Positions 1 to 51,655 of a stretch of DNA of 51,655 nucleotides are shown in pieces. The notes beneath the pieces were generated by a model. The model worked only from the letters and a program-made list of their open reading frames with translations. It did not search any database and had not been told where the DNA came from. This DNA comes from an uncultured Acidobacteriota bacterium (lineage in GTDB: Bacteria; Acidobacteriota; Thermoanaerobaculia; Multivoradales; SZUA-115). Within the stretch, counting starts at the first letter, position 1. The number at the start of each line of letters is the position of its first letter. The position numbers and the translations under genes are program-made. The DNA is taken from assembly GCA_937867335.1 (NCBI GenBank), contig CALMKX010000340.1, forward strand, positions 1-51,655. The letters run 5' to 3'.

Positions 1-1362
1 GCCCGGCGCTGCCGCCGCCACGGCGGCGAGCCGACCCCAGGCATCTCGAGGCAGCTCGACAGGCTGGGTCTGGGGCTTCATGTAGAGGGTGTAGACCACC
101 CGCAGGTAGTAGAAGACGCCCACCAGGCTGGCCAGCACACCGACGATGGCGAGGCCCACATGGCCGTTCTTCACCGCATGGAGGAACACCAGGTACTTGC
201 CGAAGAAGCCGAAGGTGGGCGGGATGCCCCCCAGGGAGAGCATGCAGATGGCGAGGCAGGCGCCCAGGACCGGGCTCTGGTAGCCCAGGCCAGCGAGCTC
301 CGAGAGGTAGTGCTGCTCGCCGGCCTTCTTGTAGAGCATCGAGATGACGGCGAAGGCGCCGGCATTCATCAGGGCGTAGGCCAGCAGGTAGACCACGATC
401 GGCGCCCAGGCTTCGTCCGTGGGGCTCGAAAGGGCGATGGCGAGATAGCCCATATGGGCCACGCCGGAGTAGGCGAGCATGCGCTTGATGTCCCGCTGCA
501 CCAGGGCGAGCAGGTTGCCGCCCACCATCGAGAGCACGGCGAGAATCGCCACCAGCTGACCCCATTTGGTGTCGGCGGCGGAACCGGTCAGCACCTGCAG
601 GATGCGCAGGATCACCAGGGCGCTCGCCGCCTTGGGGGCGATCGACAGGAAGCCGACAAAGGGCGACGGCGCTCCCTGGTAGGTGTCCGGAGCCCAGGCG
701 TGGAACGGCACCAGGCTCATCTTGAAGGCGAAAGCGCAGATCAGGAGCAGGGCGCCCAGAGTCACCACGGTGCGGGCGCCCACGCCGGAGGCGATCGCCT
801 GGCCGATTTCGGGCAGGCCGGTGGCCCCGGTCTCGCCGTAGACGAGGGCGACGCCCATGAGCAGGAAGGCGCTGACGAAGGCGCCCATCAGGAAATACTT
901 GATGGCCGCCTCGCTGCTCCAGGCGATCTGGCGATGGAAGGCGGCGAGCGAGTAGAGGCAGATCGAGAACAGCTCGAGGCAGACGAAGATGGTCAGCAGT
1001 TCGGTGGCGCGCAGCATCAGCAGGATGCCCACGGCGCACCAGAGCAGCAACGAGAGGTACTCCCCGGCCGGGATCCGCTCGCGGCGCAAGAACCCTTCCG
1101 AGGCGGCCACGGTCAAGGCCGTCGCCACCAGCACCACCATGGTGAACACCAGGGTGACCGGCGAGGTCTCGAGCTGGCCGCCGAAGGTGCGGCCGGCCAC
1201 GAGGCCCGTAGCGGCCCAGCCGGCTACCACCGTCGAGAGCAGCGCGAAAGGAGTGGCTACCCGCCGGAAAGCCGGCAGGAAGGCCTCGAGCAGCAGGAGC
1301 AGGATGCCTGCCCCGGTCAGCACCAGTTCGGGTGCCAGAGATGCAAGGTCTGCCGCGCTCAC
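1..1362 (-). CDS. nuoN: NADH-quinone oxidoreductase subunit N (3' end outside window)
   Basis: Membrane subunit of complex I, one of the three antiporter-like proton-pumping subunits. The visible 454 codons are hydrophobic throughout and carry the family's conserved blocks: FVCLELFSICLYSLAAF around residue 120, then KYFLMGAF, KMSLVPFHAWAPDTYQG and KRMLAYSGVAHMGYL. No stop codon occurs before the window edge; the family is usually about 480-500 residues, so only a short C-terminal piece should be missing. The start is a GTG (1360-1362) that overlaps the nuoM stop in a GTGA junction, so the two genes are translationally coupled. It is the last gene seen of the nuo operon. Confidence 0.95.
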   Translation of the reverse strand, partial: MSAADLASLAPELVLTGAGILLLLLEAFLPAFRRVATPFALLSTVVAGWAATGLVAGRTFGGQLETSPVTLVFTMVVLVATALTVAASEGFLRRERIPAGEYLSLLLWCAVGILLMLRATELLTIFVCLELFSICLYSLAAFHRQIAWSSEAAIKYFLMGAFVSAFLLMGVALVYGETGATGLPEIGQAIASGVGARTVVTLGALLLICAFAFKMSLVPFHAWAPDTYQGAPSPFVGFLSIAPKAASALVILRILQVLTGSAADTKWGQLVAILAVLSMVGGNLLALVQRDIKRMLAYSGVAHMGYLAIALSSPTDEAWAPIVVYLLAYALMNAGAFAVISMLYKKAGEQHYLSELAGLGYQSPVLGACLAICMLSLGGIPPTFGFFGKYLVFLHAVKNGHVGLAIVGVLASLVGVFYYLRVVYTLYMKPQTQPVELPRDAWGRLAAVAAAAPG

Positions 1363-2957
1363 CGCGCCACCTCCTGCTGGCCTGGAGAGGCCGCGGCGGC
1401 CTCCTTCGGCTCGACGGCGATCAGCCGGGCTTCGGTCGGGACCGGCTGCTTCAAGCGTTCCGTATATTGGCTGAGGGTCGCCTCGAGGGCCTTCTGGCTG
1501 GGCGCCAGGAAGCCCGCCGGAGCCACGCCGATCCACAGCATCAGCACGGCGAGCGGCGCCAGGCTCAGCACCTCGCGCAGCGAGAGGTCCGAAAGCCCCT
1601 TGTTCTCTTCCTTCTCGAGCGGGCCCCAGATCGTCAACTGGAGCATCTTGAGCAGGTAGACCGCCGCCAGCACCACACCGAAGGCGGCGGCGATGGCCCA
1701 GGCGCCCACCGCCCGGTAGCTGCCCAGGAGGATCAAGAACTCGCCCACGAAGCCGTTCAGGGCCGGCAGGCCCACCGAGGCCAGGGCGGAGAAGACCAGG
1801 AAGAAGGCGAAGACCGGCATCACCTTGGCGAGGCCGCCGAACTCGTCGAACTTCTTGGTGTGGCGGCGGTCGTAGATCATGCCCACCAACAAGAAGAGGG
1901 CGCCTGTCGAGAGGCCGTGGTTGACCATCTGGATCAGGGCCCCTTGCCAGGCCACCACGTCGGCGGCCAAGAGCCCGAGCATCACGAAGCCGAGGTGGGC
2001 CACCGAGGAATAGGCCACCAGCTTCTTCATATCCGGCTGCATCCAGGCCACCAGGGCACCGTAGAGGATGCCGGTGATCGCCAGGGCCAGGAGCAGCGGC
2101 CGGGCCTGGGCGCTCGCGTGGGGGAAGAGCGGCATGGCGAAGCGCAGGTAGCCGTAGGTGCCGAGCTTGAGCAGGATGCCGGCCAGCAGCACGGAGCCGC
2201 CGGTGGGGGCCTCCACGTGGGCATCCGGCAACCAGGTGTGGACCGGGAACATCGGCACCTTGATCAAGAAGGCGAGGGCGAAGCCGGCGAAGAGCCAGAG
2301 CTGAGCCCCGGCCGGCAGGTCGAGACGAAGCAGATCCTCGTAGGCGAAGCTCCAGGTGCCAGCAACCCGGAAGTAGGTGGCGCCGATCCACAGGATGGCG
2401 ACCAGCATCAGCAGGCTGCCGGCCATGGTGAAGAGGAAGAACTTCACCGCCGCGTAGATGCGCCGCTCGCCTCCCCAGATGCCGATGATCAAGTACATCG
2501 GCACCAGCATCACTTCCCAGAAGACATAGAACAGGAAGAGGTCGAAGGCGAAGAGCGAGCCCAGGACGCCCGAGGTGAGCACCAGCAGGGATGCGCCGTA
2601 GGCCGGCCAGCGCTGGCTGATGCCCTTCCAGGTGCCAAGGACCACGATCGGCACCAGCACGATGGCGAGCAGGGCCAGGGGCCAGGAGATGCCGTCGGCC
2701 ACGAGCTCCCAGCGGATGCCCCAGCGGGGAATCCAGGACAAGGCGGCATCGCGGCTGGCCGTGAACGGCCCGTCGGCGCCGCCGTGCGAGCCGAGGTACA
2801 GGGCTGCCAGGCCCAGCTCGAGAAGCGAGACCACCAGCAGGTAGACCTTCACCACCTGCTCGCGCCGCAAAAAAACGAGCGGCAGCGCCGCCACAGCCGG
2901 GAAGAGCACCAGGCGGGTGAGGCTGTCGCTAGCGGCCAGTGCCAGGAATGTGTCCAT
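1359..2957 (-). CDS. nuoM: NADH-quinone oxidoreductase subunit M
   Basis: Antiporter-like proton-pumping subunit of complex I, 532 residues, a normal length for the family. The charged residues that run through the membrane in this family are visible: Glu148 (in FWEVMLVPMYLIIG), Lys233 (in LIKVPMFPVHTWLPDAH) and Lys264 (in ILLKLGTYGY). It lies 4 bases downstream of nuoL and overlaps nuoN by four bases. Nothing suggests truncation or a frameshift. The start is the ATG at 2955-2957. Confidence 0.97.
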   Translation of the reverse strand: MDTFLALAASDSLTRLVLFPAVAALPLVFLRREQVVKVYLLVVSLLELGLAALYLGSHGGADGPFTASRDAALSWIPRWGIRWELVADGISWPLALLAIVLVPIVVLGTWKGISQRWPAYGASLLVLTSGVLGSLFAFDLFLFYVFWEVMLVPMYLIIGIWGGERRIYAAVKFFLFTMAGSLLMLVAILWIGATYFRVAGTWSFAYEDLLRLDLPAGAQLWLFAGFALAFLIKVPMFPVHTWLPDAHVEAPTGGSVLLAGILLKLGTYGYLRFAMPLFPHASAQARPLLLALAITGILYGALVAWMQPDMKKLVAYSSVAHLGFVMLGLLAADVVAWQGALIQMVNHGLSTGALFLLVGMIYDRRHTKKFDEFGGLAKVMPVFAFFLVFSALASVGLPALNGFVGEFLILLGSYRAVGAWAIAAAFGVVLAAVYLLKMLQLTIWGPLEKEENKGLSDLSLREVLSLAPLAVLMLWIGVAPAGFLAPSQKALEATLSQYTERLKQPVPTEARLIAVEPKEAAAASPGQQEVAR

Positions 2958-2961
2958 AGTT

Positions 2962-4905
<1,944 letters not shown>

Positions 4906-4924
4906 TGCGGTCGTCTTCCCTCGC

Positions 4925-5226
4925 TTACCAGCGCATCAGGTTCAGACGGTTGAGGTCGATGGTGTGCCGGTGGCGATAGATGGCGATGAAGAGAGCCAGG
5001 CCCACGGCAGCCTCGGCCGCCGCAACCGCCATCACGAAGAGCACGATCAGCTGGCCCATGCGATCGCCCAGCAGGCGGGAGTAGGCGATGAGCGTGAGGT
5101 TCACCGAGTTCAGCATCAGCTCGATCGACAGGAAGATGGTGATGCCGCTGCGCCGCGTGAGCGCTCCCAGGGTGCCGATGATGAACAGCATCCCGGCCAG
5201 CAACAGGTAGTAGGAGATGGGGACCA

Positions 5227-5227
<1 letters not shown>
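4925..5227 (-). CDS. nuoK: NADH-quinone oxidoreductase subunit K
   Basis: Small complex I membrane subunit of 100 residues with three transmembrane helices. The two membrane glutamates of the family are seen in SIELMLNSVNLTLIAY and in AVAAAEAAVGLALFIA. The ATG at 5225-5227 was chosen because it gives the canonical MVPISYYL N-terminus and overlaps the nuoJ stop codon by one base (TGATG), a coupled junction. A longer open frame upstream lies inside nuoJ and has no NuoK character. Confidence 0.97.
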
Positions 5228-5769
<542 letters not shown>

Positions 5770-5780
5770 GACGCGGCCTC

Positions 5781-6809
5781 TTACATCCAGCCCTGAAGCG
5801 TCGCCACGGCGACCCAGAGCAAGTTGACGATCGAAAGCGGCAACAGCACCTTCCAGCCCAGGCGCATCAGCTGGTCATATCGGAAGCGCGGGAGCGTCCA
5901 GCGCACCCACACGAAGAGGCACATGAAGAGGATCACCTTCACCGCCAGGCCGCTGAAGGAGACCAGGGCCGTGAGAGCCCAGGGCCCGCTCGGCGGGTTG
6001 AGGAAAGGCAGCTTCCAGCCGCCCAGGTAGAGCGTGGCGCAGAGCGCCGAGAGCGCCGCCATGTTGATGTACTCCGCGGCCATGAAGGCTGCGAAGCGCA
6101 TGGCGCTGTACTCGGTGTGGTAGCCGGCCACCAGCTCGGACTCGGCCTCCGGCAGGTCGAAGGGGGTGCGATTGGTCTCGGCGAACATCGCCACCAGGAA
6201 CACCAGGAAGCCGATCGCCTGCGGCACGGCGTTCCACAGATGCTCCTGCTGGTAGGCCACCACGGCGTCGAGCCGGAAGGTGCCCACTGGCAGTAGCACG
6301 CCGAGCACGGCGAGGGTCAACGCCAGCTCGTAGCTGATCAGCTGCGCCGAAGCGCGGATCGAGCCCAGCAGCGAGAATTTGTTGTTGGAGGAGTAGCCGG
6401 CCGAGACCAGGGCGTAGACGCCCAGGCTGGAGAGGGCCAGGAACAACAGCACGCCGCTCTCGACATCGGCCACCACCAGGTTGTGCACCCGGCCGCCGAC
6501 CTCGATCGGTGGGCCGAAGGGCAGCACCACGAAGGTGGAGAGGGCGGGCAGCATGGCGAGCACCGGGGCCAGCAAGAACAACGGCTTCTCGACCTCGGTG
6601 GGGGTGATGTCCTCCTTGAAGATGAACTTGAGGGCATCCGCGAGCGGTTGGAGCAAGCCCCAGGGCCCGAGCCGGTTGGGGCCCGGGCGGTCCTGGATCA
6701 GGGCGCAGGCCCGGCGCTCCACCCAGACCATGATCGGTGCCAGAGTACCGAGGAAGAAGGCCAGGAACAGCGCGATCTTGAGCAGGGCGGCCGTCAAGTC
6801 CACGCTCAT
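5781..6809 (-). CDS. nuoH: NADH-quinone oxidoreductase subunit H
   Basis: Complex I membrane subunit that forms the quinone entry site at the join between arm and membrane; 342 residues. Conserved cytoplasmic loops are intact: VWVERRACALIQDRPGPNRLG (residues 28-48) and ETNRTPFDLPEAESELVAG (211-229), which form the quinone-channel interface with NuoB and NuoD. The gene overlaps nuoG by four bases (ATGA). Its partners at the interface (NuoB, D and I) are not encoded nearby. Confidence 0.97.
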   Translation of the reverse strand: MSVDLTAALLKIALFLAFFLGTLAPIMVWVERRACALIQDRPGPNRLGPWGLLQPLADALKFIFKEDITPTEVEKPLFLLAPVLAMLPALSTFVVLPFGPPIEVGGRVHNLVVADVESGVLLFLALSSLGVYALVSAGYSSNNKFSLLGSIRASAQLISYELALTLAVLGVLLPVGTFRLDAVVAYQQEHLWNAVPQAIGFLVFLVAMFAETNRTPFDLPEAESELVAGYHTEYSAMRFAAFMAAEYINMAALSALCATLYLGGWKLPFLNPPSGPWALTALVSFSGLAVKVILFMCLFVWVRWTLPRFRYDQLMRLGWKVLLPLSIVNLLWVAVATLQGWM

Positions 6810-8449
6810 GGCTCACCTCCTCCCGCGACGGTCGCGGCCAGGGCCGGCTCGGCTCCGACGGGCCGGCCGGTAGCCGGAACGGCCTCGAAGCGGACCCCGG
6901 AGAACGCCGGCACGCGGGCAGCCAGGCGGTCGAAGACCTGCGCCTCGGTGAGCCCCGCCCAGGCAGCGTCGAAGCGGGCGAGGATCTCGGTCAGCACCTC
7001 GACGGGCGTCTTCACCTGGGCCGGGGCCGGGAAGGCCTGAGCGAAGGTCTGCAGCCGGCCTGCGACGTTGACGAAGCTGCCGGCGCGCTCGGCTGGAGTG
7101 GCCACCGGCAACACCACGTCGGCCACCTTGGAGAGAGGCGTCTCGGCCCAGCCCATCACCACCAGGAAGCCGGCCTTGCGCAGCCGTTCGACCGTCGCCG
7201 GCTCGCTCGCCTCCGGGCCGAAGTCGCTGTCGGCCACGAAAAGCACGGAGCAGTCAGCCGCGCGATCGGCCGCGAGGAGGGCTCGAGCGTCGATGCCGCT
7301 CGGCCCGGGAACCAGGCCGGCGAGCTCCGCACCACGACGGTTGGGCGCCGTGTCTCGTCCGGCCAGGCCACCGTGAGTATTGGGAATCCGCCGCTCCGGC
7401 CCCTCCCGCCCGGCGACCGAACGGTGGGGAGAGGCGACCTGATCCGCCAGCGTGGCGAGCAGGAAAGCATCCTCGGTGGAGAGCCGGCCCGAGCCCAGGA
7501 AGGCCACCGCTCCGGAGGCGTTGCCGTGCTCCAGGCGGCGAGCCACCAGGTCGAGGGCCTCGCGCCAGGTGGCTGCCGGCAGAGCGCCGCCTTTGCGGGC
7601 GATCTGGGGGATCTGCAGGCGGGGCAGGGCGGTCAGGCGCTGATGGGAGCCCCGGCCGTAGTCGCACATCCAGTAGTCGTTGACATCCGGGTTGAAGCGC
7701 GGCTTGAGCCTGCGCACCTGGCCCCGCCGATGCTCGAGGGTGATATTGCAGCCAACATCGCAGCCGGTGCAGATCGAAGGCTTCTTGTCCAGGTACCAGA
7801 CCCGCTCGGCGAAACGGAACTCGGTGGAGGTCAGCGCGCCGACCGGGCAGATGTCCACCACGCAGGTCGAGAGCTCATTGTCCAGCGGCTTGCCCGGGAA
7901 AGTGCCGATCTCGGTCCGGGCTCCACGCTGGAAGAAGCCGAGCTCGGCGGTTTTCGCCACCTCGTGGGTGAAGCGGATGCAGCGCGTGCACTGGATGCAC
8001 CGGTTCATGTTCAGCAACACGGTGGGACCGAGTGGGATGCGTTCCTTCTGCGGGTAGGTGCGCTTCTCCTCGTAGTGGAAGCGGGAGGTGGCCACGCCGT
8101 GCTTGAAGGCATAGTCCTGCAAGCCGCACTCGCCGGCCTGATCGCAGATCGGGCAGTCGAGGGGGTGGTTGATCAGCAGGAACTCCATCATCGCCCGCTG
8201 GGCCTCGTGCACCTCGGGCGTGTCGGTGCGCACCACCATGCCATCCTTCATCACCTGCGTGGAGCAGCCGGCCTGGAGCTTGGGCATCCCGGCGATGTGC
8301 ACCAGACACATCCGACACTGCCCTACCACCGAGAGACGAGGGTGGTAGCAGTAGTGGGGGATCTGCACCCCCACCTTGAGGGCGGCGTCGATCAGGTTGG
8401 TGCCTACCTCGACCTCGACGGCCCGGTCGTTGATCGTGACGGTGGGCAT
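6806..8449 (-). CDS. nuoG: NADH-quinone oxidoreductase subunit G, short form
   Basis: Iron-sulfur subunit of the NADH-oxidising module, 547 residues. Ligands are visible for a [2Fe-2S] cluster (Cys34, 45, 48, 62), N5 with its histidine (His95, Cys99, 102, 108), N4 (Cys151, 154, 157, 201) and the extra N7 site (Cys227, 230, 234, 262). After about residue 270 the molybdopterin-like domain is much shorter than in the usual 670-900 residue NuoG: only its last part, around VVMGWAETPLSKVADVVLP, is recognisable. It sits between nuoF and nuoH in canonical order. The shortening may be a lineage trait; the frame is intact. Confidence 0.94.
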   Translation of the reverse strand: MPTVTINDRAVEVEVGTNLIDAALKVGVQIPHYCYHPRLSVVGQCRMCLVHIAGMPKLQAGCSTQVMKDGMVVRTDTPEVHEAQRAMMEFLLINHPLDCPICDQAGECGLQDYAFKHGVATSRFHYEEKRTYPQKERIPLGPTVLLNMNRCIQCTRCIRFTHEVAKTAELGFFQRGARTEIGTFPGKPLDNELSTCVVDICPVGALTSTEFRFAERVWYLDKKPSICTGCDVGCNITLEHRRGQVRRLKPRFNPDVNDYWMCDYGRGSHQRLTALPRLQIPQIARKGGALPAATWREALDLVARRLEHGNASGAVAFLGSGRLSTEDAFLLATLADQVASPHRSVAGREGPERRIPNTHGGLAGRDTAPNRRGAELAGLVPGPSGIDARALLAADRAADCSVLFVADSDFGPEASEPATVERLRKAGFLVVMGWAETPLSKVADVVLPVATPAERAGSFVNVAGRLQTFAQAFPAPAQVKTPVEVLTEILARFDAAWAGLTEAQVFDRLAARVPAFSGVRFEAVPATGRPVGAEPALAATVAGGGEP

Positions 8450-8461
8450 GCGCGATGACTC

Positions 8462-9730
8462 CTAGCTGGCCAGGGCGGGCGCCGCTGCGCCCATCCGCGC
8501 CAGGAACTCGTGACGGAACTTGGTGACGAAGGACTTGGCCGGGCCCACGGCAGCGTCGCCCAAGGCGCACAGCGAATTGCCGCCGATCTGGTTGGCCACC
8601 GAAACGATGAGATCGAGGTCCTTGGGCTCGCCGTGGCCGTCGAGGATGCGGTGGAGCAAGAGGGTCAGCCAGTTGGTGCCCTCCCGGCAGGGAGTGCATT
8701 GGCCGCAGGACTCGTGGCTGAAGAACTTGGCGAAACGGTAGCAGACCCGCACCATGTCGGTGGTGTCGTCCATCACCATCACCGCCGCGGAGCCGAGCAT
8801 GCTGCCGGCTTTGGCCATGGTGTCGAAGTCCAGCCTCAGGTGTCGGTCGTCCGCGCTGAGCACCGGCGCCGAAGCGCCACCGGGCACGTAGGCCTTGAGC
8901 TGGCGGCCCTTCCAGATGCCGCCGCAGACGTCCAGCAACTCCTGGAAGGTGACGCCGATCGGCAGCTCGTACGTTCCCGGCCGCTCGACGTGGCCCGAAA
9001 CGGCGTAGAGCTTGGGGCCGGTGTTGCGCTCGTCCGGGCCGATCGCCTTGAACCAGGCGCTGCCACGCTCGATGATATGAGGCACGCAGCAGATCGTCTC
9101 GACGTTGTTGATCACAGTAGGGCAGCCGAAGGCGCCGACCACCGCCGGGAACGGCGGCTTCACCCGCGGCTGGCCGCGCTTGCCCTCGAGCGACTCGAGC
9201 AGCCCGGTTTCCTCGCCGCAGATATAGGCGCCGGCGCCGCGGTGGACATAGATGTCGTGGCGGAAGCCCGAGCCCATCACGTTCGCACCCAGAATGCCGC
9301 TCTGGTAAGCGTCGGCGATGGCGCGCTCGAGGATGTTGGCGGCGTCCACGTATTCGCCCCGGATGTAGATATAAGTCGTGGCAGCGCCCACGGCGAAGGA
9401 CGTCAGCAGGCAGCCTTCGATCAGCTGGTGCGGGTCCTTCTCCATCAGCAGCCGGTCCTTGAAGGTGCCCGGCTCGGATTCGTCGGCGTTGCACACCAGG
9501 TACTTGGGCTTCGGGCTGTCCTTCGGGATGAAGGTCCACTTCAGGCCGGTGGGGAAGCCCGCTCCACCGCGGCCGCGGAGCCCGGAGGCCTTCACTTCCT
9601 CGGTGATCGCCGCAGGCTCCATCTTGAGGCCCTTCTCGAGGGCCACGTAGCCGCCGCGATCGCGGTAGCCCCGCACGGTGAGCGCCTCGGGATGGCCGAC
9701 GTTGCGACTCAGGACCGGCTCGAAGGCCAT
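8462..9730 (-). CDS. nuoF: NADH-quinone oxidoreductase subunit F
   Basis: NADH- and FMN-binding subunit of complex I, 422 residues. The glycine-rich FMN/NADH loop is GRGGAGFPTG (53-62), with NADESEPGTFKDR (81-93) and the second loop RGAGAYICGEETGLLESLEG (164-183). The N3 [4Fe-4S] ligands are Cys342, 345 and 348 (SCGQCTPCREG) with Cys388. The ATG at 9728-9730 overlaps the nuoE stop by one base; a longer frame upstream lies inside nuoE and lacks NuoF character. Confidence 0.97.
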   Translation of the reverse strand: MAFEPVLSRNVGHPEALTVRGYRDRGGYVALEKGLKMEPAAITEEVKASGLRGRGGAGFPTGLKWTFIPKDSPKPKYLVCNADESEPGTFKDRLLMEKDPHQLIEGCLLTSFAVGAATTYIYIRGEYVDAANILERAIADAYQSGILGANVMGSGFRHDIYVHRGAGAYICGEETGLLESLEGKRGQPRVKPPFPAVVGAFGCPTVINNVETICCVPHIIERGSAWFKAIGPDERNTGPKLYAVSGHVERPGTYELPIGVTFQELLDVCGGIWKGRQLKAYVPGGASAPVLSADDRHLRLDFDTMAKAGSMLGSAAVMVMDDTTDMVRVCYRFAKFFSHESCGQCTPCREGTNWLTLLLHRILDGHGEPKDLDLIVSVANQIGGNSLCALGDAAVGPAKSFVTKFRHEFLARMGAAAPALAS

Positions 9731-10224
9731 CACTCGAGCTCCTTGACGATCTGCCGAGCCTTCTCCGGCGTGAGGTTCTCGTGGTAGCGCTGGTCGATCA
9801 TCATCATCGGCGCGGTGTCGCAGGAGCCCAGGCATTCGAAGTGGACGTAAGAGCAGCGGCCGTCCGCCGTCACCTCGTCCTCGCCCACGCCGAGCTCCTG
9901 GGCGATGGCGGCCATGACCTCGTCCGAGCCGCGGAGCATGCAGGAGACGTTGGTGCACACCCGGATGCGGTGCCGCCCCACCGGTTTCTGGTGATAGAGG
10001 TCGTAGAAGGTCACCACGCCGTAGACGTCCGAGTTGGGTAGCCCAAGCTCGGCGGCCACGGCTTCGATCACGGCGTCCGACAGCCAGCCGCCGTTGGCTT
10101 CCTGTGCCAGGTGCAGCGCCGGCAGCAAGACCGCACGCGGGGTCGGGTAGCGCTTGCGGAGCACGTCGAGCCGCTGGCGTACGTTTTCTGGCAGGGTGGT
10201 GCCGGCTGCTTGTGGTTCACTCAC
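9730..10224 (-). CDS. nuoE: NADH-quinone oxidoreductase subunit E
   Basis: Thioredoxin-like [2Fe-2S] subunit of the NADH module, 164 residues. The N1a ligands are Cys90 and Cys95 (CTNVSC) plus Cys131 and Cys135 (CLGSC). VYGVVTFYDLYHQKPVG is the family signature before the first ligand. It begins only four bases after nuoA ends, although nuoB, nuoC and nuoD normally stand between these two genes. Confidence 0.97.
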   Translation of the reverse strand: MSEPQAAGTTLPENVRQRLDVLRKRYPTPRAVLLPALHLAQEANGGWLSDAVIEAVAAELGLPNSDVYGVVTFYDLYHQKPVGRHRIRVCTNVSCMLRGSDEVMAAIAQELGVGEDEVTADGRCSYVHFECLGSCDTAPMMMIDQRYHENLTPEKARQIVKELE

Positions 10225-10228
10225 GGTT

Positions 10229-10612
10229 CTAACCCCTCACGGCGCGGCGTCCACGCACCACGATGTTGAGGCCGCCCTTGCGCCAGACGTAGGCGTAACC
10301 CACCAGGATCAGAGCGATAAAGGCGACCACGGCCCAGAACAGGGGCCAGCCGAGATCCTTCATCACCAGAGCCCAGGGGTAGAGGAAAGCTGCTTCGAGG
10401 TCGAAGACGATGAAGTCGATCGCTACCAGGAAGAAGGCCACCGAGAGCCGCTTGTGGGAGATGTCCAGAAGCGGCATGCCAGATTCGTAGGTGGAGAGCT
10501 TCACCCTACCACCCACCTGTCGCCCGGCCAGGCGCGACGCCACCAGCATGCCGACGCCGACCAGAAGCGCGATGCCGATGGCCAGGAGGACGGGAAAATA
10601 CTGATGAGGCAT
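10229..10612 (-). CDS. nuoA: NADH-quinone oxidoreductase subunit A
   Basis: Complex I membrane subunit, 127 residues from the chosen start, with three helices. The family motif reads KLSTYESGMP, then VAFFLVAIDFIVFDLEAAFLYPWA, which contains the conserved acidic residues of the second helix. The cysteine usual in YECG is serine here, as in some lineages. The ATG at 10610-10612 is preferred to a start nine codons upstream because GAGGAGG lies 10-12 bases before it, inside the longer reading. It is the first gene of the nuo operon. Confidence 0.94.
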   Translation of the reverse strand: MPHQYFPVLLAIGIALLVGVGMLVASRLAGRQVGGRVKLSTYESGMPLLDISHKRLSVAFFLVAIDFIVFDLEAAFLYPWALVMKDLGWPLFWAVVAFIALILVGYAYVWRKGGLNIVVRGRRAVRG

Positions 10613-10649
10613 GTGGGAGAAGCCCTCCTCAGAGCACAAAGCTTCACTT

Positions 10650-10680
10650 CCGGAGAGAGCCTCACGCGGTTCTCTCCCGG
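10650..10680 (-). other. Hairpin in the nuoA leader
   Basis: CCGGAGAGA (10650-10658) pairs with TCTCTCCCGG (10671-10680), leaving one bulged C and a 12-base loop. It lies 38-68 bases upstream of the nuoA start, inside the intergenic region shared with the divergent glycosyltransferase operon. There is no U-tract on either strand, so a leader structure is more likely than a terminator. No convincing -35/-10 pair for nuoA was found in the 225-base gap. Confidence 0.35.
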
Positions 10681-10799
10681 GTGGAGCACAAGGCTACCGG
10701 CCCAGCGGTCTGCCTCGTGAAGGATGTCACAAGCAGGGGGAGGCCGCAAGAAGGGCGAGCGCCGCTCGAGCCGCTCGGCAAAGCCGCCGGTGCGCGGTG

Positions 10800-10808
10800 T
10801 GCTATAAC
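10800..10808 (+). promoter_or_regulatory. Extended -10 promoter for the glycosyltransferase operon
   Basis: TGCTATAAC is a good extended -10 element (TGn plus TATAAC). It lies 29 bases upstream of the ATG at 10838. No -35 resembling TTGACA is present 16-18 bases upstream (CAAAGC at 18), which fits an extended -10 promoter. The same TGTGCTA block appears upstream of tolQ and pal. Confidence 0.45.
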
Positions 10809-10837
10809 CAGCGGCCTGGTTCGGAGTGCGTCGGTTT

Positions 10838-11515
10838 ATGGGGACGGAGCTCGTCGCAGCGATCCCGGCCTTCAACTGTGCCCGGGCGATCGGGGGAGTG
10901 GTGAGGGGCTGCCTGCGCCACCTGCCCGCGGTCTACGTGGTCGACGACGGCAGCCAGGACGACACCGCCAAGATCGCCTCGGAAGCCGGTGCCCGGGTGG
11001 AGACGCTGGCAGCCAATCGCGGCAAGGGCTTCGCGCTCCGCCGGGCGATCGACAACGCCCTCGTCGCCGAGCCGCCGGCTGTCCTCCTGCTCGACGGCGA
11101 CGGCCAGCACTCTCCCGACGACATCCCCGGCTTCCTCGACGCCTGGCGGCGCCAGGATGCGGATCTCTGGATCGGCTCCCGCATGGCCGAGGCCGAGAAG
11201 ATCCCGCGTTCGAGGTACTGGACCAACCACCTGGGCTCGCGGGTGCTCTCCTACATGACGGGCTACGACCTGGAGGACAGCCAGAGCGGCTTCCGATTGC
11301 TGCGGTCCTCGCTGCTGCGGCGGTTGAAGCTCTGCTCGGACGGCTATGCTATCGAGTCCGAGATGCTGATCAAGGCCGCCAAGCTCTCGGCGCGAGTGGC
11401 GCATATCCCGATCCAGACCATCTACGAAGGTGCCGAGAGCCATTTCCAGCCCCTGCTGGACACTCTGCGCATCTCCTGGGCCTCGACCTACTTCCAAGTC
11501 TTCTGCGATCTATGA
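10838..11515 (+). CDS. Family 2 glycosyltransferase (dolichyl-phosphate-sugar synthase-like)
   Basis: GT-A fold glycosyltransferase of 225 residues without membrane helices. The nucleotide-sugar region reads AAIPAFNCARAIGGVV, then YVVDDGSQDDT and the metal-binding LLLDGDGQHSPDD. DSQSGFRLLRSSLLRRL and GYAIESEMLIKA are the acceptor-side motifs of the DPM1-like branch of GT2. ATG 10838 is preferred over an upstream GTG (10826) because GGAG stands 11 bases before the ATG and overlaps the GTG. It overlaps the next gene by four bases (ATGA). The likely role is glycosylating a lipid or lipid-linked acceptor; the substrate is unknown. Confidence 0.85.
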   Translation: MGTELVAAIPAFNCARAIGGVVRGCLRHLPAVYVVDDGSQDDTAKIASEAGARVETLAANRGKGFALRRAIDNALVAEPPAVLLLDGDGQHSPDDIPGFLDAWRRQDADLWIGSRMAEAEKIPRSRYWTNHLGSRVLSYMTGYDLEDSQSGFRLLRSSLLRRLKLCSDGYAIESEMLIKAAKLSARVAHIPIQTIYEGAESHFQPLLDTLRISWASTYFQVFCDL

Positions 11516-12378
11516 GCTCCGCCCCCCGGCTGGAGCCGCTCGAGCTCTCGCCCGGCTATCTGCTGACCGTCGACGTCGAGGAGTGGTACCACACCTGCCT
11601 GGTGCCAGCCTACGTGCGGCCGGGGGAGCGCCCGGCCGGGCTCGCCGAGGAGCTGGACTGGCTGCTGCCGCGCCTGCTCGAGATGCTCGATCGGGCCGGC
11701 CGGAGGGCGACCTTCTTCGTTCTGGGCGAGGTGGCCGAGCGGCATCCGAAACGCGTCCTGGACATCGCCGCCGCCGGCCATGAGATCGCCAGCCATTCCT
11801 TCCACCACCTGCGGGTGGGCTGGCAGAGCTCGGCCGAACTGCGCTCGAACCTCGAGGCCTCGAAACGCCGCCTGGAGGATCTGATCGGCGGCGAAGTGAT
11901 CGGCTTCCGAGCGCCGGAGTGGTCCTTCCGTCGCCACGACCATCCGCTGCTGCCTTTGGTTGCGGAAGCCGGCTACCGCTACGACAGCTCTCTCGCTCCA
12001 GTCCTCGGAGCCGGTACGCTCGCCAACCCCCGCCGGCCCAGCCGCCTGCTCTGGCCCGGCAGCCCGGGCCTCGAGCTTCTGGAGCTGCCGCCGCTCACCT
12101 TCGCCGGTGCTCTCCAGCTACCGGCGGCCAGCTGGACCGGTCGACTGGTCTCCGCCCGGCGCCTGGAGCGAGCCGCCGAACGGGGCGTCGAGCGCTTCGG
12201 GGCAGCCGTCTTCGTGGTGCATCCGTGGGAGATCTCGGGCCGGCCCACGCCTGGAACCTTGAAAGGCTTCGCCCGCTTCGTCCATGAGACCGGGCGCGCC
12301 GGCTACCCGGCCAAGTTCGAGGCACTGGTGGCCGCCTTGCCCTGGCAGCCGATCCGTGACGGCCTCGGATCGCTGTAG
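11512..12378 (+). CDS. Polysaccharide deacetylase (NodB-like, exosortase/PEP-CTERM-locus subtype)
   Basis: Carbohydrate esterase 4 family protein of 288 residues. Motif 1 is LTVDVEEW (Asp21), motif 2 is the metal-binding HEIASHSFHH, motif 3 is GFRAPEWSF and the late motif is VHPWEI. This pattern (DVEEW plus RAPEWSF) resembles the deacetylases of exosortase-linked exopolysaccharide loci rather than the peptidoglycan deacetylases. No signal peptide is visible, so a cytoplasmic or membrane-face role on a lipid-linked sugar is possible. The start codon overlaps the glycosyltransferase stop, which suggests that both act on the same glycan. No exosortase gene is present in the window. Confidence 0.85.
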   Translation: MSSAPRLEPLELSPGYLLTVDVEEWYHTCLVPAYVRPGERPAGLAEELDWLLPRLLEMLDRAGRRATFFVLGEVAERHPKRVLDIAAAGHEIASHSFHHLRVGWQSSAELRSNLEASKRRLEDLIGGEVIGFRAPEWSFRRHDHPLLPLVAEAGYRYDSSLAPVLGAGTLANPRRPSRLLWPGSPGLELLELPPLTFAGALQLPAASWTGRLVSARRLERAAERGVERFGAAVFVVHPWEISGRPTPGTLKGFARFVHETGRAGYPAKFEALVAALPWQPIRDGLGSL

Positions 12379-12388
12379 GATCGCCCTG

Positions 12389-13114
12389 ATGCGCTCAAGA
12401 GTCGCTCTGGTCACGGGAGGAGGAGGCGGTATCGGTGCGGCCGTGGCCCGCAGCCTCGCAGCCCGAGGCTGCCGGGTGGCTCTCACCTACCGGAGCCGGC
12501 AGGAAGAAGCCCAGCGCCTGGCCGCCGAGCTGGGTGGCGAAGCCCTGGCCTTGGACCTCGCCGACGGTGAGAACATCAAGGCGGTGGCCCGGGAAGTCGA
12601 GGACAAGCTGGGGGCGGTCGAGATCCTGGTGCATAACGCCGGCATGATCGCCGACTCCTTGCTCGCCTTCTTGCCCGAGAAAGACTGGGATCAAGTGCTC
12701 GCGGTGAACTTGAAGGGCCCCTTTCTGCTGACACGAGCCCTGATCAAGGGGATGCTCCGCCAGCGCTGGGGCAGGGTGATCTCGATCGCCAGCCTCTCCG
12801 GAGTGGTGGGGCAGCTGGGGCAGGCGCACTACAGCGCCGCCAAGGGGGGGCTGATCGCCTTCACCAAGGCCCTGGCCCGGGAGCTCGCCAGCTACGGCAT
12901 CACCGCCAACTCCGTGGCCCCCGGTTTCATCGACACCGAGATGCTCAAGGCCTTGCCCGAGAAGAAACTCCAGCAGTACCTCGAAGAGATCCCGATGAAG
13001 CGATTGGGGCGGCCGGAGGAGGTGGCGGCCCTGGTGGCCTTCCTCGCTTCCGAGGAAGCCGGCTACATCACTGGCCAGACCCTCCGGATCGACGGTGGCA
13101 TCGTGATGGCGTAG
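12389..13114 (+). CDS. 3-oxoacyl-ACP reductase-like short-chain dehydrogenase (FabG/ApeQ type)
   Basis: Short-chain dehydrogenase of 241 residues. It has the NADP(H) loop TGGGGGIG (9-16), HNAG (82-85) and a catalytic set of Ser135, Tyr148 and Lys152 (AHYSAAKGG). The end reads GQTLRIDGGIVMA as in FabG. The ATG at 12389 gives the normal FabG length; the open frame extends upstream into the deacetylase gene without family character. Being directly before an ACP and a dehydratase-like gene, it most likely reduces a 3-oxoacyl chain on that ACP. It may be a cluster-specific reductase rather than the housekeeping FabG. Confidence 0.88.
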   Translation: MRSRVALVTGGGGGIGAAVARSLAARGCRVALTYRSRQEEAQRLAAELGGEALALDLADGENIKAVAREVEDKLGAVEILVHNAGMIADSLLAFLPEKDWDQVLAVNLKGPFLLTRALIKGMLRQRWGRVISIASLSGVVGQLGQAHYSAAKGGLIAFTKALARELASYGITANSVAPGFIDTEMLKALPEKKLQQYLEEIPMKRLGRPEEVAALVAFLASEEAGYITGQTLRIDGGIVMA

Positions 13115-13143
13115 GAGTGACAGTCCAGGGAAGGAAACACCCG

Positions 13144-13152
13144 TGCTAGGAT
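13144..13152 (+). promoter_or_regulatory. Possible internal promoter (-10) before the acyl carrier protein
   Basis: TGCTAGGAT matches the TGCTAnnnT extended -10 found elsewhere in the window. It ends 8 bases before the ATG at 13161 and overlaps an alternative GTG start (13143). If active it would give a leaderless ACP transcript. No good -35 is seen, so this is weak. Confidence 0.25.
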
Positions 13153-13160
13153 TCCGCGCC

Positions 13161-13430
13161 ATGACGGCAGAGTTAGACCTTAAGGCACGCATAAAGCGCA
13201 CAATTGTCGAGCGCCTGAAGCTCGACATGGATCCTGCCCAGATCGGCGACTCGACCCCCCTCTTCGGCGACGGCCTGGGGCTGGATTCGATCGACGCCCT
13301 CGAGCTGGTGCTGGGCATCGAGCAGGAGTTCGGAGTCAAGATCGACGACGAAGAGGTCGGCGCCAAGGCGCTCGCTTCGGTGGACACGCTCGCCGACTTC
13401 GTCCAGAGCAAGCAGCTCGCCTCGGCCTGA
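13161..13430 (+). CDS. Acyl carrier protein
   Basis: Acyl carrier protein of 89 residues. The phosphopantetheine site is Ser43 in GLGLDSIDALELV. The context GDGLGLDSIDALELVLGIEQEFGVKI resembles the ACPs of aryl-polyene and related type II systems more than the housekeeping AcpP. The start is uncertain: a GTG at 13143 has AAGGAA at good spacing, whereas the ATG at 13161 has AGGA 10 bases upstream and overlies the possible -10. It lies between the FabG-type reductase and the hotdog protein. Confidence 0.93.
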   Translation: MTAELDLKARIKRTIVERLKLDMDPAQIGDSTPLFGDGLGLDSIDALELVLGIEQEFGVKIDDEEVGAKALASVDTLADFVQSKQLASA

Positions 13431-13449
13431 GCCTCCGGGCAGAAGCGCG

Positions 13450-13833
13450 GTGCTCCCGCATCGATTTCCCTTCCAGCTCGTCGAGGATCGCCCCGGCCGG
13501 GGCGGAGTGTTGCGCCTGACCGCCAACGCGGCCTGGGTGCGCGGCGAGCGAGCCCTGCCCGGCTGGCTCGGCTTGGAGGTACTGGCCCAGGCAGCGATCT
13601 GCCTCCTACCTAGCCTCCTCGAGGGCAGTGGTGGTGGTCTCTTGGCCGGCATCGACCAGGCCGTTTTCCATGCTCCCCTTGCGGTCGGTGAGGTGATGCT
13701 GGCCGAAATCGAGGTGCTGGGACGTTTCGCCCAGCTGGTGAAGGTGGCCGGGAAGCTCAGGCTCGAGACCGGCGAGCCCCGGCTGACAGCGGAGCTGCTG
13801 CTCGCGCGCTCCAACCTGCTGGTGGGAGCCTGA
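13450..13833 (+). CDS. ApeP-like hotdog-fold dehydratase/thioesterase-type protein
   Basis: Hotdog-fold protein of 127 residues. The N-terminus LPHRFPFQLVEDR is that of FabZ-type dehydratases, and the glutamate of the central helix is kept in LPGWLGLEVLAQAA. However, the GHFPG histidine that completes the FabZ active site is absent, which is the pattern of the ApeP/ApeI side branch from aryl-polyene clusters (PAWVGIEYMAQ). It may dehydrate a 3-hydroxyacyl-ACP by a modified mechanism or only bind acyl chains. The start is a GTG 19 bases after the ACP stop. It is the last gene of the cluster. Confidence 0.75.
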   Translation: MLPHRFPFQLVEDRPGRGGVLRLTANAAWVRGERALPGWLGLEVLAQAAICLLPSLLEGSGGGLLAGIDQAVFHAPLAVGEVMLAEIEVLGRFAQLVKVAGKLRLETGEPRLTAELLLARSNLLVGA

Positions 13834-13879
13834 GCCCTAGCTCGAGACTGAGACGCGTTCGACGGGGAAACGAGAGGGA

Positions 13880-13966
13880 TGGTGCGAAAGGGGGGACTCG
13901 AACCCCCACGGCCTTGCGACCACAAGATCCTGAATCTTGCGCGTCTACCGATTCCGCCACTTTCGC
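13880..13966 (-). tRNA. tRNA-Leu (anticodon CAG)
   Basis: Full 87-base class II tRNA on the minus strand. The acceptor GCGAAAG pairs with CTTTCGC, followed by discriminator A and an encoded CCA. The anticodon stem CAAGA/TCTTG encloses TTCAGGA with anticodon CAG. A long variable arm of about 15 bases and the GGGGG/CCCCC T-stem with loop TTCGAGT are present. It lies antisense to its protein-coding neighbours. Confidence 0.98.
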
Positions 13967-13995
13967 TCGGTGGGCCCTCGCGGACCCGGATGCGC

Positions 13996-14024
13996 ATTCT
14001 AGGCAGCATCGATCGGAGTGTCAA
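13996..14024 (-). promoter_or_regulatory. Sigma-70 promoter for tRNA-Leu
   Basis: On the minus strand TTGACA (14024-14019) and TAGAAT (14001-13996) are separated by exactly 17 bases. The predicted transcript begins about 20 bases before the mature tRNA 5' end. The -35 touches the ribosome-binding region of der on the other strand, so the two divergent units are packed tightly. Confidence 0.75.
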
Positions 14025-14026
14025 AC

Positions 14027-15328
14027 ATGGCAGTGCTTCCGCGGCTGGCGATCGTGGGCCGGCCCAACGTCGGTAAATCCACACTCTTCAATCGCTTGGT
14101 GGGGCAGCGCCGGGCCCTGGTGCACGACCTGCCCGGGGTGACCCGCGACCGCCTCTACGGCAACGCCGAGCTCGCGGACGGGCGGGTCTGCGAGGTGATC
14201 GACACCGGCGGCCTGATCGAAGGGGAGGATCCCTGGAAGCTCTGGGAGCAGGTGCGGCTGGCGATCGACGAGAGCGACCTGGTGGTGCTGGTGGTGGATG
14301 GCAAGGACGGGCCGGTGCCAGCGGACGAGGTGGTGCTCGATCGGCTGCGCGAAGCGGGCAAGCCCGTGCTCCTGGTGGTGAACAAGTTCGACACCCGCGA
14401 GGCCCAGCTGCATTTGCCGGAATTCCACCGCTGGGGTCTGGCGCGGCTGGTGGCCCTCTCCGCCGAGCACGGGAGGGGAGTGGAGGAGCTGCGCGAGGCG
14501 ATCCTCGAGCTGCTGCCGAGCGCCGCCGAGCCAGAGCCGGCGAGCGCACCCCCGGTCGCCATCGTGGGCCGGCCCAACGTGGGCAAATCCTCGCTGCTCA
14601 ATCGCTTGCTCGGCCAGGAGCGGGTGCTGGTCTCGCCCGTGGCGGGCACCACGCGGGACCCCATCGATTCCCTCGTCAGCCGCCATGGCAAGCAGTACTT
14701 GCTGATCGACACCGCAGGCATCCGCCGTCGGAGCCGGGTGACCAACGCCCCGGACCAACTGGCCGTGATGATGGCCGAGCGGCAGATCGCCCGCGCCGAG
14801 ATCGCGGTTCTGGTGATCGATGCCTCGGCCGGAGTGACCTCCGGCGATCTCTCGATCGCCGGCGTGATCCTCGAGCAGGCCCGCGCCGCCCTGGTGGTGA
14901 TCAACAAATGGGATCTCCTCGACTCCGAGAGCCGGGAGCGGCTGGAAAGCTCCTTCGAGCGCCTGGATGAGATCCTCGGCCATCCGCTACGGGTGAACAC
15001 TTCGGCGGCGACCGGCCGGGGTGTGGAGAAGATCTTCCCGGCCCTGGAGCGGCTGGTCGCGGGCTACCGCCTGAAGCTCGAGACCTCGGCGGTCAACAAG
15101 CTGTTCGAAGAAGCCCTGCGCCGGTATCGGCCACCGGCCTTGAAGGGCCACCCCTGGAAGCTCTACTACGCAACCCAGGTGTCCACAGCCCCGCCGACCT
15201 TCCTGCTCTTCGCCAACCGCACCCTGCCGCGGGGCGACAGCTATCGGCGCTATCTCGAGAACCGCTTGCGCGAAGCTCTGGACCTGCCTGGAGTACCCTT
15301 GCGTCTGGTAGTCCGCAAGCGAGAATAA
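14027..15328 (+). CDS. der: Ribosome-assembly GTPase Der (EngA)
   Basis: Double-GTPase of 433 residues needed for 50S subunit assembly. It has two G domains: P-loops GRPNVGKST (about 11-19) and GRPNVGKSS (about 183), DTGG and DTAG switch motifs, and NKFD and NKWD base-recognition motifs. A C-terminal KH-like domain ends in PGVPLRLVVRKRE. ATG 14027 is preferred to a GTG three codons upstream because GGAG lies 8 bases before the ATG and overlaps the GTG. Confidence 0.97.
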   Translation: MAVLPRLAIVGRPNVGKSTLFNRLVGQRRALVHDLPGVTRDRLYGNAELADGRVCEVIDTGGLIEGEDPWKLWEQVRLAIDESDLVVLVVDGKDGPVPADEVVLDRLREAGKPVLLVVNKFDTREAQLHLPEFHRWGLARLVALSAEHGRGVEELREAILELLPSAAEPEPASAPPVAIVGRPNVGKSSLLNRLLGQERVLVSPVAGTTRDPIDSLVSRHGKQYLLIDTAGIRRRSRVTNAPDQLAVMMAERQIARAEIAVLVIDASAGVTSGDLSIAGVILEQARAALVVINKWDLLDSESRERLESSFERLDEILGHPLRVNTSAATGRGVEKIFPALERLVAGYRLKLETSAVNKLFEEALRRYRPPALKGHPWKLYYATQVSTAPPTFLLFANRTLPRGDSYRRYLENRLREALDLPGVPLRLVVRKRE

Positions 15329-15393
15329 AGGGATGGAGAGTCAGATCGCGGGCTCGAGAAAAGGCGGGCCAAACGCCTTGCCCATGCAGACTT

Positions 15394-15421
15394 TGTCCCA
15401 TATACTTCATCTCATACTTTA
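15394..15421 (+). promoter_or_regulatory. Promoter upstream of the IHF/HU gene
   Basis: TTGTCC (15394-15399) and TACTTT (15416-15421) are 16 bases apart, in a locally AT-rich stretch of the 183-base gap after der. A hairpin AAGGCG/CGCCTT lies just upstream (15362-15380) and may end the der transcript, although no U-run follows. Confidence 0.4.
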
Positions 15422-15511
15422 GCCTGGGGGCGGCTCGGATCGCCTTCTTTCGCGGGGCAGTGGTTCGAGAACCAGCTGAGAAGCTGTCGACGCAGCATAG
15501 CGAGCGCGAGA

Positions 15512-15865
15512 GTGGACCCGAAAAAAGGCCTGACCAAAGCGGACTTGATCGACGCCGTGTATCACCGGCACGGCGGTCTGACCAAAGCGGAGGCGAGCGA
15601 GATCGTCGAGGCGATCTTCGCCACCGTCAAGACCACGCTGGGAGACGGCCGCCCTGTGCGGATCAAGAACTTCGGGAACTTCGAGATCACCGCCCGTCCG
15701 ACTCGGGTCGGGGTCAATCCCACCAACGGCGAGAAGATCTTGATCCCGTCGCACAAGGGTCTGAGCTTCAAGCCGGCCCGGAGGCTCAAGAGCTCGGTCG
15801 ACGCTCGCGAGCGTGACATGCCGGGCGGCCCTGGACCCCGCGGCCGCAGGCCGGAGAAGGTCTGA
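15512..15865 (+). CDS. Integration host factor/HU-family DNA-bending protein
   Basis: Histone-like protein of 117 residues. TKADLIDAVYHRHGGLTKAEA is the helical dimerisation region, then VRIKNFGNFEI and the beta-arm region TRVGVNPTNGEKILIPSHKGLSFKP. The tip keeps the intercalating proline (NP), although the usual arginine before it is valine. A Gly/Pro/Arg-rich tail of about 20 residues is extra to the usual 90-100. The start is GTG 15512 with only a weak ribosome-binding site. The MerR-type gene that follows is its usual neighbour (ihfA-merR) in many proteobacteria and acidobacteria. Confidence 0.9.
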   Translation: MDPKKGLTKADLIDAVYHRHGGLTKAEASEIVEAIFATVKTTLGDGRPVRIKNFGNFEITARPTRVGVNPTNGEKILIPSHKGLSFKPARRLKSSVDARERDMPGGPGPRGRRPEKV

Positions 15866-15915
15866 GCCGCCGCCTGGCCCCGAACCCAGCTGCAGCCTGA
15901 GTCAACGAGTCGACC

Positions 15916-16353
15916 ATGAGTGCCTCTGCGGATCCCAAGCGCCTGTACTACAAGATCGGCGAAGCCTGTCGGCTGCTCGACATCCAACCCTATGTGCTGC
16001 GCTATTGGGAGACCGAATTTCCCATCCTCGCCCCCTCGAAGAGCCGCTCAGGGCAGCGGGTCTACAGCGAATCCGAGCTGGCGATCATCCGCCGCATCAA
16101 GGAGCTCCTCTACCAGGAAGGCTTCACCATCGCCGGGGCCAAGAAGCGCCTGGAAACCGAGCTGGCCTCGGGCGGAGTCCAGACCCGGCCCGTGGCCCAG
16201 GCGGAGCGCGAGGAGCCGAGCCCCGGCCCGGTAGCCGAAGCCCCCGCGGAGCTTGACACCTCCTCCTCCGACCAGATAGAAACGCTCCGCGCGGGAATCC
16301 AGGATGCGCTCCGGCAAGCTCAGCAGATTTTGCTCTTGCTGCGAACGCGCTGA
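15916..16353 (+). CDS. MerR-family transcriptional regulator
   Basis: Protein of 145 residues with an N-terminal winged helix: YYKIGEACRLLDIQPYVLRYWETEFP, then RSGQRVYSESELAIIRRIKELLYQEGFTIAGAKKRL (residues about 10-80). The middle is a Pro/Glu-rich linker, and the last 30 residues form a probable coiled coil for dimerisation. No cysteine ligands of metal sensors are present. It resembles the MerR/HspR-like protein commonly encoded beside ihfA; its target is unknown. Confidence 0.88.
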   Translation: MSASADPKRLYYKIGEACRLLDIQPYVLRYWETEFPILAPSKSRSGQRVYSESELAIIRRIKELLYQEGFTIAGAKKRLETELASGGVQTRPVAQAEREEPSPGPVAEAPAELDTSSSDQIETLRAGIQDALRQAQQILLLLRTR

Positions 16354-16387
16354 GTTCCGGGCAACTCAACAAAGTTCTTTCTTCGGT

Positions 16388-16464
16388 CGGGACGTGGCGC
16401 AGTCTGGTAGCGTACCTGAATGGGGTTCAGGGGGTCCCGGGTTCAAATCCCGGCGTCCCGACCA
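16388..16464 (+). tRNA. tRNA-Pro (anticodon GGG)
   Basis: 77-base tRNA. The acceptor CGGGACG pairs with CGTCCCG, with discriminator A and an encoded CCA (16462-16464). The anticodon stem CCTGA/TCAGG encloses ATGGGGT with anticodon GGG. The T-arm CCGGG TTCAAAT CCCGG is intact. It sits 34 bases after the MerR gene. Confidence 0.98.
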
Positions 16465-16533
16465 ATTTTCTCCCGCGGGCTCCCGCCGAGCTTTCGGTCC
16501 CCAGGAGCCTTTTTCCTCGATCGGCATCCCATC

Positions 16534-17016
16534 ATGAGTCCCGTCTGCACGACTTCCGGGCTCCTCGACGGCCAAGGCCGTCGATTCGCCATCGTTGCCT
16601 CTCGCTTCAACGGCCGGCTGGTGGATCGGCTGGTCGAGGGAGCCCTCGACTGCCTGGAACGACACGGCGTCGCCCGGGAAGCCATCCATCTGGTGCGGGT
16701 GCCCGGAGCCTGGGAGATTCCGCAGGCCCTCGAGGAGCTCGCGAGCAAGGGCGGAGTCGACGCCCTGATCGCCCTCGGCGTGGTCATCCGGGGCGAGACC
16801 CCTCACTTCGACTATGTTGCGGGTGGAGCCGTGAACGGAGCGGCTGCCGTGGCGGCCCGTCACCGGGTGCCGGTCGCCCTCGGCATCCTGACCTGCAACA
16901 CCAGCCAGGAGGCCGAGGAACGCAGCGGCGGCAAGGCCGGCAACAAGGGCTGGGACGCCGCTCTCGCCGCGATCGAGATGGCCGACCTCTTCTTGCGCCT
17001 GCGGGCCACGAGCTGA
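16534..17016 (+). CDS. ribH: 6,7-dimethyl-8-ribityllumazine synthase
   Basis: Penultimate riboflavin enzyme; it joins the ribityl-aminouracil to dihydroxybutanone phosphate. 160 residues. SRFN near the N-terminus, VPGAWEIP, LGVVIRGETPHFDYV with its catalytic histidine, and GILTCNTSQEAEERSGG are all family motifs. The ATG at 16534 gives the standard N-terminus GRRFAIVASRFN. It is followed by nusB after 10 bases, a common pair; no other rib genes are nearby. Confidence 0.96.
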   Translation: MSPVCTTSGLLDGQGRRFAIVASRFNGRLVDRLVEGALDCLERHGVAREAIHLVRVPGAWEIPQALEELASKGGVDALIALGVVIRGETPHFDYVAGGAVNGAAAVAARHRVPVALGILTCNTSQEAEERSGGKAGNKGWDAALAAIEMADLFLRLRATS

Positions 17017-17026
17017 GCCGTCGGCC

Positions 17027-17497
17027 ATGGGCAAGCGCCGCCTGGCACGTGAGATGGCCACCCAGATGCTCTACCAGAGCGAGATGGGCGGCAGCTCGCC
17101 AGGACACGTACTCCAGCGCTTCGACCTCGCCGACTATCTGCACGAGCCCGGGGCGGACCCGGAGCTACGTCGCCGTCTGGTCCACGAGGCTTTCGACTAT
17201 GCTCGCCGGTTGCTGATGGGCGTTCATGAGCACCGCGCCGAAGTCGATCAACTGATTCGCGGCCAGGCCGACCACTGGCGGATCGAACGAATGCCGCCGG
17301 TGGACCGCAACATCCTGCGCATGGCCGTCTACGAACTGCTCCATGAGCCGGAAACGCCTCACCTCGTGGTGGTCGACGAGGCGATCGAGATCGCCAAGAA
17401 ATACGGCTCCGAGCAATCCGGCCGCTTCATCAACGGCCTCTTGGACGGAATCCTGAGGACCCAGAATCTGACCCCTTCTCCGGGAGCGAAACGATGA
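17027..17497 (+). CDS. nusB: Transcription antitermination factor NusB
   Basis: RNA-binding antitermination factor for rRNA operons, 156 residues, all helical. KRRLAREMATQMLYQSEM is the N-terminal signature, with RIERMPPVDRNILRMAVYELL and VVVDEAIEIAKKYGSEQSGRFINGLLDGIL towards the end. It is co-transcribed with ribH and overlaps lptE by four bases. Confidence 0.96.
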   Translation: MGKRRLAREMATQMLYQSEMGGSSPGHVLQRFDLADYLHEPGADPELRRRLVHEAFDYARRLLMGVHEHRAEVDQLIRGQADHWRIERMPPVDRNILRMAVYELLHEPETPHLVVVDEAIEIAKKYGSEQSGRFINGLLDGILRTQNLTPSPGAKR

Positions 17498-18036
17498 GAG
17501 GCCTGCCGAAGCTCGCTGGTTGGACCCGCCTAGCCTTGCTGGCACTGGCCGCACTTCCGGCTGCGGGCTGCAGCTATGCCCTGGTGGGGAAGGCCCAGAA
17601 CCTGCCCCAGGATGTGCGGAAGATCTACGTCCAGCCGCTCACCAACCAGACCACCCGTTCCCAGCTCGATCAGTTCTTGACCAGCGCCATCGCCAACGAG
17701 CTGCTCACTCGGCCGCGCTTCTCGGTTTCAGCATCGGGAGGCGAGGCGGACGCCGTGCTCTCCGGCTCGGTGAGGAGCTTCGAGGTGCGGCCTCTCTCCT
17801 ACGACGCCGAAGGGCGTGCCACGGACTACGAGATCCTGATCACCGCCTCGATGGCGCTCAAGCGGACGGATGAACAGCAGACGGTTCTCTGGGAGAACAG
17901 CAACTACCTGTTCCGCGAGGACTACCAGCTGCAGGTTTCGCCCACCGGCTACTTCGACCAGGAAGATCCGGCGATCCGCCAGGCTGCTCAGCGCTTCGCC
18001 GAGACTGTGATCACCGATCTGCTCGAGCGCTTCTGA
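17494..18036 (+). CDS. lptE: LPS assembly lipoprotein LptE
   Basis: Outer-membrane lipoprotein that plugs the LptD barrel during LPS insertion; 180 residues. A signal peptide ends in the lipobox LPAAGC (Cys26), followed by SYALVGKAQNLPQDVRKIYVQPLTNQT, the typical start of the LptE/RlpB domain. The ATGA overlap with nusB fixes the start. LptD is not in the window, so the partner must be encoded elsewhere. Confidence 0.88.
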   Translation: MRGLPKLAGWTRLALLALAALPAAGCSYALVGKAQNLPQDVRKIYVQPLTNQTTRSQLDQFLTSAIANELLTRPRFSVSASGGEADAVLSGSVRSFEVRPLSYDAEGRATDYEILITASMALKRTDEQQTVLWENSNYLFREDYQLQVSPTGYFDQEDPAIRQAAQRFAETVITDLLERF

Positions 18037-18117
18037 ACCTGGGCTCCGGCTTCAGGTGGTGGGCGAGTGGAGGGGCCCAGCGCGGGCCGGCGGAGGCGTG
18101 CCGCGCCTCGGCCAGAG

Positions 18118-18137
18118 CGAGGGCCCGAAGGCCCTCG
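18118..18137. terminator. Hairpin between convergent lptE and rpsT
   Basis: CGAGGGCC and GGCCCTCG form a perfect 8-bp stem with a CGAA tetraloop, in the 149-base gap between two converging genes. A second small stem, GAGGCG/CGCCTC, lies upstream around 18093-18109. No U-run follows on either strand, so termination is inferred from position and stem strength only. Confidence 0.4.
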
Positions 18138-18185
18138 TCGACTGTGCTCGAGTACCGGTGATCCGTTGGCTGGGAGGAGGTTGTG

Positions 18186-18449
18186 CTAGCCGAGAGCCGC
18201 GACGGCCTTGGACAGGCGGGACTTGTAGCGCGAGGCGGTGTTCGTGTGAATGACCTTCTTGCGGGCGGTCACGTCGATGACCCGGATCGTTTCCGGCAGC
18301 AGGGACTGCGCCGACTTGGCGTCGCCTGCGTCCAGGGCGGTGCGCAGCTTCTTGATCGCCGAACGCAGAGTGCTGCGCACGGAGCGGTTGCGGTCCCGGT
18401 GGATGATGGACTGGCGGTTGCGCTTCTCGGCCGATTTGTTATTCGCCAT
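18186..18449 (-). CDS. rpsT: 30S ribosomal protein S20
   Basis: Small-subunit protein of 87 residues that binds 16S rRNA. It starts MANNKSAEKRNRQS and is rich in Lys and Arg throughout, ending SRYKSRLSKAVAALG. It follows cpoB on the same strand after 107 bases; a small GGCCC/GGGCC hairpin in that gap may separate the two transcripts. Confidence 0.97.
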   Translation of the reverse strand: MANNKSAEKRNRQSIIHRDRNRSVRSTLRSAIKKLRTALDAGDAKSAQSLLPETIRVIDVTARKKVIHTNTASRYKSRLSKAVAALG

Positions 18450-18556
18450 GGTGCGGAGTAGCCCTATCCCTCTACGGTGCGGTCTTTAGGTTCCTGGTTC
18501 TCGAATACTCGCGGCCCAGCCGGGCCAAAGGTCTGAAGTTAACATTTCGGGCCGGG

Positions 18557-19372
18557 TCAGTCAATGCCGAGCTCTTTCAGACGCTGGCGGGCGAGACTGG
18601 CCTCGTCGCTCTTGGGGAACTCCCGGAGCAGCCTCTTGAGCTGGGCAGAGCCGTTCTGCCGGTCCTTCAATTCGAGATAGGCGTAGCCCTTCTTGAGCAT
18701 GGCGCTCGGCACTTTGTCGCTACCAGCGTAGCGCTCGAGCACCTTGTCGAATTCGGCGATGGCCTGGCTGTACTTCTTCTGGCGGAAATAGCACTCGCCC
18801 ACCCAGTAGGCGGCGTTGTCCGCGAGATCTGTGCCGGGGAAGCTGGCCAGGTATTCCTGGAACTGCCGCATGGCGAGGTCGTAGCTGCCGCGGAGGTAGT
18901 CGCCGTAGGCCGCGTCGTAGAGCGCCTTCGGGTCGGTGTCCACCTGGGCCGGAGCTGCCGAGGAAGGAGTCGTCGGAGGTGCGTTGGGATCCACCTCGCC
19001 GGGGCCCGGTCGCTGTTGGCTGCGAAAGACCTTCAGCTCCTGGTTGGTCGCGGCGATCTGCTGGGAGAGGTTGCCCAGTCGGTTGTTGGTGTCTTCCAGG
19101 CGCGACTGCAGCTGCTCGAGCTGGGAGGAGAGCTGCTCGATGCGCAGTTGCATGTCTGCTTCCGACTTGAGCAGGGACTGGTTCTGCTTCGAGACTTCGG
19201 CCGCAAGCGCCTGCACTTCGGCCTTGCTCGGGGATTGGTTCTGCAGCTGGAGAACCTGGCGCTGGACATCCGCGATCTGCGCCTGGAGGGCCTCGATGTC
19301 CTTGGTGGAGACACAGCCCCAGCCACTGACGGCCAGGGCTGCCAGCAACAGCAGCGAGGAGCGGCGTCGCAT
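18557..19372 (-). CDS. cpoB: Tol-Pal system protein CpoB (YbgF)
   Basis: Periplasmic partner of TolA that couples peptidoglycan synthesis to outer-membrane constriction; 271 residues. A signal peptide leads to GWGC, which could be an atypical lipobox. Residues about 25-110 form a coiled coil (alternating Leu/Gln/Glu), followed by a Pro/Thr linker. The C-terminal 120 residues carry TPR repeats beginning ALYDAAYGDYLRGSYDLAMRQFQEYL. ATG 19372 is preferred to a GTG one codon upstream. It follows pal after 16 bases. Confidence 0.92.
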   Translation of the reverse strand: MRRRSSLLLLAALAVSGWGCVSTKDIEALQAQIADVQRQVLQLQNQSPSKAEVQALAAEVSKQNQSLLKSEADMQLRIEQLSSQLEQLQSRLEDTNNRLGNLSQQIAATNQELKVFRSQQRPGPGEVDPNAPPTTPSSAAPAQVDTDPKALYDAAYGDYLRGSYDLAMRQFQEYLASFPGTDLADNAAYWVGECYFRQKKYSQAIAEFDKVLERYAGSDKVPSAMLKKGYAYLELKDRQNGSAQLKRLLREFPKSDEASLARQRLKELGID

Positions 19373-19388
19373 CACGGGGCGAGAGCCT

Positions 19389-19973
19389 CTAGCGACGGCC
19401 GGTGATGATCATGAAGCCGCGGCGGTTCTGCCACCAGCAGCTCTCGTCGCTCACGGTGCAGACAGGCCGCTCTTCGCCGTAGCTGGTGGTGACCATGCGA
19501 TCCGCTGCCACTCCAAGAGAAGCGAGGTAGGACTTGACCGCGTTGGCCCGGCGCTCGCCCAGGGCGAGGTTGTACTCGTTGGTGCCGCGCTCGTCGCAGT
19601 GGCCTTCGATGGTCACCAGGAAGCGTGCGTTGCCGCGCAGGAATTCGGCGTTGCGGGCCAGCGCTTCCCGCGATTCGGGCTTGAGCTCGCTCTTGTCGAG
19701 GTCGAAGTAGACGTTGGGAGTGAAGCCCTGGCGCCGCGCCTCGGCGTTGACCACCTGGAGGTCTCCGGACTCGAGAGGGTTCACCTCCTGCTGGTCCGGC
19801 TCAGCCTGGGTCGGGCGGGCGGGAATCTCCTGGGTGGGAGCGGCCGGCGGCTCGACCTTGCGGGTCTCCATCTTGATGTCTTCCTTGACCGGCTCCGGCT
19901 TCTTCTTCGGGCAGCCGACAACCGTCAGAGCTACCAGCGGCAAGACGATGAGAAGCATCCACTTCCGTGCCAT
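19389..19973 (-). CDS. pal: Peptidoglycan-associated lipoprotein Pal
   Basis: Outer-membrane lipoprotein that binds peptidoglycan, 194 residues. The lipobox is LTVVGC near residue 20. A Pro/Glu-rich spacer follows, then an OmpA-like domain with VYFDLDKSELKPESREALARNAEFL and the peptidoglycan-binding core IEGHCDERGTNEYNLALGERRANAVKSYL. The start is ATG 19973: GGAGG lies 10 bases upstream, while a TTG three codons earlier overlaps that site. Confidence 0.96.
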   Translation of the reverse strand: MARKWMLLIVLPLVALTVVGCPKKKPEPVKEDIKMETRKVEPPAAPTQEIPARPTQAEPDQQEVNPLESGDLQVVNAEARRQGFTPNVYFDLDKSELKPESREALARNAEFLRGNARFLVTIEGHCDERGTNEYNLALGERRANAVKSYLASLGVAADRMVTTSYGEERPVCTVSDESCWWQNRRGFMIITGRR

Positions 19974-20034
19974 GCAGGGCAATCCTCCCCGGGGTGATAA
20001 GTCTGTCTCAGCTAGGCTTCCAGCTCAACGACGG

Positions 20035-20064
20035 AAGCTAGCACAGGCGGAGCCCGGCGCGCAA
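20035..20064 (-). promoter_or_regulatory. Promoter for pal-cpoB
   Basis: On the minus strand TTGCGC (20064-20059) and TAGCTT (20040-20035) are 18 bases apart, with TGC directly before the -10. The predicted leader to the pal ATG is about 55 bases. This would let pal and cpoB be expressed apart from tolQRAB. Confidence 0.5.
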
Positions 20065-20143
20065 CCCGTCTTGCGTCGCAAAGTCATGAATTTGAGCCAC
20101 TTAACCTTGAGGCGGAGAAGTGGTGCAAGAGCTTCAGGGAAGC

Positions 20144-21496
20144 CTAGGGAGGGTAGGGGGACCAACTGGGAGAATCGTTGTTTCCCTGGTTGGTCAGAGC
20201 GCGGGCGCCCTCGCCGGTCTCCGCTTTCAGGATCCAGACCTGCGAGCGTTGCCCTTCCTTGCGGGCGAAAGCGATCCACCGGCCATCCGGGGAATAGGTG
20301 GGATCCTCGCTGCTGGCGCTGCCGGAAGTGATCACCCGCGTCTCGAGCGTGATCACATCCGTGACCGCGATCTGGAAGCGGCCGTTGCGGCGGCTGGAAT
20401 AGGCGATCTTGGTGCCGTCCGGGCTCCAGGCGGCGTTGTCGTTGTAGTCGCCGTCGTAGCTGATCCGCCGCAGGTTGGTGCCTTCCGGGTCCATGACGTA
20501 GATCTGCGGGCTGCCCGCACGACTCGAGGTGAAGGCGATCTCGTTGCCCGTGGGGCTCCAGGCGGGGTTGGTGTCGATCGCTGCCGAGCTGGTGAGCTGA
20601 CGCAGGCCCGCTCCCGAGCGGTCGGCGGTGAAGATCTCGATGTTGCCGTCGAGGGAGCGGGCGAAGGCCACGCGAGAGCCGTCCGGGGAGAAAGTGGGCG
20701 AGATGTTCAGCCGCCCTTGGGTGATGAGCGGGCTCTTGCGGCCGCTCGCGACCTCCGCCAGGTAGAGCGCGGGAGTGCCGCCGAGGAAAGAGGTGTAGGC
20801 GATCCAGGCCCCATCTCGGCTCCAGGCGGGGGACATCGAGGTCGAGCGGTGGGCCGTGAGCCGGCGCGCATTGAGCCCGTCGTAGTCCATCAGGTAGATC
20901 TCTTTGCGCCCGACCTGGTCGCGGTCGGAGCTGAAGGCGAGGCTGGTTCGGGCGATTCCCGGCCGACCGGTGAGGAAATTGAGGATCTCGTCCGCCAGGG
21001 TATGGGCCACGTCCCGGGCGCGCTCGAAGCCGGCCCGGTAGCGCTTGCCGAAGATCGCCTTGCCCGCGGCCAGGTCGTAGAGCGTTGCCTCGAGCACCAC
21101 CCGATCGCTTTCCCGTAGCAGCTTCGAGGAAAGCAGGAAATCGTTGCCGAGGGACTGGACCTGCAGGAGGTCCTGGGCCAGATCGCCGGTCAGAGTCGCG
21201 GCCGAGAGCTCGGCCGGCCCCTTGATCTCGAAGACCTCCGTGGCCACGAGGTCCGAGCGGAGCGTGCTCTCGATCTCGTCTCCAGCGTCGCGAGCCGCCC
21301 CGGTCAAGGAGTCGTCGCGTTGGAAGGCGGGCAAGGCCAGCCGCAGGAGCCGTGTCTGGCCGCCCGAGAGCTCCACCACCACTCCTTCGGGTGGTGCCGG
21401 AGCCGAGGGCTCCGCTGGCGGGGTAGGGGAGGCGGGAGTCTGGCCGCCGGCGGCCGAGGCCGCGAGGATCAAGAGGAGGGGGAGCGCTCGGAGCAT
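20144..21496 (-). CDS. tolB: Tol-Pal system beta-propeller protein TolB
   Basis: Periplasmic protein that cycles between Pal and TolA; 450 residues. A signal peptide (LPLLLILAASAAGG) is followed by a Pro-rich stretch, the N-terminal TolB domain (about 40-170) and a six-bladed propeller with repeated blocks such as SPTFSPDGSRVAFARS, NPAWSPTGNEIAFTSS and NAAWSPDGTKIAYSS. The ATG at 21496 gives the signal peptide; the open frame upstream overlaps the TolA-like gene. Confidence 0.95.
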   Translation of the reverse strand: MLRALPLLLILAASAAGGQTPASPTPPAEPSAPAPPEGVVVELSGGQTRLLRLALPAFQRDDSLTGAARDAGDEIESTLRSDLVATEVFEIKGPAELSAATLTGDLAQDLLQVQSLGNDFLLSSKLLRESDRVVLEATLYDLAAGKAIFGKRYRAGFERARDVAHTLADEILNFLTGRPGIARTSLAFSSDRDQVGRKEIYLMDYDGLNARRLTAHRSTSMSPAWSRDGAWIAYTSFLGGTPALYLAEVASGRKSPLITQGRLNISPTFSPDGSRVAFARSLDGNIEIFTADRSGAGLRQLTSSAAIDTNPAWSPTGNEIAFTSSRAGSPQIYVMDPEGTNLRRISYDGDYNDNAAWSPDGTKIAYSSRRNGRFQIAVTDVITLETRVITSGSASSEDPTYSPDGRWIAFARKEGQRSQVWILKAETGEGARALTNQGNNDSPSWSPYPP

Positions 21497-21513
21497 GGTC
21501 AACCTCGGCGGCG

Positions 21514-22263
21514 TCAGCGCACGATCAGCGTGACGCGCAGAAAACCCTTGCGGTAGCTCGCCGGCAACGGCGGCAGGCGGCCGGTGTTGCGCACCGCCCG
21601 CAGCGCGGCGAGGTCGAAGGAGTTGAAACCGGAGCCTTCGGCGAGCTCGAGCTCGGCGATCTCGCCGCTCTTCTGGACAGTGAAGCTCAAGACCGCCTTC
21701 ACCTCGCCTTCGGTCGGCGGGCGCGTCCACTGGGCGCTGATCAGCGCCAGCATGCGGTCGAGGTAGTAGTCGTAGGTGAAATCCGGGTCGAGGGCTTCGA
21801 GCCGGTTGCCGCCGAAAGCAGCCGTGCCGGCCGCGACGCCGGCCTCCGAGCCGATCCGTTCCTCCGGCGGAGGCGCTTCCGCGGCGGGCTTCTTGGGTGA
21901 GGTTCTCGCTTCCGCAGGAGCGGGCTTGGCCGGCGGCTTCTCGGCTGCCTGAGGCGGCTTGGGCGTTGGAAGGGCCTGCGCCGGCTTCACCGGAGGCGGC
22001 TCAGGCTCTCGTTCGGGAGGCTTCTCCGGCGGCTTGGGAGCCGGGGCAGGGGCCGGGGCTGCGCGGGGATTGCCCAGGGCCTGGAGCGGCACGAGGCGCA
22101 CCGGCACGAACTCCTTGGGCAAGGCAGTCGGCTCCGGCCGGATCCACAGTGCCACCAGCGCCAGCCCGTGGAGCAGGGCGGCAGCGGCGAGCGGCGGCCC
22201 AAGGCCCAGCTGCCAGCGAGCCCGGCGACGCTCGGCGAGCACCTGGCCCACGAGGTCGGTCAA
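21514..22263 (-). CDS. tolA: TolA/TonB-like energy transducer
   Basis: Inner-membrane protein of 249 residues that spans the periplasm. One membrane helix (about 21-41) is followed by a long Pro/Lys/Glu-rich region (about 60-140) instead of TolA's usual Ala/Lys helix. The C-terminal TonB/TolA domain is YYLDRMLALISAQWTRPP, then AVLSFTVQKSGEIAELELAEGSGFNSFDLAALRAV. The start is TTG, forming TTGA with the tolR stop, with GGGAG 8 bases upstream. The position between tolR and tolB argues for TolA, although the Pro-rich rod is TonB-like. Confidence 0.9.
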   Translation of the reverse strand: MTDLVGQVLAERRRARWQLGLGPPLAAAALLHGLALVALWIRPEPTALPKEFVPVRLVPLQALGNPRAAPAPAPAPKPPEKPPEREPEPPPVKPAQALPTPKPPQAAEKPPAKPAPAEARTSPKKPAAEAPPPEERIGSEAGVAAGTAAFGGNRLEALDPDFTYDYYLDRMLALISAQWTRPPTEGEVKAVLSFTVQKSGEIAELELAEGSGFNSFDLAALRAVRNTGRLPPLPASYRKGFLRVTLIVR

Positions 22264-22709
22264 GGGCGGCGCTCCCGAGCCTTCGCCGCCTCGCCGACCC
22301 CCTGCGCTTCCGTGACCAGGCCGACATCCACCAGCCCACCCTGACGCAGCACATCGAGCAGCTCCATCACCCGGCCGTAGGTCACGTCCTTGTCGGCCTT
22401 CAGGAAAACCCCCTGGGCGGCCCGGGCACGGATCAGCGGCAGCAGCCGCTCTCCGAGCTGGCTGGGGTGGATGGGCGTCTTCTCGTAGAAGACCATGCCT
22501 TCCTTCGTCAGGGTGAGAACCACCGGCTCCTTCTTCTCGGTCGGCAAGGGCTGGGCTTGCGCTCGAGGCAGCGTGACCTGCAATCCCTGGTGGAGCATGG
22601 GCGCGGCGACCATGAAGATGATCAACAGCACCAGCATCACGTCTACGAGCGGCGTGACGTTGATGTCTGCCAGCGGCAGGTCGTCGCCGTCGTTCGGGGT
22701 GAGCGCCAT
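22260..22709 (-). CDS. tolR: TolR/ExbD-family biopolymer transport protein
   Basis: Inner-membrane stator partner of 149 residues. The single helix PLVDVMLVLLIIFMVAAPML carries the proton-relay aspartate (Asp23). The periplasmic domain includes VFLKADKDVTYGRVMELLDVLRQGG, and an additional basic tail ends the protein. Its start overlaps the tolQ stop by three bases. Confidence 0.94.
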   Translation of the reverse strand: MALTPNDGDDLPLADINVTPLVDVMLVLLIIFMVAAPMLHQGLQVTLPRAQAQPLPTEKKEPVVLTLTKEGMVFYEKTPIHPSQLGERLLPLIRARAAQGVFLKADKDVTYGRVMELLDVLRQGGLVDVGLVTEAQGVGEAAKARERRP

Positions 22710-23434
22710 CAGGTGAAGTTCCGCTCGGTGAGGTTGAGGAAGTCGTACACGAAGTCCTGCATCCGGGCCCGCAGCGAGCGCAGGCGCTGCGAGAAGTGGT
22801 TGTAGGCGATCAGCGCGGGAATCGCGGCGGCGAGCCCGGCGGCCGTGTTGATCAGGGCCTCAGCGATGCCCGGGGCGATGGCGTCGAGGGAAGTGGAGCT
22901 GGTGGCGCCGATCGTGGCGAAAGAGCTCATGATTCCCCAGACAGTGCCGAAGAGGCCGATGAACGGCGTGGCCGCTGCGGTGGTGGCCAGAAACGGGTTG
23001 CCACGCGAGAGATTCGCCACCTCGGTAAGCAGCGCCCTCTGCAGGCTCCGCTCGACACCGGCAAGCGAGCGGATGCGGTAGCGGCGCTCGCTGCCCGCCA
23101 CCGGCTCGGCCGACTTGATCTGGGTGTCGATCTCGGCGTAGCCCGCCTGGAACAGGCCCACGAGCGGCGAGGCCTTGAGCTGCGCGGCGGTGGCGTTCAC
23201 CTCGCTGAACCGGCTGCTGCGAGCGAAGGCTTGGAGGAATTGCGCGCTTTGCTTCTCGGCCCGGCGCAGCGCCAGGAGCTTCCAGAAGGTGATCGCCCAG
23301 GAGGCGAGAGAGAAGCCCACCAACGTGGCCAGCACCAGCTTGGCCATCGGGCCGCTCTTGGTGAAAGCATCGGTCAGGGTATTCGAGGGCTGGACGGGGG
23401 CCGTGAGGATGAGCTGACTCCAGGTCGGCGACAT
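22709..23434 (-). CDS. tolQ: TolQ/ExbB-family proton channel
   Basis: Proton-channel subunit that powers TolA; 241 residues with three helices at about 31-53, 147-170 and 189-211. The family core is LATTAAATPFIGLFGTVWGIMSSF with GIAEALINTAAGLAAAIPA in the third helix. It is the first gene of the tolQRAB unit and faces divergently to etfB. Confidence 0.95.
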   Translation of the reverse strand: MSPTWSQLILTAPVQPSNTLTDAFTKSGPMAKLVLATLVGFSLASWAITFWKLLALRRAEKQSAQFLQAFARSSRFSEVNATAAQLKASPLVGLFQAGYAEIDTQIKSAEPVAGSERRYRIRSLAGVERSLQRALLTEVANLSRGNPFLATTAAATPFIGLFGTVWGIMSSFATIGATSSTSLDAIAPGIAEALINTAAGLAAAIPALIAYNHFSQRLRSLRARMQDFVYDFLNLTERNFT

Positions 23435-23490
23435 GAGGGTCTCGGCGTTTCAGTTCAGATGGAACAAGCGAAAATGCGGCTGGCTTGGCA

Positions 23491-23520
23491 AAGGTAGCAC
23501 AGCGAATTGGGCGAGGACAG
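23491..23520 (-). promoter_or_regulatory. Promoter for the tol operon
   Basis: The minus strand shows TGCTACCTT (23499-23491), an extended -10, with CTGTCC (23520-23515) 18 bases upstream of the hexamer. The predicted leader to tolQ is about 50 bases. Confidence 0.4.
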
Positions 23521-23564
23521 CCCTCGAGCCATGCGCCTTCCGTCGCCGGCCACCCCGCGGGCGG

Positions 23565-23594
23565 TTGACGTCTCGCCTCCGGCGGCAATACCGT
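23565..23594 (+). promoter_or_regulatory. Promoter for etfBA
   Basis: TTGACG (23565-23570) and TACCGT (23589-23594) are separated by 18 bases, the same spacing as at metK, parA and accA. The leader to the etfB ATG is about 75 bases and ends with an AAGGAG ribosome-binding site. Confidence 0.55.
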
Positions 23595-23674
23595 ATTCCC
23601 ATCTGTTTTGGGCTCAACAATTTCCGGGTCGAGAAGGCCCGGCTGGAGCTCGCTAGATCAAGGAGAGTGCGACC

Positions 23675-24466
23675 ATGCGGATCGCAGTTTGCGTCAAGCA
23701 GGTCCCGGACACCGAGGCTCGGCTTCGGCTGGCCCGGGACGGCAAGTGGATCGAAGAGGAAGACCTTCCCTTCGTGCTCAACGAGAGCGACGAGTACGCC
23801 CTCGAGGAAGCCCTCGCCATCACCGAGAAGCTGGGCGGCGAGGTGGTGGTGTTCTCGCTCGGCCCCGAGCGGGCCAAGGAAGCCCTGCGCAAGGCCCTCG
23901 CCCTCGGCGCCGTGCGGGCCGTTCACCTGAACGACAACGCCTTCGCCGGAGGCGACGCCCTGGCGAACGGCCGCGCTCTGGCCGCGGCGATCCGCCGCGA
24001 GGAATTCGACCTGGTGCTCACCGGCTCGCAGTCCGACGATCTCGGCTGGGGCGGCACCGGCTCGGTGGTCGCCGGCGAACTCGGCTGGCCCCACGCCTGG
24101 CTGGTGATGGGCATCGAGATCGAGGACGGCGGCGGCAGCGCGCGGGTCACCCGCGAGATGGAAAGCGGCATGAACGAGATCTTCCGCCTCAAGCTGCCGG
24201 CGGTGCTGCAGGTGCAGGCAGGCATCAACCATCCCCGCTATCCCTCCCTGAAGGGCATCATGGCGGCCAAGAAGAAGCCGATCGATGACCTTTCGCCTAC
24301 GGATCTCGGCCTATCGGCCGCCGGCTCGGCCGCCTCACGGATCGAGCTGGTCTCGGTGGCGTTCCCGGAATCGGGAGGCGGCGCCGAGATCCTGCAAGGT
24401 GATACGGACGTGGTGGCGAAGCTGCTGGTGGAAAAGCTGACGAAGGAAGCGCGGGTGATCGCATGA
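23675..24466 (+). CDS. etfB: Electron transfer flavoprotein beta subunit
   Basis: Beta subunit of ETF, 263 residues. It accepts electrons from acyl-CoA and related dehydrogenases together with EtfA. MRIAVCVKQVPDTEARLRL is the standard start; VLNESDEYALEEAL, GSQSDDLGWGGTGSVVAGELGWP and REMESGMNEIFRLKLPAVLQVQAGINHPRYPSLKGIMAAKKKP are the nucleotide-binding and signature regions. It overlaps etfA by four bases (ATGA). No dehydrogenase or ETF-quinone oxidoreductase gene is next to it. Confidence 0.96.
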   Translation: MRIAVCVKQVPDTEARLRLARDGKWIEEEDLPFVLNESDEYALEEALAITEKLGGEVVVFSLGPERAKEALRKALALGAVRAVHLNDNAFAGGDALANGRALAAAIRREEFDLVLTGSQSDDLGWGGTGSVVAGELGWPHAWLVMGIEIEDGGGSARVTREMESGMNEIFRLKLPAVLQVQAGINHPRYPSLKGIMAAKKKPIDDLSPTDLGLSAAGSAASRIELVSVAFPESGGGAEILQGDTDVVAKLLVEKLTKEARVIA

Positions 24467-25443
24467 GCGGACGAGTCTGGATCGTTTTGCAGCAGCGCGA
24501 GGGTCAGCTCCATCGCATGTCTCGAGAGGCCATCGCTGCCGGCCAGAGGCTGGCCGCCGAACTCGGAGCCAGCGCCGAGGCGGTCGTTCTCGGCGCCGGA
24601 ATCGGAAGCGCCGCGCAGGCCGCGGCGGGCCATGCCCTTACCAGGGTCCGCGTGGCCGATGCCGAGGCTCTGAGCCACTACACGCCGGGAGCCTACGTGG
24701 AGACCCTGGCGGCCGCCATGGCCGCCGAGAGCCCGGACTGGGTGGTATTCCCCCACACCTATCAGACCGTCGACTACCTGGCGCGGCTGGCTCAGAGAGT
24801 GGGCGCCACCGTGATCCCCGAGGCGACCGGGTTCGTCCGCGATGGTGACGGGCTCCTCTTTCGGCGGCCGATCCTGGGCGGCAAGCTCGAAGCCAAGGTC
24901 CGAGTGAAGGGAGAGGGCACGGCCTTCGTGTCGGTGCAGTCCGGAGCCTTCCAGGCCGATTCGGCCACCACCGGCAGTGCGCCGATCGAGGCCCTGCCGG
25001 TGCCGGCCGCGGCGGTACCGGACCGCGAGATTCTCGGCGTCGAAACGGTGGCAGGGGAGAAGCTCGACCTCACCAAGGTGGACGTCATCGTGGCCGTGGG
25101 TCGGGGAGTGGGCGGTGCCGACAAGATGGCGCCGGTCGAGGAACTCGCCAAGACCCTGGGAGCGGAAATCGCCGCCAGTCGTCCGGTGATCGACAACGGC
25201 TGGCTGCCCCGCGACCGACAGATCGGCTCGAGCGGCCAGACGGTGACCCCGCGCCTCTACATCGCGGCGGGAATCTCAGGAGCCATTCAGCACACCGTCG
25301 GCATGAAGGGCTCGCAGGTGATCGTCGCCATCAACAAGGACCCGGGAGCACCGATCTTCAACATCGCCCGCTACGGCATCGTCGGCGACCTCCACGAGGT
25401 GCTACCGGCGATCACCAAGGCGATCCGGGAAGGCCGGGGCTGA
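24463..25443 (+). CDS. etfA: Electron transfer flavoprotein alpha subunit
   Basis: FAD-binding subunit of ETF, 326 residues. The C-terminal FAD domain is clear: VGRGVGGADKMAPVEELAKTL, then SRPVIDNGWLPRDRQIGSSGQTVTPRLYIAAGISGAIQH and INKDPGAPIFNIARYGIVGDL. The N-terminal domain is typical. With etfB it forms a coupled two-gene operon. Confidence 0.97.
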   Translation: MSGRVWIVLQQREGQLHRMSREAIAAGQRLAAELGASAEAVVLGAGIGSAAQAAAGHALTRVRVADAEALSHYTPGAYVETLAAAMAAESPDWVVFPHTYQTVDYLARLAQRVGATVIPEATGFVRDGDGLLFRRPILGGKLEAKVRVKGEGTAFVSVQSGAFQADSATTGSAPIEALPVPAAAVPDREILGVETVAGEKLDLTKVDVIVAVGRGVGGADKMAPVEELAKTLGAEIAASRPVIDNGWLPRDRQIGSSGQTVTPRLYIAAGISGAIQHTVGMKGSQVIVAINKDPGAPIFNIARYGIVGDLHEVLPAITKAIREGRG

Positions 25444-25454
25444 TTTCGCCTCCG

Positions 25455-25484
25455 CCGCCGGCTCATTTCAAGTGGCGCCGGCGG
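25455..25484. terminator. Hairpin between converging etfA and the RNA methyltransferase gene
   Basis: CCGCCGGC (25455-25462) pairs with GCCGGCGG (25477-25484) around a 14-base loop. One arm falls in the 19-base gap and the other in the last codons of the methyltransferase gene. The position suggests a shared terminator; there is no U-tract. Confidence 0.35.
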
Positions 25485-26236
25485 ATCTCGAAGAGCACCA
25501 GCGCTGCGGCTACCGTGGCGTTCAGCGATTCGACCGGCGCTGCCAGGGGGATGGTGATTCGCCTCTGGCAGCGCTCGGCGAGCTCTTCGGGCAGGCCAGG
25601 CCCCTCGGCCCCGAGGACGAGGACCAGCGTGCCGCTGAGCTCCGCCCGGTAGAGATCCTCACCGCCACGGGGAGCGAGCGCCAGCCACTGGGGAACGAGA
25701 GGGTCGAGGCGTGCCTGCAGCTGCTCGAGCTCCACCTCGACGGCCACCGGCAGGCGCAGCAGGCTCCCCGCCGACGCCCGCAGCGCGCGGGGGTGATTAG
25801 CGTGCACCGTACCCGGAGAGAGCGCGAGAGCCGCTGCGCCGCTCGCTTCGGCTACCCGGGCGAGGGCTCCGAGGTTGCCAGGGTCCTGAAGTCCGGCGAG
25901 GTAGAGGTAGGTGCCGCCCGGATGGAGGGGCAAGGCGCCGGCATCTCCCCGCGGCATCCGAGCCACGGCGAGAACTCCCTGGGGGGAGTCGGCATCGCCC
26001 AGCTGGCGGAGCAGCTCCTCGGAGACTTCGGTCGCCAGGCGTGGCAGCAGGGGCTCGAGCACTCTGCCGGCGGGGCTGGAGAGGAACTCCGGCGAAGCGA
26101 GGATCTCGTCGAAGCCGAGACCGGCCTCGATCGCCTCGGTGACCAGATGCGGCCCCTCGAGCAGCAGGTGGTCACCTTTACAGCGGCGGAGGCGGCGAAT
26201 ATCCTTCACCCGCTGATTCTGGCGACTGTGGATCAT
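25463..26236 (-). CDS. SpoU/TrmH-family RNA 2'-O-ribose methyltransferase (RlmB-like)
   Basis: SAM-dependent methyltransferase of 257 residues with the knotted SPOUT fold. The N-terminal substrate-binding domain starts [18 protein letters not shown], with LLEGPHLVTEAI. The knot motifs are LQDPGNLGALARVAEASG (motif 1, with its Asn and Arg), VLGAEGPGLPEEL (motif 2) and IPLAAPVESLNATVAAALVLFE (motif 3). Its start codon shares the bases CATG with the divergent gene that follows. The target is probably 23S rRNA or a tRNA, which cannot be decided here. Confidence 0.92.
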   Translation of the reverse strand: MIHSRQNQRVKDIRRLRRCKGDHLLLEGPHLVTEAIEAGLGFDEILASPEFLSSPAGRVLEPLLPRLATEVSEELLRQLGDADSPQGVLAVARMPRGDAGALPLHPGGTYLYLAGLQDPGNLGALARVAEASGAAALALSPGTVHANHPRALRASAGSLLRLPVAVEVELEQLQARLDPLVPQWLALAPRGGEDLYRAELSGTLVLVLGAEGPGLPEELAERCQRRITIPLAAPVESLNATVAAALVLFEIRRRHLK

Positions 26237-26852
26237 GGAGCCGCATCTTAGGGACTTTTGGCGACGCCTCCAAACCGGCTTCGAGGTCTCCGTGGCAAGC
26301 GACGACCCCGAACGGTTGCTGGGAGTTCGCGGAGGCTTTCTGCGCTACTTCCACCATGGGCTGGCTCGGCCCTTGGCGGTCGCCGTGGTGGGCCAGCCCC
26401 TCGCCGAAGCACCCTTCGGCCTTCCCCTCTCCGATCGATCGACGCTGGCTCTGGCGCGCGATCAAGCCCTCGAGCTCCAGGCTCGCCTGGGGGACGCCTA
26501 CCAGTTCTACGTCGGCGCTCAGCCCGGCCTCGAGAGCTTCGAGGTCGGAGGCCAGCAGCGCTACTTCATTCGGCTGTGGAGCGTCGTTCTAGGGCCGGTG
26601 GGAGAGGCCTGGGGGGCGAGTGGCTCGTTGCAGTTGCCAGCCGCCCTGGTGCAGGGCCTGGAAGCCAGCGGAGAGGGCGCGGTCGCGCTGGGCAAGAGGA
26701 AGCAAGGGGGCATCATGAGCTCGCTGACCGGCGGCCTCGAAGGTCGGCGGGCCGCCGCCGCGACTGCCACCTACAACGCTCTTTGCAGCCTCTTCTACGG
26801 CATCCTCCGTAGCCGGCCGAGCTCGTTGCGCTGGGAACGCGACGGGGTTTGA
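26235..26852 (+). CDS. DUF84 / inosine-xanthosine triphosphatase-like protein
   Basis: Protein of 205 residues. The N-terminus [20 protein letters not shown] matches the beta-alpha start of DUF84 (usually GSxNPxKxxAVxxAF). Later parts also fit: [13 protein letters not shown] for the substrate helix, and [18 protein letters not shown] for the conserved GxxxxLTxGxxxR segment near the end. Known family members hydrolyse non-canonical purine triphosphates (YjjX type). Some usual acidic residues are hard to place ([12 protein letters not shown] stands where GxExG is expected), so the activity is uncertain. The start overlaps the divergent gene's start. Confidence 0.65.
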
Positions 26853-26878
26853 CCCTCCTTTTTCGGCTCTGTTACGAT
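26849..26878 (+). promoter_or_regulatory. Promoter for metK
   Basis: TTGACC (26849-26854) and TACGAT (26873-26878) are 18 bases apart, with TGT before the -10. The -35 overlaps the stop codon of the upstream gene. The leader to the metK ATG is about 80 bases; it was examined for a SAM riboswitch and none was recognised. Confidence 0.6.
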
Positions 26879-26964
26879 GGACCGTTACCGAGTCGATTCA
26901 GCCGCCCCTGAGGCCGGACGAATCTCCCCATCCACCCTCCCCCTGGCGGAGTTCCACCGCACCG

Positions 26965-28143
26965 ATGTCTACCCACGAGACCCATCTGCTGAGCTCAGAG
27001 TCCGTTACCGAGGGACATCCGGACAAGATCTGCGACCAGATCTCCGATGCCATCCTCGATGAGGTGCTCACCCAGGATCCCACGGCCCGCGTGGCCTGCG
27101 AGACCCTGGTGACCACCGGCCTGGCGTTCCTAGCCGGCGAAATCACCACCAACGCGCGCGTCGACTTCGCCGCCGTTGCGCGCAACGTCATCGCCCAGAT
27201 CGGCTACACCGACGCGACCTACGGGTTCGACTCCAAGACCTGTGCCGTGATCTCGGCGATCGACCCTCAGTCGCCCGACATCGCCATGGGCGTCGACCAC
27301 GGAGGGGCAGGCGATCAAGGCCTGATGTTCGGCTACGCCTGTCGCGAGACCGCCGAGCTCATGCCGCTGCCGATCACGCTCGCCCACCGGCTGGCCCGTC
27401 GCCTGGCCCAGGCTCGCCACTCGGGCGAGATCGATTGGCTCCGGCCCGACGGCAAGGCCCAGGTGACCGTGGAATACCAGGGCCGCGCTCCCAAGCGCAT
27501 TCACACCGTGGTCGTTTCGACCCAGCACGGAAGTGAGGTCTCTCGGGAAGAGCTGGTCGAAGCCGTGATCGAGCGCATCATCCGTCCGGTGCTACCGGCC
27601 CAACTGCTCGACCCGGGGACCATCTTCCACATCAACCCGACCGGTCGTTTCGTCATCGGTGGCCCCCAGGGCGACTGCGGGCTCACCGGGCGCAAGATCA
27701 TCGTCGACACCTATGGCGGCCTCGGCCGTCATGGTGGCGGCGCCTTCTCGGGCAAGGACCCGACGAAAGTCGATCGCTCGGCCTGCTACATGGCTCGCCA
27801 CATCGCCAAGAACCTCGTGGCCGCCGACCTGGCCGACGAGGTGGAGGTCCAACTCGCCTACGCCATCGGTGTGGCTGACCCGGTTTCGATCCACGTCAAC
27901 ACCTACGGCACCGGCCGAGTCTCCGACCGCCGCCTGGAGGCCGTGGTCCGGGAGTTCTTCCCACTTTCTCCCAAGGGCATCATCGACTACCTGAAGCTTC
28001 GTCGGCCGATCTACCGCCAGACCGCCGCCTATGGCCACTTCGGTCGCGATGAGCCGGACTTCTCGTGGGAAGCGACCGGCCGGGCCTCCGAGCTCGGGAG
28101 CCTGGCGCGCGCGAGCCGCGAGGCACCCGCCCACCAGAGCTGA
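26965..28143 (+). CDS. metK: S-adenosylmethionine synthetase
   Basis: Makes S-adenosylmethionine from methionine and ATP; 392 residues. Motifs seen are [17 protein letters not shown] (16-32, catalytic His and metal Asp), [40 protein letters not shown] and the P-loop [17 protein letters not shown]. The sequence is complete. Only a weak GGAG precedes the ATG, 14 bases away. Confidence 0.97.
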
Positions 28144-28157
28144 GCAGCAAGGGTAGT

Positions 28158-28176
28158 GGGGGAGCGCGGCTCCCCC
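28158..28176 (+). terminator. Hairpin after metK
   Basis: GGGGGAGC and GCTCCCCC form a perfect 8-bp stem with a 3-base loop, starting 15 bases after the metK stop. No U-tract follows, so it is called a terminator only because of its position and strength. It opens the 433-base gap (28144-28576), whose other contents are listed separately. Confidence 0.5.
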
Positions 28177-28270
28177 TGGCCGGACCCTCTGCCCTCCCGG
28201 CTGGCAGTGGTCGGCCCCGGGCCAGTTGGTTCCAGGCAGGGGAGCTGCCGCTCGCAGACAGAACTGCCCC

Positions 28271-28299
28271 TTGGCCGAGTGAAGGATTAGTGTTAATCT
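28271..28299 (+). promoter_or_regulatory. Promoter-like element with an inverted repeat upstream of the sigma genes
   Basis: TTGGCC (28271-28276) and TAATCT (28294-28299) are 17 bases apart. The -10 overlaps an inverted repeat, GATTA-N4-TAATC (28285-28298), which could be an operator. A transcript from here would have a leader of about 270 bases before the first sigma gene. The leader contains only a 13-codon ORF with no ribosome-binding site. Confidence 0.35.
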
Positions 28300-28330
28300 A
28301 TCGACGAACGACAATGGGGCTGAACCGGTC

Positions 28331-28378
28331 CCGGAACCCTAGCTCCGGCACCTAATCGAGTCGCGACAACTCCGGAAC
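28331..28378 (+). promoter_or_regulatory. Duplicated ECF-type -35 motif CCGGAAC
   Basis: CCGGAAC occurs at 28331-28337 and again at 28372-28378. GGAAC is the typical -35 of ECF sigma promoters, and CGA triplets follow 18-19 bases after each copy. This suggests, but does not show, that the downstream sigma genes control their own expression. The rest of the gap up to the AGGAGG site at 28563 holds nothing else recognisable except a possible -10 (TACACT, about 28492). Confidence 0.3.
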
Positions 28379-28576
28379 GGACCTTTGCACGGCCGCCGAT
28401 TTCGCTCATCGCCCAAGCTTTTTCGCGAGAAGGTGCAGTGCGGTGCCCATTTCCGGGCGGAGAGACGGCTCAACTCCAGCTCTGTTGCGGTACACTTTCT
28501 AGTTAAAGAGCTCACGCGCCAGGACCTCAAGCGCCACCCCCGAGTGGACGAGGCTCCCCAGTAGGAGGCAATCGGG

Positions 28577-29170
28577 ATGGACCAAGTGGCCAGCAACGAA
28601 GAAGAGGTCGATCTCCAGACCATGTCGGCCATGGACCAAGCGTCGGCGTGGGAGTCGCTGAACAAGCTGGTGCCCAAGGTTCAGGCCAAGCTGGAGAGGA
28701 TCCTCTGCTACTACCAGATCCCTCCTCAAGACGCCGAAGACCTGGTCCAAGATTCCGTCCTGACCCTGCTGTACAAGTGGGAAAAGATCCACAGCGCCGA
28801 AGCCTGGCTGCTCGCCACTCTCAAGAGGCGCTGCCTGATGTACTGGCGCAGCCGCCGTTCTCGCCTCACCGACGCCGTGGATGCAGCGGTGCTCGAGTTG
28901 CTGGCGGAACCCGGAGAACCCGAACAGGCTCGATCCGAGCTCTCGCACGACCTCGAGCGGGCTCTCGGCTGTTTGCCGGCCCGTTGTCAGAACTTGCTCC
29001 GCCTGCGTTACGGTCTCGGTTTCAAGCCGGCGGAGGTGGCGGATCAGCTCGGATACCGAGCCTCGAGTATCCGCAAGGTCGCCAGCCGATGCCTTGCGGC
29101 CCTCAATCGGCATCTCAGTGCTGGTGGTTATGACGCGAAAGAACGTCTGGAGCTGACTCGGAGAGCTTGA
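28577..29170 (+). CDS. ECF-like RNA polymerase sigma factor (first of a tandem pair)
   Basis: Sigma-70 family protein of 197 residues with only regions 2 and 4. Region 2 is QDAEDLVQDSVLTLLYKWEKI followed by the DNA-melting segment AEAWLLATLKRRCLMYWRSRR. The linker is ELLAEPGEPEQARSEL. Region 4 is LPARCQNLLRLRYGLGFKPAEVADQLGYRASSIRKVASRCLAAL, a clear helix-turn-helix. AGGAGG stands 8 bases before the ATG. No anti-sigma gene is nearby. The next gene is a close paralogue, so a duplication is likely. Confidence 0.88.
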   Translation: MDQVASNEEEVDLQTMSAMDQASAWESLNKLVPKVQAKLERILCYYQIPPQDAEDLVQDSVLTLLYKWEKIHSAEAWLLATLKRRCLMYWRSRRSRLTDAVDAAVLELLAEPGEPEQARSELSHDLERALGCLPARCQNLLRLRYGLGFKPAEVADQLGYRASSIRKVASRCLAALNRHLSAGGYDAKERLELTRRA

Positions 29171-29201
29171 GGGTGTAGAGTAGAAGGATGCCAGCTCGTC
29201 C

Positions 29202-29230
29202 TGGACAAACCTGGGACCGAGTGCTACTGT
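29202..29230 (+). promoter_or_regulatory. Promoter for the second sigma gene
   Basis: TGGACA (29202-29207) and TACTGT (29225-29230) are 17 bases apart, with TGC before the -10. The element lies in the 92-base gap between the two sigma genes, so the second can be expressed on its own. GTGCTAC is directly repeated at 29221 and 29233. Confidence 0.5.
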
Positions 29231-29262
29231 AAGTGCTACACGGAGGCCTGGCGGAAAGTCGC

Positions 29263-29865
29263 ATGAGTGTGCTTCCTTCGAAGAGCCCAGCGCTCGCACC
29301 GACCCTCTCGAGTCCTGCTCCCACCAGTGCGCGGGAAGACAGGAACTTCGATCAGTTCCTTCGCGAGGTTCAGCCCAAGTTGGCGCAGATCCTCGCTCGC
29401 TATCGAATCCCCGCCCAAGATGCAGAGGACGTTCTTCAGGAGACGCTCCTCACCTACGTCCACAAGTACGACGAGGTTCGAAACCCTGAAGCCTGGCTGG
29501 TGGTCACGCTGCGCAACCGCTGCCTGATCTACTGGCGGCGCAAGCGGAAGCAGTTCTACCAGGCCGTGGACACGGCCATCCTCGAGCTCCTCTCCGAGCC
29601 CGAAGCACCCAGCCAGCAGCGAGCCGAGCTGCACTACGACCTCGAGCGGCTGATCGCCCACCTTCCGGATCGCTGCCAGTCTCTGCTCAAGCTCCGCTAT
29701 GGCCTGGGGTGCAGCTCGATCGAAGTGGCGGATCGCATGGGCTACCGGCAGTCGAGCATCCGGAAGGTGACGAGCCGTTGCCTTCATGCGCTCACCAAGG
29801 AACTCTTGCGGTCCGGCTTCAACCCTCTGCCGGTTCTCGACGAGTTCGAGAGCGCTCGCTCTTAG
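29263..29865 (+). CDS. ECF-like RNA polymerase sigma factor (second of a tandem pair)
   Basis: Sigma factor of 200 residues, paralogous to its upstream neighbour. An N-terminal Ser/Pro-rich tail is followed by region 2 (QDAEDVLQETLLTYVHKYDEV, EAWLVVTLRNRCLIYWRRKRK) and region 4 (RCQSLLKLRYGLGCSSIEVADRMGYRQSSIRKVTSRCLHAL). ATG 29263 is chosen over a GTG ten codons upstream, which lies close to the predicted transcription start. No anti-sigma partner is visible. Confidence 0.88.
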   Translation: MSVLPSKSPALAPTLSSPAPTSAREDRNFDQFLREVQPKLAQILARYRIPAQDAEDVLQETLLTYVHKYDEVRNPEAWLVVTLRNRCLIYWRRKRKQFYQAVDTAILELLSEPEAPSQQRAELHYDLERLIAHLPDRCQSLLKLRYGLGCSSIEVADRMGYRQSSIRKVTSRCLHALTKELLRSGFNPLPVLDEFESARS

Positions 29866-29889
29866 ACGCCGGCCGCCCAGGCCGGCGTC
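29865..29889. terminator. Bidirectional hairpin between sigma gene and lptFG
   Basis: GACGCCGGCC and GGCCGGCGTC form a perfect 10-bp GC-rich stem with a 5-base loop. It begins at the last base of the sigma stop codon and ends 6 bases before the end of lptFG on the other strand, the ideal place for a shared terminator of converging genes. There is no U-tract. Confidence 0.6.
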
Positions 29890-29895
29890 CTCCGC

Positions 29896-32316
29896 CTAGC
29901 TCCTCACTCCCAGGAAGAGATAGCCCGCCAGCGTGCCGAACAGCGCGCTGGGGCTCCAGACGGCTGCGATGGCCGGTAGGACCTCAGCCTTTCCCAGCGC
30001 CGAGAAGATCGCCATCACGGTGATGAAGACCATCGCCAGGGCGATCGATACGCCAATGCCGTAGAGCGTCCCCTGGCGGCCCAGCCGAAAGGCGAAGGGC
30101 AGAGCCACCAGGGCCATCACGAAGGCGACCGCGGGGAAGGCCAGCTTGCTCTGGAGCTCGACCTCGAGATCCGGCACCGGCTGGCCGCTCTGACGGAGCT
30201 CGTCGATGTAGCGCGACAGCTCGAGGTAGCCCATCTGGCCTGGCCGGCGGATCTCGGAAGCGAAGAAGTCCGGCGACTCGCTGAGGTCCGCCACCTGAGG
30301 CCCTTTGAAGGGTGCATAGGCGTAGGTCGGCTCTGGCGTCTTGCGGCGAGAGCGTGAGCCGTTGCCCGGCTTGGCGATGGGGGAGGGGGGGGCGTCGAAG
30401 CGGCGAATCCAGCCGTCGCTGAGCAGCCACTGGGGTTTCTCGCCGGCCGCGGCATTGAACCGGGCCAAGTTCGCCACGGTCCGCTGACGCAGCTGATGCT
30501 CGTTCTCGAGCTCGAAGATCTGCAGCCGCTGCAAGCTCTTGGCCTTGGGATCGAAGTGCAGGAAGTTGTAGATCCGACCGTCCTTGGCCCGCAGCCAGCG
30601 ATCCGCCTGCTTGATCTGTCCGGGGTTGGTGTCTCCGCCCTTGATTCGATTCAGCAGGAGCTGAGCCTGGCGGTTGGTTGCCGGCGTCACCTCGAGCTGC
30701 AGCCCGATGCCCAGGAGGGCTAGTCCCAGCGAGGCCAGCACGACCGGAACCGAGAGCCGGTAGAGGCTCACGCCCAGAGCTTTGACAGCAGTCACCTCGC
30801 TGGTCTTCGAGAGCAGAGCGAAAGTCACCAGAGTCGATACCAGGGTCACGAAAGGCACCGTGTCGCAGAAGATCTGGAACGAGCGCAAGAAGTAGTAGTT
30901 GAGGATCACGCCCCGAGGGACCTTGTTCTTTAGCACCTCGTCGAAGAGCTGGGCGAAGTCGAACAGGATGTAGATCAGCATCAGGGAGGCCAACACCAGG
31001 AGCACTGTGCTGCCGAAGACCCGCAAGGTATAGCGGTCGAGCAGGTTCGGGAAGCGCAGTCGCAGGCGGGGCAGAATCACCGTCACAGCCGCCGGGCTGG
31101 CCTCGGCTGGCCCCCGCGTCGCAGCCCCGGCTGGCGCCTTCTTGCGCCAGGGCAGCCAGGAACGCCGCGAACGCAGCCACAGCCCCAGACCCTGGGGAAG
31201 CAGCGGGCGGTCACGGTTGCGGCGCCAGAGCAGGATCAGGCCGAGCGCTCCCAGCAAGAGGTTGGGGGACCACATGGCGATCCAGGAGGGAAGCCTTCCA
31301 TAGCGTGCTGCCTCCTCGCCGCTGTTGATCAGCAGGTAGTAAAGCAGGATCACCAGCATCGACAGGGCGAAGCCCGAGGTCTTGCCCCCCCGCCGGTTGT
31401 TGAAGCCGAGAGGCAGAGCGAAGAGGCCGAACACCAGGCAGGCCACAGGGATGGCGAACTTCTTGTGCATCTCCACTTCGGCGAGGTTGCGCTGCTCCAG
31501 AGGTATCTCGCGCTGCTTGATCCACTTGCGCAGTTCTGGAACCGTCAGCTCGCGTACTCCTCGGCTGGCCTTCAGACGGGCTCGCTCCCGGCTGGTGAAG
31601 CTCTCGTCGAGGACGAACTCCACGTGGTCGTAGTGGTGCTTCTGGTAGCGCTGGGGGTTGGTCAGGTTCACCACGTGCTTCTCAGCGTTCTCGAGCTCCA
31701 GGACCACTCGTTCGCCGCTCTCGTCCACCCGGATTCGCCCCTTCTCGGCGAGGGTCACCTCAGTGTCGTTCGCGGGATGCTTGTCGGCGAGGAAGACGCC
31801 CTGCCATTCCTGGGTGGTGCGATCGATGCTGAAGACGTAGAGGATCTTCTCTTCCCACTCGTCGTAGAAGATCCGCGGCTCCACCTGCCGAGCTACCGAC
31901 TGCGAGAGGATCTCGAGGCGGATCTTCTGGAGCTCCGAGTTGCCCCACGGCAGGGCGTAGAGGCTCACCCAGAGGTTGATCCCCATCAGCAGCACGGAGA
32001 GCAGCAGAATCGGCCGGTAGAGCGAGAGCAGGCTCACTCCCGAGGCGCGCATCGCCACCAGCTCGCTGTCTGAGGCGAGACGCCCGACGGCTGTGAGCAA
32101 GCCGAAGAGCAGCGACATCGGCAGAGTCAGAACCAGGATGTTCGGCAGGGTGGCCATCACCATTCGGCCCACCGTGCCAAGGGAGACACCGCGTTCGATG
32201 ATCATCTCCGCCGAGATGAACAGAAAACGCACCAGCAAGATGCAGGTGTAGATGAGCAGGCCGAGAACGAGAGGGGTGAGCGTCTCGCGGAAGACGTAGC
32301 GGTCCAGGCGCTTCAC
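29896..32316 (-). CDS. lptFG: LptF-LptG fusion, LPS export permease
   Basis: Single 806-residue protein that joins the two permease subunits of the LPS exporter. Residues 1 to about 365 are a full LptF-like unit (LDRYVFRETLTPLVLGLLIY, periplasmic jellyroll, then three helices including CLVFGLFALPLGFNNRRGG). A basic Pro/Ala linker spans about 370-420. A second full unit runs from about 425 (LLDRYTLRVFGSTVLLVLASLM) to the end (AVAFVMALVALPFAFRLGR). In most bacteria these are separate lptF and lptG genes. The start is a GTG; no ATG lies in frame. It would work with LptB2 (44228-44968) and the LptCA fusion (44965-47103). Confidence 0.93.
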   Translation of the reverse strand: MKRLDRYVFRETLTPLVLGLLIYTCILLVRFLFISAEMIIERGVSLGTVGRMVMATLPNILVLTLPMSLLFGLLTAVGRLASDSELVAMRASGVSLLSLYRPILLLSVLLMGINLWVSLYALPWGNSELQKIRLEILSQSVARQVEPRIFYDEWEEKILYVFSIDRTTQEWQGVFLADKHPANDTEVTLAEKGRIRVDESGERVVLELENAEKHVVNLTNPQRYQKHHYDHVEFVLDESFTSRERARLKASRGVRELTVPELRKWIKQREIPLEQRNLAEVEMHKKFAIPVACLVFGLFALPLGFNNRRGGKTSGFALSMLVILLYYLLINSGEEAARYGRLPSWIAMWSPNLLLGALGLILLWRRNRDRPLLPQGLGLWLRSRRSWLPWRKKAPAGAATRGPAEASPAAVTVILPRLRLRFPNLLDRYTLRVFGSTVLLVLASLMLIYILFDFAQLFDEVLKNKVPRGVILNYYFLRSFQIFCDTVPFVTLVSTLVTFALLSKTSEVTAVKALGVSLYRLSVPVVLASLGLALLGIGLQLEVTPATNRQAQLLLNRIKGGDTNPGQIKQADRWLRAKDGRIYNFLHFDPKAKSLQRLQIFELENEHQLRQRTVANLARFNAAAGEKPQWLLSDGWIRRFDAPPSPIAKPGNGSRSRRKTPEPTYAYAPFKGPQVADLSESPDFFASEIRRPGQMGYLELSRYIDELRQSGQPVPDLEVELQSKLAFPAVAFVMALVALPFAFRLGRQGTLYGIGVSIALAMVFITVMAIFSALGKAEVLPAIAAVWSPSALFGTLAGYLFLGVRS

Positions 32317-32386
32317 TTGGGCATCTTATCAGCGGCGGGAGAGGTCCCCGAGGCCGAGCGGCGGCCGCCGTCGCACCCAGCCCGTC

Positions 32387-32462
32387 GCAGCCGGACTCAA
32401 GTTGACATAATAAATCTTATCGGACATTGAGTCCGCGGCTGCTCGTGGCCTAGGAGCCACGA
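32387..32462. other. AT-rich inverted repeat and second hairpin between parB and lptFG
   Basis: GCAGC-CGGACTCAA (32387-32400) faces TTGAGTCCG-cg-GCTGC (32427-32442): 14 paired bases with a 2-base bulge, enclosing 26 AT-rich bases that include TTGACATAATAAATC. Inside, CGGAC-ATTGA-GTCCG (32421-32435) can form a rival small hairpin. Directly after comes a perfect 7-bp stem TCGTGGC/GCCACGA (32443-32462). The AT-rich centre stands out in this GC-rich DNA. It could be an lptFG leader switch, a structured RNA or a promoter with an operator. Confidence 0.5.
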
Positions 32463-32476
32463 ACTCGCCCATAGAA

Positions 32477-32493
32477 AGACCCTTCCGGGGTCT
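32477..32493 (-). terminator. Terminator after parAB
   Basis: AGACCC/GGGTCT forms a 6-bp stem with a 5-base loop. Read on the minus strand it is followed by TTCTAT, a short T-rich tail. It lies about 75 bases beyond the parB stop and before the lptFG leader. Confidence 0.45.
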
Positions 32494-32568
32494 CCCTACG
32501 GCGGCTCTCGAGCCCGCTCTCTGATTGGTATCTCGAGTCTCAGCGGCGCTCTCGCCGCTGCTGCGAGC

Positions 32569-33423
32569 TCAGTACGCGGCTCGGGCCTCGCGCAGCTCAC
32601 CGAGAATCTGCTCGAGCGCGCGAATGAGATCGTCGGTCTCGACGGTGCTCTGCCGAAATGTCAGGGCCAGACTGAAGGTCTTGTCCGGAGCTCGGAACTT
32701 GAAGGTGTAAGGCTGGCGTCGTCCCGCCTTGGCAGGCTCGCGATTGCGGAGTCTGCGGCGCAGGTCGTCCCGGCTGAGGCCCTGGCGGCTCACCTCGTCG
32801 AGCAGCTGTAGCATCTCGCTCTCCGTCTTGGCCTTCAGGACCTCCAGCAGCAGCGACTTGCTGGTGATGCCCAGAGCCTGCACAGCTTCCCGGGCTCGCT
32901 CCGGCATTTCTAACAGCGAGAGCGCTTCGGTCACCACCGTGCGGGACTTGCCCACCGCCTCCGCAATCTGCTCGTGGGTGTAGTGGTACGTCTGAGCCAG
33001 CGCCCGATACCCTTCGGCCTCTTCGAACGGCGTCAGGTCTTTGCGCTGGAGGTTCTCGATCAGGGCGATCTCGAGGGCTTCCTGCTCGGTGACGTCCATC
33101 TCGATCACCGGAACCTCGAATAGCCCCACTTCCTGAGCGGCCCGGAACCGGCGCTCGCCGGAGATGATCCGATAGGCGGCACCGCCGTTCCCACCGTTTC
33201 CCACTTTGCGAACCAGGATGGGCTCCAGAATGCCCTTTTCTCGGATCGACGCGGCGAGGTCGGCGAGATCCCCCATGCTGGTTCGGGGTTGGCGGGGATC
33301 GGCTTCGATCGCTGCCAGGGCCACCATCTTGCCGATCGGTGCTTCGTTCCGGTTGGTCAACTCCTCGACGAAGTGCGAGCTGTGTCGCATCTGGACCTGG
33401 TCTGGAAGCCCCCTTCTAGACAC
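32569..33423 (-). CDS. parB: Chromosome partitioning protein ParB
   Basis: CTP-dependent DNA clamp that binds parS; 284 residues. The N-terminal domain has IEADPRQPR, SIREKGILEPILVRK and the CTP-binding box SGERRFRAAQEVGL, then IALIENLQRKDLTPFEEAEGY. The helix-turn-helix is THEQIAEAVGKSRTVVTEALSLLEMP. The C-terminal dimer part is divergent. GTG 33423 was chosen because GAGGAGG lies 9 bases upstream, inside the end of parA (8-base overlap); an ATG 11 codons later has only a weak site. No parS site (TGTTTCACGTGAAACA-like) was found in the window. Confidence 0.94.
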   Translation of the reverse strand: MSRRGLPDQVQMRHSSHFVEELTNRNEAPIGKMVALAAIEADPRQPRTSMGDLADLAASIREKGILEPILVRKVGNGGNGGAAYRIISGERRFRAAQEVGLFEVPVIEMDVTEQEALEIALIENLQRKDLTPFEEAEGYRALAQTYHYTHEQIAEAVGKSRTVVTEALSLLEMPERAREAVQALGITSKSLLLEVLKAKTESEMLQLLDEVSRQGLSRDDLRRRLRNREPAKAGRRQPYTFKFRAPDKTFSLALTFRQSTVETDDLIRALEQILGELREARAAY

Positions 33424-34177
33424 GGCTCAGAACCTCCTCGGTCAGCTTGTAGTACTCGTAGGCCCCGGTCGAGTTGGGTGCGAACGTGAAGATCGACTCG
33501 TGATAGGCCGGGCTCTCCTCGAGGCGAACGCTCTTGGAGATGACCGTCTCGAAGACCCGATCTCCGAAGACCTGGTCGATCTGGGAACGAATGTCCTTGG
33601 AGAGCACCGTGCGCTTGTCGAAGAGAGTGATCAGCGCGCCGAGAATCTGCAGGTTGGGATTGGCCCGCTGCTTCACTTTGCCGATCGTTTCGAGCAAGTC
33701 GTCCGTGCCTTCCAGGGCGAAGTAGCTCGACTGGATCGGGATCAAGACGTGAGTGGCCGCGACCAAGGCGTTGAACGTGATCAAGCCCAGCGTGGGAGGC
33801 GTGTCGATGACGATGAAGTCGAACTGGTCGTGAATCTGTTCCAGCTCGTCCTTCAGTCGATAGTGCCCTTCCAACTCGCCGAGGAGCTTCGCTTCGATCT
33901 TCGCGAGGGAGATCGAGGCGGGGGCGAGGAAGAGCCCAGGGATCTTCTCCACCGGCAGCATCACGTCGCTCACATGGACATTCGGCTCGGCCAGGGCGTC
34001 ATACATGAACGGGCCGGAGAGGGAACGAGCCTCCACGAAGCTGACGGTGCTGTTGGCCTGGGGATCGAGATCGATGAGCAGGGTTCGCAGCCCCTTCTGT
34101 GCGAGGGCCGCGGAGAGGTTGATTGCGGTCGTGGTCTTCCCCACTCCGCCCTTCTGATTGGTGATGGCAATGATCAT
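33416..34177 (-). CDS. parA: Chromosome partitioning ATPase ParA (Soj)
   Basis: Deviant Walker ATPase of 253 residues. The P-loop is NQKGGVGKTTTAINL (residues 7-21) with its signature lysine; Walker A' is DLDPQANST and Walker B is FIVIDTPPTLGLI. There is no N-terminal DNA-binding extension, so it belongs to the short chromosomal type. Its start is only 10 bases from a strong -10 element, which suggests a leaderless message. It is coupled to parB. Confidence 0.96.
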   Translation of the reverse strand: MIIAITNQKGGVGKTTTAINLSAALAQKGLRTLLIDLDPQANSTVSFVEARSLSGPFMYDALAEPNVHVSDVMLPVEKIPGLFLAPASISLAKIEAKLLGELEGHYRLKDELEQIHDQFDFIVIDTPPTLGLITFNALVAATHVLIPIQSSYFALEGTDDLLETIGKVKQRANPNLQILGALITLFDKRTVLSKDIRSQIDQVFGDRVFETVISKSVRLEESPAYHESIFTFAPNSTGAYEYYKLTEEVLSRV

Positions 34178-34187
34178 AGACGGCGGG

Positions 34188-34217
34188 AGTGTAAGAGAAG
34201 CGCTTCGATAGGGTCAA
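34188..34217 (-). promoter_or_regulatory. Promoter of parAB with a palindrome in the spacer
   Basis: On the minus strand TTGACC (34217-34212) and TACACT (34193-34188) are 18 bases apart. The spacer contains the perfect palindrome GAAGCGCTTC (34197-34206), a plausible operator. The start codon begins 10 bases after the -10, leaving a leader of about 3-5 bases at most. Confidence 0.65.
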
Positions 34218-34309
34218 CAGGGTTCGGTGAGATTTTCCTCGGTGGCCACCTTGGCTCTGGAATCCCTCGAGCTGGCGCCGGCCGAGCCGGTACGAGATCC
34301 GACCAGCTC

Positions 34310-34327
34310 ATGTCGGCGCGCCGACAT
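34310..34327. promoter_or_regulatory. 18-bp perfect palindrome upstream of parA
   Basis: ATGTCGGCGCGCCGACAT is a perfect palindrome in the 241-base gap between parA and the nuclease gene. A half-site CGCCGACA recurs at 34363-34370. It is about 95 bases upstream of the parA -35. It could be an operator or partition-related site; as RNA it could fold into a 7-bp hairpin downstream of the nuclease gene, but no U-tract follows. It does not match the usual parS sequence. Confidence 0.5.
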
Positions 34328-34418
34328 TGACTGCAAGTGATGGCAATGCAAGGCTTTGCGCTCGCCGACAGACAATCCGACGGGATGTTCTGCCAGAAGC
34401 ACCGGCCATGGTTGGAAG

Positions 34419-34925
34419 CTACATCGTGTACTTGCCGAGGTCGTCGGGATTCAGCTCTTCCAGCCACTTCTTGAGCTGCTCGTCGTTCACCTCGGCAGCC
34501 TGATCGGCAGCCTGGGCCTTGTCCAGCACCGTGCTCCGGACGTAGATCGGCACCTGTGCTCGTAGGGCGAGGGCGATGGCATCGCTCGGGCGGGCGTCGA
34601 TCACCACGGAGCGGTCCTGCTGGGTGGCGTAGATCAGGGCGTAGAAGGTGCTGTCGCGGAGGTCCGAGATCACGATGCGCTCGACGTCGGCCCCGAGCTC
34701 TTCGAAGGCCGAGCGGAGGAGGTCGTGGGTCATGGGTCGCTGCGGCTCGCAACCGTCCAAGCGCAAAGCGATGGCGTTGGCCTCAAAGACCCCGATCCAG
34801 ATCGGCAGGTGCCGGCTACCCCCCTCCTCTTTCAGCATCACCACGGGCACGTTCGAGGAAGGATCGAGCAGAAGGCCCTTGATCTCCATCCGGATGTCGC
34901 GCACATTCTCCGTCATGACGCCCAT
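34419..34925 (-). CDS. Bifunctional nuclease family protein (DUF151)
   Basis: Protein of 168 residues of the bifunctional nuclease (BFN) family, whose plant members show RNase and DNase activity. MEIKGLLLDPSSNVPVVMLKEEGGSRHLPIWIGVFEANAIALRL is the family core, followed by TFYALIYATQQDRSVVIDARPSDAIALALRAQVPIYV. ATG 34925 is chosen because GAGG lies 6 bases upstream; another in-frame ATG is three codons later. It follows miaB in the same direction. Confidence 0.88.
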   Translation of the reverse strand: MGVMTENVRDIRMEIKGLLLDPSSNVPVVMLKEEGGSRHLPIWIGVFEANAIALRLDGCEPQRPMTHDLLRSAFEELGADVERIVISDLRDSTFYALIYATQQDRSVVIDARPSDAIALALRAQVPIYVRSTVLDKAQAADQAAEVNDEQLKKWLEELNPDDLGKYTM

Positions 34926-35003
34926 TGTCCGCCTCTGCCCGGGCGCCGTCAAGCGGCGCCGCAGGCAGGACTGGAGACCGACGATTTCCTGAGGGGATCG
35001 GGG

Positions 35004-36389
35004 CTATCGCAGAACGGCGAGGCCCGGAGAGGGGGGGCGAGTCGAGGCCGAAGCCCCGCCCAGCGGCGAGCCCAAGAGGCTGTGGTGCAAGGCCGAGTGG
35101 ATCCGGACCCGCGTGAGCGAGCCAGCGGCAAGACCGGGAGCGGCTTCGAAGTGCACGATCCGATGACAGGAAGTGCGTCCCTGGAGGCGGTCGCTCGCCG
35201 GGCTCCAACCCGTCACCAGCACCTCCTGCTCCGTGCCCACAAGGCTCTGGTTGAGCTCGTGCTGGATCCGCTGCTGGAGCGCCAGGAGCTCTTGAAGCCG
35301 CCTCTGAGCCGTGGCGCCGGGCACTTTCCCGTCGAGGCGGGGAGCTGCGGTCCCTGGCCGCTCGGAGTAGCAGAACGCGAAGATCGAGGCGAACTGAACT
35401 TCGTCCACCAGGTCCAGAGTGGCGCGGAAATCCTCTTCCGTCTCACCCGGAAAGCCGACGATCATGTCCGTGGAGAGTGCGAGCTCAGGTCGGGCGGCGC
35501 GCAGCTGGCGGACCAGACTGTGGTACTCGGCCACGGTGTAGCCGCGGCCCATCCGGCGGAGAGTGGCGTCCGAGCCGGCCTGCACGGGTAGGTGCAAGTA
35601 GTTCGCGATATTCGGGTGACGGGCGAACATCGCCACCATCCGCGGGCTGAAGTCTCGCGGGTAGGAAGTCACGAAGCGGAGGCGGGCCACTCCGGGCGTC
35701 GAGGCCACTTGCTCCAGGAGGTCCGCGAAGTCCTCGGGGCCTGTCGGGTTTCGCCAGTGGTTGACCGTCTGGCCCAGGAGCTCGATCTCCACGAAGCCGA
35801 ACTCGACCAAGTGGCGGACTTCTCGGAGGATCTCCCCGAGCGGGCGACTCCGCTCGGGTCCACGAGTGAACGGCACGATGCAGAAGGTGCACTTCTTGTT
35901 GCAGCCCTCGATGATGGTCACCATCCCCTTGTACTCGCCGTCTCGGGAGATGGTGTCGAGTTCGTAGCTCCGCTCGTCCGGGAAGCCCGTGGCCACCACC
36001 CGGTGGCCGGCCCTTCGCTCCGCGATCACCTCGCGGAGCTCGGCCACTCGCGCCGGGCCGAGTACGAAGTCGAGGTAGGGAGCCCGCTTCAAGGCCCTCT
36101 CGCCCTCTTGCTGGGCCACGCAACCGCAGAGGCCGATCAGCAGCTGCTGCCGCTCTTGCTTGAGCACCCGAAACTCGCCCAGGCGGGAGTACACCTTCTG
36201 CTCCGCTTTCTCCCGCACGCTGCAGGAGTTGAGGAGAATGACGTCGGCTTCCTCGGGATCCCGCGTGGGCAGGATCCCCTGCTGCATCAGCTGCCCGGCC
36301 ATGCGCTGGCTGTCGAGCTCGTTCATCTGGCAGCCCCAGGTCTCGAGGTAGTACCGGCGGGGCGCCGTTCCGTGTTCTTCTTGGCTCAT
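35004..36389 (-). CDS. miaB: tRNA-2-methylthio-N6-dimethylallyladenosine synthase MiaB
   Basis: Radical-SAM methylthiotransferase acting on A37 of tRNAs that read UNN codons; 461 residues. The N-terminal domain has cluster ligands Cys20, Cys56 and Cys90. The radical-SAM site is Cys163, Cys167 and Cys170 (EGCNKKCTFC). A TRAM domain follows from about 375. The last 30 residues are a low-complexity Ser/Pro/Gly tail. Its start overlaps the stop of the upstream lipoprotein gene by four bases. Confidence 0.96.
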   Translation of the reverse strand: MSQEEHGTAPRRYYLETWGCQMNELDSQRMAGQLMQQGILPTRDPEEADVILLNSCSVREKAEQKVYSRLGEFRVLKQERQQLLIGLCGCVAQQEGERALKRAPYLDFVLGPARVAELREVIAERRAGHRVVATGFPDERSYELDTISRDGEYKGMVTIIEGCNKKCTFCIVPFTRGPERSRPLGEILREVRHLVEFGFVEIELLGQTVNHWRNPTGPEDFADLLEQVASTPGVARLRFVTSYPRDFSPRMVAMFARHPNIANYLHLPVQAGSDATLRRMGRGYTVAEYHSLVRQLRAARPELALSTDMIVGFPGETEEDFRATLDLVDEVQFASIFAFCYSERPGTAAPRLDGKVPGATAQRRLQELLALQQRIQHELNQSLVGTEQEVLVTGWSPASDRLQGRTSCHRIVHFEAAPGLAAGSLTRVRIHSALHHSLLGSPLGGASASTRPPSPGLAVLR

Positions 36390-37222
36390 AGTCTCTGGTC
36401 GATCACCACCGGTTCGCCTGGCTCAGCGGTCTTCAGATCCCCCGGTTTGGGCTCTTCTTGCTCTTCAGGCTCGAGCTCGCTGCCCTCTCGCAGCCAACCC
36501 TGGAGAGCCCCGGCCTGGCGCCCTTCCTCGAGGAAGGTGTCGAGCTCGTCCTTGGCTTTCTCGACGTCCGTCCGGGCCCGCTCGAGCTGCTCCAAGACGC
36601 GGTCCCAAGCCGGTTTGATCTCGCCGTCTCGTACCCGGATGTCACGCTCGCTGTAGAACTTGAAGCGGTAGGTCTCGGCCTGCCGCTCGAGCTCGGAGAT
36701 CTGGTCGTAGGCTTCTCGCCAGCGCTGGCGAATCTCGAGGCCTCTCTGCCGCCAATAGGCTTCGTCTCCCGCCTTGCCTGGCTTGTCCGAACCGGCCTCC
36801 CCTTCGGTGGGTTTGTCGGCTTCCGGGGTCTTGGTCGATGGACCTCCCACCGTCAGATTCCCTCGCTTGGCGTACTGGGCGAGGTTGGCGTTAGTGATGA
36901 CGGCGATGGGGGGTTGTGCGTTCTTCTTCTGCTCTTTGGCCAGGCGAGAAGCCTCGAGCAGGGACATGGGGCGGTCGACCGGCGGTGCTTCTTCCTCGAT
37001 CACCACCGTGAGTTTGTCGGCTTCGGGGCGCTTCTCGGCTTCCGGTGCTGCCGGCGGCGGTGCTGGCTCCGGGCTCGGTGGAGGCGCTTCGGCGGGCGGC
37101 GGTGGAGTTGCTAGGGGAACCGGTCGCGCCGGCGGGCTCGAGCAGCCCAGGACAGCCAGGGCGACCATCCACGAGAGGCCTGCCAACCAGCCTGGGAGCG
37201 CCGAGACACGGGAACGATTCAT
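36386..37222 (-). CDS. Putative lipoprotein with Pro-rich and coiled-coil regions
   Basis: Unrecognised 278-residue protein. A signal peptide (WLAGLSWMVALAVLGC, lipobox Cys27) predicts a lipoprotein. Residues about 30-70 are a Pro/Ala/Glu-rich spacer suited to reaching across the periplasm. The middle (85-150) is polar, and residues about 150-240 are strongly helical with heptad-like Leu/Arg/Glu patterns, a probable coiled coil. The tail is acidic. It lies between ptsI and miaB, coupled to miaB. No enzymatic motif is visible; a cell-envelope structural role is a guess. Confidence 0.75.
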   Translation of the reverse strand: MNRSRVSALPGWLAGLSWMVALAVLGCSSPPARPVPLATPPPPAEAPPPSPEPAPPPAAPEAEKRPEADKLTVVIEEEAPPVDRPMSLLEASRLAKEQKKNAQPPIAVITNANLAQYAKRGNLTVGGPSTKTPEADKPTEGEAGSDKPGKAGDEAYWRQRGLEIRQRWREAYDQISELERQAETYRFKFYSERDIRVRDGEIKPAWDRVLEQLERARTDVEKAKDELDTFLEEGRQAGALQGWLREGSELEPEEQEEPKPGDLKTAEPGEPVVIDQRL

Positions 37223-37247
37223 GGTTCATCCTCCGGGTGGGAGCGCT

Positions 37248-39008
37248 CTAGCTCTCTACCAGAGAGCCCGCCTGCGCGAGGCGGCCTCGCAGATAGTCTT
37301 CGATCTCGCCCGCGGTGCCGAGCTCCAGGCAGTGCTCGGCCCAGAGCGCGAGATCCCTTGCCGAGAGTTCGCGCAACGTCGTCTTGATGGCAGGGAGAGT
37401 GCGTGGTCCCATCGACAGACGACGCACACCCAGCCCCACCAGCAGGGCGGCATAGAGAGGGTCTCCCGCCATCTCGCCGCAGACCGAGACCGGGATGCCG
37501 GCCGCGCTGGCGCCTTGCACCACGAAGCGCAGCATCCGCAACAGGGCCGGATGGAGCGGCTGGTAGAGGTTCGCCACATGCTCGTTGTTGCGATCCACGG
37601 CCAGGGAGTACTGAATCAGGTCGTTGGTACCGATAGCGAAGAAGTCCACTTCGCGGGCCAGCCGGTCCGCGATCACGGCCGCCGATGGCACCTCGATCAT
37701 TGTGCCGATCTTCAAGTTTTCCTTGAAGGTTTTCCCTTCTCGGGCCAACTCGGCTGCGACATCGGCCGCCAGGGCCTTGAACTGACGGACCTCGTCCAGG
37801 GACGAGACCAGGGGCACCATCAGCCACAGATCCCCGTAGCTCGCCGCCTGGAACAGAGCCCGAAGCTGGGTGCGGAACACCTGGGGCCGCGAGAGGGTGA
37901 GCCGTACTCCCCGCAGGCCGAGAACAGGGTTCTCCTCACGGGTGTTGAGCAGCTCGCGTACCAGCTTCTTGCCACCCAGGTCGTAGGTACGGATCACCGC
38001 CGGATGCGGCGCCGCAGCCTCGACCAGCTTGCGGTAGACGGCGATGTGCTCGGCTTCGCTCGGCAGGTTGGGGCTCTTCTCGATGTACAGGAACTCGCTT
38101 CGATACAGGCCGATGCCGGCAGCGCCGTAGCGCGCCGCGGCCTCCACCTCCTCGGGCACATCGATGTTGGCCATCAGGTAGAGCGGCTCGCCGTCCGAGG
38201 TGCGGGCTTCGAGGCTGCGCGTGGCCACCAGCGCCCGCTCTTGCTCGGCTTGCCCGGAGAGCCGGCTCTGGTACTCGGCCAAGACCTCCTCGGTGGGATG
38301 CAGAATGATCGTCCCAGCATCGCCATCCAAGATGACTGGATCTTCGTCGTACAAATATTTTCGAAGATCAGATATTCCAACCACCAAGGGCAGATTGAAG
38401 GAGCGGGCGAGGATCGCCGTGTGCGAGGTGCGCCCTCCGGACTCCACGGCGAAGCCGAGCACCTGCTCGCGGCCCAGCCTCAGCGTGTAGGAAGGCGGCA
38501 GCTCGTCGGCGACCACCACGCGACCGGCTTCGGCGGCCGGGTGGTCGTGCTGGTCCAGCCCCTGGAGGCCCCGCAGGATCTGGTGCGCCACGTCCTGGAG
38601 GTCCTCCATGCGCTGGCGCAGATAGTCGTCCTCGATGCGCGCGAATTGCCCCTCGAGTTCCTCGGTGGTGCTAAACACGGCCCACTCGGCATTGACCTGG
38701 TCCTCGCGAATCCGCCGCTCCATGCGCTCGAGGAAGACCGGGTCGTCGAGGAAGAGGGCATGGGCATCGAAAATCGCCCCCAGCTCCTCGCCCAGCTCCC
38801 GGTGCACCTTGTCGCGAACCCGGCGGATCTCCTGCTGCGCAACCCGGGCAGCGGCCCGGAACCGATCCACCTCGGCCGGAACATCCCCGGGGTCGAGGCT
38901 CAAGCGGTAGACCTCTTCGGTCCGCGTCTCGATCACCAACGCCTTGCCGATGGCAATGCCCGGGGAGACCCCCAGCCCATGCAAGCGCTGCATCGGCTGC
39001 CGCTCCAT
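37248..39008 (-). CDS. ptsI: PTS enzyme I (phosphoenolpyruvate-protein phosphotransferase)
   Basis: Transfers phosphate from PEP to HPr; 586 residues. The phosphorylated His196 is in GGRTSHTAILAR. The PEP-binding barrel includes GIGLYRSEFLYI, GLRGVRLTLSRP, MIEVPSAA, GTNDLIQYSLAVDRNNE and the catalytic cysteine in VSVCGEMAGDP. No GAF domain precedes it, so it is EI rather than the EI-Ntr (PtsP) form. It lies two bases after the HPr gene. Confidence 0.96.
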   Translation of the reverse strand: MERQPMQRLHGLGVSPGIAIGKALVIETRTEEVYRLSLDPGDVPAEVDRFRAAARVAQQEIRRVRDKVHRELGEELGAIFDAHALFLDDPVFLERMERRIREDQVNAEWAVFSTTEELEGQFARIEDDYLRQRMEDLQDVAHQILRGLQGLDQHDHPAAEAGRVVVADELPPSYTLRLGREQVLGFAVESGGRTSHTAILARSFNLPLVVGISDLRKYLYDEDPVILDGDAGTIILHPTEEVLAEYQSRLSGQAEQERALVATRSLEARTSDGEPLYLMANIDVPEEVEAAARYGAAGIGLYRSEFLYIEKSPNLPSEAEHIAVYRKLVEAAAPHPAVIRTYDLGGKKLVRELLNTREENPVLGLRGVRLTLSRPQVFRTQLRALFQAASYGDLWLMVPLVSSLDEVRQFKALAADVAAELAREGKTFKENLKIGTMIEVPSAAVIADRLAREVDFFAIGTNDLIQYSLAVDRNNEHVANLYQPLHPALLRMLRFVVQGASAAGIPVSVCGEMAGDPLYAALLVGLGVRRLSMGPRTLPAIKTTLRELSARDLALWAEHCLELGTAGEIEDYLRGRLAQAGSLVES

Positions 39009-39010
39009 GC

Positions 39011-39277
39011 TCAGTCCTCCTCGAACTTGTCGCGGATCAGGCCCGTGAGCGCGGCCGCAGCCGCCTCCTCGTCCTCGCCGTCGCAGCGCAATTTCAGCGC
39101 AGTTCCCTGGGGGGCCGCCAGGAGCAGCACGCCCAGGATGCTCTTGGCGTCGACCTCCTCGCCCTCGCGAACCAGGGCGATGCGCGACTTGAACCGCGCC
39201 GCCTGGTGAACCAGCTTGGCAGCGGCTCGGGCATGCAGCCCCAGTCGGTTGCTGATCTCCACATCCTCCTCGACCAT
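39011..39277 (-). CDS. ptsH: Phosphocarrier protein HPr
   Basis: Phosphate carrier of 88 residues. His15 (NRLGLHARAAAKLV) takes phosphate from enzyme I, and Ser46 (DAKSILGVLLLAA) is the site used by HPr kinase. Both are intact, so HPr can receive both signals, which fits the hprK gene in the same operon. The ATG at 39275-39277 gives the standard length. Confidence 0.96.
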   Translation of the reverse strand: MVEEDVEISNRLGLHARAAAKLVHQAARFKSRIALVREGEEVDAKSILGVLLLAAPQGTALKLRCDGEDEEAAAAALTGLIRDKFEED

Positions 39278-39279
39278 CC

Positions 39280-39717
39280 TCAGCCCACCTCGACCGGTTC
39301 TGCGCAGGGTGCCGGAGCAGAGCCGGCGCCGCGGGGCTGCGCGTGCTGAATGGAGCCCTGGCCTTTCGCCGTCAGCCACTCGGCGGCTTCGCTCACGGAG
39401 AGGCTCTCGCCACCCGGACAACCCAGGCGAACCACCATGGGCAAGTTGGCGCCGGTGACCACCTCCACCCGTCCGGGCTCGGCGAGCGCCAGGGCCGCCT
39501 GGCAGGGAGTGGAGCCGAACAGATCGACCAGCAACAAGACCTCGGACGGCCCGGCTTCCGCCATCGCCGAAGCGATCCGCTCCCGAGCTGTGGCCAAGTC
39601 GTCGTCCCAACCGAGCGAGACCGCCTGGCACTGCGACAGAGTGCCGGCGATCCTCTTGCCGGCCGCCACGAGCTCCGAAGCCAGAGCGCCCTGAGTCACT
39701 ACCAGCGTCCTGAACAT
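39280..39717 (-). CDS. PTS EIIA-Man-like protein lacking the active-site histidine
   Basis: Protein of 145 residues with the EIIA-Man fold: MFRTLVVTQGALASELVAAG, then VLLLVDLFGSTPCQAALALA (Asp65) and VEVVTGANLPMVVRL. In this family the residue in T-H-G near position 10 is the phosphorylated histidine; here it is Gln9 (codon CAG, clearly read). The fold-defining aspartate and NLPM motif remain, so the domain is probably folded but cannot be phosphorylated in the usual way. It sits between rapZ and HPr. It may act as an unphosphorylatable binding partner in regulation. Confidence 0.88.
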   Translation of the reverse strand: MFRTLVVTQGALASELVAAGKRIAGTLSQCQAVSLGWDDDLATARERIASAMAEAGPSEVLLLVDLFGSTPCQAALALAEPGRVEVVTGANLPMVVRLGCPGGESLSVSEAAEWLTAKGQGSIQHAQPRGAGSAPAPCAEPVEVG

Positions 39718-39845
39718 AGATCCAACCTCATTGACCAGCAGCAAGGCTCGGCCGGCCAGATGCCCCGCAACCACTCCCCCACCTGCCCGAGCCTGCTTGT
39801 CGGGATGATACAGGAGTGGGGCGAAGGAACGGCTTTCGAGCCGCC

Positions 39846-40724
39846 TTACCGCCCGAGGTCTCTGTGGACCAGGCGGATGGCCCAGCCGGCTTCGATCAGG
39901 CTTCGGCTCAGCAGCTCGGCCACGGCCACCGAACGGTGGCGCCCGCCGGTGCAGCCGATGGCGATCGAGACGTAGCTGCGGTTCTCGCGGCGGTAGAGAG
40001 GGAGGAGGTAGAGCAGGAGGTCCCCGAGGCGGCCGATCAGCTCGGCGAACTCCGGCTGACCTCCCAGGTAGTCGAGGATGGCGGCTTCCTGACCAGTCTT
40101 CTCGCGGAGGTCTGGCACGAAGTAGGGGTTGGGCAGGAAGCGCACGTCGAACAGCAAGTCCGTACCGTAGGGAATCCCGTGTTTGAAGCCGAAGGAGACC
40201 AGCGAGACGGTGAGCGGCGGCTCTTCTCCTCGCTCACCGGCGAACTCCCGATAGACCTGCCGGCGAGTCTCGTGGATGGACCACTCGGTGGTGTCGAACA
40301 CCAGGTCCGCCTGGCCGCGGAGCTCGGCGAGCAGGCGCCGCTCCTCTCGGATGCTCTCGATCAAGGCGCCGCCGCATGCGAGCGGGTGCGGGCGACGGGT
40401 CTCCGAGAAGCGCCGGACCAAGGCCTCGTCGGAGGCCTCGAGGAAAAGCAGGGTGAGGTCCACCGCCGAGCGATCGATGCCGCTCACCAGGCCGGGAAAG
40501 CGCTCGGCGAACCCCGGGGCTCGAACGTCGGTGACCACGGCGATGCGATCCCGCCCTTCCACCAGCCCCGAAGGATCGGCGAGCAAGGGCTCGAGCAAGG
40601 GCAACGGCAGGTTGTCCACCACGTAGTAGCCGAGATCCTCGAAGCTGTTGGCGGCGGAGCTCTTGCCAGAGCCCGAGAGCCCGGTGATCAGCACCAGGCG
40701 GCAGCGCCCGCCTCCCCCGCTCAT
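39846..40724 (-). CDS. rapZ: RNase adapter/nucleotide-binding protein RapZ
   Basis: P-loop protein of 292 residues, known in enterobacteria as the adapter controlling glmS through sRNA decay. Walker A is GLSGSGKS (15-22). The C-terminal domain has FGFKHGIPYGTDLLFDVRFLPNP and IAIGCTGGRHRSVAVAELL. Start ATG and hprK stop overlap by four bases. The link with hprK and HPr is widespread; the target in this organism is unknown. Confidence 0.95.
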   Translation of the reverse strand: MSGGGGRCRLVLITGLSGSGKSSAANSFEDLGYYVVDNLPLPLLEPLLADPSGLVEGRDRIAVVTDVRAPGFAERFPGLVSGIDRSAVDLTLLFLEASDEALVRRFSETRRPHPLACGGALIESIREERRLLAELRGQADLVFDTTEWSIHETRRQVYREFAGERGEEPPLTVSLVSFGFKHGIPYGTDLLFDVRFLPNPYFVPDLREKTGQEAAILDYLGGQPEFAELIGRLGDLLLYLLPLYRRENRSYVSIAIGCTGGRHRSVAVAELLSRSLIEAGWAIRLVHRDLGR

Positions 40725-41683
40725 GATCCCTGGTTTCCGCCGCGCTGCCGGCGATTGCGCTCGAGCTCGGCTTCCAGCTTGTGCAGGAACTCCTGGGCCG
40801 AGTGGTGCCCCTGGAGCTTGAGTACATGGTTGCGGGCGGCGATCTCCACCAGCATGGCGACGTTGCGCCCCACGGTGACCGGCATCTTGATGTAGGGCAC
40901 CTGCGTCTCGAGGATGGGAAAAACACTCTCGTCCAGCCCCAGGCGGTCGTACTGGCGATCCACCTCCCAGGGCTCGAGTTCGATGACCAGGTCGATGCCC
41001 CGACGGTCCCGCACCGCGGCCAGGCCGAAGAGGTCCTGGACGTTGATGATCCCCAGGCCGCGCACCTCCATGTGGTGGCGCAGCGCCCCTTCGGCGTAGC
41101 CGACCAGATCCCCCGAAGGGTAGCGCCGCACGGTGACGCGGTCGTCGGCCACCAGGCTATGGCCGCGGACGATCAAGTCGAGAGCGCTCTCGCTCTTGCC
41201 TACCCCGCTCGGCCCGATCAACAGCACACCCAGGCCATAGATATCGAGCAGCGTGCCATGCACCCAGGTGCTCGGCACCAGGTGATCCTCGAGAAAGTAG
41301 CTCACCCTCTTGATCACTACCGACGAGAGCGCGGTCGAGGAGAGTACCGGCACCTGATGGCGCTCGCAGGCTTCGAGGAAGCCGGGCAGAGCGGCGATAC
41401 CCTTGGTGATGATGAAGACCGGCACCGGCATTTCGGCGATGCGGGCGAAACGCTCCAGGCAGAGCTCCGGCGGCAAGGTGCGCAGGTACGTGGTCTCGCT
41501 CTCACCGATGATCTGCACGCGGCCGGCCTTGATGTAGGCGTAATAGCCGGCGAACGCGAGCCCGGGCTTCTGGACCCGTGGATTGGAGATCGCACGGTCG
41601 AGATTCCGCTCGCCGGCGAGCACCCGCAGGTGGAGGTCCTCGAGCTCACCCTCGAGGAGGTTCTTGACCGTGACCGACGGCAC
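40721..41683 (-). CDS. hprK: HPr kinase/phosphorylase
   Basis: Phosphorylates and dephosphorylates Ser46 of HPr; 320 residues. The N-terminal domain is DRTGG-like and variable. The catalytic domain has His142 (VHGTLLDIYG), Walker A GPSGVGKS (157-164) and the HprK signature EVRGLGIINVQDLFG (206-220). The start is GTG 41683, two bases after the ptsN stop; no ATG lies in frame nearby, and the length fits the family. Confidence 0.96.
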   Translation of the reverse strand: MPSVTVKNLLEGELEDLHLRVLAGERNLDRAISNPRVQKPGLAFAGYYAYIKAGRVQIIGESETTYLRTLPPELCLERFARIAEMPVPVFIITKGIAALPGFLEACERHQVPVLSSTALSSVVIKRVSYFLEDHLVPSTWVHGTLLDIYGLGVLLIGPSGVGKSESALDLIVRGHSLVADDRVTVRRYPSGDLVGYAEGALRHHMEVRGLGIINVQDLFGLAAVRDRRGIDLVIELEPWEVDRQYDRLGLDESVFPILETQVPYIKMPVTVGRNVAMLVEIAARNHVLKLQGHHSAQEFLHKLEAELERNRRQRGGNQGS

Positions 41684-41685
41684 CC

Positions 41686-42147
41686 TCAAGTGGCATCTCC
41701 ATCGCCCAGCAGAGCGAGCACCTCTCCCGGCGATCTCGCCGCCACCAGTTGCTCCACCCGGCCCCGCTCCTTGAGCCAGCGAGAGATCGCGGCCAAGACC
41801 TGGAGGTGCATGGCCGGCTGGGCTTCCGGGGAGATCACCAGGAAGAACACCCGGACGGTGTCGGCATCGGCCGATCGGCTGGCACCTGGAGCTTCGACGG
41901 TGCCCACGGCGACCAGAGGCGCCTCGAGGTTCGGCACCTTGCAATGCGGCAAAGCGATGCCGTCGCCCAGACCCGTGGGGCTGCTCGCCTCGCGAGCCAG
42001 CAATCGCTCGGCGAGGTCCGCCGCGGTAGCCACCCGTCCGCTCGCCGCGATCCGCGCCGCAGCCAGCCTCAACACCTCCTCCCAGCTGACGGCCGGCAGC
42101 TCCACGAAGATCAGCTCGGGCCGGAGCAGCGAGGCGAGGCGCATCAT
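41686..42147 (-). CDS. ptsN: PTS EIIA-Ntr (PtsN)
   Basis: Regulatory EIIA of the fructose/nitrogen type, 153 residues. His68 in GIALPHCKVPNL is the phosphorylation site and is intact, unlike in the EIIA-Man-like protein downstream. Other family segments are LLAREASSPTGLGDGIALPH and VRVFFLVISPEAQPAMHLQVLAAISRWL. The neighbourhood with rpoN and hpf is the classical one. Confidence 0.95.
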   Translation of the reverse strand: MMRLASLLRPELIFVELPAVSWEEVLRLAAARIAASGRVATAADLAERLLAREASSPTGLGDGIALPHCKVPNLEAPLVAVGTVEAPGASRSADADTVRVFFLVISPEAQPAMHLQVLAAISRWLKERGRVEQLVAARSPGEVLALLGDGDAT

Positions 42148-42157
42148 CGAGCGGCCG

Positions 42158-42715
42158 CTACGCCTCGAGCTCCGGGCTGATCAGGCCCAGGTTCTGGTCC
42201 CGGCGGCGATAGAGCACATGGATGCGCTCCGTGCCGGCTTCGCGGAACACGATGAAGTCGTTTTTCGAAGAAGTGAGGGCGAGCGCCGCGTCGTCGATCG
42301 ACATCGGCTTGATCTCGAGGCGGCTCGACTTGATCACCCGGGGAGGCTCGCCGCTGCCCAGGCTCTCGGCCTCGAGGACGTCCATCGGCCAGTGGTTCTG
42401 GCCGTCAGCGCTCCGGCTCGCGCGCCGCCGCTTGTCGACCGCCTTGCTCTTCGAGCGCCGGGCCTGCTTCTCCACTTTGTCGATTGCGAGGTTCAGGGCG
42501 TCGAGCACCAGGTCGTGCTCTTCGTCCGCCTGGAGCACGCCGTGCTTGTGGGCGATGTGGAGCTCCACCGAGTGGCGGTGCTTTTCGGAGGCCACCGTGA
42601 TCCGCGCCTCGACCGGCTCGTCCAGGAATTTGAAGATCTTCTTGAGCTTGGTCTCGGCGAAGGTGCGCACTTTGTCGTCGATGGTGTAGTGCCGGCCCAC
42701 ATAGTCAATGTTCAT
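42158..42715 (-). CDS. hpf: Ribosome hibernation promoting factor, long form
   Basis: Binds 30S subunits in resting cells and joins ribosomes into 100S dimers; 185 residues. The N-terminal domain (1-105) has the HPF/YfiA fold (RHYTIDDKVRTFAETKLKKIFKFL, HRHSVELHIAHKHG). The C-terminal domain (about 130-185) holds KSSRLEIKPMSIDDAALALTSSKNDFIVFREAGTERIHVLYRR, the self-dimerising part of the long form. It lies between rpoN and ptsN as in many genomes. Confidence 0.95.
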   Translation of the reverse strand: MNIDYVGRHYTIDDKVRTFAETKLKKIFKFLDEPVEARITVASEKHRHSVELHIAHKHGVLQADEEHDLVLDALNLAIDKVEKQARRSKSKAVDKRRRASRSADGQNHWPMDVLEAESLGSGEPPRVIKSSRLEIKPMSIDDAALALTSSKNDFIVFREAGTERIHVLYRRRDQNLGLISPELEA

Positions 42716-42755
42716 AGCGCCTCGCTCCGATCTGACTTGCGTCTAGCCACTCGGC

Positions 42756-44228
42756 TCAGAACACCTTCTTGCGATCGTTCGAGGAGGGGATGCCCAGCTC
42801 GTCGCGATACTTGGCCACGGTGCGACGAGCGATCTGGATACCCTCCCGATGCAGAATCCTCATCAACTCGCTGTCCGAGAGCGGGTTGCGCTGATCCTCG
42901 TTCTGAACCAGGTGAGTGAGCTTCTGTTTGACGCTCAGAGATGAGATGTTCTCGCCGTATTCGCAATCGATCCCGCTGTGGAAGAAGAACTTCATGGGAT
43001 AGAGGCCGCGTGGTGTGTGGATGTACTTGTTCGAAACCACCCGGCTCACGGTGGACTCGTGCATCTCGATGTCTTCCGCCACGTCCCGCAGCACCATCGG
43101 TCGTAGGTGATCGATGCCGTGATCGAGAAACTGCCGTTGCTGGCGAACGATGGAGTTGGCCACCTTGTAAATGGTGCGCTGCCGCTGATCCAGGCTCTTG
43201 ATCAACCAGACGGCTGAGCGCATTTTGTCCTTGATGAATTGCTGCGCCTCGTTCTGCCCGCCGTCGTGGCGCATCTGCTGCAGCATCCGGCGATAGGCGC
43301 GCGAGACTCGGAGGCGGGGCAGGCCGTCGTCGTTCAACTGGATGACGTAGTCGTCCCCCACTTTGCGCACCACCACGTCGGGCTCGATGTAGTGCGTCTC
43401 GCTGGCAGTGAACTTCCTCCCCGGCCGGGTCTCGAGGCTCTTCACCGCTTCCACCGCCGGCTCGAGCTCTTTGAGCTCCACCTTGAGGGCTTTGGCGATC
43501 TCCTTGTACTGGCGCCGCAGGAACTCGTCCCAATGCTCGGCGAGCATGCGGTAGGCCAGCGCCTCCGGAGCTTCGCCGCGGAGCTCGAGTTGGGCGATCA
43601 GGCTAGCGCGGAGGTCGGGATAGGCGATGCCCGGAGGGTCGAAGCTCCGCACCAAGGCGAGGGCGTCGTGGACTAGCTTCTCGAGGGCTTCCTCGTCGAT
43701 CGGCGTGCCGTTCGCCAGGTCCACGCGGGCCATGTCCGCGAGCTCGGCGAAGGAGGCCACCAGGAAGCCTTCCGGGTCGAGATTGCCGATGATCAGCTCG
43801 GAGACCATCCGCACCCGATCCTCGGCCTCGCTCATGTGCAGCTGGAAGAGCAGATGATCGTAGAGGTCCGGCTCCCGGGAGAGGCTGTTCTCGAACGGCG
43901 TGTCTTCGCGGTCCTCGCGGATCGAGGCGTAGCCCGAGCCTTCCATGTAGTCGCCGAAGTAGGCCTCGAGGTCGATGTTGTCGAGGGGGTCCTGGGCTTC
44001 GGGGCGCTCGGGCTCCTCGCTCGCAGCCTCCGCCTGGGGCTGGTCGCGGCTGGGCTCCTCCACCACCTCGGTGTTCTCCTCGAGGACGGGGTTCTCCGTC
44101 AGCTCCTGGGTGAGCACTCCTTCGAGCTCGAGCCGGGTCATCTGCAGAAGCTTGATCGCCTGCTGGAGCGACGGCGTCATCACCAGCTTCTGCGTGAGCT
44201 TGATCGCGAGTTTCTGCTCGAGCGCCAT
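42756..44228 (-). CDS. rpoN: RNA polymerase sigma-54 factor
   Basis: Sigma factor for -24/-12 promoters, 490 residues. The activator-interacting region is LAIKLTQKLVMTPSLQQAIKLLQM (about 6-29). A Glu-rich linker follows, then the core-binding region. The helix-turn-helix is VAEDIEMHESTVSRVVSNKYIHTPRG and the RpoN box is ARRTVAKYRDELGI near the end. The ATG overlaps the lptB stop by one base (TGATG). No activator gene is in the window. Confidence 0.97.
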   Translation of the reverse strand: MALEQKLAIKLTQKLVMTPSLQQAIKLLQMTRLELEGVLTQELTENPVLEENTEVVEEPSRDQPQAEAASEEPERPEAQDPLDNIDLEAYFGDYMEGSGYASIREDREDTPFENSLSREPDLYDHLLFQLHMSEAEDRVRMVSELIIGNLDPEGFLVASFAELADMARVDLANGTPIDEEALEKLVHDALALVRSFDPPGIAYPDLRASLIAQLELRGEAPEALAYRMLAEHWDEFLRRQYKEIAKALKVELKELEPAVEAVKSLETRPGRKFTASETHYIEPDVVVRKVGDDYVIQLNDDGLPRLRVSRAYRRMLQQMRHDGGQNEAQQFIKDKMRSAVWLIKSLDQRQRTIYKVANSIVRQQRQFLDHGIDHLRPMVLRDVAEDIEMHESTVSRVVSNKYIHTPRGLYPMKFFFHSGIDCEYGENISSLSVKQKLTHLVQNEDQRNPLSDSELMRILHREGIQIARRTVAKYRDELGIPSSNDRKKVF

Positions 44229-44968
44229 CAGAGACGGAAGTCCTCGCCGAGGTAGATCTTGCGTACCTGCGGGTCTGCTGAGAGATCCTCCGGCTTGCCG
44301 GCGCGCAGGATCTCTCCATTGTTGATGATGTAGGCGCGATCGGTGATTTTCAGGGTCTCGCGCACGTTGTGGTCGGTGATCAGGATGCCGATGCCCATTT
44401 GCCTCAGATGTCTGATGATACCCTGGATATCGAGCACCGCGAGGGGATCGATGCCGGCGAAGGGCTCGTCGAGCAGGATGTACCACGGGTCGATCACCAG
44501 GGCCCGGGCGATCTCCACCCGCCGCCGCTCGCCACCCGAGAGCAGATAGGCCGGCGTGCGCCGAACCTTGGTGAGCCCGAAGTCCTCGATCAGCTGGTTG
44601 ACTCGCCGTTCCTGCTCGGCATGGGGCAGATCGAGCGTCTCGAAGATCGCCCTCAGATTGTCTTCCGCGCTCAACTTGCGGAACACCGAAGGCTCCTGCG
44701 GCAGGTAGCTGATGCCTCGCTGAGCGCGCAGGTACATCGGAAGGGCGGTGATGTCCTCCTTGCCGAGGAGCACCTTGCCGGCGTCGGGAGCAGTCAAGCC
44801 CACCACCATGTAGAACGTGGTGGTCTTGCCGGCACCGTTCGGACCGAGCAGGCCCACCACTTCACCGGGATGGACGTTGAGCGAGACGTCGGCCACCACC
44901 GCCCGGCCTCGGTACACCTTGCGCAACCCCTCGGTGGCGAGGATCTTGACCTTGCCGTCGTCGCTCAT
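44228..44968 (-). CDS. lptB: LPS export ABC transporter ATP-binding protein
   Basis: ATPase that drives LPS extraction; 246 residues. Walker A is GPNGAGKTT (42-50), the Q-loop region is [19 protein letters not shown], the signature is [15 protein letters not shown], and Walker B is [13 protein letters not shown] followed by TDHNVRETL. It starts inside the last codon of the LptC-LptA gene (ATGA) and ends coupled to rpoN, the usual lptB-rpoN arrangement. Confidence 0.97.
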
Positions 44969-47103
44969 GGTCCCTGCTTGCCGCCGGCCGGGGCCGGCTG
45001 GCCTGCGATCACTTCCAGGCGACCGGTTCCCACCTCGTAGATCACCTTCTGCCCCGTCACTTCCCCGCCATCCTTCTCTCTTACCACAACCTTCTGTCCT
45101 ACGACCTCCACCTGGCGGGTGGCGAGGTCGTAGTGAGCGCGGTCCCCGGTGACCGTCCGTTGGGTGGCCGGGTCCTCGATCGTCACCGAGCCTACCAGCG
45201 TGACACTCTTCGCCTTCTGCGCCTCGTCGAGCTCGACCGTCATCTCGTCGCTCGAGAGATTGCGGTCCGCCTGGCGGGAGCGCACATTGCCCTGATAGTG
45301 CAGCTGGCGCTCGGTCCGCGAGTAGTTGAAAGTCTCGGCGGTGACCTCGGTGGGCGTGGTGCTCTTGGCCGGCCCCGCACCTTCGCCGATCACCAGGGTG
45401 TTGACGTTGCCTTTGGCCGAGAGTCGACCACTCGCTTCGTCCCCTTGCATCTCGTCCGCCCGTAGCAGGTTCTCGCCTCGCCAGGCCTTCACCTTGCCGC
45501 GGAAGAGGAAGGTGCGGTCGCTCTGGCGGAAAAACGCTTCCTGAGACTCCACCCACACCGGCCCTTCGCCCTTGCCGAGTGGGCCGGCTGCCAGGCCCGC
45601 TCCGCCTTTCGGGTCCTGTTTGAGCTGGGAGCGCGTGCCACCCGAAGCGAAGAGCAGGCCCGAGCGCTCGGTGTAGAGAAACCTGGGCGCCTTGATCTCT
45701 CCCTGGCTCGCCACCACTGTGGCCGGAGTGCCCAGGAACTCGCCCACGCCGTTCGCGTAGTCGAAACGGGCCTGGTTCCCTTGAGCCGTGTAGCGCTGGT
45801 CGCGAATCCACACCTCACCGGTGAGCAGCACCTCGACCAGCCCTCCCTCGGCGCCGAGCACAGCCTCGGCGCGGGGCGCGGTGGCCACACGGAGGGCGTC
45901 CTCCTCGAAGCTGTCGAAGGGCCGAGGAGAGATATCCAGGCTCACGCCCTGCAGCGGCCCTGCCTGCTCCCCCGGCTCGTCCTCTTCTTCGTCTTCCCCT
46001 TCGGCGTCCAGGCTGTCGGTATCGGCCGAGGGAGTGAAGTGGGTCCAGTCCTCGTCCGGAGGCTCGCGGCGCAGCTCCGCCAGGCGAACTCCTCCCACCG
46101 CCTCGGCGCGACTGAGGGCTCCGCCCTGGAAGCTGCCGATCAGCCGCGAGGCGAGCAGCCGGCGTGGAGCCTCGCCGGGCGCTCGAGTGAGCACCAGCGC
46201 GGGCTCGATCGCCGGACCGGACAGCTCGAGGTGATCGAGATCCCGGCTGCCCGGTTTGAAGTAGCCCACCAGCCACCGGCCCTGAAACCGCACTGGCCCC
46301 AGGGTTCCGCCGGTGAGGTTGCTCGCCACTCGGCCACGCACCAGCCGGCGGGCCTTGAGCAGGATGGGGGTCTTCTCGTCGTCCTCCATCCATAGGTTGA
46401 TCTGGTTCGCGCGCAGGACGTTGGTGCCGTAGCCGAGGTCCGCGTCGTGGTCGAGCCGTAGGTGGTGGCGCAGCCGATCGAGAGTGAGCCGGCGTGTGGT
46501 CAGGTGGAAGGGAGTCTCGGCGGTCGGCAGGCTGTGGAAGCGAACGCCGCCCGCGAGCAGGTAGAGCTTCTCGGCGAGGTTGACCCGGAAGCGCTCGGAG
46601 GTACCCTCGGCGGTGTCGCTCCAGCGGAAAGTGGCGGGAGTTTCGGAAGTCACCAGATTCCCCTTCTGGGTGAGCTCCAGGGTCTCGCTCTCCACCTCCA
46701 CGTTCGAAGGGCCATAGACGTGGGCTCCACCGGATAGATGGGCCTCGTTGGTCTCCCGGTTGAACAGCGCCTTGGCGCTCTCGACCCGGTAGGTCTCGCC
46801 CTGCGGCGAGAAGATCTCCACTCCCATCCCGTCGATCGAGACGGTGTCGTCGGTGTTGACCTGGTAGCCCTTGCTTTCAATGCTGAACATCGTGCGGCCG
46901 TTGTCTTCCAGGGTGAAGCTGAAGCCCTGGCCGACGGCCTTGACGGTGCCCCCGGGGCCGTTCGGATCCGGCCGTGGAGGTGGGCTCGGAGCGCTGCGCC
47001 CGGCTCTCCCGAACCAATAGAGACCGCCCAGGCCCAGCACCAGCAGGGCCAGAGTGAGCAGCAGCAGGGCGCGCATGCGGGCAACGGTCCGAGAGCTCGC
47101 CAT
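44965..47103 (-). CDS. LptC-LptA fusion, periplasmic LPS bridge protein
   Basis: Single protein of 712 residues anchored by one N-terminal helix (about 9-31). Residues about 50-180 match the LptC domain ([41 protein letters not shown]). The middle (about 200-420) has further beta-rich repeats and an acidic insert ([15 protein letters not shown]). The C-terminal 300 residues are OstA/LptA-like beta repeats ([59 protein letters not shown]). Separate lptC and lptA genes are absent, so one chain probably serves as anchor and bridge. It lies directly upstream of lptB. Confidence 0.85.
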
Positions 47104-47107
47104 CGCT

Positions 47108-48784
47108 CTACTCCTGCCAGGGCCGCACGTCGGTCAAGCGCAACACCGGCTCTCCTCGGTAGGAGTCTTCCTCGAGGTAACCCAGGGCCTCGAAGTTGCC
47201 GGCGAGGTCGGGGGCCCGCTCGGCCCAGCGCCAGCCCACCAGCGGCACCGGCTCTCCCTCCGGTCCTTCGGCAGTCGCCGAGAGGTGACCCTGACCGAAA
47301 CGCCTCGGCTCGCCCACCAGGCGGAGACCCTGCACCCGGATCGCGGGCTGCGGGTTGCCCATCCCGAAGGGCTCCAGGCGCGAGAGCTCGGCCAGGAGCT
47401 CCGGGCCCAGCTCGGCGGCGGGCACCGTGAGCTCGTACTCGTGCCGACGGCTCAGGAGCTCGGGCGGAACTTCTGCGGCGGCCCCCTCGAGGTCGTCGCG
47501 CAGGGCCTCGAGCTCCGGCAGCGCCACGGTGAGACCGATCGCCTGGGAGTGGCCGCCGAAGCGCTCGCAGCGGGTCTCGAAGCGGCGCACCAGCTCGTGC
47601 AGGTCGACCCCCGGCACGCTCCGCCCCGAGCCCACGGCACGACCGTCCTCGACCGCGAGCAGCAGCGTCGGCCGGCTGAGCTCGCGGGCCAGCCTGCCGG
47701 CGGCGATCCCCACCACCCCCTTGTGCCAGCCCTCGCTCCAGGCGAGGAGGATCGGCGGCAGGGGCGCTCGGGCTGTGACCAGCGCCGAGGCCTCTTGCAC
47801 CACGCGCATCTCCTCCTCCTGGCGCGAGCGGTTGGCCGACTCCAGTTGATCGGCGAGGGCCCCGGCGGTCTTGGCGTCCCGGGCCAGGAGCAGCTCCAGA
47901 GCCGATTGGGGGCTCGCCAGGCGGCCGGCCGCGTTCAGCCTCGGTCCGAGGCGAAACCCGACGTCCGAGGCGCGCAGAGGCAGCTTGACGCCGGCTCGGT
48001 CCATCAGGGCGCGCAGGCCCACCGAGCGGGTTTCGCCGAAGGTGGCGAGGCCACGGGCGGCGATCACCCGGTTCTCCCCGAGGAGCGGCACCAGGTCGGC
48101 GATGGTGCCCAGGCAGGCGATACGCAGCAGCGGATCGAGGGCCAGCGGCCGGCCCAGGCGCGCTGCCAATCCCACCGCCAGTTTGAGCGCCAGGCCCACG
48201 CCGGCAAGGTCGGGAAAGGGGTAGGCGCAGCCGGACTGCCGGGGGTTCACCAGCACCGTCCCGGCGGGCAGCTCCTCGCCGGGCAGGTGGTGGTCGGTGA
48301 CGACCACGTCGATGCCGGCCTCGAGAGCGCAATCGACCGCCCGGGTGGCCGAGGTGCCGCAATCGACGGTGACGATCAGCTTGGCGTCGAGAGCCTTGGC
48401 GCGCTCCACGTGGAGGGGCTGGAAGCCGTAGCCCTCCTCCAGACGATGGGGCAGGATGGCGTGGGAGTCGATGCCGCAGCTGCCGAAGACCACCTGCAGG
48501 AGGGCTGTGGCGGTGACTCCATCGACGTCGTAGTCCCCCACCACGGCCACCCTCTCGCCCCGGTCTCGGGCTGCCACCAGCCTCGCCACCGCTCGGTCCA
48601 GGCCATGGAGCAGGAAGGGATCATGTAGCTGAGAGACAGAGGGAGTGAGGAACGCTTCGGCCTGTCCGGCGTCTTCGATGCCTCGATTGGCGAGCAGCAG
48701 CGCGGTACGCGGCGAGACCCCTGCCTGGCGAAGCTTCTGCTCCGCTGCCGAGTTTCTGGCAGCCTGCCAGCGCGCTGTGGTCAA
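47108..48784 (-). CDS. recJ: Single-stranded-DNA-specific exonuclease RecJ
   Basis: 5'-3' single-strand exonuclease of repair and recombination; 558 residues. DHH-family motifs are DYDVDG (84-89), DCGTSA (141-146), DHH (164-166), and later GRLASP and the DHHA1-type segment GRSVPGVDLHELV with FGGHSQAIGLTV. The start is probably TTG 48784: it gives the usual N-terminus before RW, with AGGG 9 bases upstream, and there is no ATG or GTG nearby. A longer frame lies inside accA. Confidence 0.93.
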   Translation of the reverse strand: MTTARWQAARNSAAEQKLRQAGVSPRTALLLANRGIEDAGQAEAFLTPSVSQLHDPFLLHGLDRAVARLVAARDRGERVAVVGDYDVDGVTATALLQVVFGSCGIDSHAILPHRLEEGYGFQPLHVERAKALDAKLIVTVDCGTSATRAVDCALEAGIDVVVTDHHLPGEELPAGTVLVNPRQSGCAYPFPDLAGVGLALKLAVGLAARLGRPLALDPLLRIACLGTIADLVPLLGENRVIAARGLATFGETRSVGLRALMDRAGVKLPLRASDVGFRLGPRLNAAGRLASPQSALELLLARDAKTAGALADQLESANRSRQEEEMRVVQEASALVTARAPLPPILLAWSEGWHKGVVGIAAGRLARELSRPTLLLAVEDGRAVGSGRSVPGVDLHELVRRFETRCERFGGHSQAIGLTVALPELEALRDDLEGAAAEVPPELLSRRHEYELTVPAAELGPELLAELSRLEPFGMGNPQPAIRVQGLRLVGEPRRFGQGHLSATAEGPEGEPVPLVGWRWAERAPDLAGNFEALGYLEEDSYRGEPVLRLTDVRPWQE

Positions 48785-48795
48785 CGACCGAACCC

Positions 48796-49749
48796 TCAGC
48801 TTTCCAGAAATGCGCCCAGCGAGCGGAACTTGCGGTAGCGCTGCGCCAGCAGCTCTTCCGGCTTCTTGCCGACCAGCTCGGCGAGACACCGCTCGAGAGT
48901 GCGGCCCACCTGGCGGCAGGCCTCGGCCGGGTCGGCGTGGGCGCCGCCCAGGGGCTCGGGGACGATGCCGTCGATCACCCCGAGCTCCGCCAGGTCCGGC
49001 GCGGTCAGACGCATCGCTTCGGCGGCCTCGCCACGACGGTCCTGGTCCTTCCACAGGATCGCCGCGCAGCCCTCGGGGGAGATCACCGAGTAGATGGCGT
49101 ACTCCAGCATGTAGACCCGGTCTCCGACGCCCATGGCCAGCGCGCCGCCACTGCCTCCCTCGCCGGTCACGATCACCACCACCGGCACCTCGAGCGCGGC
49201 CATTTCCTTGAGGTTGCGCGCGATAGCTTCGGCCTGTCCCCGCGCCTCGGCGTCGATGCCCGGGTAAGCGCCAGGAGTGTCGATGAAGCTCACCACCGGC
49301 AGCCGGAACTTCTCGGCCAGGCGCATCACCCGCAGGGCCTTGCGGTAGCCCTCGGGCCGGGGCTGGCCGAAGTTGCGCAGGATCCTCGCCTTGGTGCTGC
49401 GACCTTTCTGATGGCCGATCACCGCCACCGGGGCGCCCCGAAACCGCGCCAGGCCGGCGACGATGGCCGGGTCGTCCCCGAAAAGCCGGTCACCGTGGAG
49501 CTCCACCCAATCCTCGAAAAGGTTCTCGATGTAGTCGAGGGTATAGGGCCGTTCGGGATGGCGGGAAACCAGAGCCTTCTGCCAGCGACTGAGCCGGCCG
49601 TAGACCTCCTGAGTCTGGCGAGCCAGGCTGGCCTTGAGCTCGCGGAGTTCCTTGCTCTGCCCGGCCGCGTCGGGATAGCCCTCGAGCTCTTCGATCCGGC
49701 GCCGGAGCTCGATCAACGGCTCTTCGAACGAATATTCAGGGCTCGCCAT
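48796..49749 (-). CDS. accA: Acetyl-CoA carboxylase carboxyltransferase subunit alpha
   Basis: Transfers carboxylate from biotin to acetyl-CoA in fatty-acid synthesis; 317 residues. Motifs are FEEPLIELRRRIEEL, WVELHGDRLFGDDPAIVAGLARF, GHQKGRSTKARILRNFGQPRPEGYRKALRVM, FIDTPGAYPGIDAEARGQAEAIA and GEGGSGGALAMGVGDRVYMLEYAIYSVISPEGCAAILWKD. ATG 49749 is preferred; a TTG four codons upstream would lie in the -10 of the predicted promoter. accD is not nearby. Confidence 0.96.
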   Translation of the reverse strand: MASPEYSFEEPLIELRRRIEELEGYPDAAGQSKELRELKASLARQTQEVYGRLSRWQKALVSRHPERPYTLDYIENLFEDWVELHGDRLFGDDPAIVAGLARFRGAPVAVIGHQKGRSTKARILRNFGQPRPEGYRKALRVMRLAEKFRLPVVSFIDTPGAYPGIDAEARGQAEAIARNLKEMAALEVPVVVIVTGEGGSGGALAMGVGDRVYMLEYAIYSVISPEGCAAILWKDQDRRGEAAEAMRLTAPDLAELGVIDGIVPEPLGGAHADPAEACRQVGRTLERCLAELVGKKPEELLAQRYRKFRSLGAFLES

Positions 49750-49759
49750 GGCCAGCGGC

Positions 49760-49789
49760 AAACTAGCATCCCGCCGAGAGCGGCGTCAA
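49760..49789 (-). promoter_or_regulatory. Promoter of accA
   Basis: On the minus strand TTGACG (49789-49784) and TAGTTT (49765-49760) are 18 bases apart, with TGC before the -10. The accA ATG begins 10 bases after the -10, so a leaderless or near-leaderless transcript is expected. No ribosome-binding site is seen before the ATG, which agrees. Confidence 0.65.
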
Positions 49790-49833
49790 CGAAGAGTCCT
49801 CGCTGGGACGTGGCGCGAGGCCCCGGCGGGCCG

Positions 49834-51655
49834 TCACAGCAGCTGATACGGATCGACATCGATCGCGACGTCACACCCCGGCTTGGTGGGCAGGCACTCC
49901 CGGATGAGGCGGCGCAGATCGCTGCCCGAAGGTCCGCGCAGGAGCAGTTGGAAGCGCCATTCGCCCCGCAGACGCTCGAGAGGGGCCGGTGCCGGGCCGG
50001 CCAGGCGAACTCCACGCTTCAGCGGGTGGCGCTCCAGGTGGGCCGCCAGCTCGGCCAGCGCTTGCTCGGCGCGCTCGCGGCGGCGATCCCGCGCCAGGAC
50101 CTGGATCAGGCGAGTAAAGGGCGGGTAGTGGAAGGCTCGCCGGAACCGCAGCTCCTCGGCCGCGAAGGCCGCGTCGTCGTGCCCGAGGGCGGCACGGATG
50201 GCGTAATGCTCTGGGTGGTAGCTCTGGATCACCACCTTGCCGGCCCGCTCCCCTCGGCCGGCACGTCCGGCGAGCTGGGTGAGCAGCGTGTAGGTCCGCT
50301 CCACCGCCCGGAAATCCGGGAAGCCGAGGTAAGCATCCGCGGAGAGCACGGCCGTCAAGGCCACCTGGGGGAAGTGATGCCCCTTGGAGACCATCTGGGT
50401 ACCCACCAGGATGTCCACCTCGCCCCGGCCGAAGCGCTCCAGGATGGCGGTGGCTCCGCCCGGGCGCTGAATGGCGTCGCGATCGAGGACGTCCACTCGG
50501 GCCTGTGGAAAGAGCTCCGCGGCCACCTCCTCCACTTTCTCTGTGCCCGCTCCCAGCGCCTCGAGCGCCCCCTCTGCGCAGCTCGGACAGTTGACCGGCA
50601 GAGGGCGCCGCCGGCCGCAGTAGTGGCAAGTGAGCGAGCGCTCGCGCCGATGGACCGTCTGAGGCAGGCCGCAGTCCGGGCAGCGGAAGTCCTCGCCGCA
50701 GGCCCGACACAGAAGCAGAGGTGCGTAGCCGCGGCGATTGCGCAGCAGGATCACCTGGGCACCGCCCGAGAGCGCGAGCTCGATCTCCTCGACCAAGCGT
50801 TGCGAGAACGGCGCCTCCCCGGGCCGGCGGATCAAGCCTTCCTCGCGCCGCAGGTCAACCAGGATGCCTTCGGGCAGTCTGCCCTGGCCGGCGCGAGCGG
50901 TGAGCCGAAGCAGAGAGAACCGCCCCTGGGCCACATTCTGGCGGGTTTCGAGGCTGGGTGTGGCCGAGACCAGGAGAGCCGGGCAGCCGGCGCTCCGGGC
51001 GCGGGTGAGCGCCAGATCCCGGCCGTGGTAGCGGGGAGTGAGCTCTTGCTTGTAGGCCGGATCCTGCTCTTCGTCCACCACCACCAGGCCCAGGTTCTCC
51101 AGCGGGGCGAAGACCGCCGAGCGAGGCCCCAGAACCACCCGCGCCTCGCCGCGCCGGATGCGCTCCCATTCCTGGTGACGCTCGCCGGAGCCGAGCCCGC
51201 TGTGCAGCAAGGCCAGCTGGTCGCCGAAACGCTCTCGGGCCTTGCGAGCGAGCGCGGGCACCAGGGCGATCTCGGGGACCAGCAGGATGACGCTCCGACC
51301 GAGCTCGAGAGCCCGGCTCGCCGCTCGAAGATAGACCTCCGTCTTGCCCGAGCCGGTAATCCCCTGGAGCAAAAAGGTGCGCGCCTCTCGCCCGGCAAGC
51401 GCCGCCTCCAGGGCGGCCAGGGCCTCGGCCTGGTCCGGCCTGAGCTGGTGCACCTCCTCGCCTCGGTTGGAAAGCATCTGGTGGCTCAGGTCCAGACGTT
51501 CCACCTGGGTGAAGGAGCGCAGCAGGCCGAGCTTGCCCAGCCGCTGCAGGACGCCCGGGGAAACACCCACCGCCTCTCGGAGCTCGGCGAGCGAGGCGGG
51601 CCGCCCGAGCCGGGCCAGGTGCTCCACCACCGCCCTGCCGGCCGCCGAGCGCCCG
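49834..51655 (-). CDS. priA: Replication restart helicase PriA (5' end outside window)
   Basis: DNA helicase that restarts stalled forks. About 607 codons are visible and the frame stays open to the edge, so the N-terminal DNA-binding domain is cut off. Visible parts are the end of the winged helix, Walker A GITGSGKTEVYL, DEEQDPAYKQELTPRYHGRDLA, SATPSLET, the zinc cysteines (CRACGEDFRCPDCG, CHYCG, CPSC) and LVGTQMVSKGHHFPQV. The C-terminal domain ends in DVAIDVDPYQLL. It lies 84 bases upstream of accA. Confidence 0.95.
   Translation of the reverse strand, partial: GRSAAGRAVVEHLARLGRPASLAELREAVGVSPGVLQRLGKLGLLRSFTQVERLDLSHQMLSNRGEEVHQLRPDQAEALAALEAALAGREARTFLLQGITGSGKTEVYLRAASRALELGRSVILLVPEIALVPALARKARERFGDQLALLHSGLGSGERHQEWERIRRGEARVVLGPRSAVFAPLENLGLVVVDEEQDPAYKQELTPRYHGRDLALTRARSAGCPALLVSATPSLETRQNVAQGRFSLLRLTARAGQGRLPEGILVDLRREEGLIRRPGEAPFSQRLVEEIELALSGGAQVILLRNRRGYAPLLLCRACGEDFRCPDCGLPQTVHRRERSLTCHYCGRRRPLPVNCPSCAEGALEALGAGTEKVEEVAAELFPQARVDVLDRDAIQRPGGATAILERFGRGEVDILVGTQMVSKGHHFPQVALTAVLSADAYLGFPDFRAVERTYTLLTQLAGRAGRGERAGKVVIQSYHPEHYAIRAALGHDDAAFAAEELRFRRAFHYPPFTRLIQVLARDRRRERAEQALAELAAHLERHPLKRGVRLAGPAPAPLERLRGEWRFQLLLRGPSGSDLRRLIRECLPTKPGCDVAIDVDPYQLL

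Follow-up and report, generated by a model that had tools for sequence, protein, structure and literature searches.

Repeated loss of the phosphorylation-site histidine from an EIIA-Man-type PTS protein in one lineage of Thermoanaerobaculia

PTS proteins are a textbook case of histidine-phosphorylation signalling: PEP phosphorylates EI, the phosphate passes to HPr, and HPr in turn phosphorylates EIIA proteins. Known EIIA-Man proteins share seven strictly conserved residues, including His10, Asp67, Gly71 and Asn75 in E. coli numbering. Asp67 is hydrogen-bonded to His10 in published structures, and the His-Asp pair is said to occur throughout the EIIA-Man homologues (PMC7587183). ManX/PtsM of the alpha-proteobacterial PTS-Ntr, known from Brucella and Rhizobium, belongs to the same Pfam family as the protein described here and, like it, is encoded in one copy beside hprK and the HPr gene, with no EIIB or EIIC. 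Unphosphorylated Brucella EIIA-Man binds the 2-oxoglutarate dehydrogenase subunit SucA (PMC2937029; reviewed in PMC13104625), and rhizobial ManX has been placed in control of the TCA cycle (PMC13104625). An ancestral rpoN-ptsN-ptsK cluster with IIA-Man genes has been described for Proteobacteria, for example Xanthomonadales (Comas et al., PMC2405797). Its neighbourhood of rpoN, ptsN, ptsK (hprK), IIA-Man, ptsH and ptsI is the one reported below; the passages concerned make no mention of active-histidine loss in IIA-Man. A PTS protein whose phospho-accepting histidine has become glutamine is known in Crh of Bacillus and relatives, an HPr paralogue (His15 to Gln) that acts in regulation only (PMC9631020).

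Here we analyse a window, meaning the whole 51,655-nucleotide stretch of DNA under study, from a 5.56 Mb MAG whose order belongs to the class Thermoanaerobaculia, phylum Acidobacteriota. Its minus strand carries an operon in the order rpoN, hpf, ptsN, hprK, rapZ, EIIA-Man, HPr and EI (Table 1). The EIIA-Man reading frame opens with ATG at 39717, and the N terminus of its product reads MFRTLVVTQGALA.... The protein matches Pfam PF03610 with 61.2 bits (E 1.3e-16; cut-off 21.4) and is the sole match to that family genome-wide, leaving no second EIIA-Man in the window genome. An AlphaFold2 model computed from an alignment of 87 relatives reached a pLDDT of 92.7. Its top Foldseek matches (3ipr, 3lfh and 3bed) are all of the EIIA-Man type, and VIA superposition gave Z 19.5 with an rmsd of 1.9 over 129 residues against E. 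faecalis EIIA (3bed) and Z 18.8 against E. coli 1pdo. By family match and fold, the gene is a genuine EIIA-Man.

Table 1. Coordinates of the PTS operon and of key EIIA-Man residues within the window
Feature	Position	Strand	Evidence
EIIA-Man-like protein of 145 aa with Gln in place of His9	39280..39717	-	translation, PF03610, AlphaFold2, VIA
Gln9, codon CAG; aligned with phospho-accepting His10 of E. coli EIIA-Man	39691..39693	-	translation, alignment
Asp65, kept; opposite E. coli Asp67, which hydrogen-bonds His10 (PMC7587183)	39523..39525	-	translation, alignment
Cys100; opposite E. coli Met103, a residue of the pocket next to His10 (PMC7587183)	39418..39420	-	alignment, conservation
HPr (ptsH), His15 and Ser46 kept	39011..39277	-	PF00381, 96 bits
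Enzyme I, catalytic His196 and Cys510 kept	37248..39008	-	three Pfam domains; residues
RapZ, P-loop kept	39846..40724	-	PF03668, PF22740
HprK (HPr kinase/phosphorylase), P-loop kept; start codon provisional	40721..41659	-	PF07475, PF02603
PtsN (EIIA-Ntr), His68 kept; the relay's remaining phosphoacceptor	41686..42147	-	PF00359, 106 bits
Hpf-like ribosome hibernation factor; rpoN upstream	42158..42715	-	open reading frames, operon comparison; named from sequence

Alignment of the window protein to E. coli ManX (L322) placed His10, Asp67, Gly71 and Asn75 opposite Gln9, Asp65, Ser69 and Gln73. The phospho-accepting histidine is thus absent and its aspartate partner present, while the two positions that serve the pocket and the HPr contact read Ser and Gln in place of Gly71 and Asn75. 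The phosphotransfer site has therefore changed at more than one position. A sequence-only reading of this DNA had proposed the His-to-Gln change (CAG), which translation, Pfam and alignment confirm; its companion statement, that the remaining conserved residues are kept, stands for Asp65 and the GxNLPM core and fails at the Gly71 and Asn75 equivalents. Sugar-transporting EIIA-Man proteins (E. coli ManX, 1pdo; E. faecalis, 3bed) share the fold over 126–129 residues, together with the equivalents of Asp67, Gly11, Gly92 and Asn94. They differ from the window protein at the equivalents of His10, Gly71 and Asn75, here Gln, Ser and Gln, and the window genome is without EIIB-Man and PF02378 EIIC. Homology to EIIA-Man holds, but to judge from these residues the protein does not pass as a working phosphocarrier.

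The sequence-only reading had also placed the gene in a PTS operon with EI, HPr, HprK, RapZ and PtsN, each of which Pfam supports, and had seen no EIIB or EIIC beside it. Searches with PF02378 (EIIC) and PF03830 (Man-type EIIB) bore this out genome-wide, finding neither family in the window genome or in 19 related ones (PF03609, PF03613, PF00367 and PF02302 lay outside the search). For the two families searched, this rejects a hidden sugar transporter across the 20 genomes. PtsN was found in all 20; each genome examined holds one EIIA-Man, with no second, His-bearing copy detected.

With hprK, EIIA-Man and HPr genes together and neither PF02378 nor PF03830 matched, the neighbourhood is of the ManX type. 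ManX/PtsM differs in possessing His9, and NPr phosphorylates the Brucella form in vitro, whereas the window protein has Gln at that position and lacks the phosphorylatable residue of the type. Crh offers an analogy of mechanism from a different protein family: there too the phospho-accepting histidine of a PTS protein has become Gln, with the fold and the other PTS parts retained. Unlike the window protein, Crh has the HPr fold, keeps Ser46 for HprK and exists as a paralogue alongside a functional HPr; here the fold is that of EIIA-Man and the sole copy has changed, which places the protein outside Crh. We favour, at a probability of about 0.6, a regulatory EIIA-Man of the ManX type, belonging to a PTS that lacks PF02378 EIIC and Man-type EIIB; this EIIA-Man would have left the phosphorelay and been kept for phosphorylation-independent binding.

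We searched the order in full (72 genomes) and retrieved the operon from 55 relatives. Among 55 readable order sequences, the window included, position 9 is His in 44, Gln in 8 and Arg in 3. Glutamine occurs in the window (family f1), G010, three g11 genomes, two g16 genomes and G038; arginine occurs in three g4 genomes. Both f1 relatives of the window keep His9, and G010 with Gln has a genus-mate, G041, with His. Elsewhere in the class, 39 of 40 loci have His9 and one has Arg (G091, L208), in the sister lineage of the order; the rest of the phylum is uniformly His (59/59). A second collection of 80 named loci, including relatives from Geobacter and Anaeromyxobacter, contained 79 His and a single Gln, which is G038 again. 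The survey of homologues across the phylum that the sequence-only reading had suggested thus yields 8 Gln and 4 Arg genomes, all in the order and its sister lineage, with His9 in every one of the other 98 Acidobacteriota sequences examined.

These counts bear on whether the change is real. The window is a single draft MAG and its nearest relatives carry His, an outcome that the same reading had said would point to a sequencing error or a single-strain mutation. That expectation came true for the two same-family genomes, but Gln or Arg appears in another 11 genomes from different lineages, in some cases throughout a genus, and the window protein has further changes at the same site. A misread or misassembled codon is accordingly very improbable. 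A single-strain mutation is ruled out by the recurrence of Gln and Arg and by the variety of codons, two for Gln (CAG, CAA) and four for Arg (CGT, CGC, CGG, AGG). No viral copy of EIIA was found, and there was no close relative among plasmid matches.

The histidine was lost about 6–7 times, 4–5 times to Gln and twice to Arg, with every loss confined to this order of Thermoanaerobaculia and its sister lineage. A tree of the operon proteins (EI, HprK, RapZ, HPr and PtsN) implies at least 7 changes, 5 to Gln and 2 to Arg; an EIIA tree computed without site 9 implies 6. On the EIIA tree the Gln sequences are not one clade, and forcing them into one is rejected (AU p 0.010), which argues against horizontal spread of one Gln allele. 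On the operon tree, grouping g16 with g11 to the exclusion of the His-bearing G056 is likewise rejected (p 0.002). Replacement by Gln or Arg only, over 6–7 events, has a chance of about 0.001–0.006 under a simple neutral single-base model that ignores codon and GC bias.

The phosphate-delivering part of the system persisted alongside these losses. EI, HPr with His15 and Ser46, and the PtsN histidine are retained at every complete locus, and HprK is retained in the Gln and Arg genomes, with one copy split: hprK of G019 (L057, an Arg9 genome) is divided between two frames, through either a frameshift or misassembly. Separate oddities occur in other loci. Genus g5 of family f4 (L076–L088) keeps His9 and has Asp65 replaced by Glu (12) or Gln (1); no HprK was found in any of the six g5 genomes searched. 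The RapZ Walker A lysine is Met (GLSGSGMSS) in 42 loci from Blastocatellia and related Acidobacteriota (L110, L116, L136, L154, L240, L252, L265, L290 and others), Val in two loci and Arg in three Thermoanaerobaculia. In L132 and L289, HPr Ser46 is replaced by His or Gly, and HprK was not found at either locus.

Whether the altered EIIA is maintained or decaying can be approached from its variation. Within genera, EIIA pN/pS is 0.26–0.54 in Gln/Arg pairs against 0.10–0.58 in the remaining pairs, a crude and only indicative comparison at such distances, given that dS is near saturation in many pairs and the window itself has no within-genus pair. The values suggest purifying selection on most copies. 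Even the nearest relative of the window protein is identical to it at only about half of the positions. No Gln/Arg member departs from Gly10, Asp65, Gly68, Thr70, Pro71, Gly89, Asn91 or Leu92.

The order may instead no longer need EIIA-Man phosphorylation, with the Gln, Arg and deleted forms as stages in the loss of a gene whose frame persists through recency and translational coupling to HPr. The gene has indeed been removed cleanly in family f2 (G003, G011), where rapZ is followed directly by the HPr gene at gaps of 5 and 12 nt (L319:3724-4841, L320:2453-3595) and ptsN, hprK, rapZ, HPr and EI are all present; the relay in this order thus does not need EIIA-Man. A search of the order genomes also found no EIIA in G036, several conserved residues have changed in the window, and the HPr start lies 2 nt beyond the EIIA stop codon, so that EIIA conservation could be due in part to translational coupling. 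Set against degeneration, pN/pS resembles that of His-bearing relatives, only Gln and Arg have been accepted, with synonymous turnover, whole genera share one or the other, the predicted fold is confident, and Asp65, Gly10, Gly68, Gly89 and Asn91 never vary among Gln/Arg members. On balance we regard a degenerating gene as unlikely, although it ranks first among the rivals, ahead of a cysteine switch and then of error.

The idea of a cysteine switch arises from an order-wide shift that extends beyond position 9. Comparing positional entropy between the 98 outside sequences and the His-bearing order members outside family f4, we found that the loop at 64–73 around Asp65 rises from a mean of 0.21 to 0.88, which ranks it first for relaxation among 114 ten-residue stretches. 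The remaining EIIA positions are not relaxed (1.80 outside, 1.47 in the order). The relaxed loop includes the window's Ser69 and Gln73. Since the relaxation is present in His-bearing members, the phosphotransfer site loosened before, or independently of, loss of the histidine. New constraints appear in the order at Arg97, Cys100, Trp114 and Lys118. All 55 order sequences that could be read have Cys100, as does L208 from the sister lineage, where His is also lost; elsewhere in the phylum sample it occurs in 0 of 98 sequences. Its location in the pocket is taken from alignment to E. coli Met103 and the published structure. Every His9 loss falls inside the Cys100 clade, which accounts for roughly one quarter of the total tree length (p ~1e-4, calculated post hoc). 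We treat this association as a lead and not as proof, since the clade was picked with the data already in view and Cys100 has a single origin.

Cysteine serves as the phosphoacceptor in several EIIB families. The Cys100 thiol beside the active site might likewise have taken over from His9, as phosphoacceptor or as a redox- or metal-sensitive switch, after which His9 would have become dispensable and been lost repeatedly. The universality of Cys100 in the order and in L208, its alignment with the pocket residue next to His10 and the confinement of all losses to its clade speak for this, as does a second cysteine, Cys124, aligned with the HPr-contacting Lys127 and present in 29 of the 43 order members outside g5. 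A cysteine in the C-terminal tail (region 39283–39345 of the window) is common in the order alone, occurring in 29 of those 43 members against 2 of 99 sequences from elsewhere. Yet Cys100 and His9 coexist in most order members, Cys124 is missing from the window and the Arg9 lineages, a relaxed phosphotransfer loop is not obviously compatible with a new phosphoacceptor, the association comes down to one origin, and the cysteine may simply fill a hydrophobic pocket. We therefore find the takeover doubtful, and its fuller form, in which phosphocysteine or thiol sensing replaced His phosphorylation to make EIIA-Man a thiol-controlled regulator with His discarded repeatedly, improbable. Separately, g11 EIIA proteins carry a CCPGC motif at positions 99–103. 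Another conserved histidine as acceptor is rejected, none being common to the Gln/Arg proteins.

Under the favoured ManX-type reading, the EIIA is probably a regulator that is not phosphorylatable at position 9. HPr would be unable to phosphorylate it there and, with His9 absent, PEP-derived phosphate would pass only to PtsN, the remaining known acceptor, whose gene and residues are in place. The protein would go unphosphorylated at any other residue as well. Gln or Arg could hydrogen-bond Asp65 and hold the site in a shape resembling the unphosphorylated state, while the EIIA fold would still bind a partner, most probably an enzyme of metabolism or a fellow PTS protein, as unphosphorylated ManX/PtsM does with SucA. 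Its output would then be fixed with respect to EI and HPr and set by protein amount or another signal; the invariant Cys100 aligned with the active-site pocket may leave room for other chemistry. The sequence-only suggestion of an unphosphorylatable regulator agrees with a conserved protein whose phosphorylatable His is gone from an otherwise intact PTS without EIIC or Man-type EIIB. The picture of a site otherwise untouched holds less well, given Ser69, Gln73 and the order-wide relaxation of the Asp65 loop. The alternative named in that reading, use of another residue, might apply to Cys100.

We found no published report of an EIIA-Man without its histidine, although subscription literature lay mostly outside the search and this is weak evidence of novelty. 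Judged from the sequences, the variant is real and recurrent within a known protein family: a PTS EIIA has been disarmed where it would normally be phosphorylated, and the lineage that carries it has seen its whole phosphotransfer surface released from constraint. A single lineage has thus discarded this histidine several times over and retained the proteins that deliver the phosphate. The comparison raises a specific cysteine, Cys100, as a candidate. Together, G041 and G010, with His and Gln in one genus, and the removal of the gene in f2 make a natural experiment on the role of unphosphorylated EIIA.
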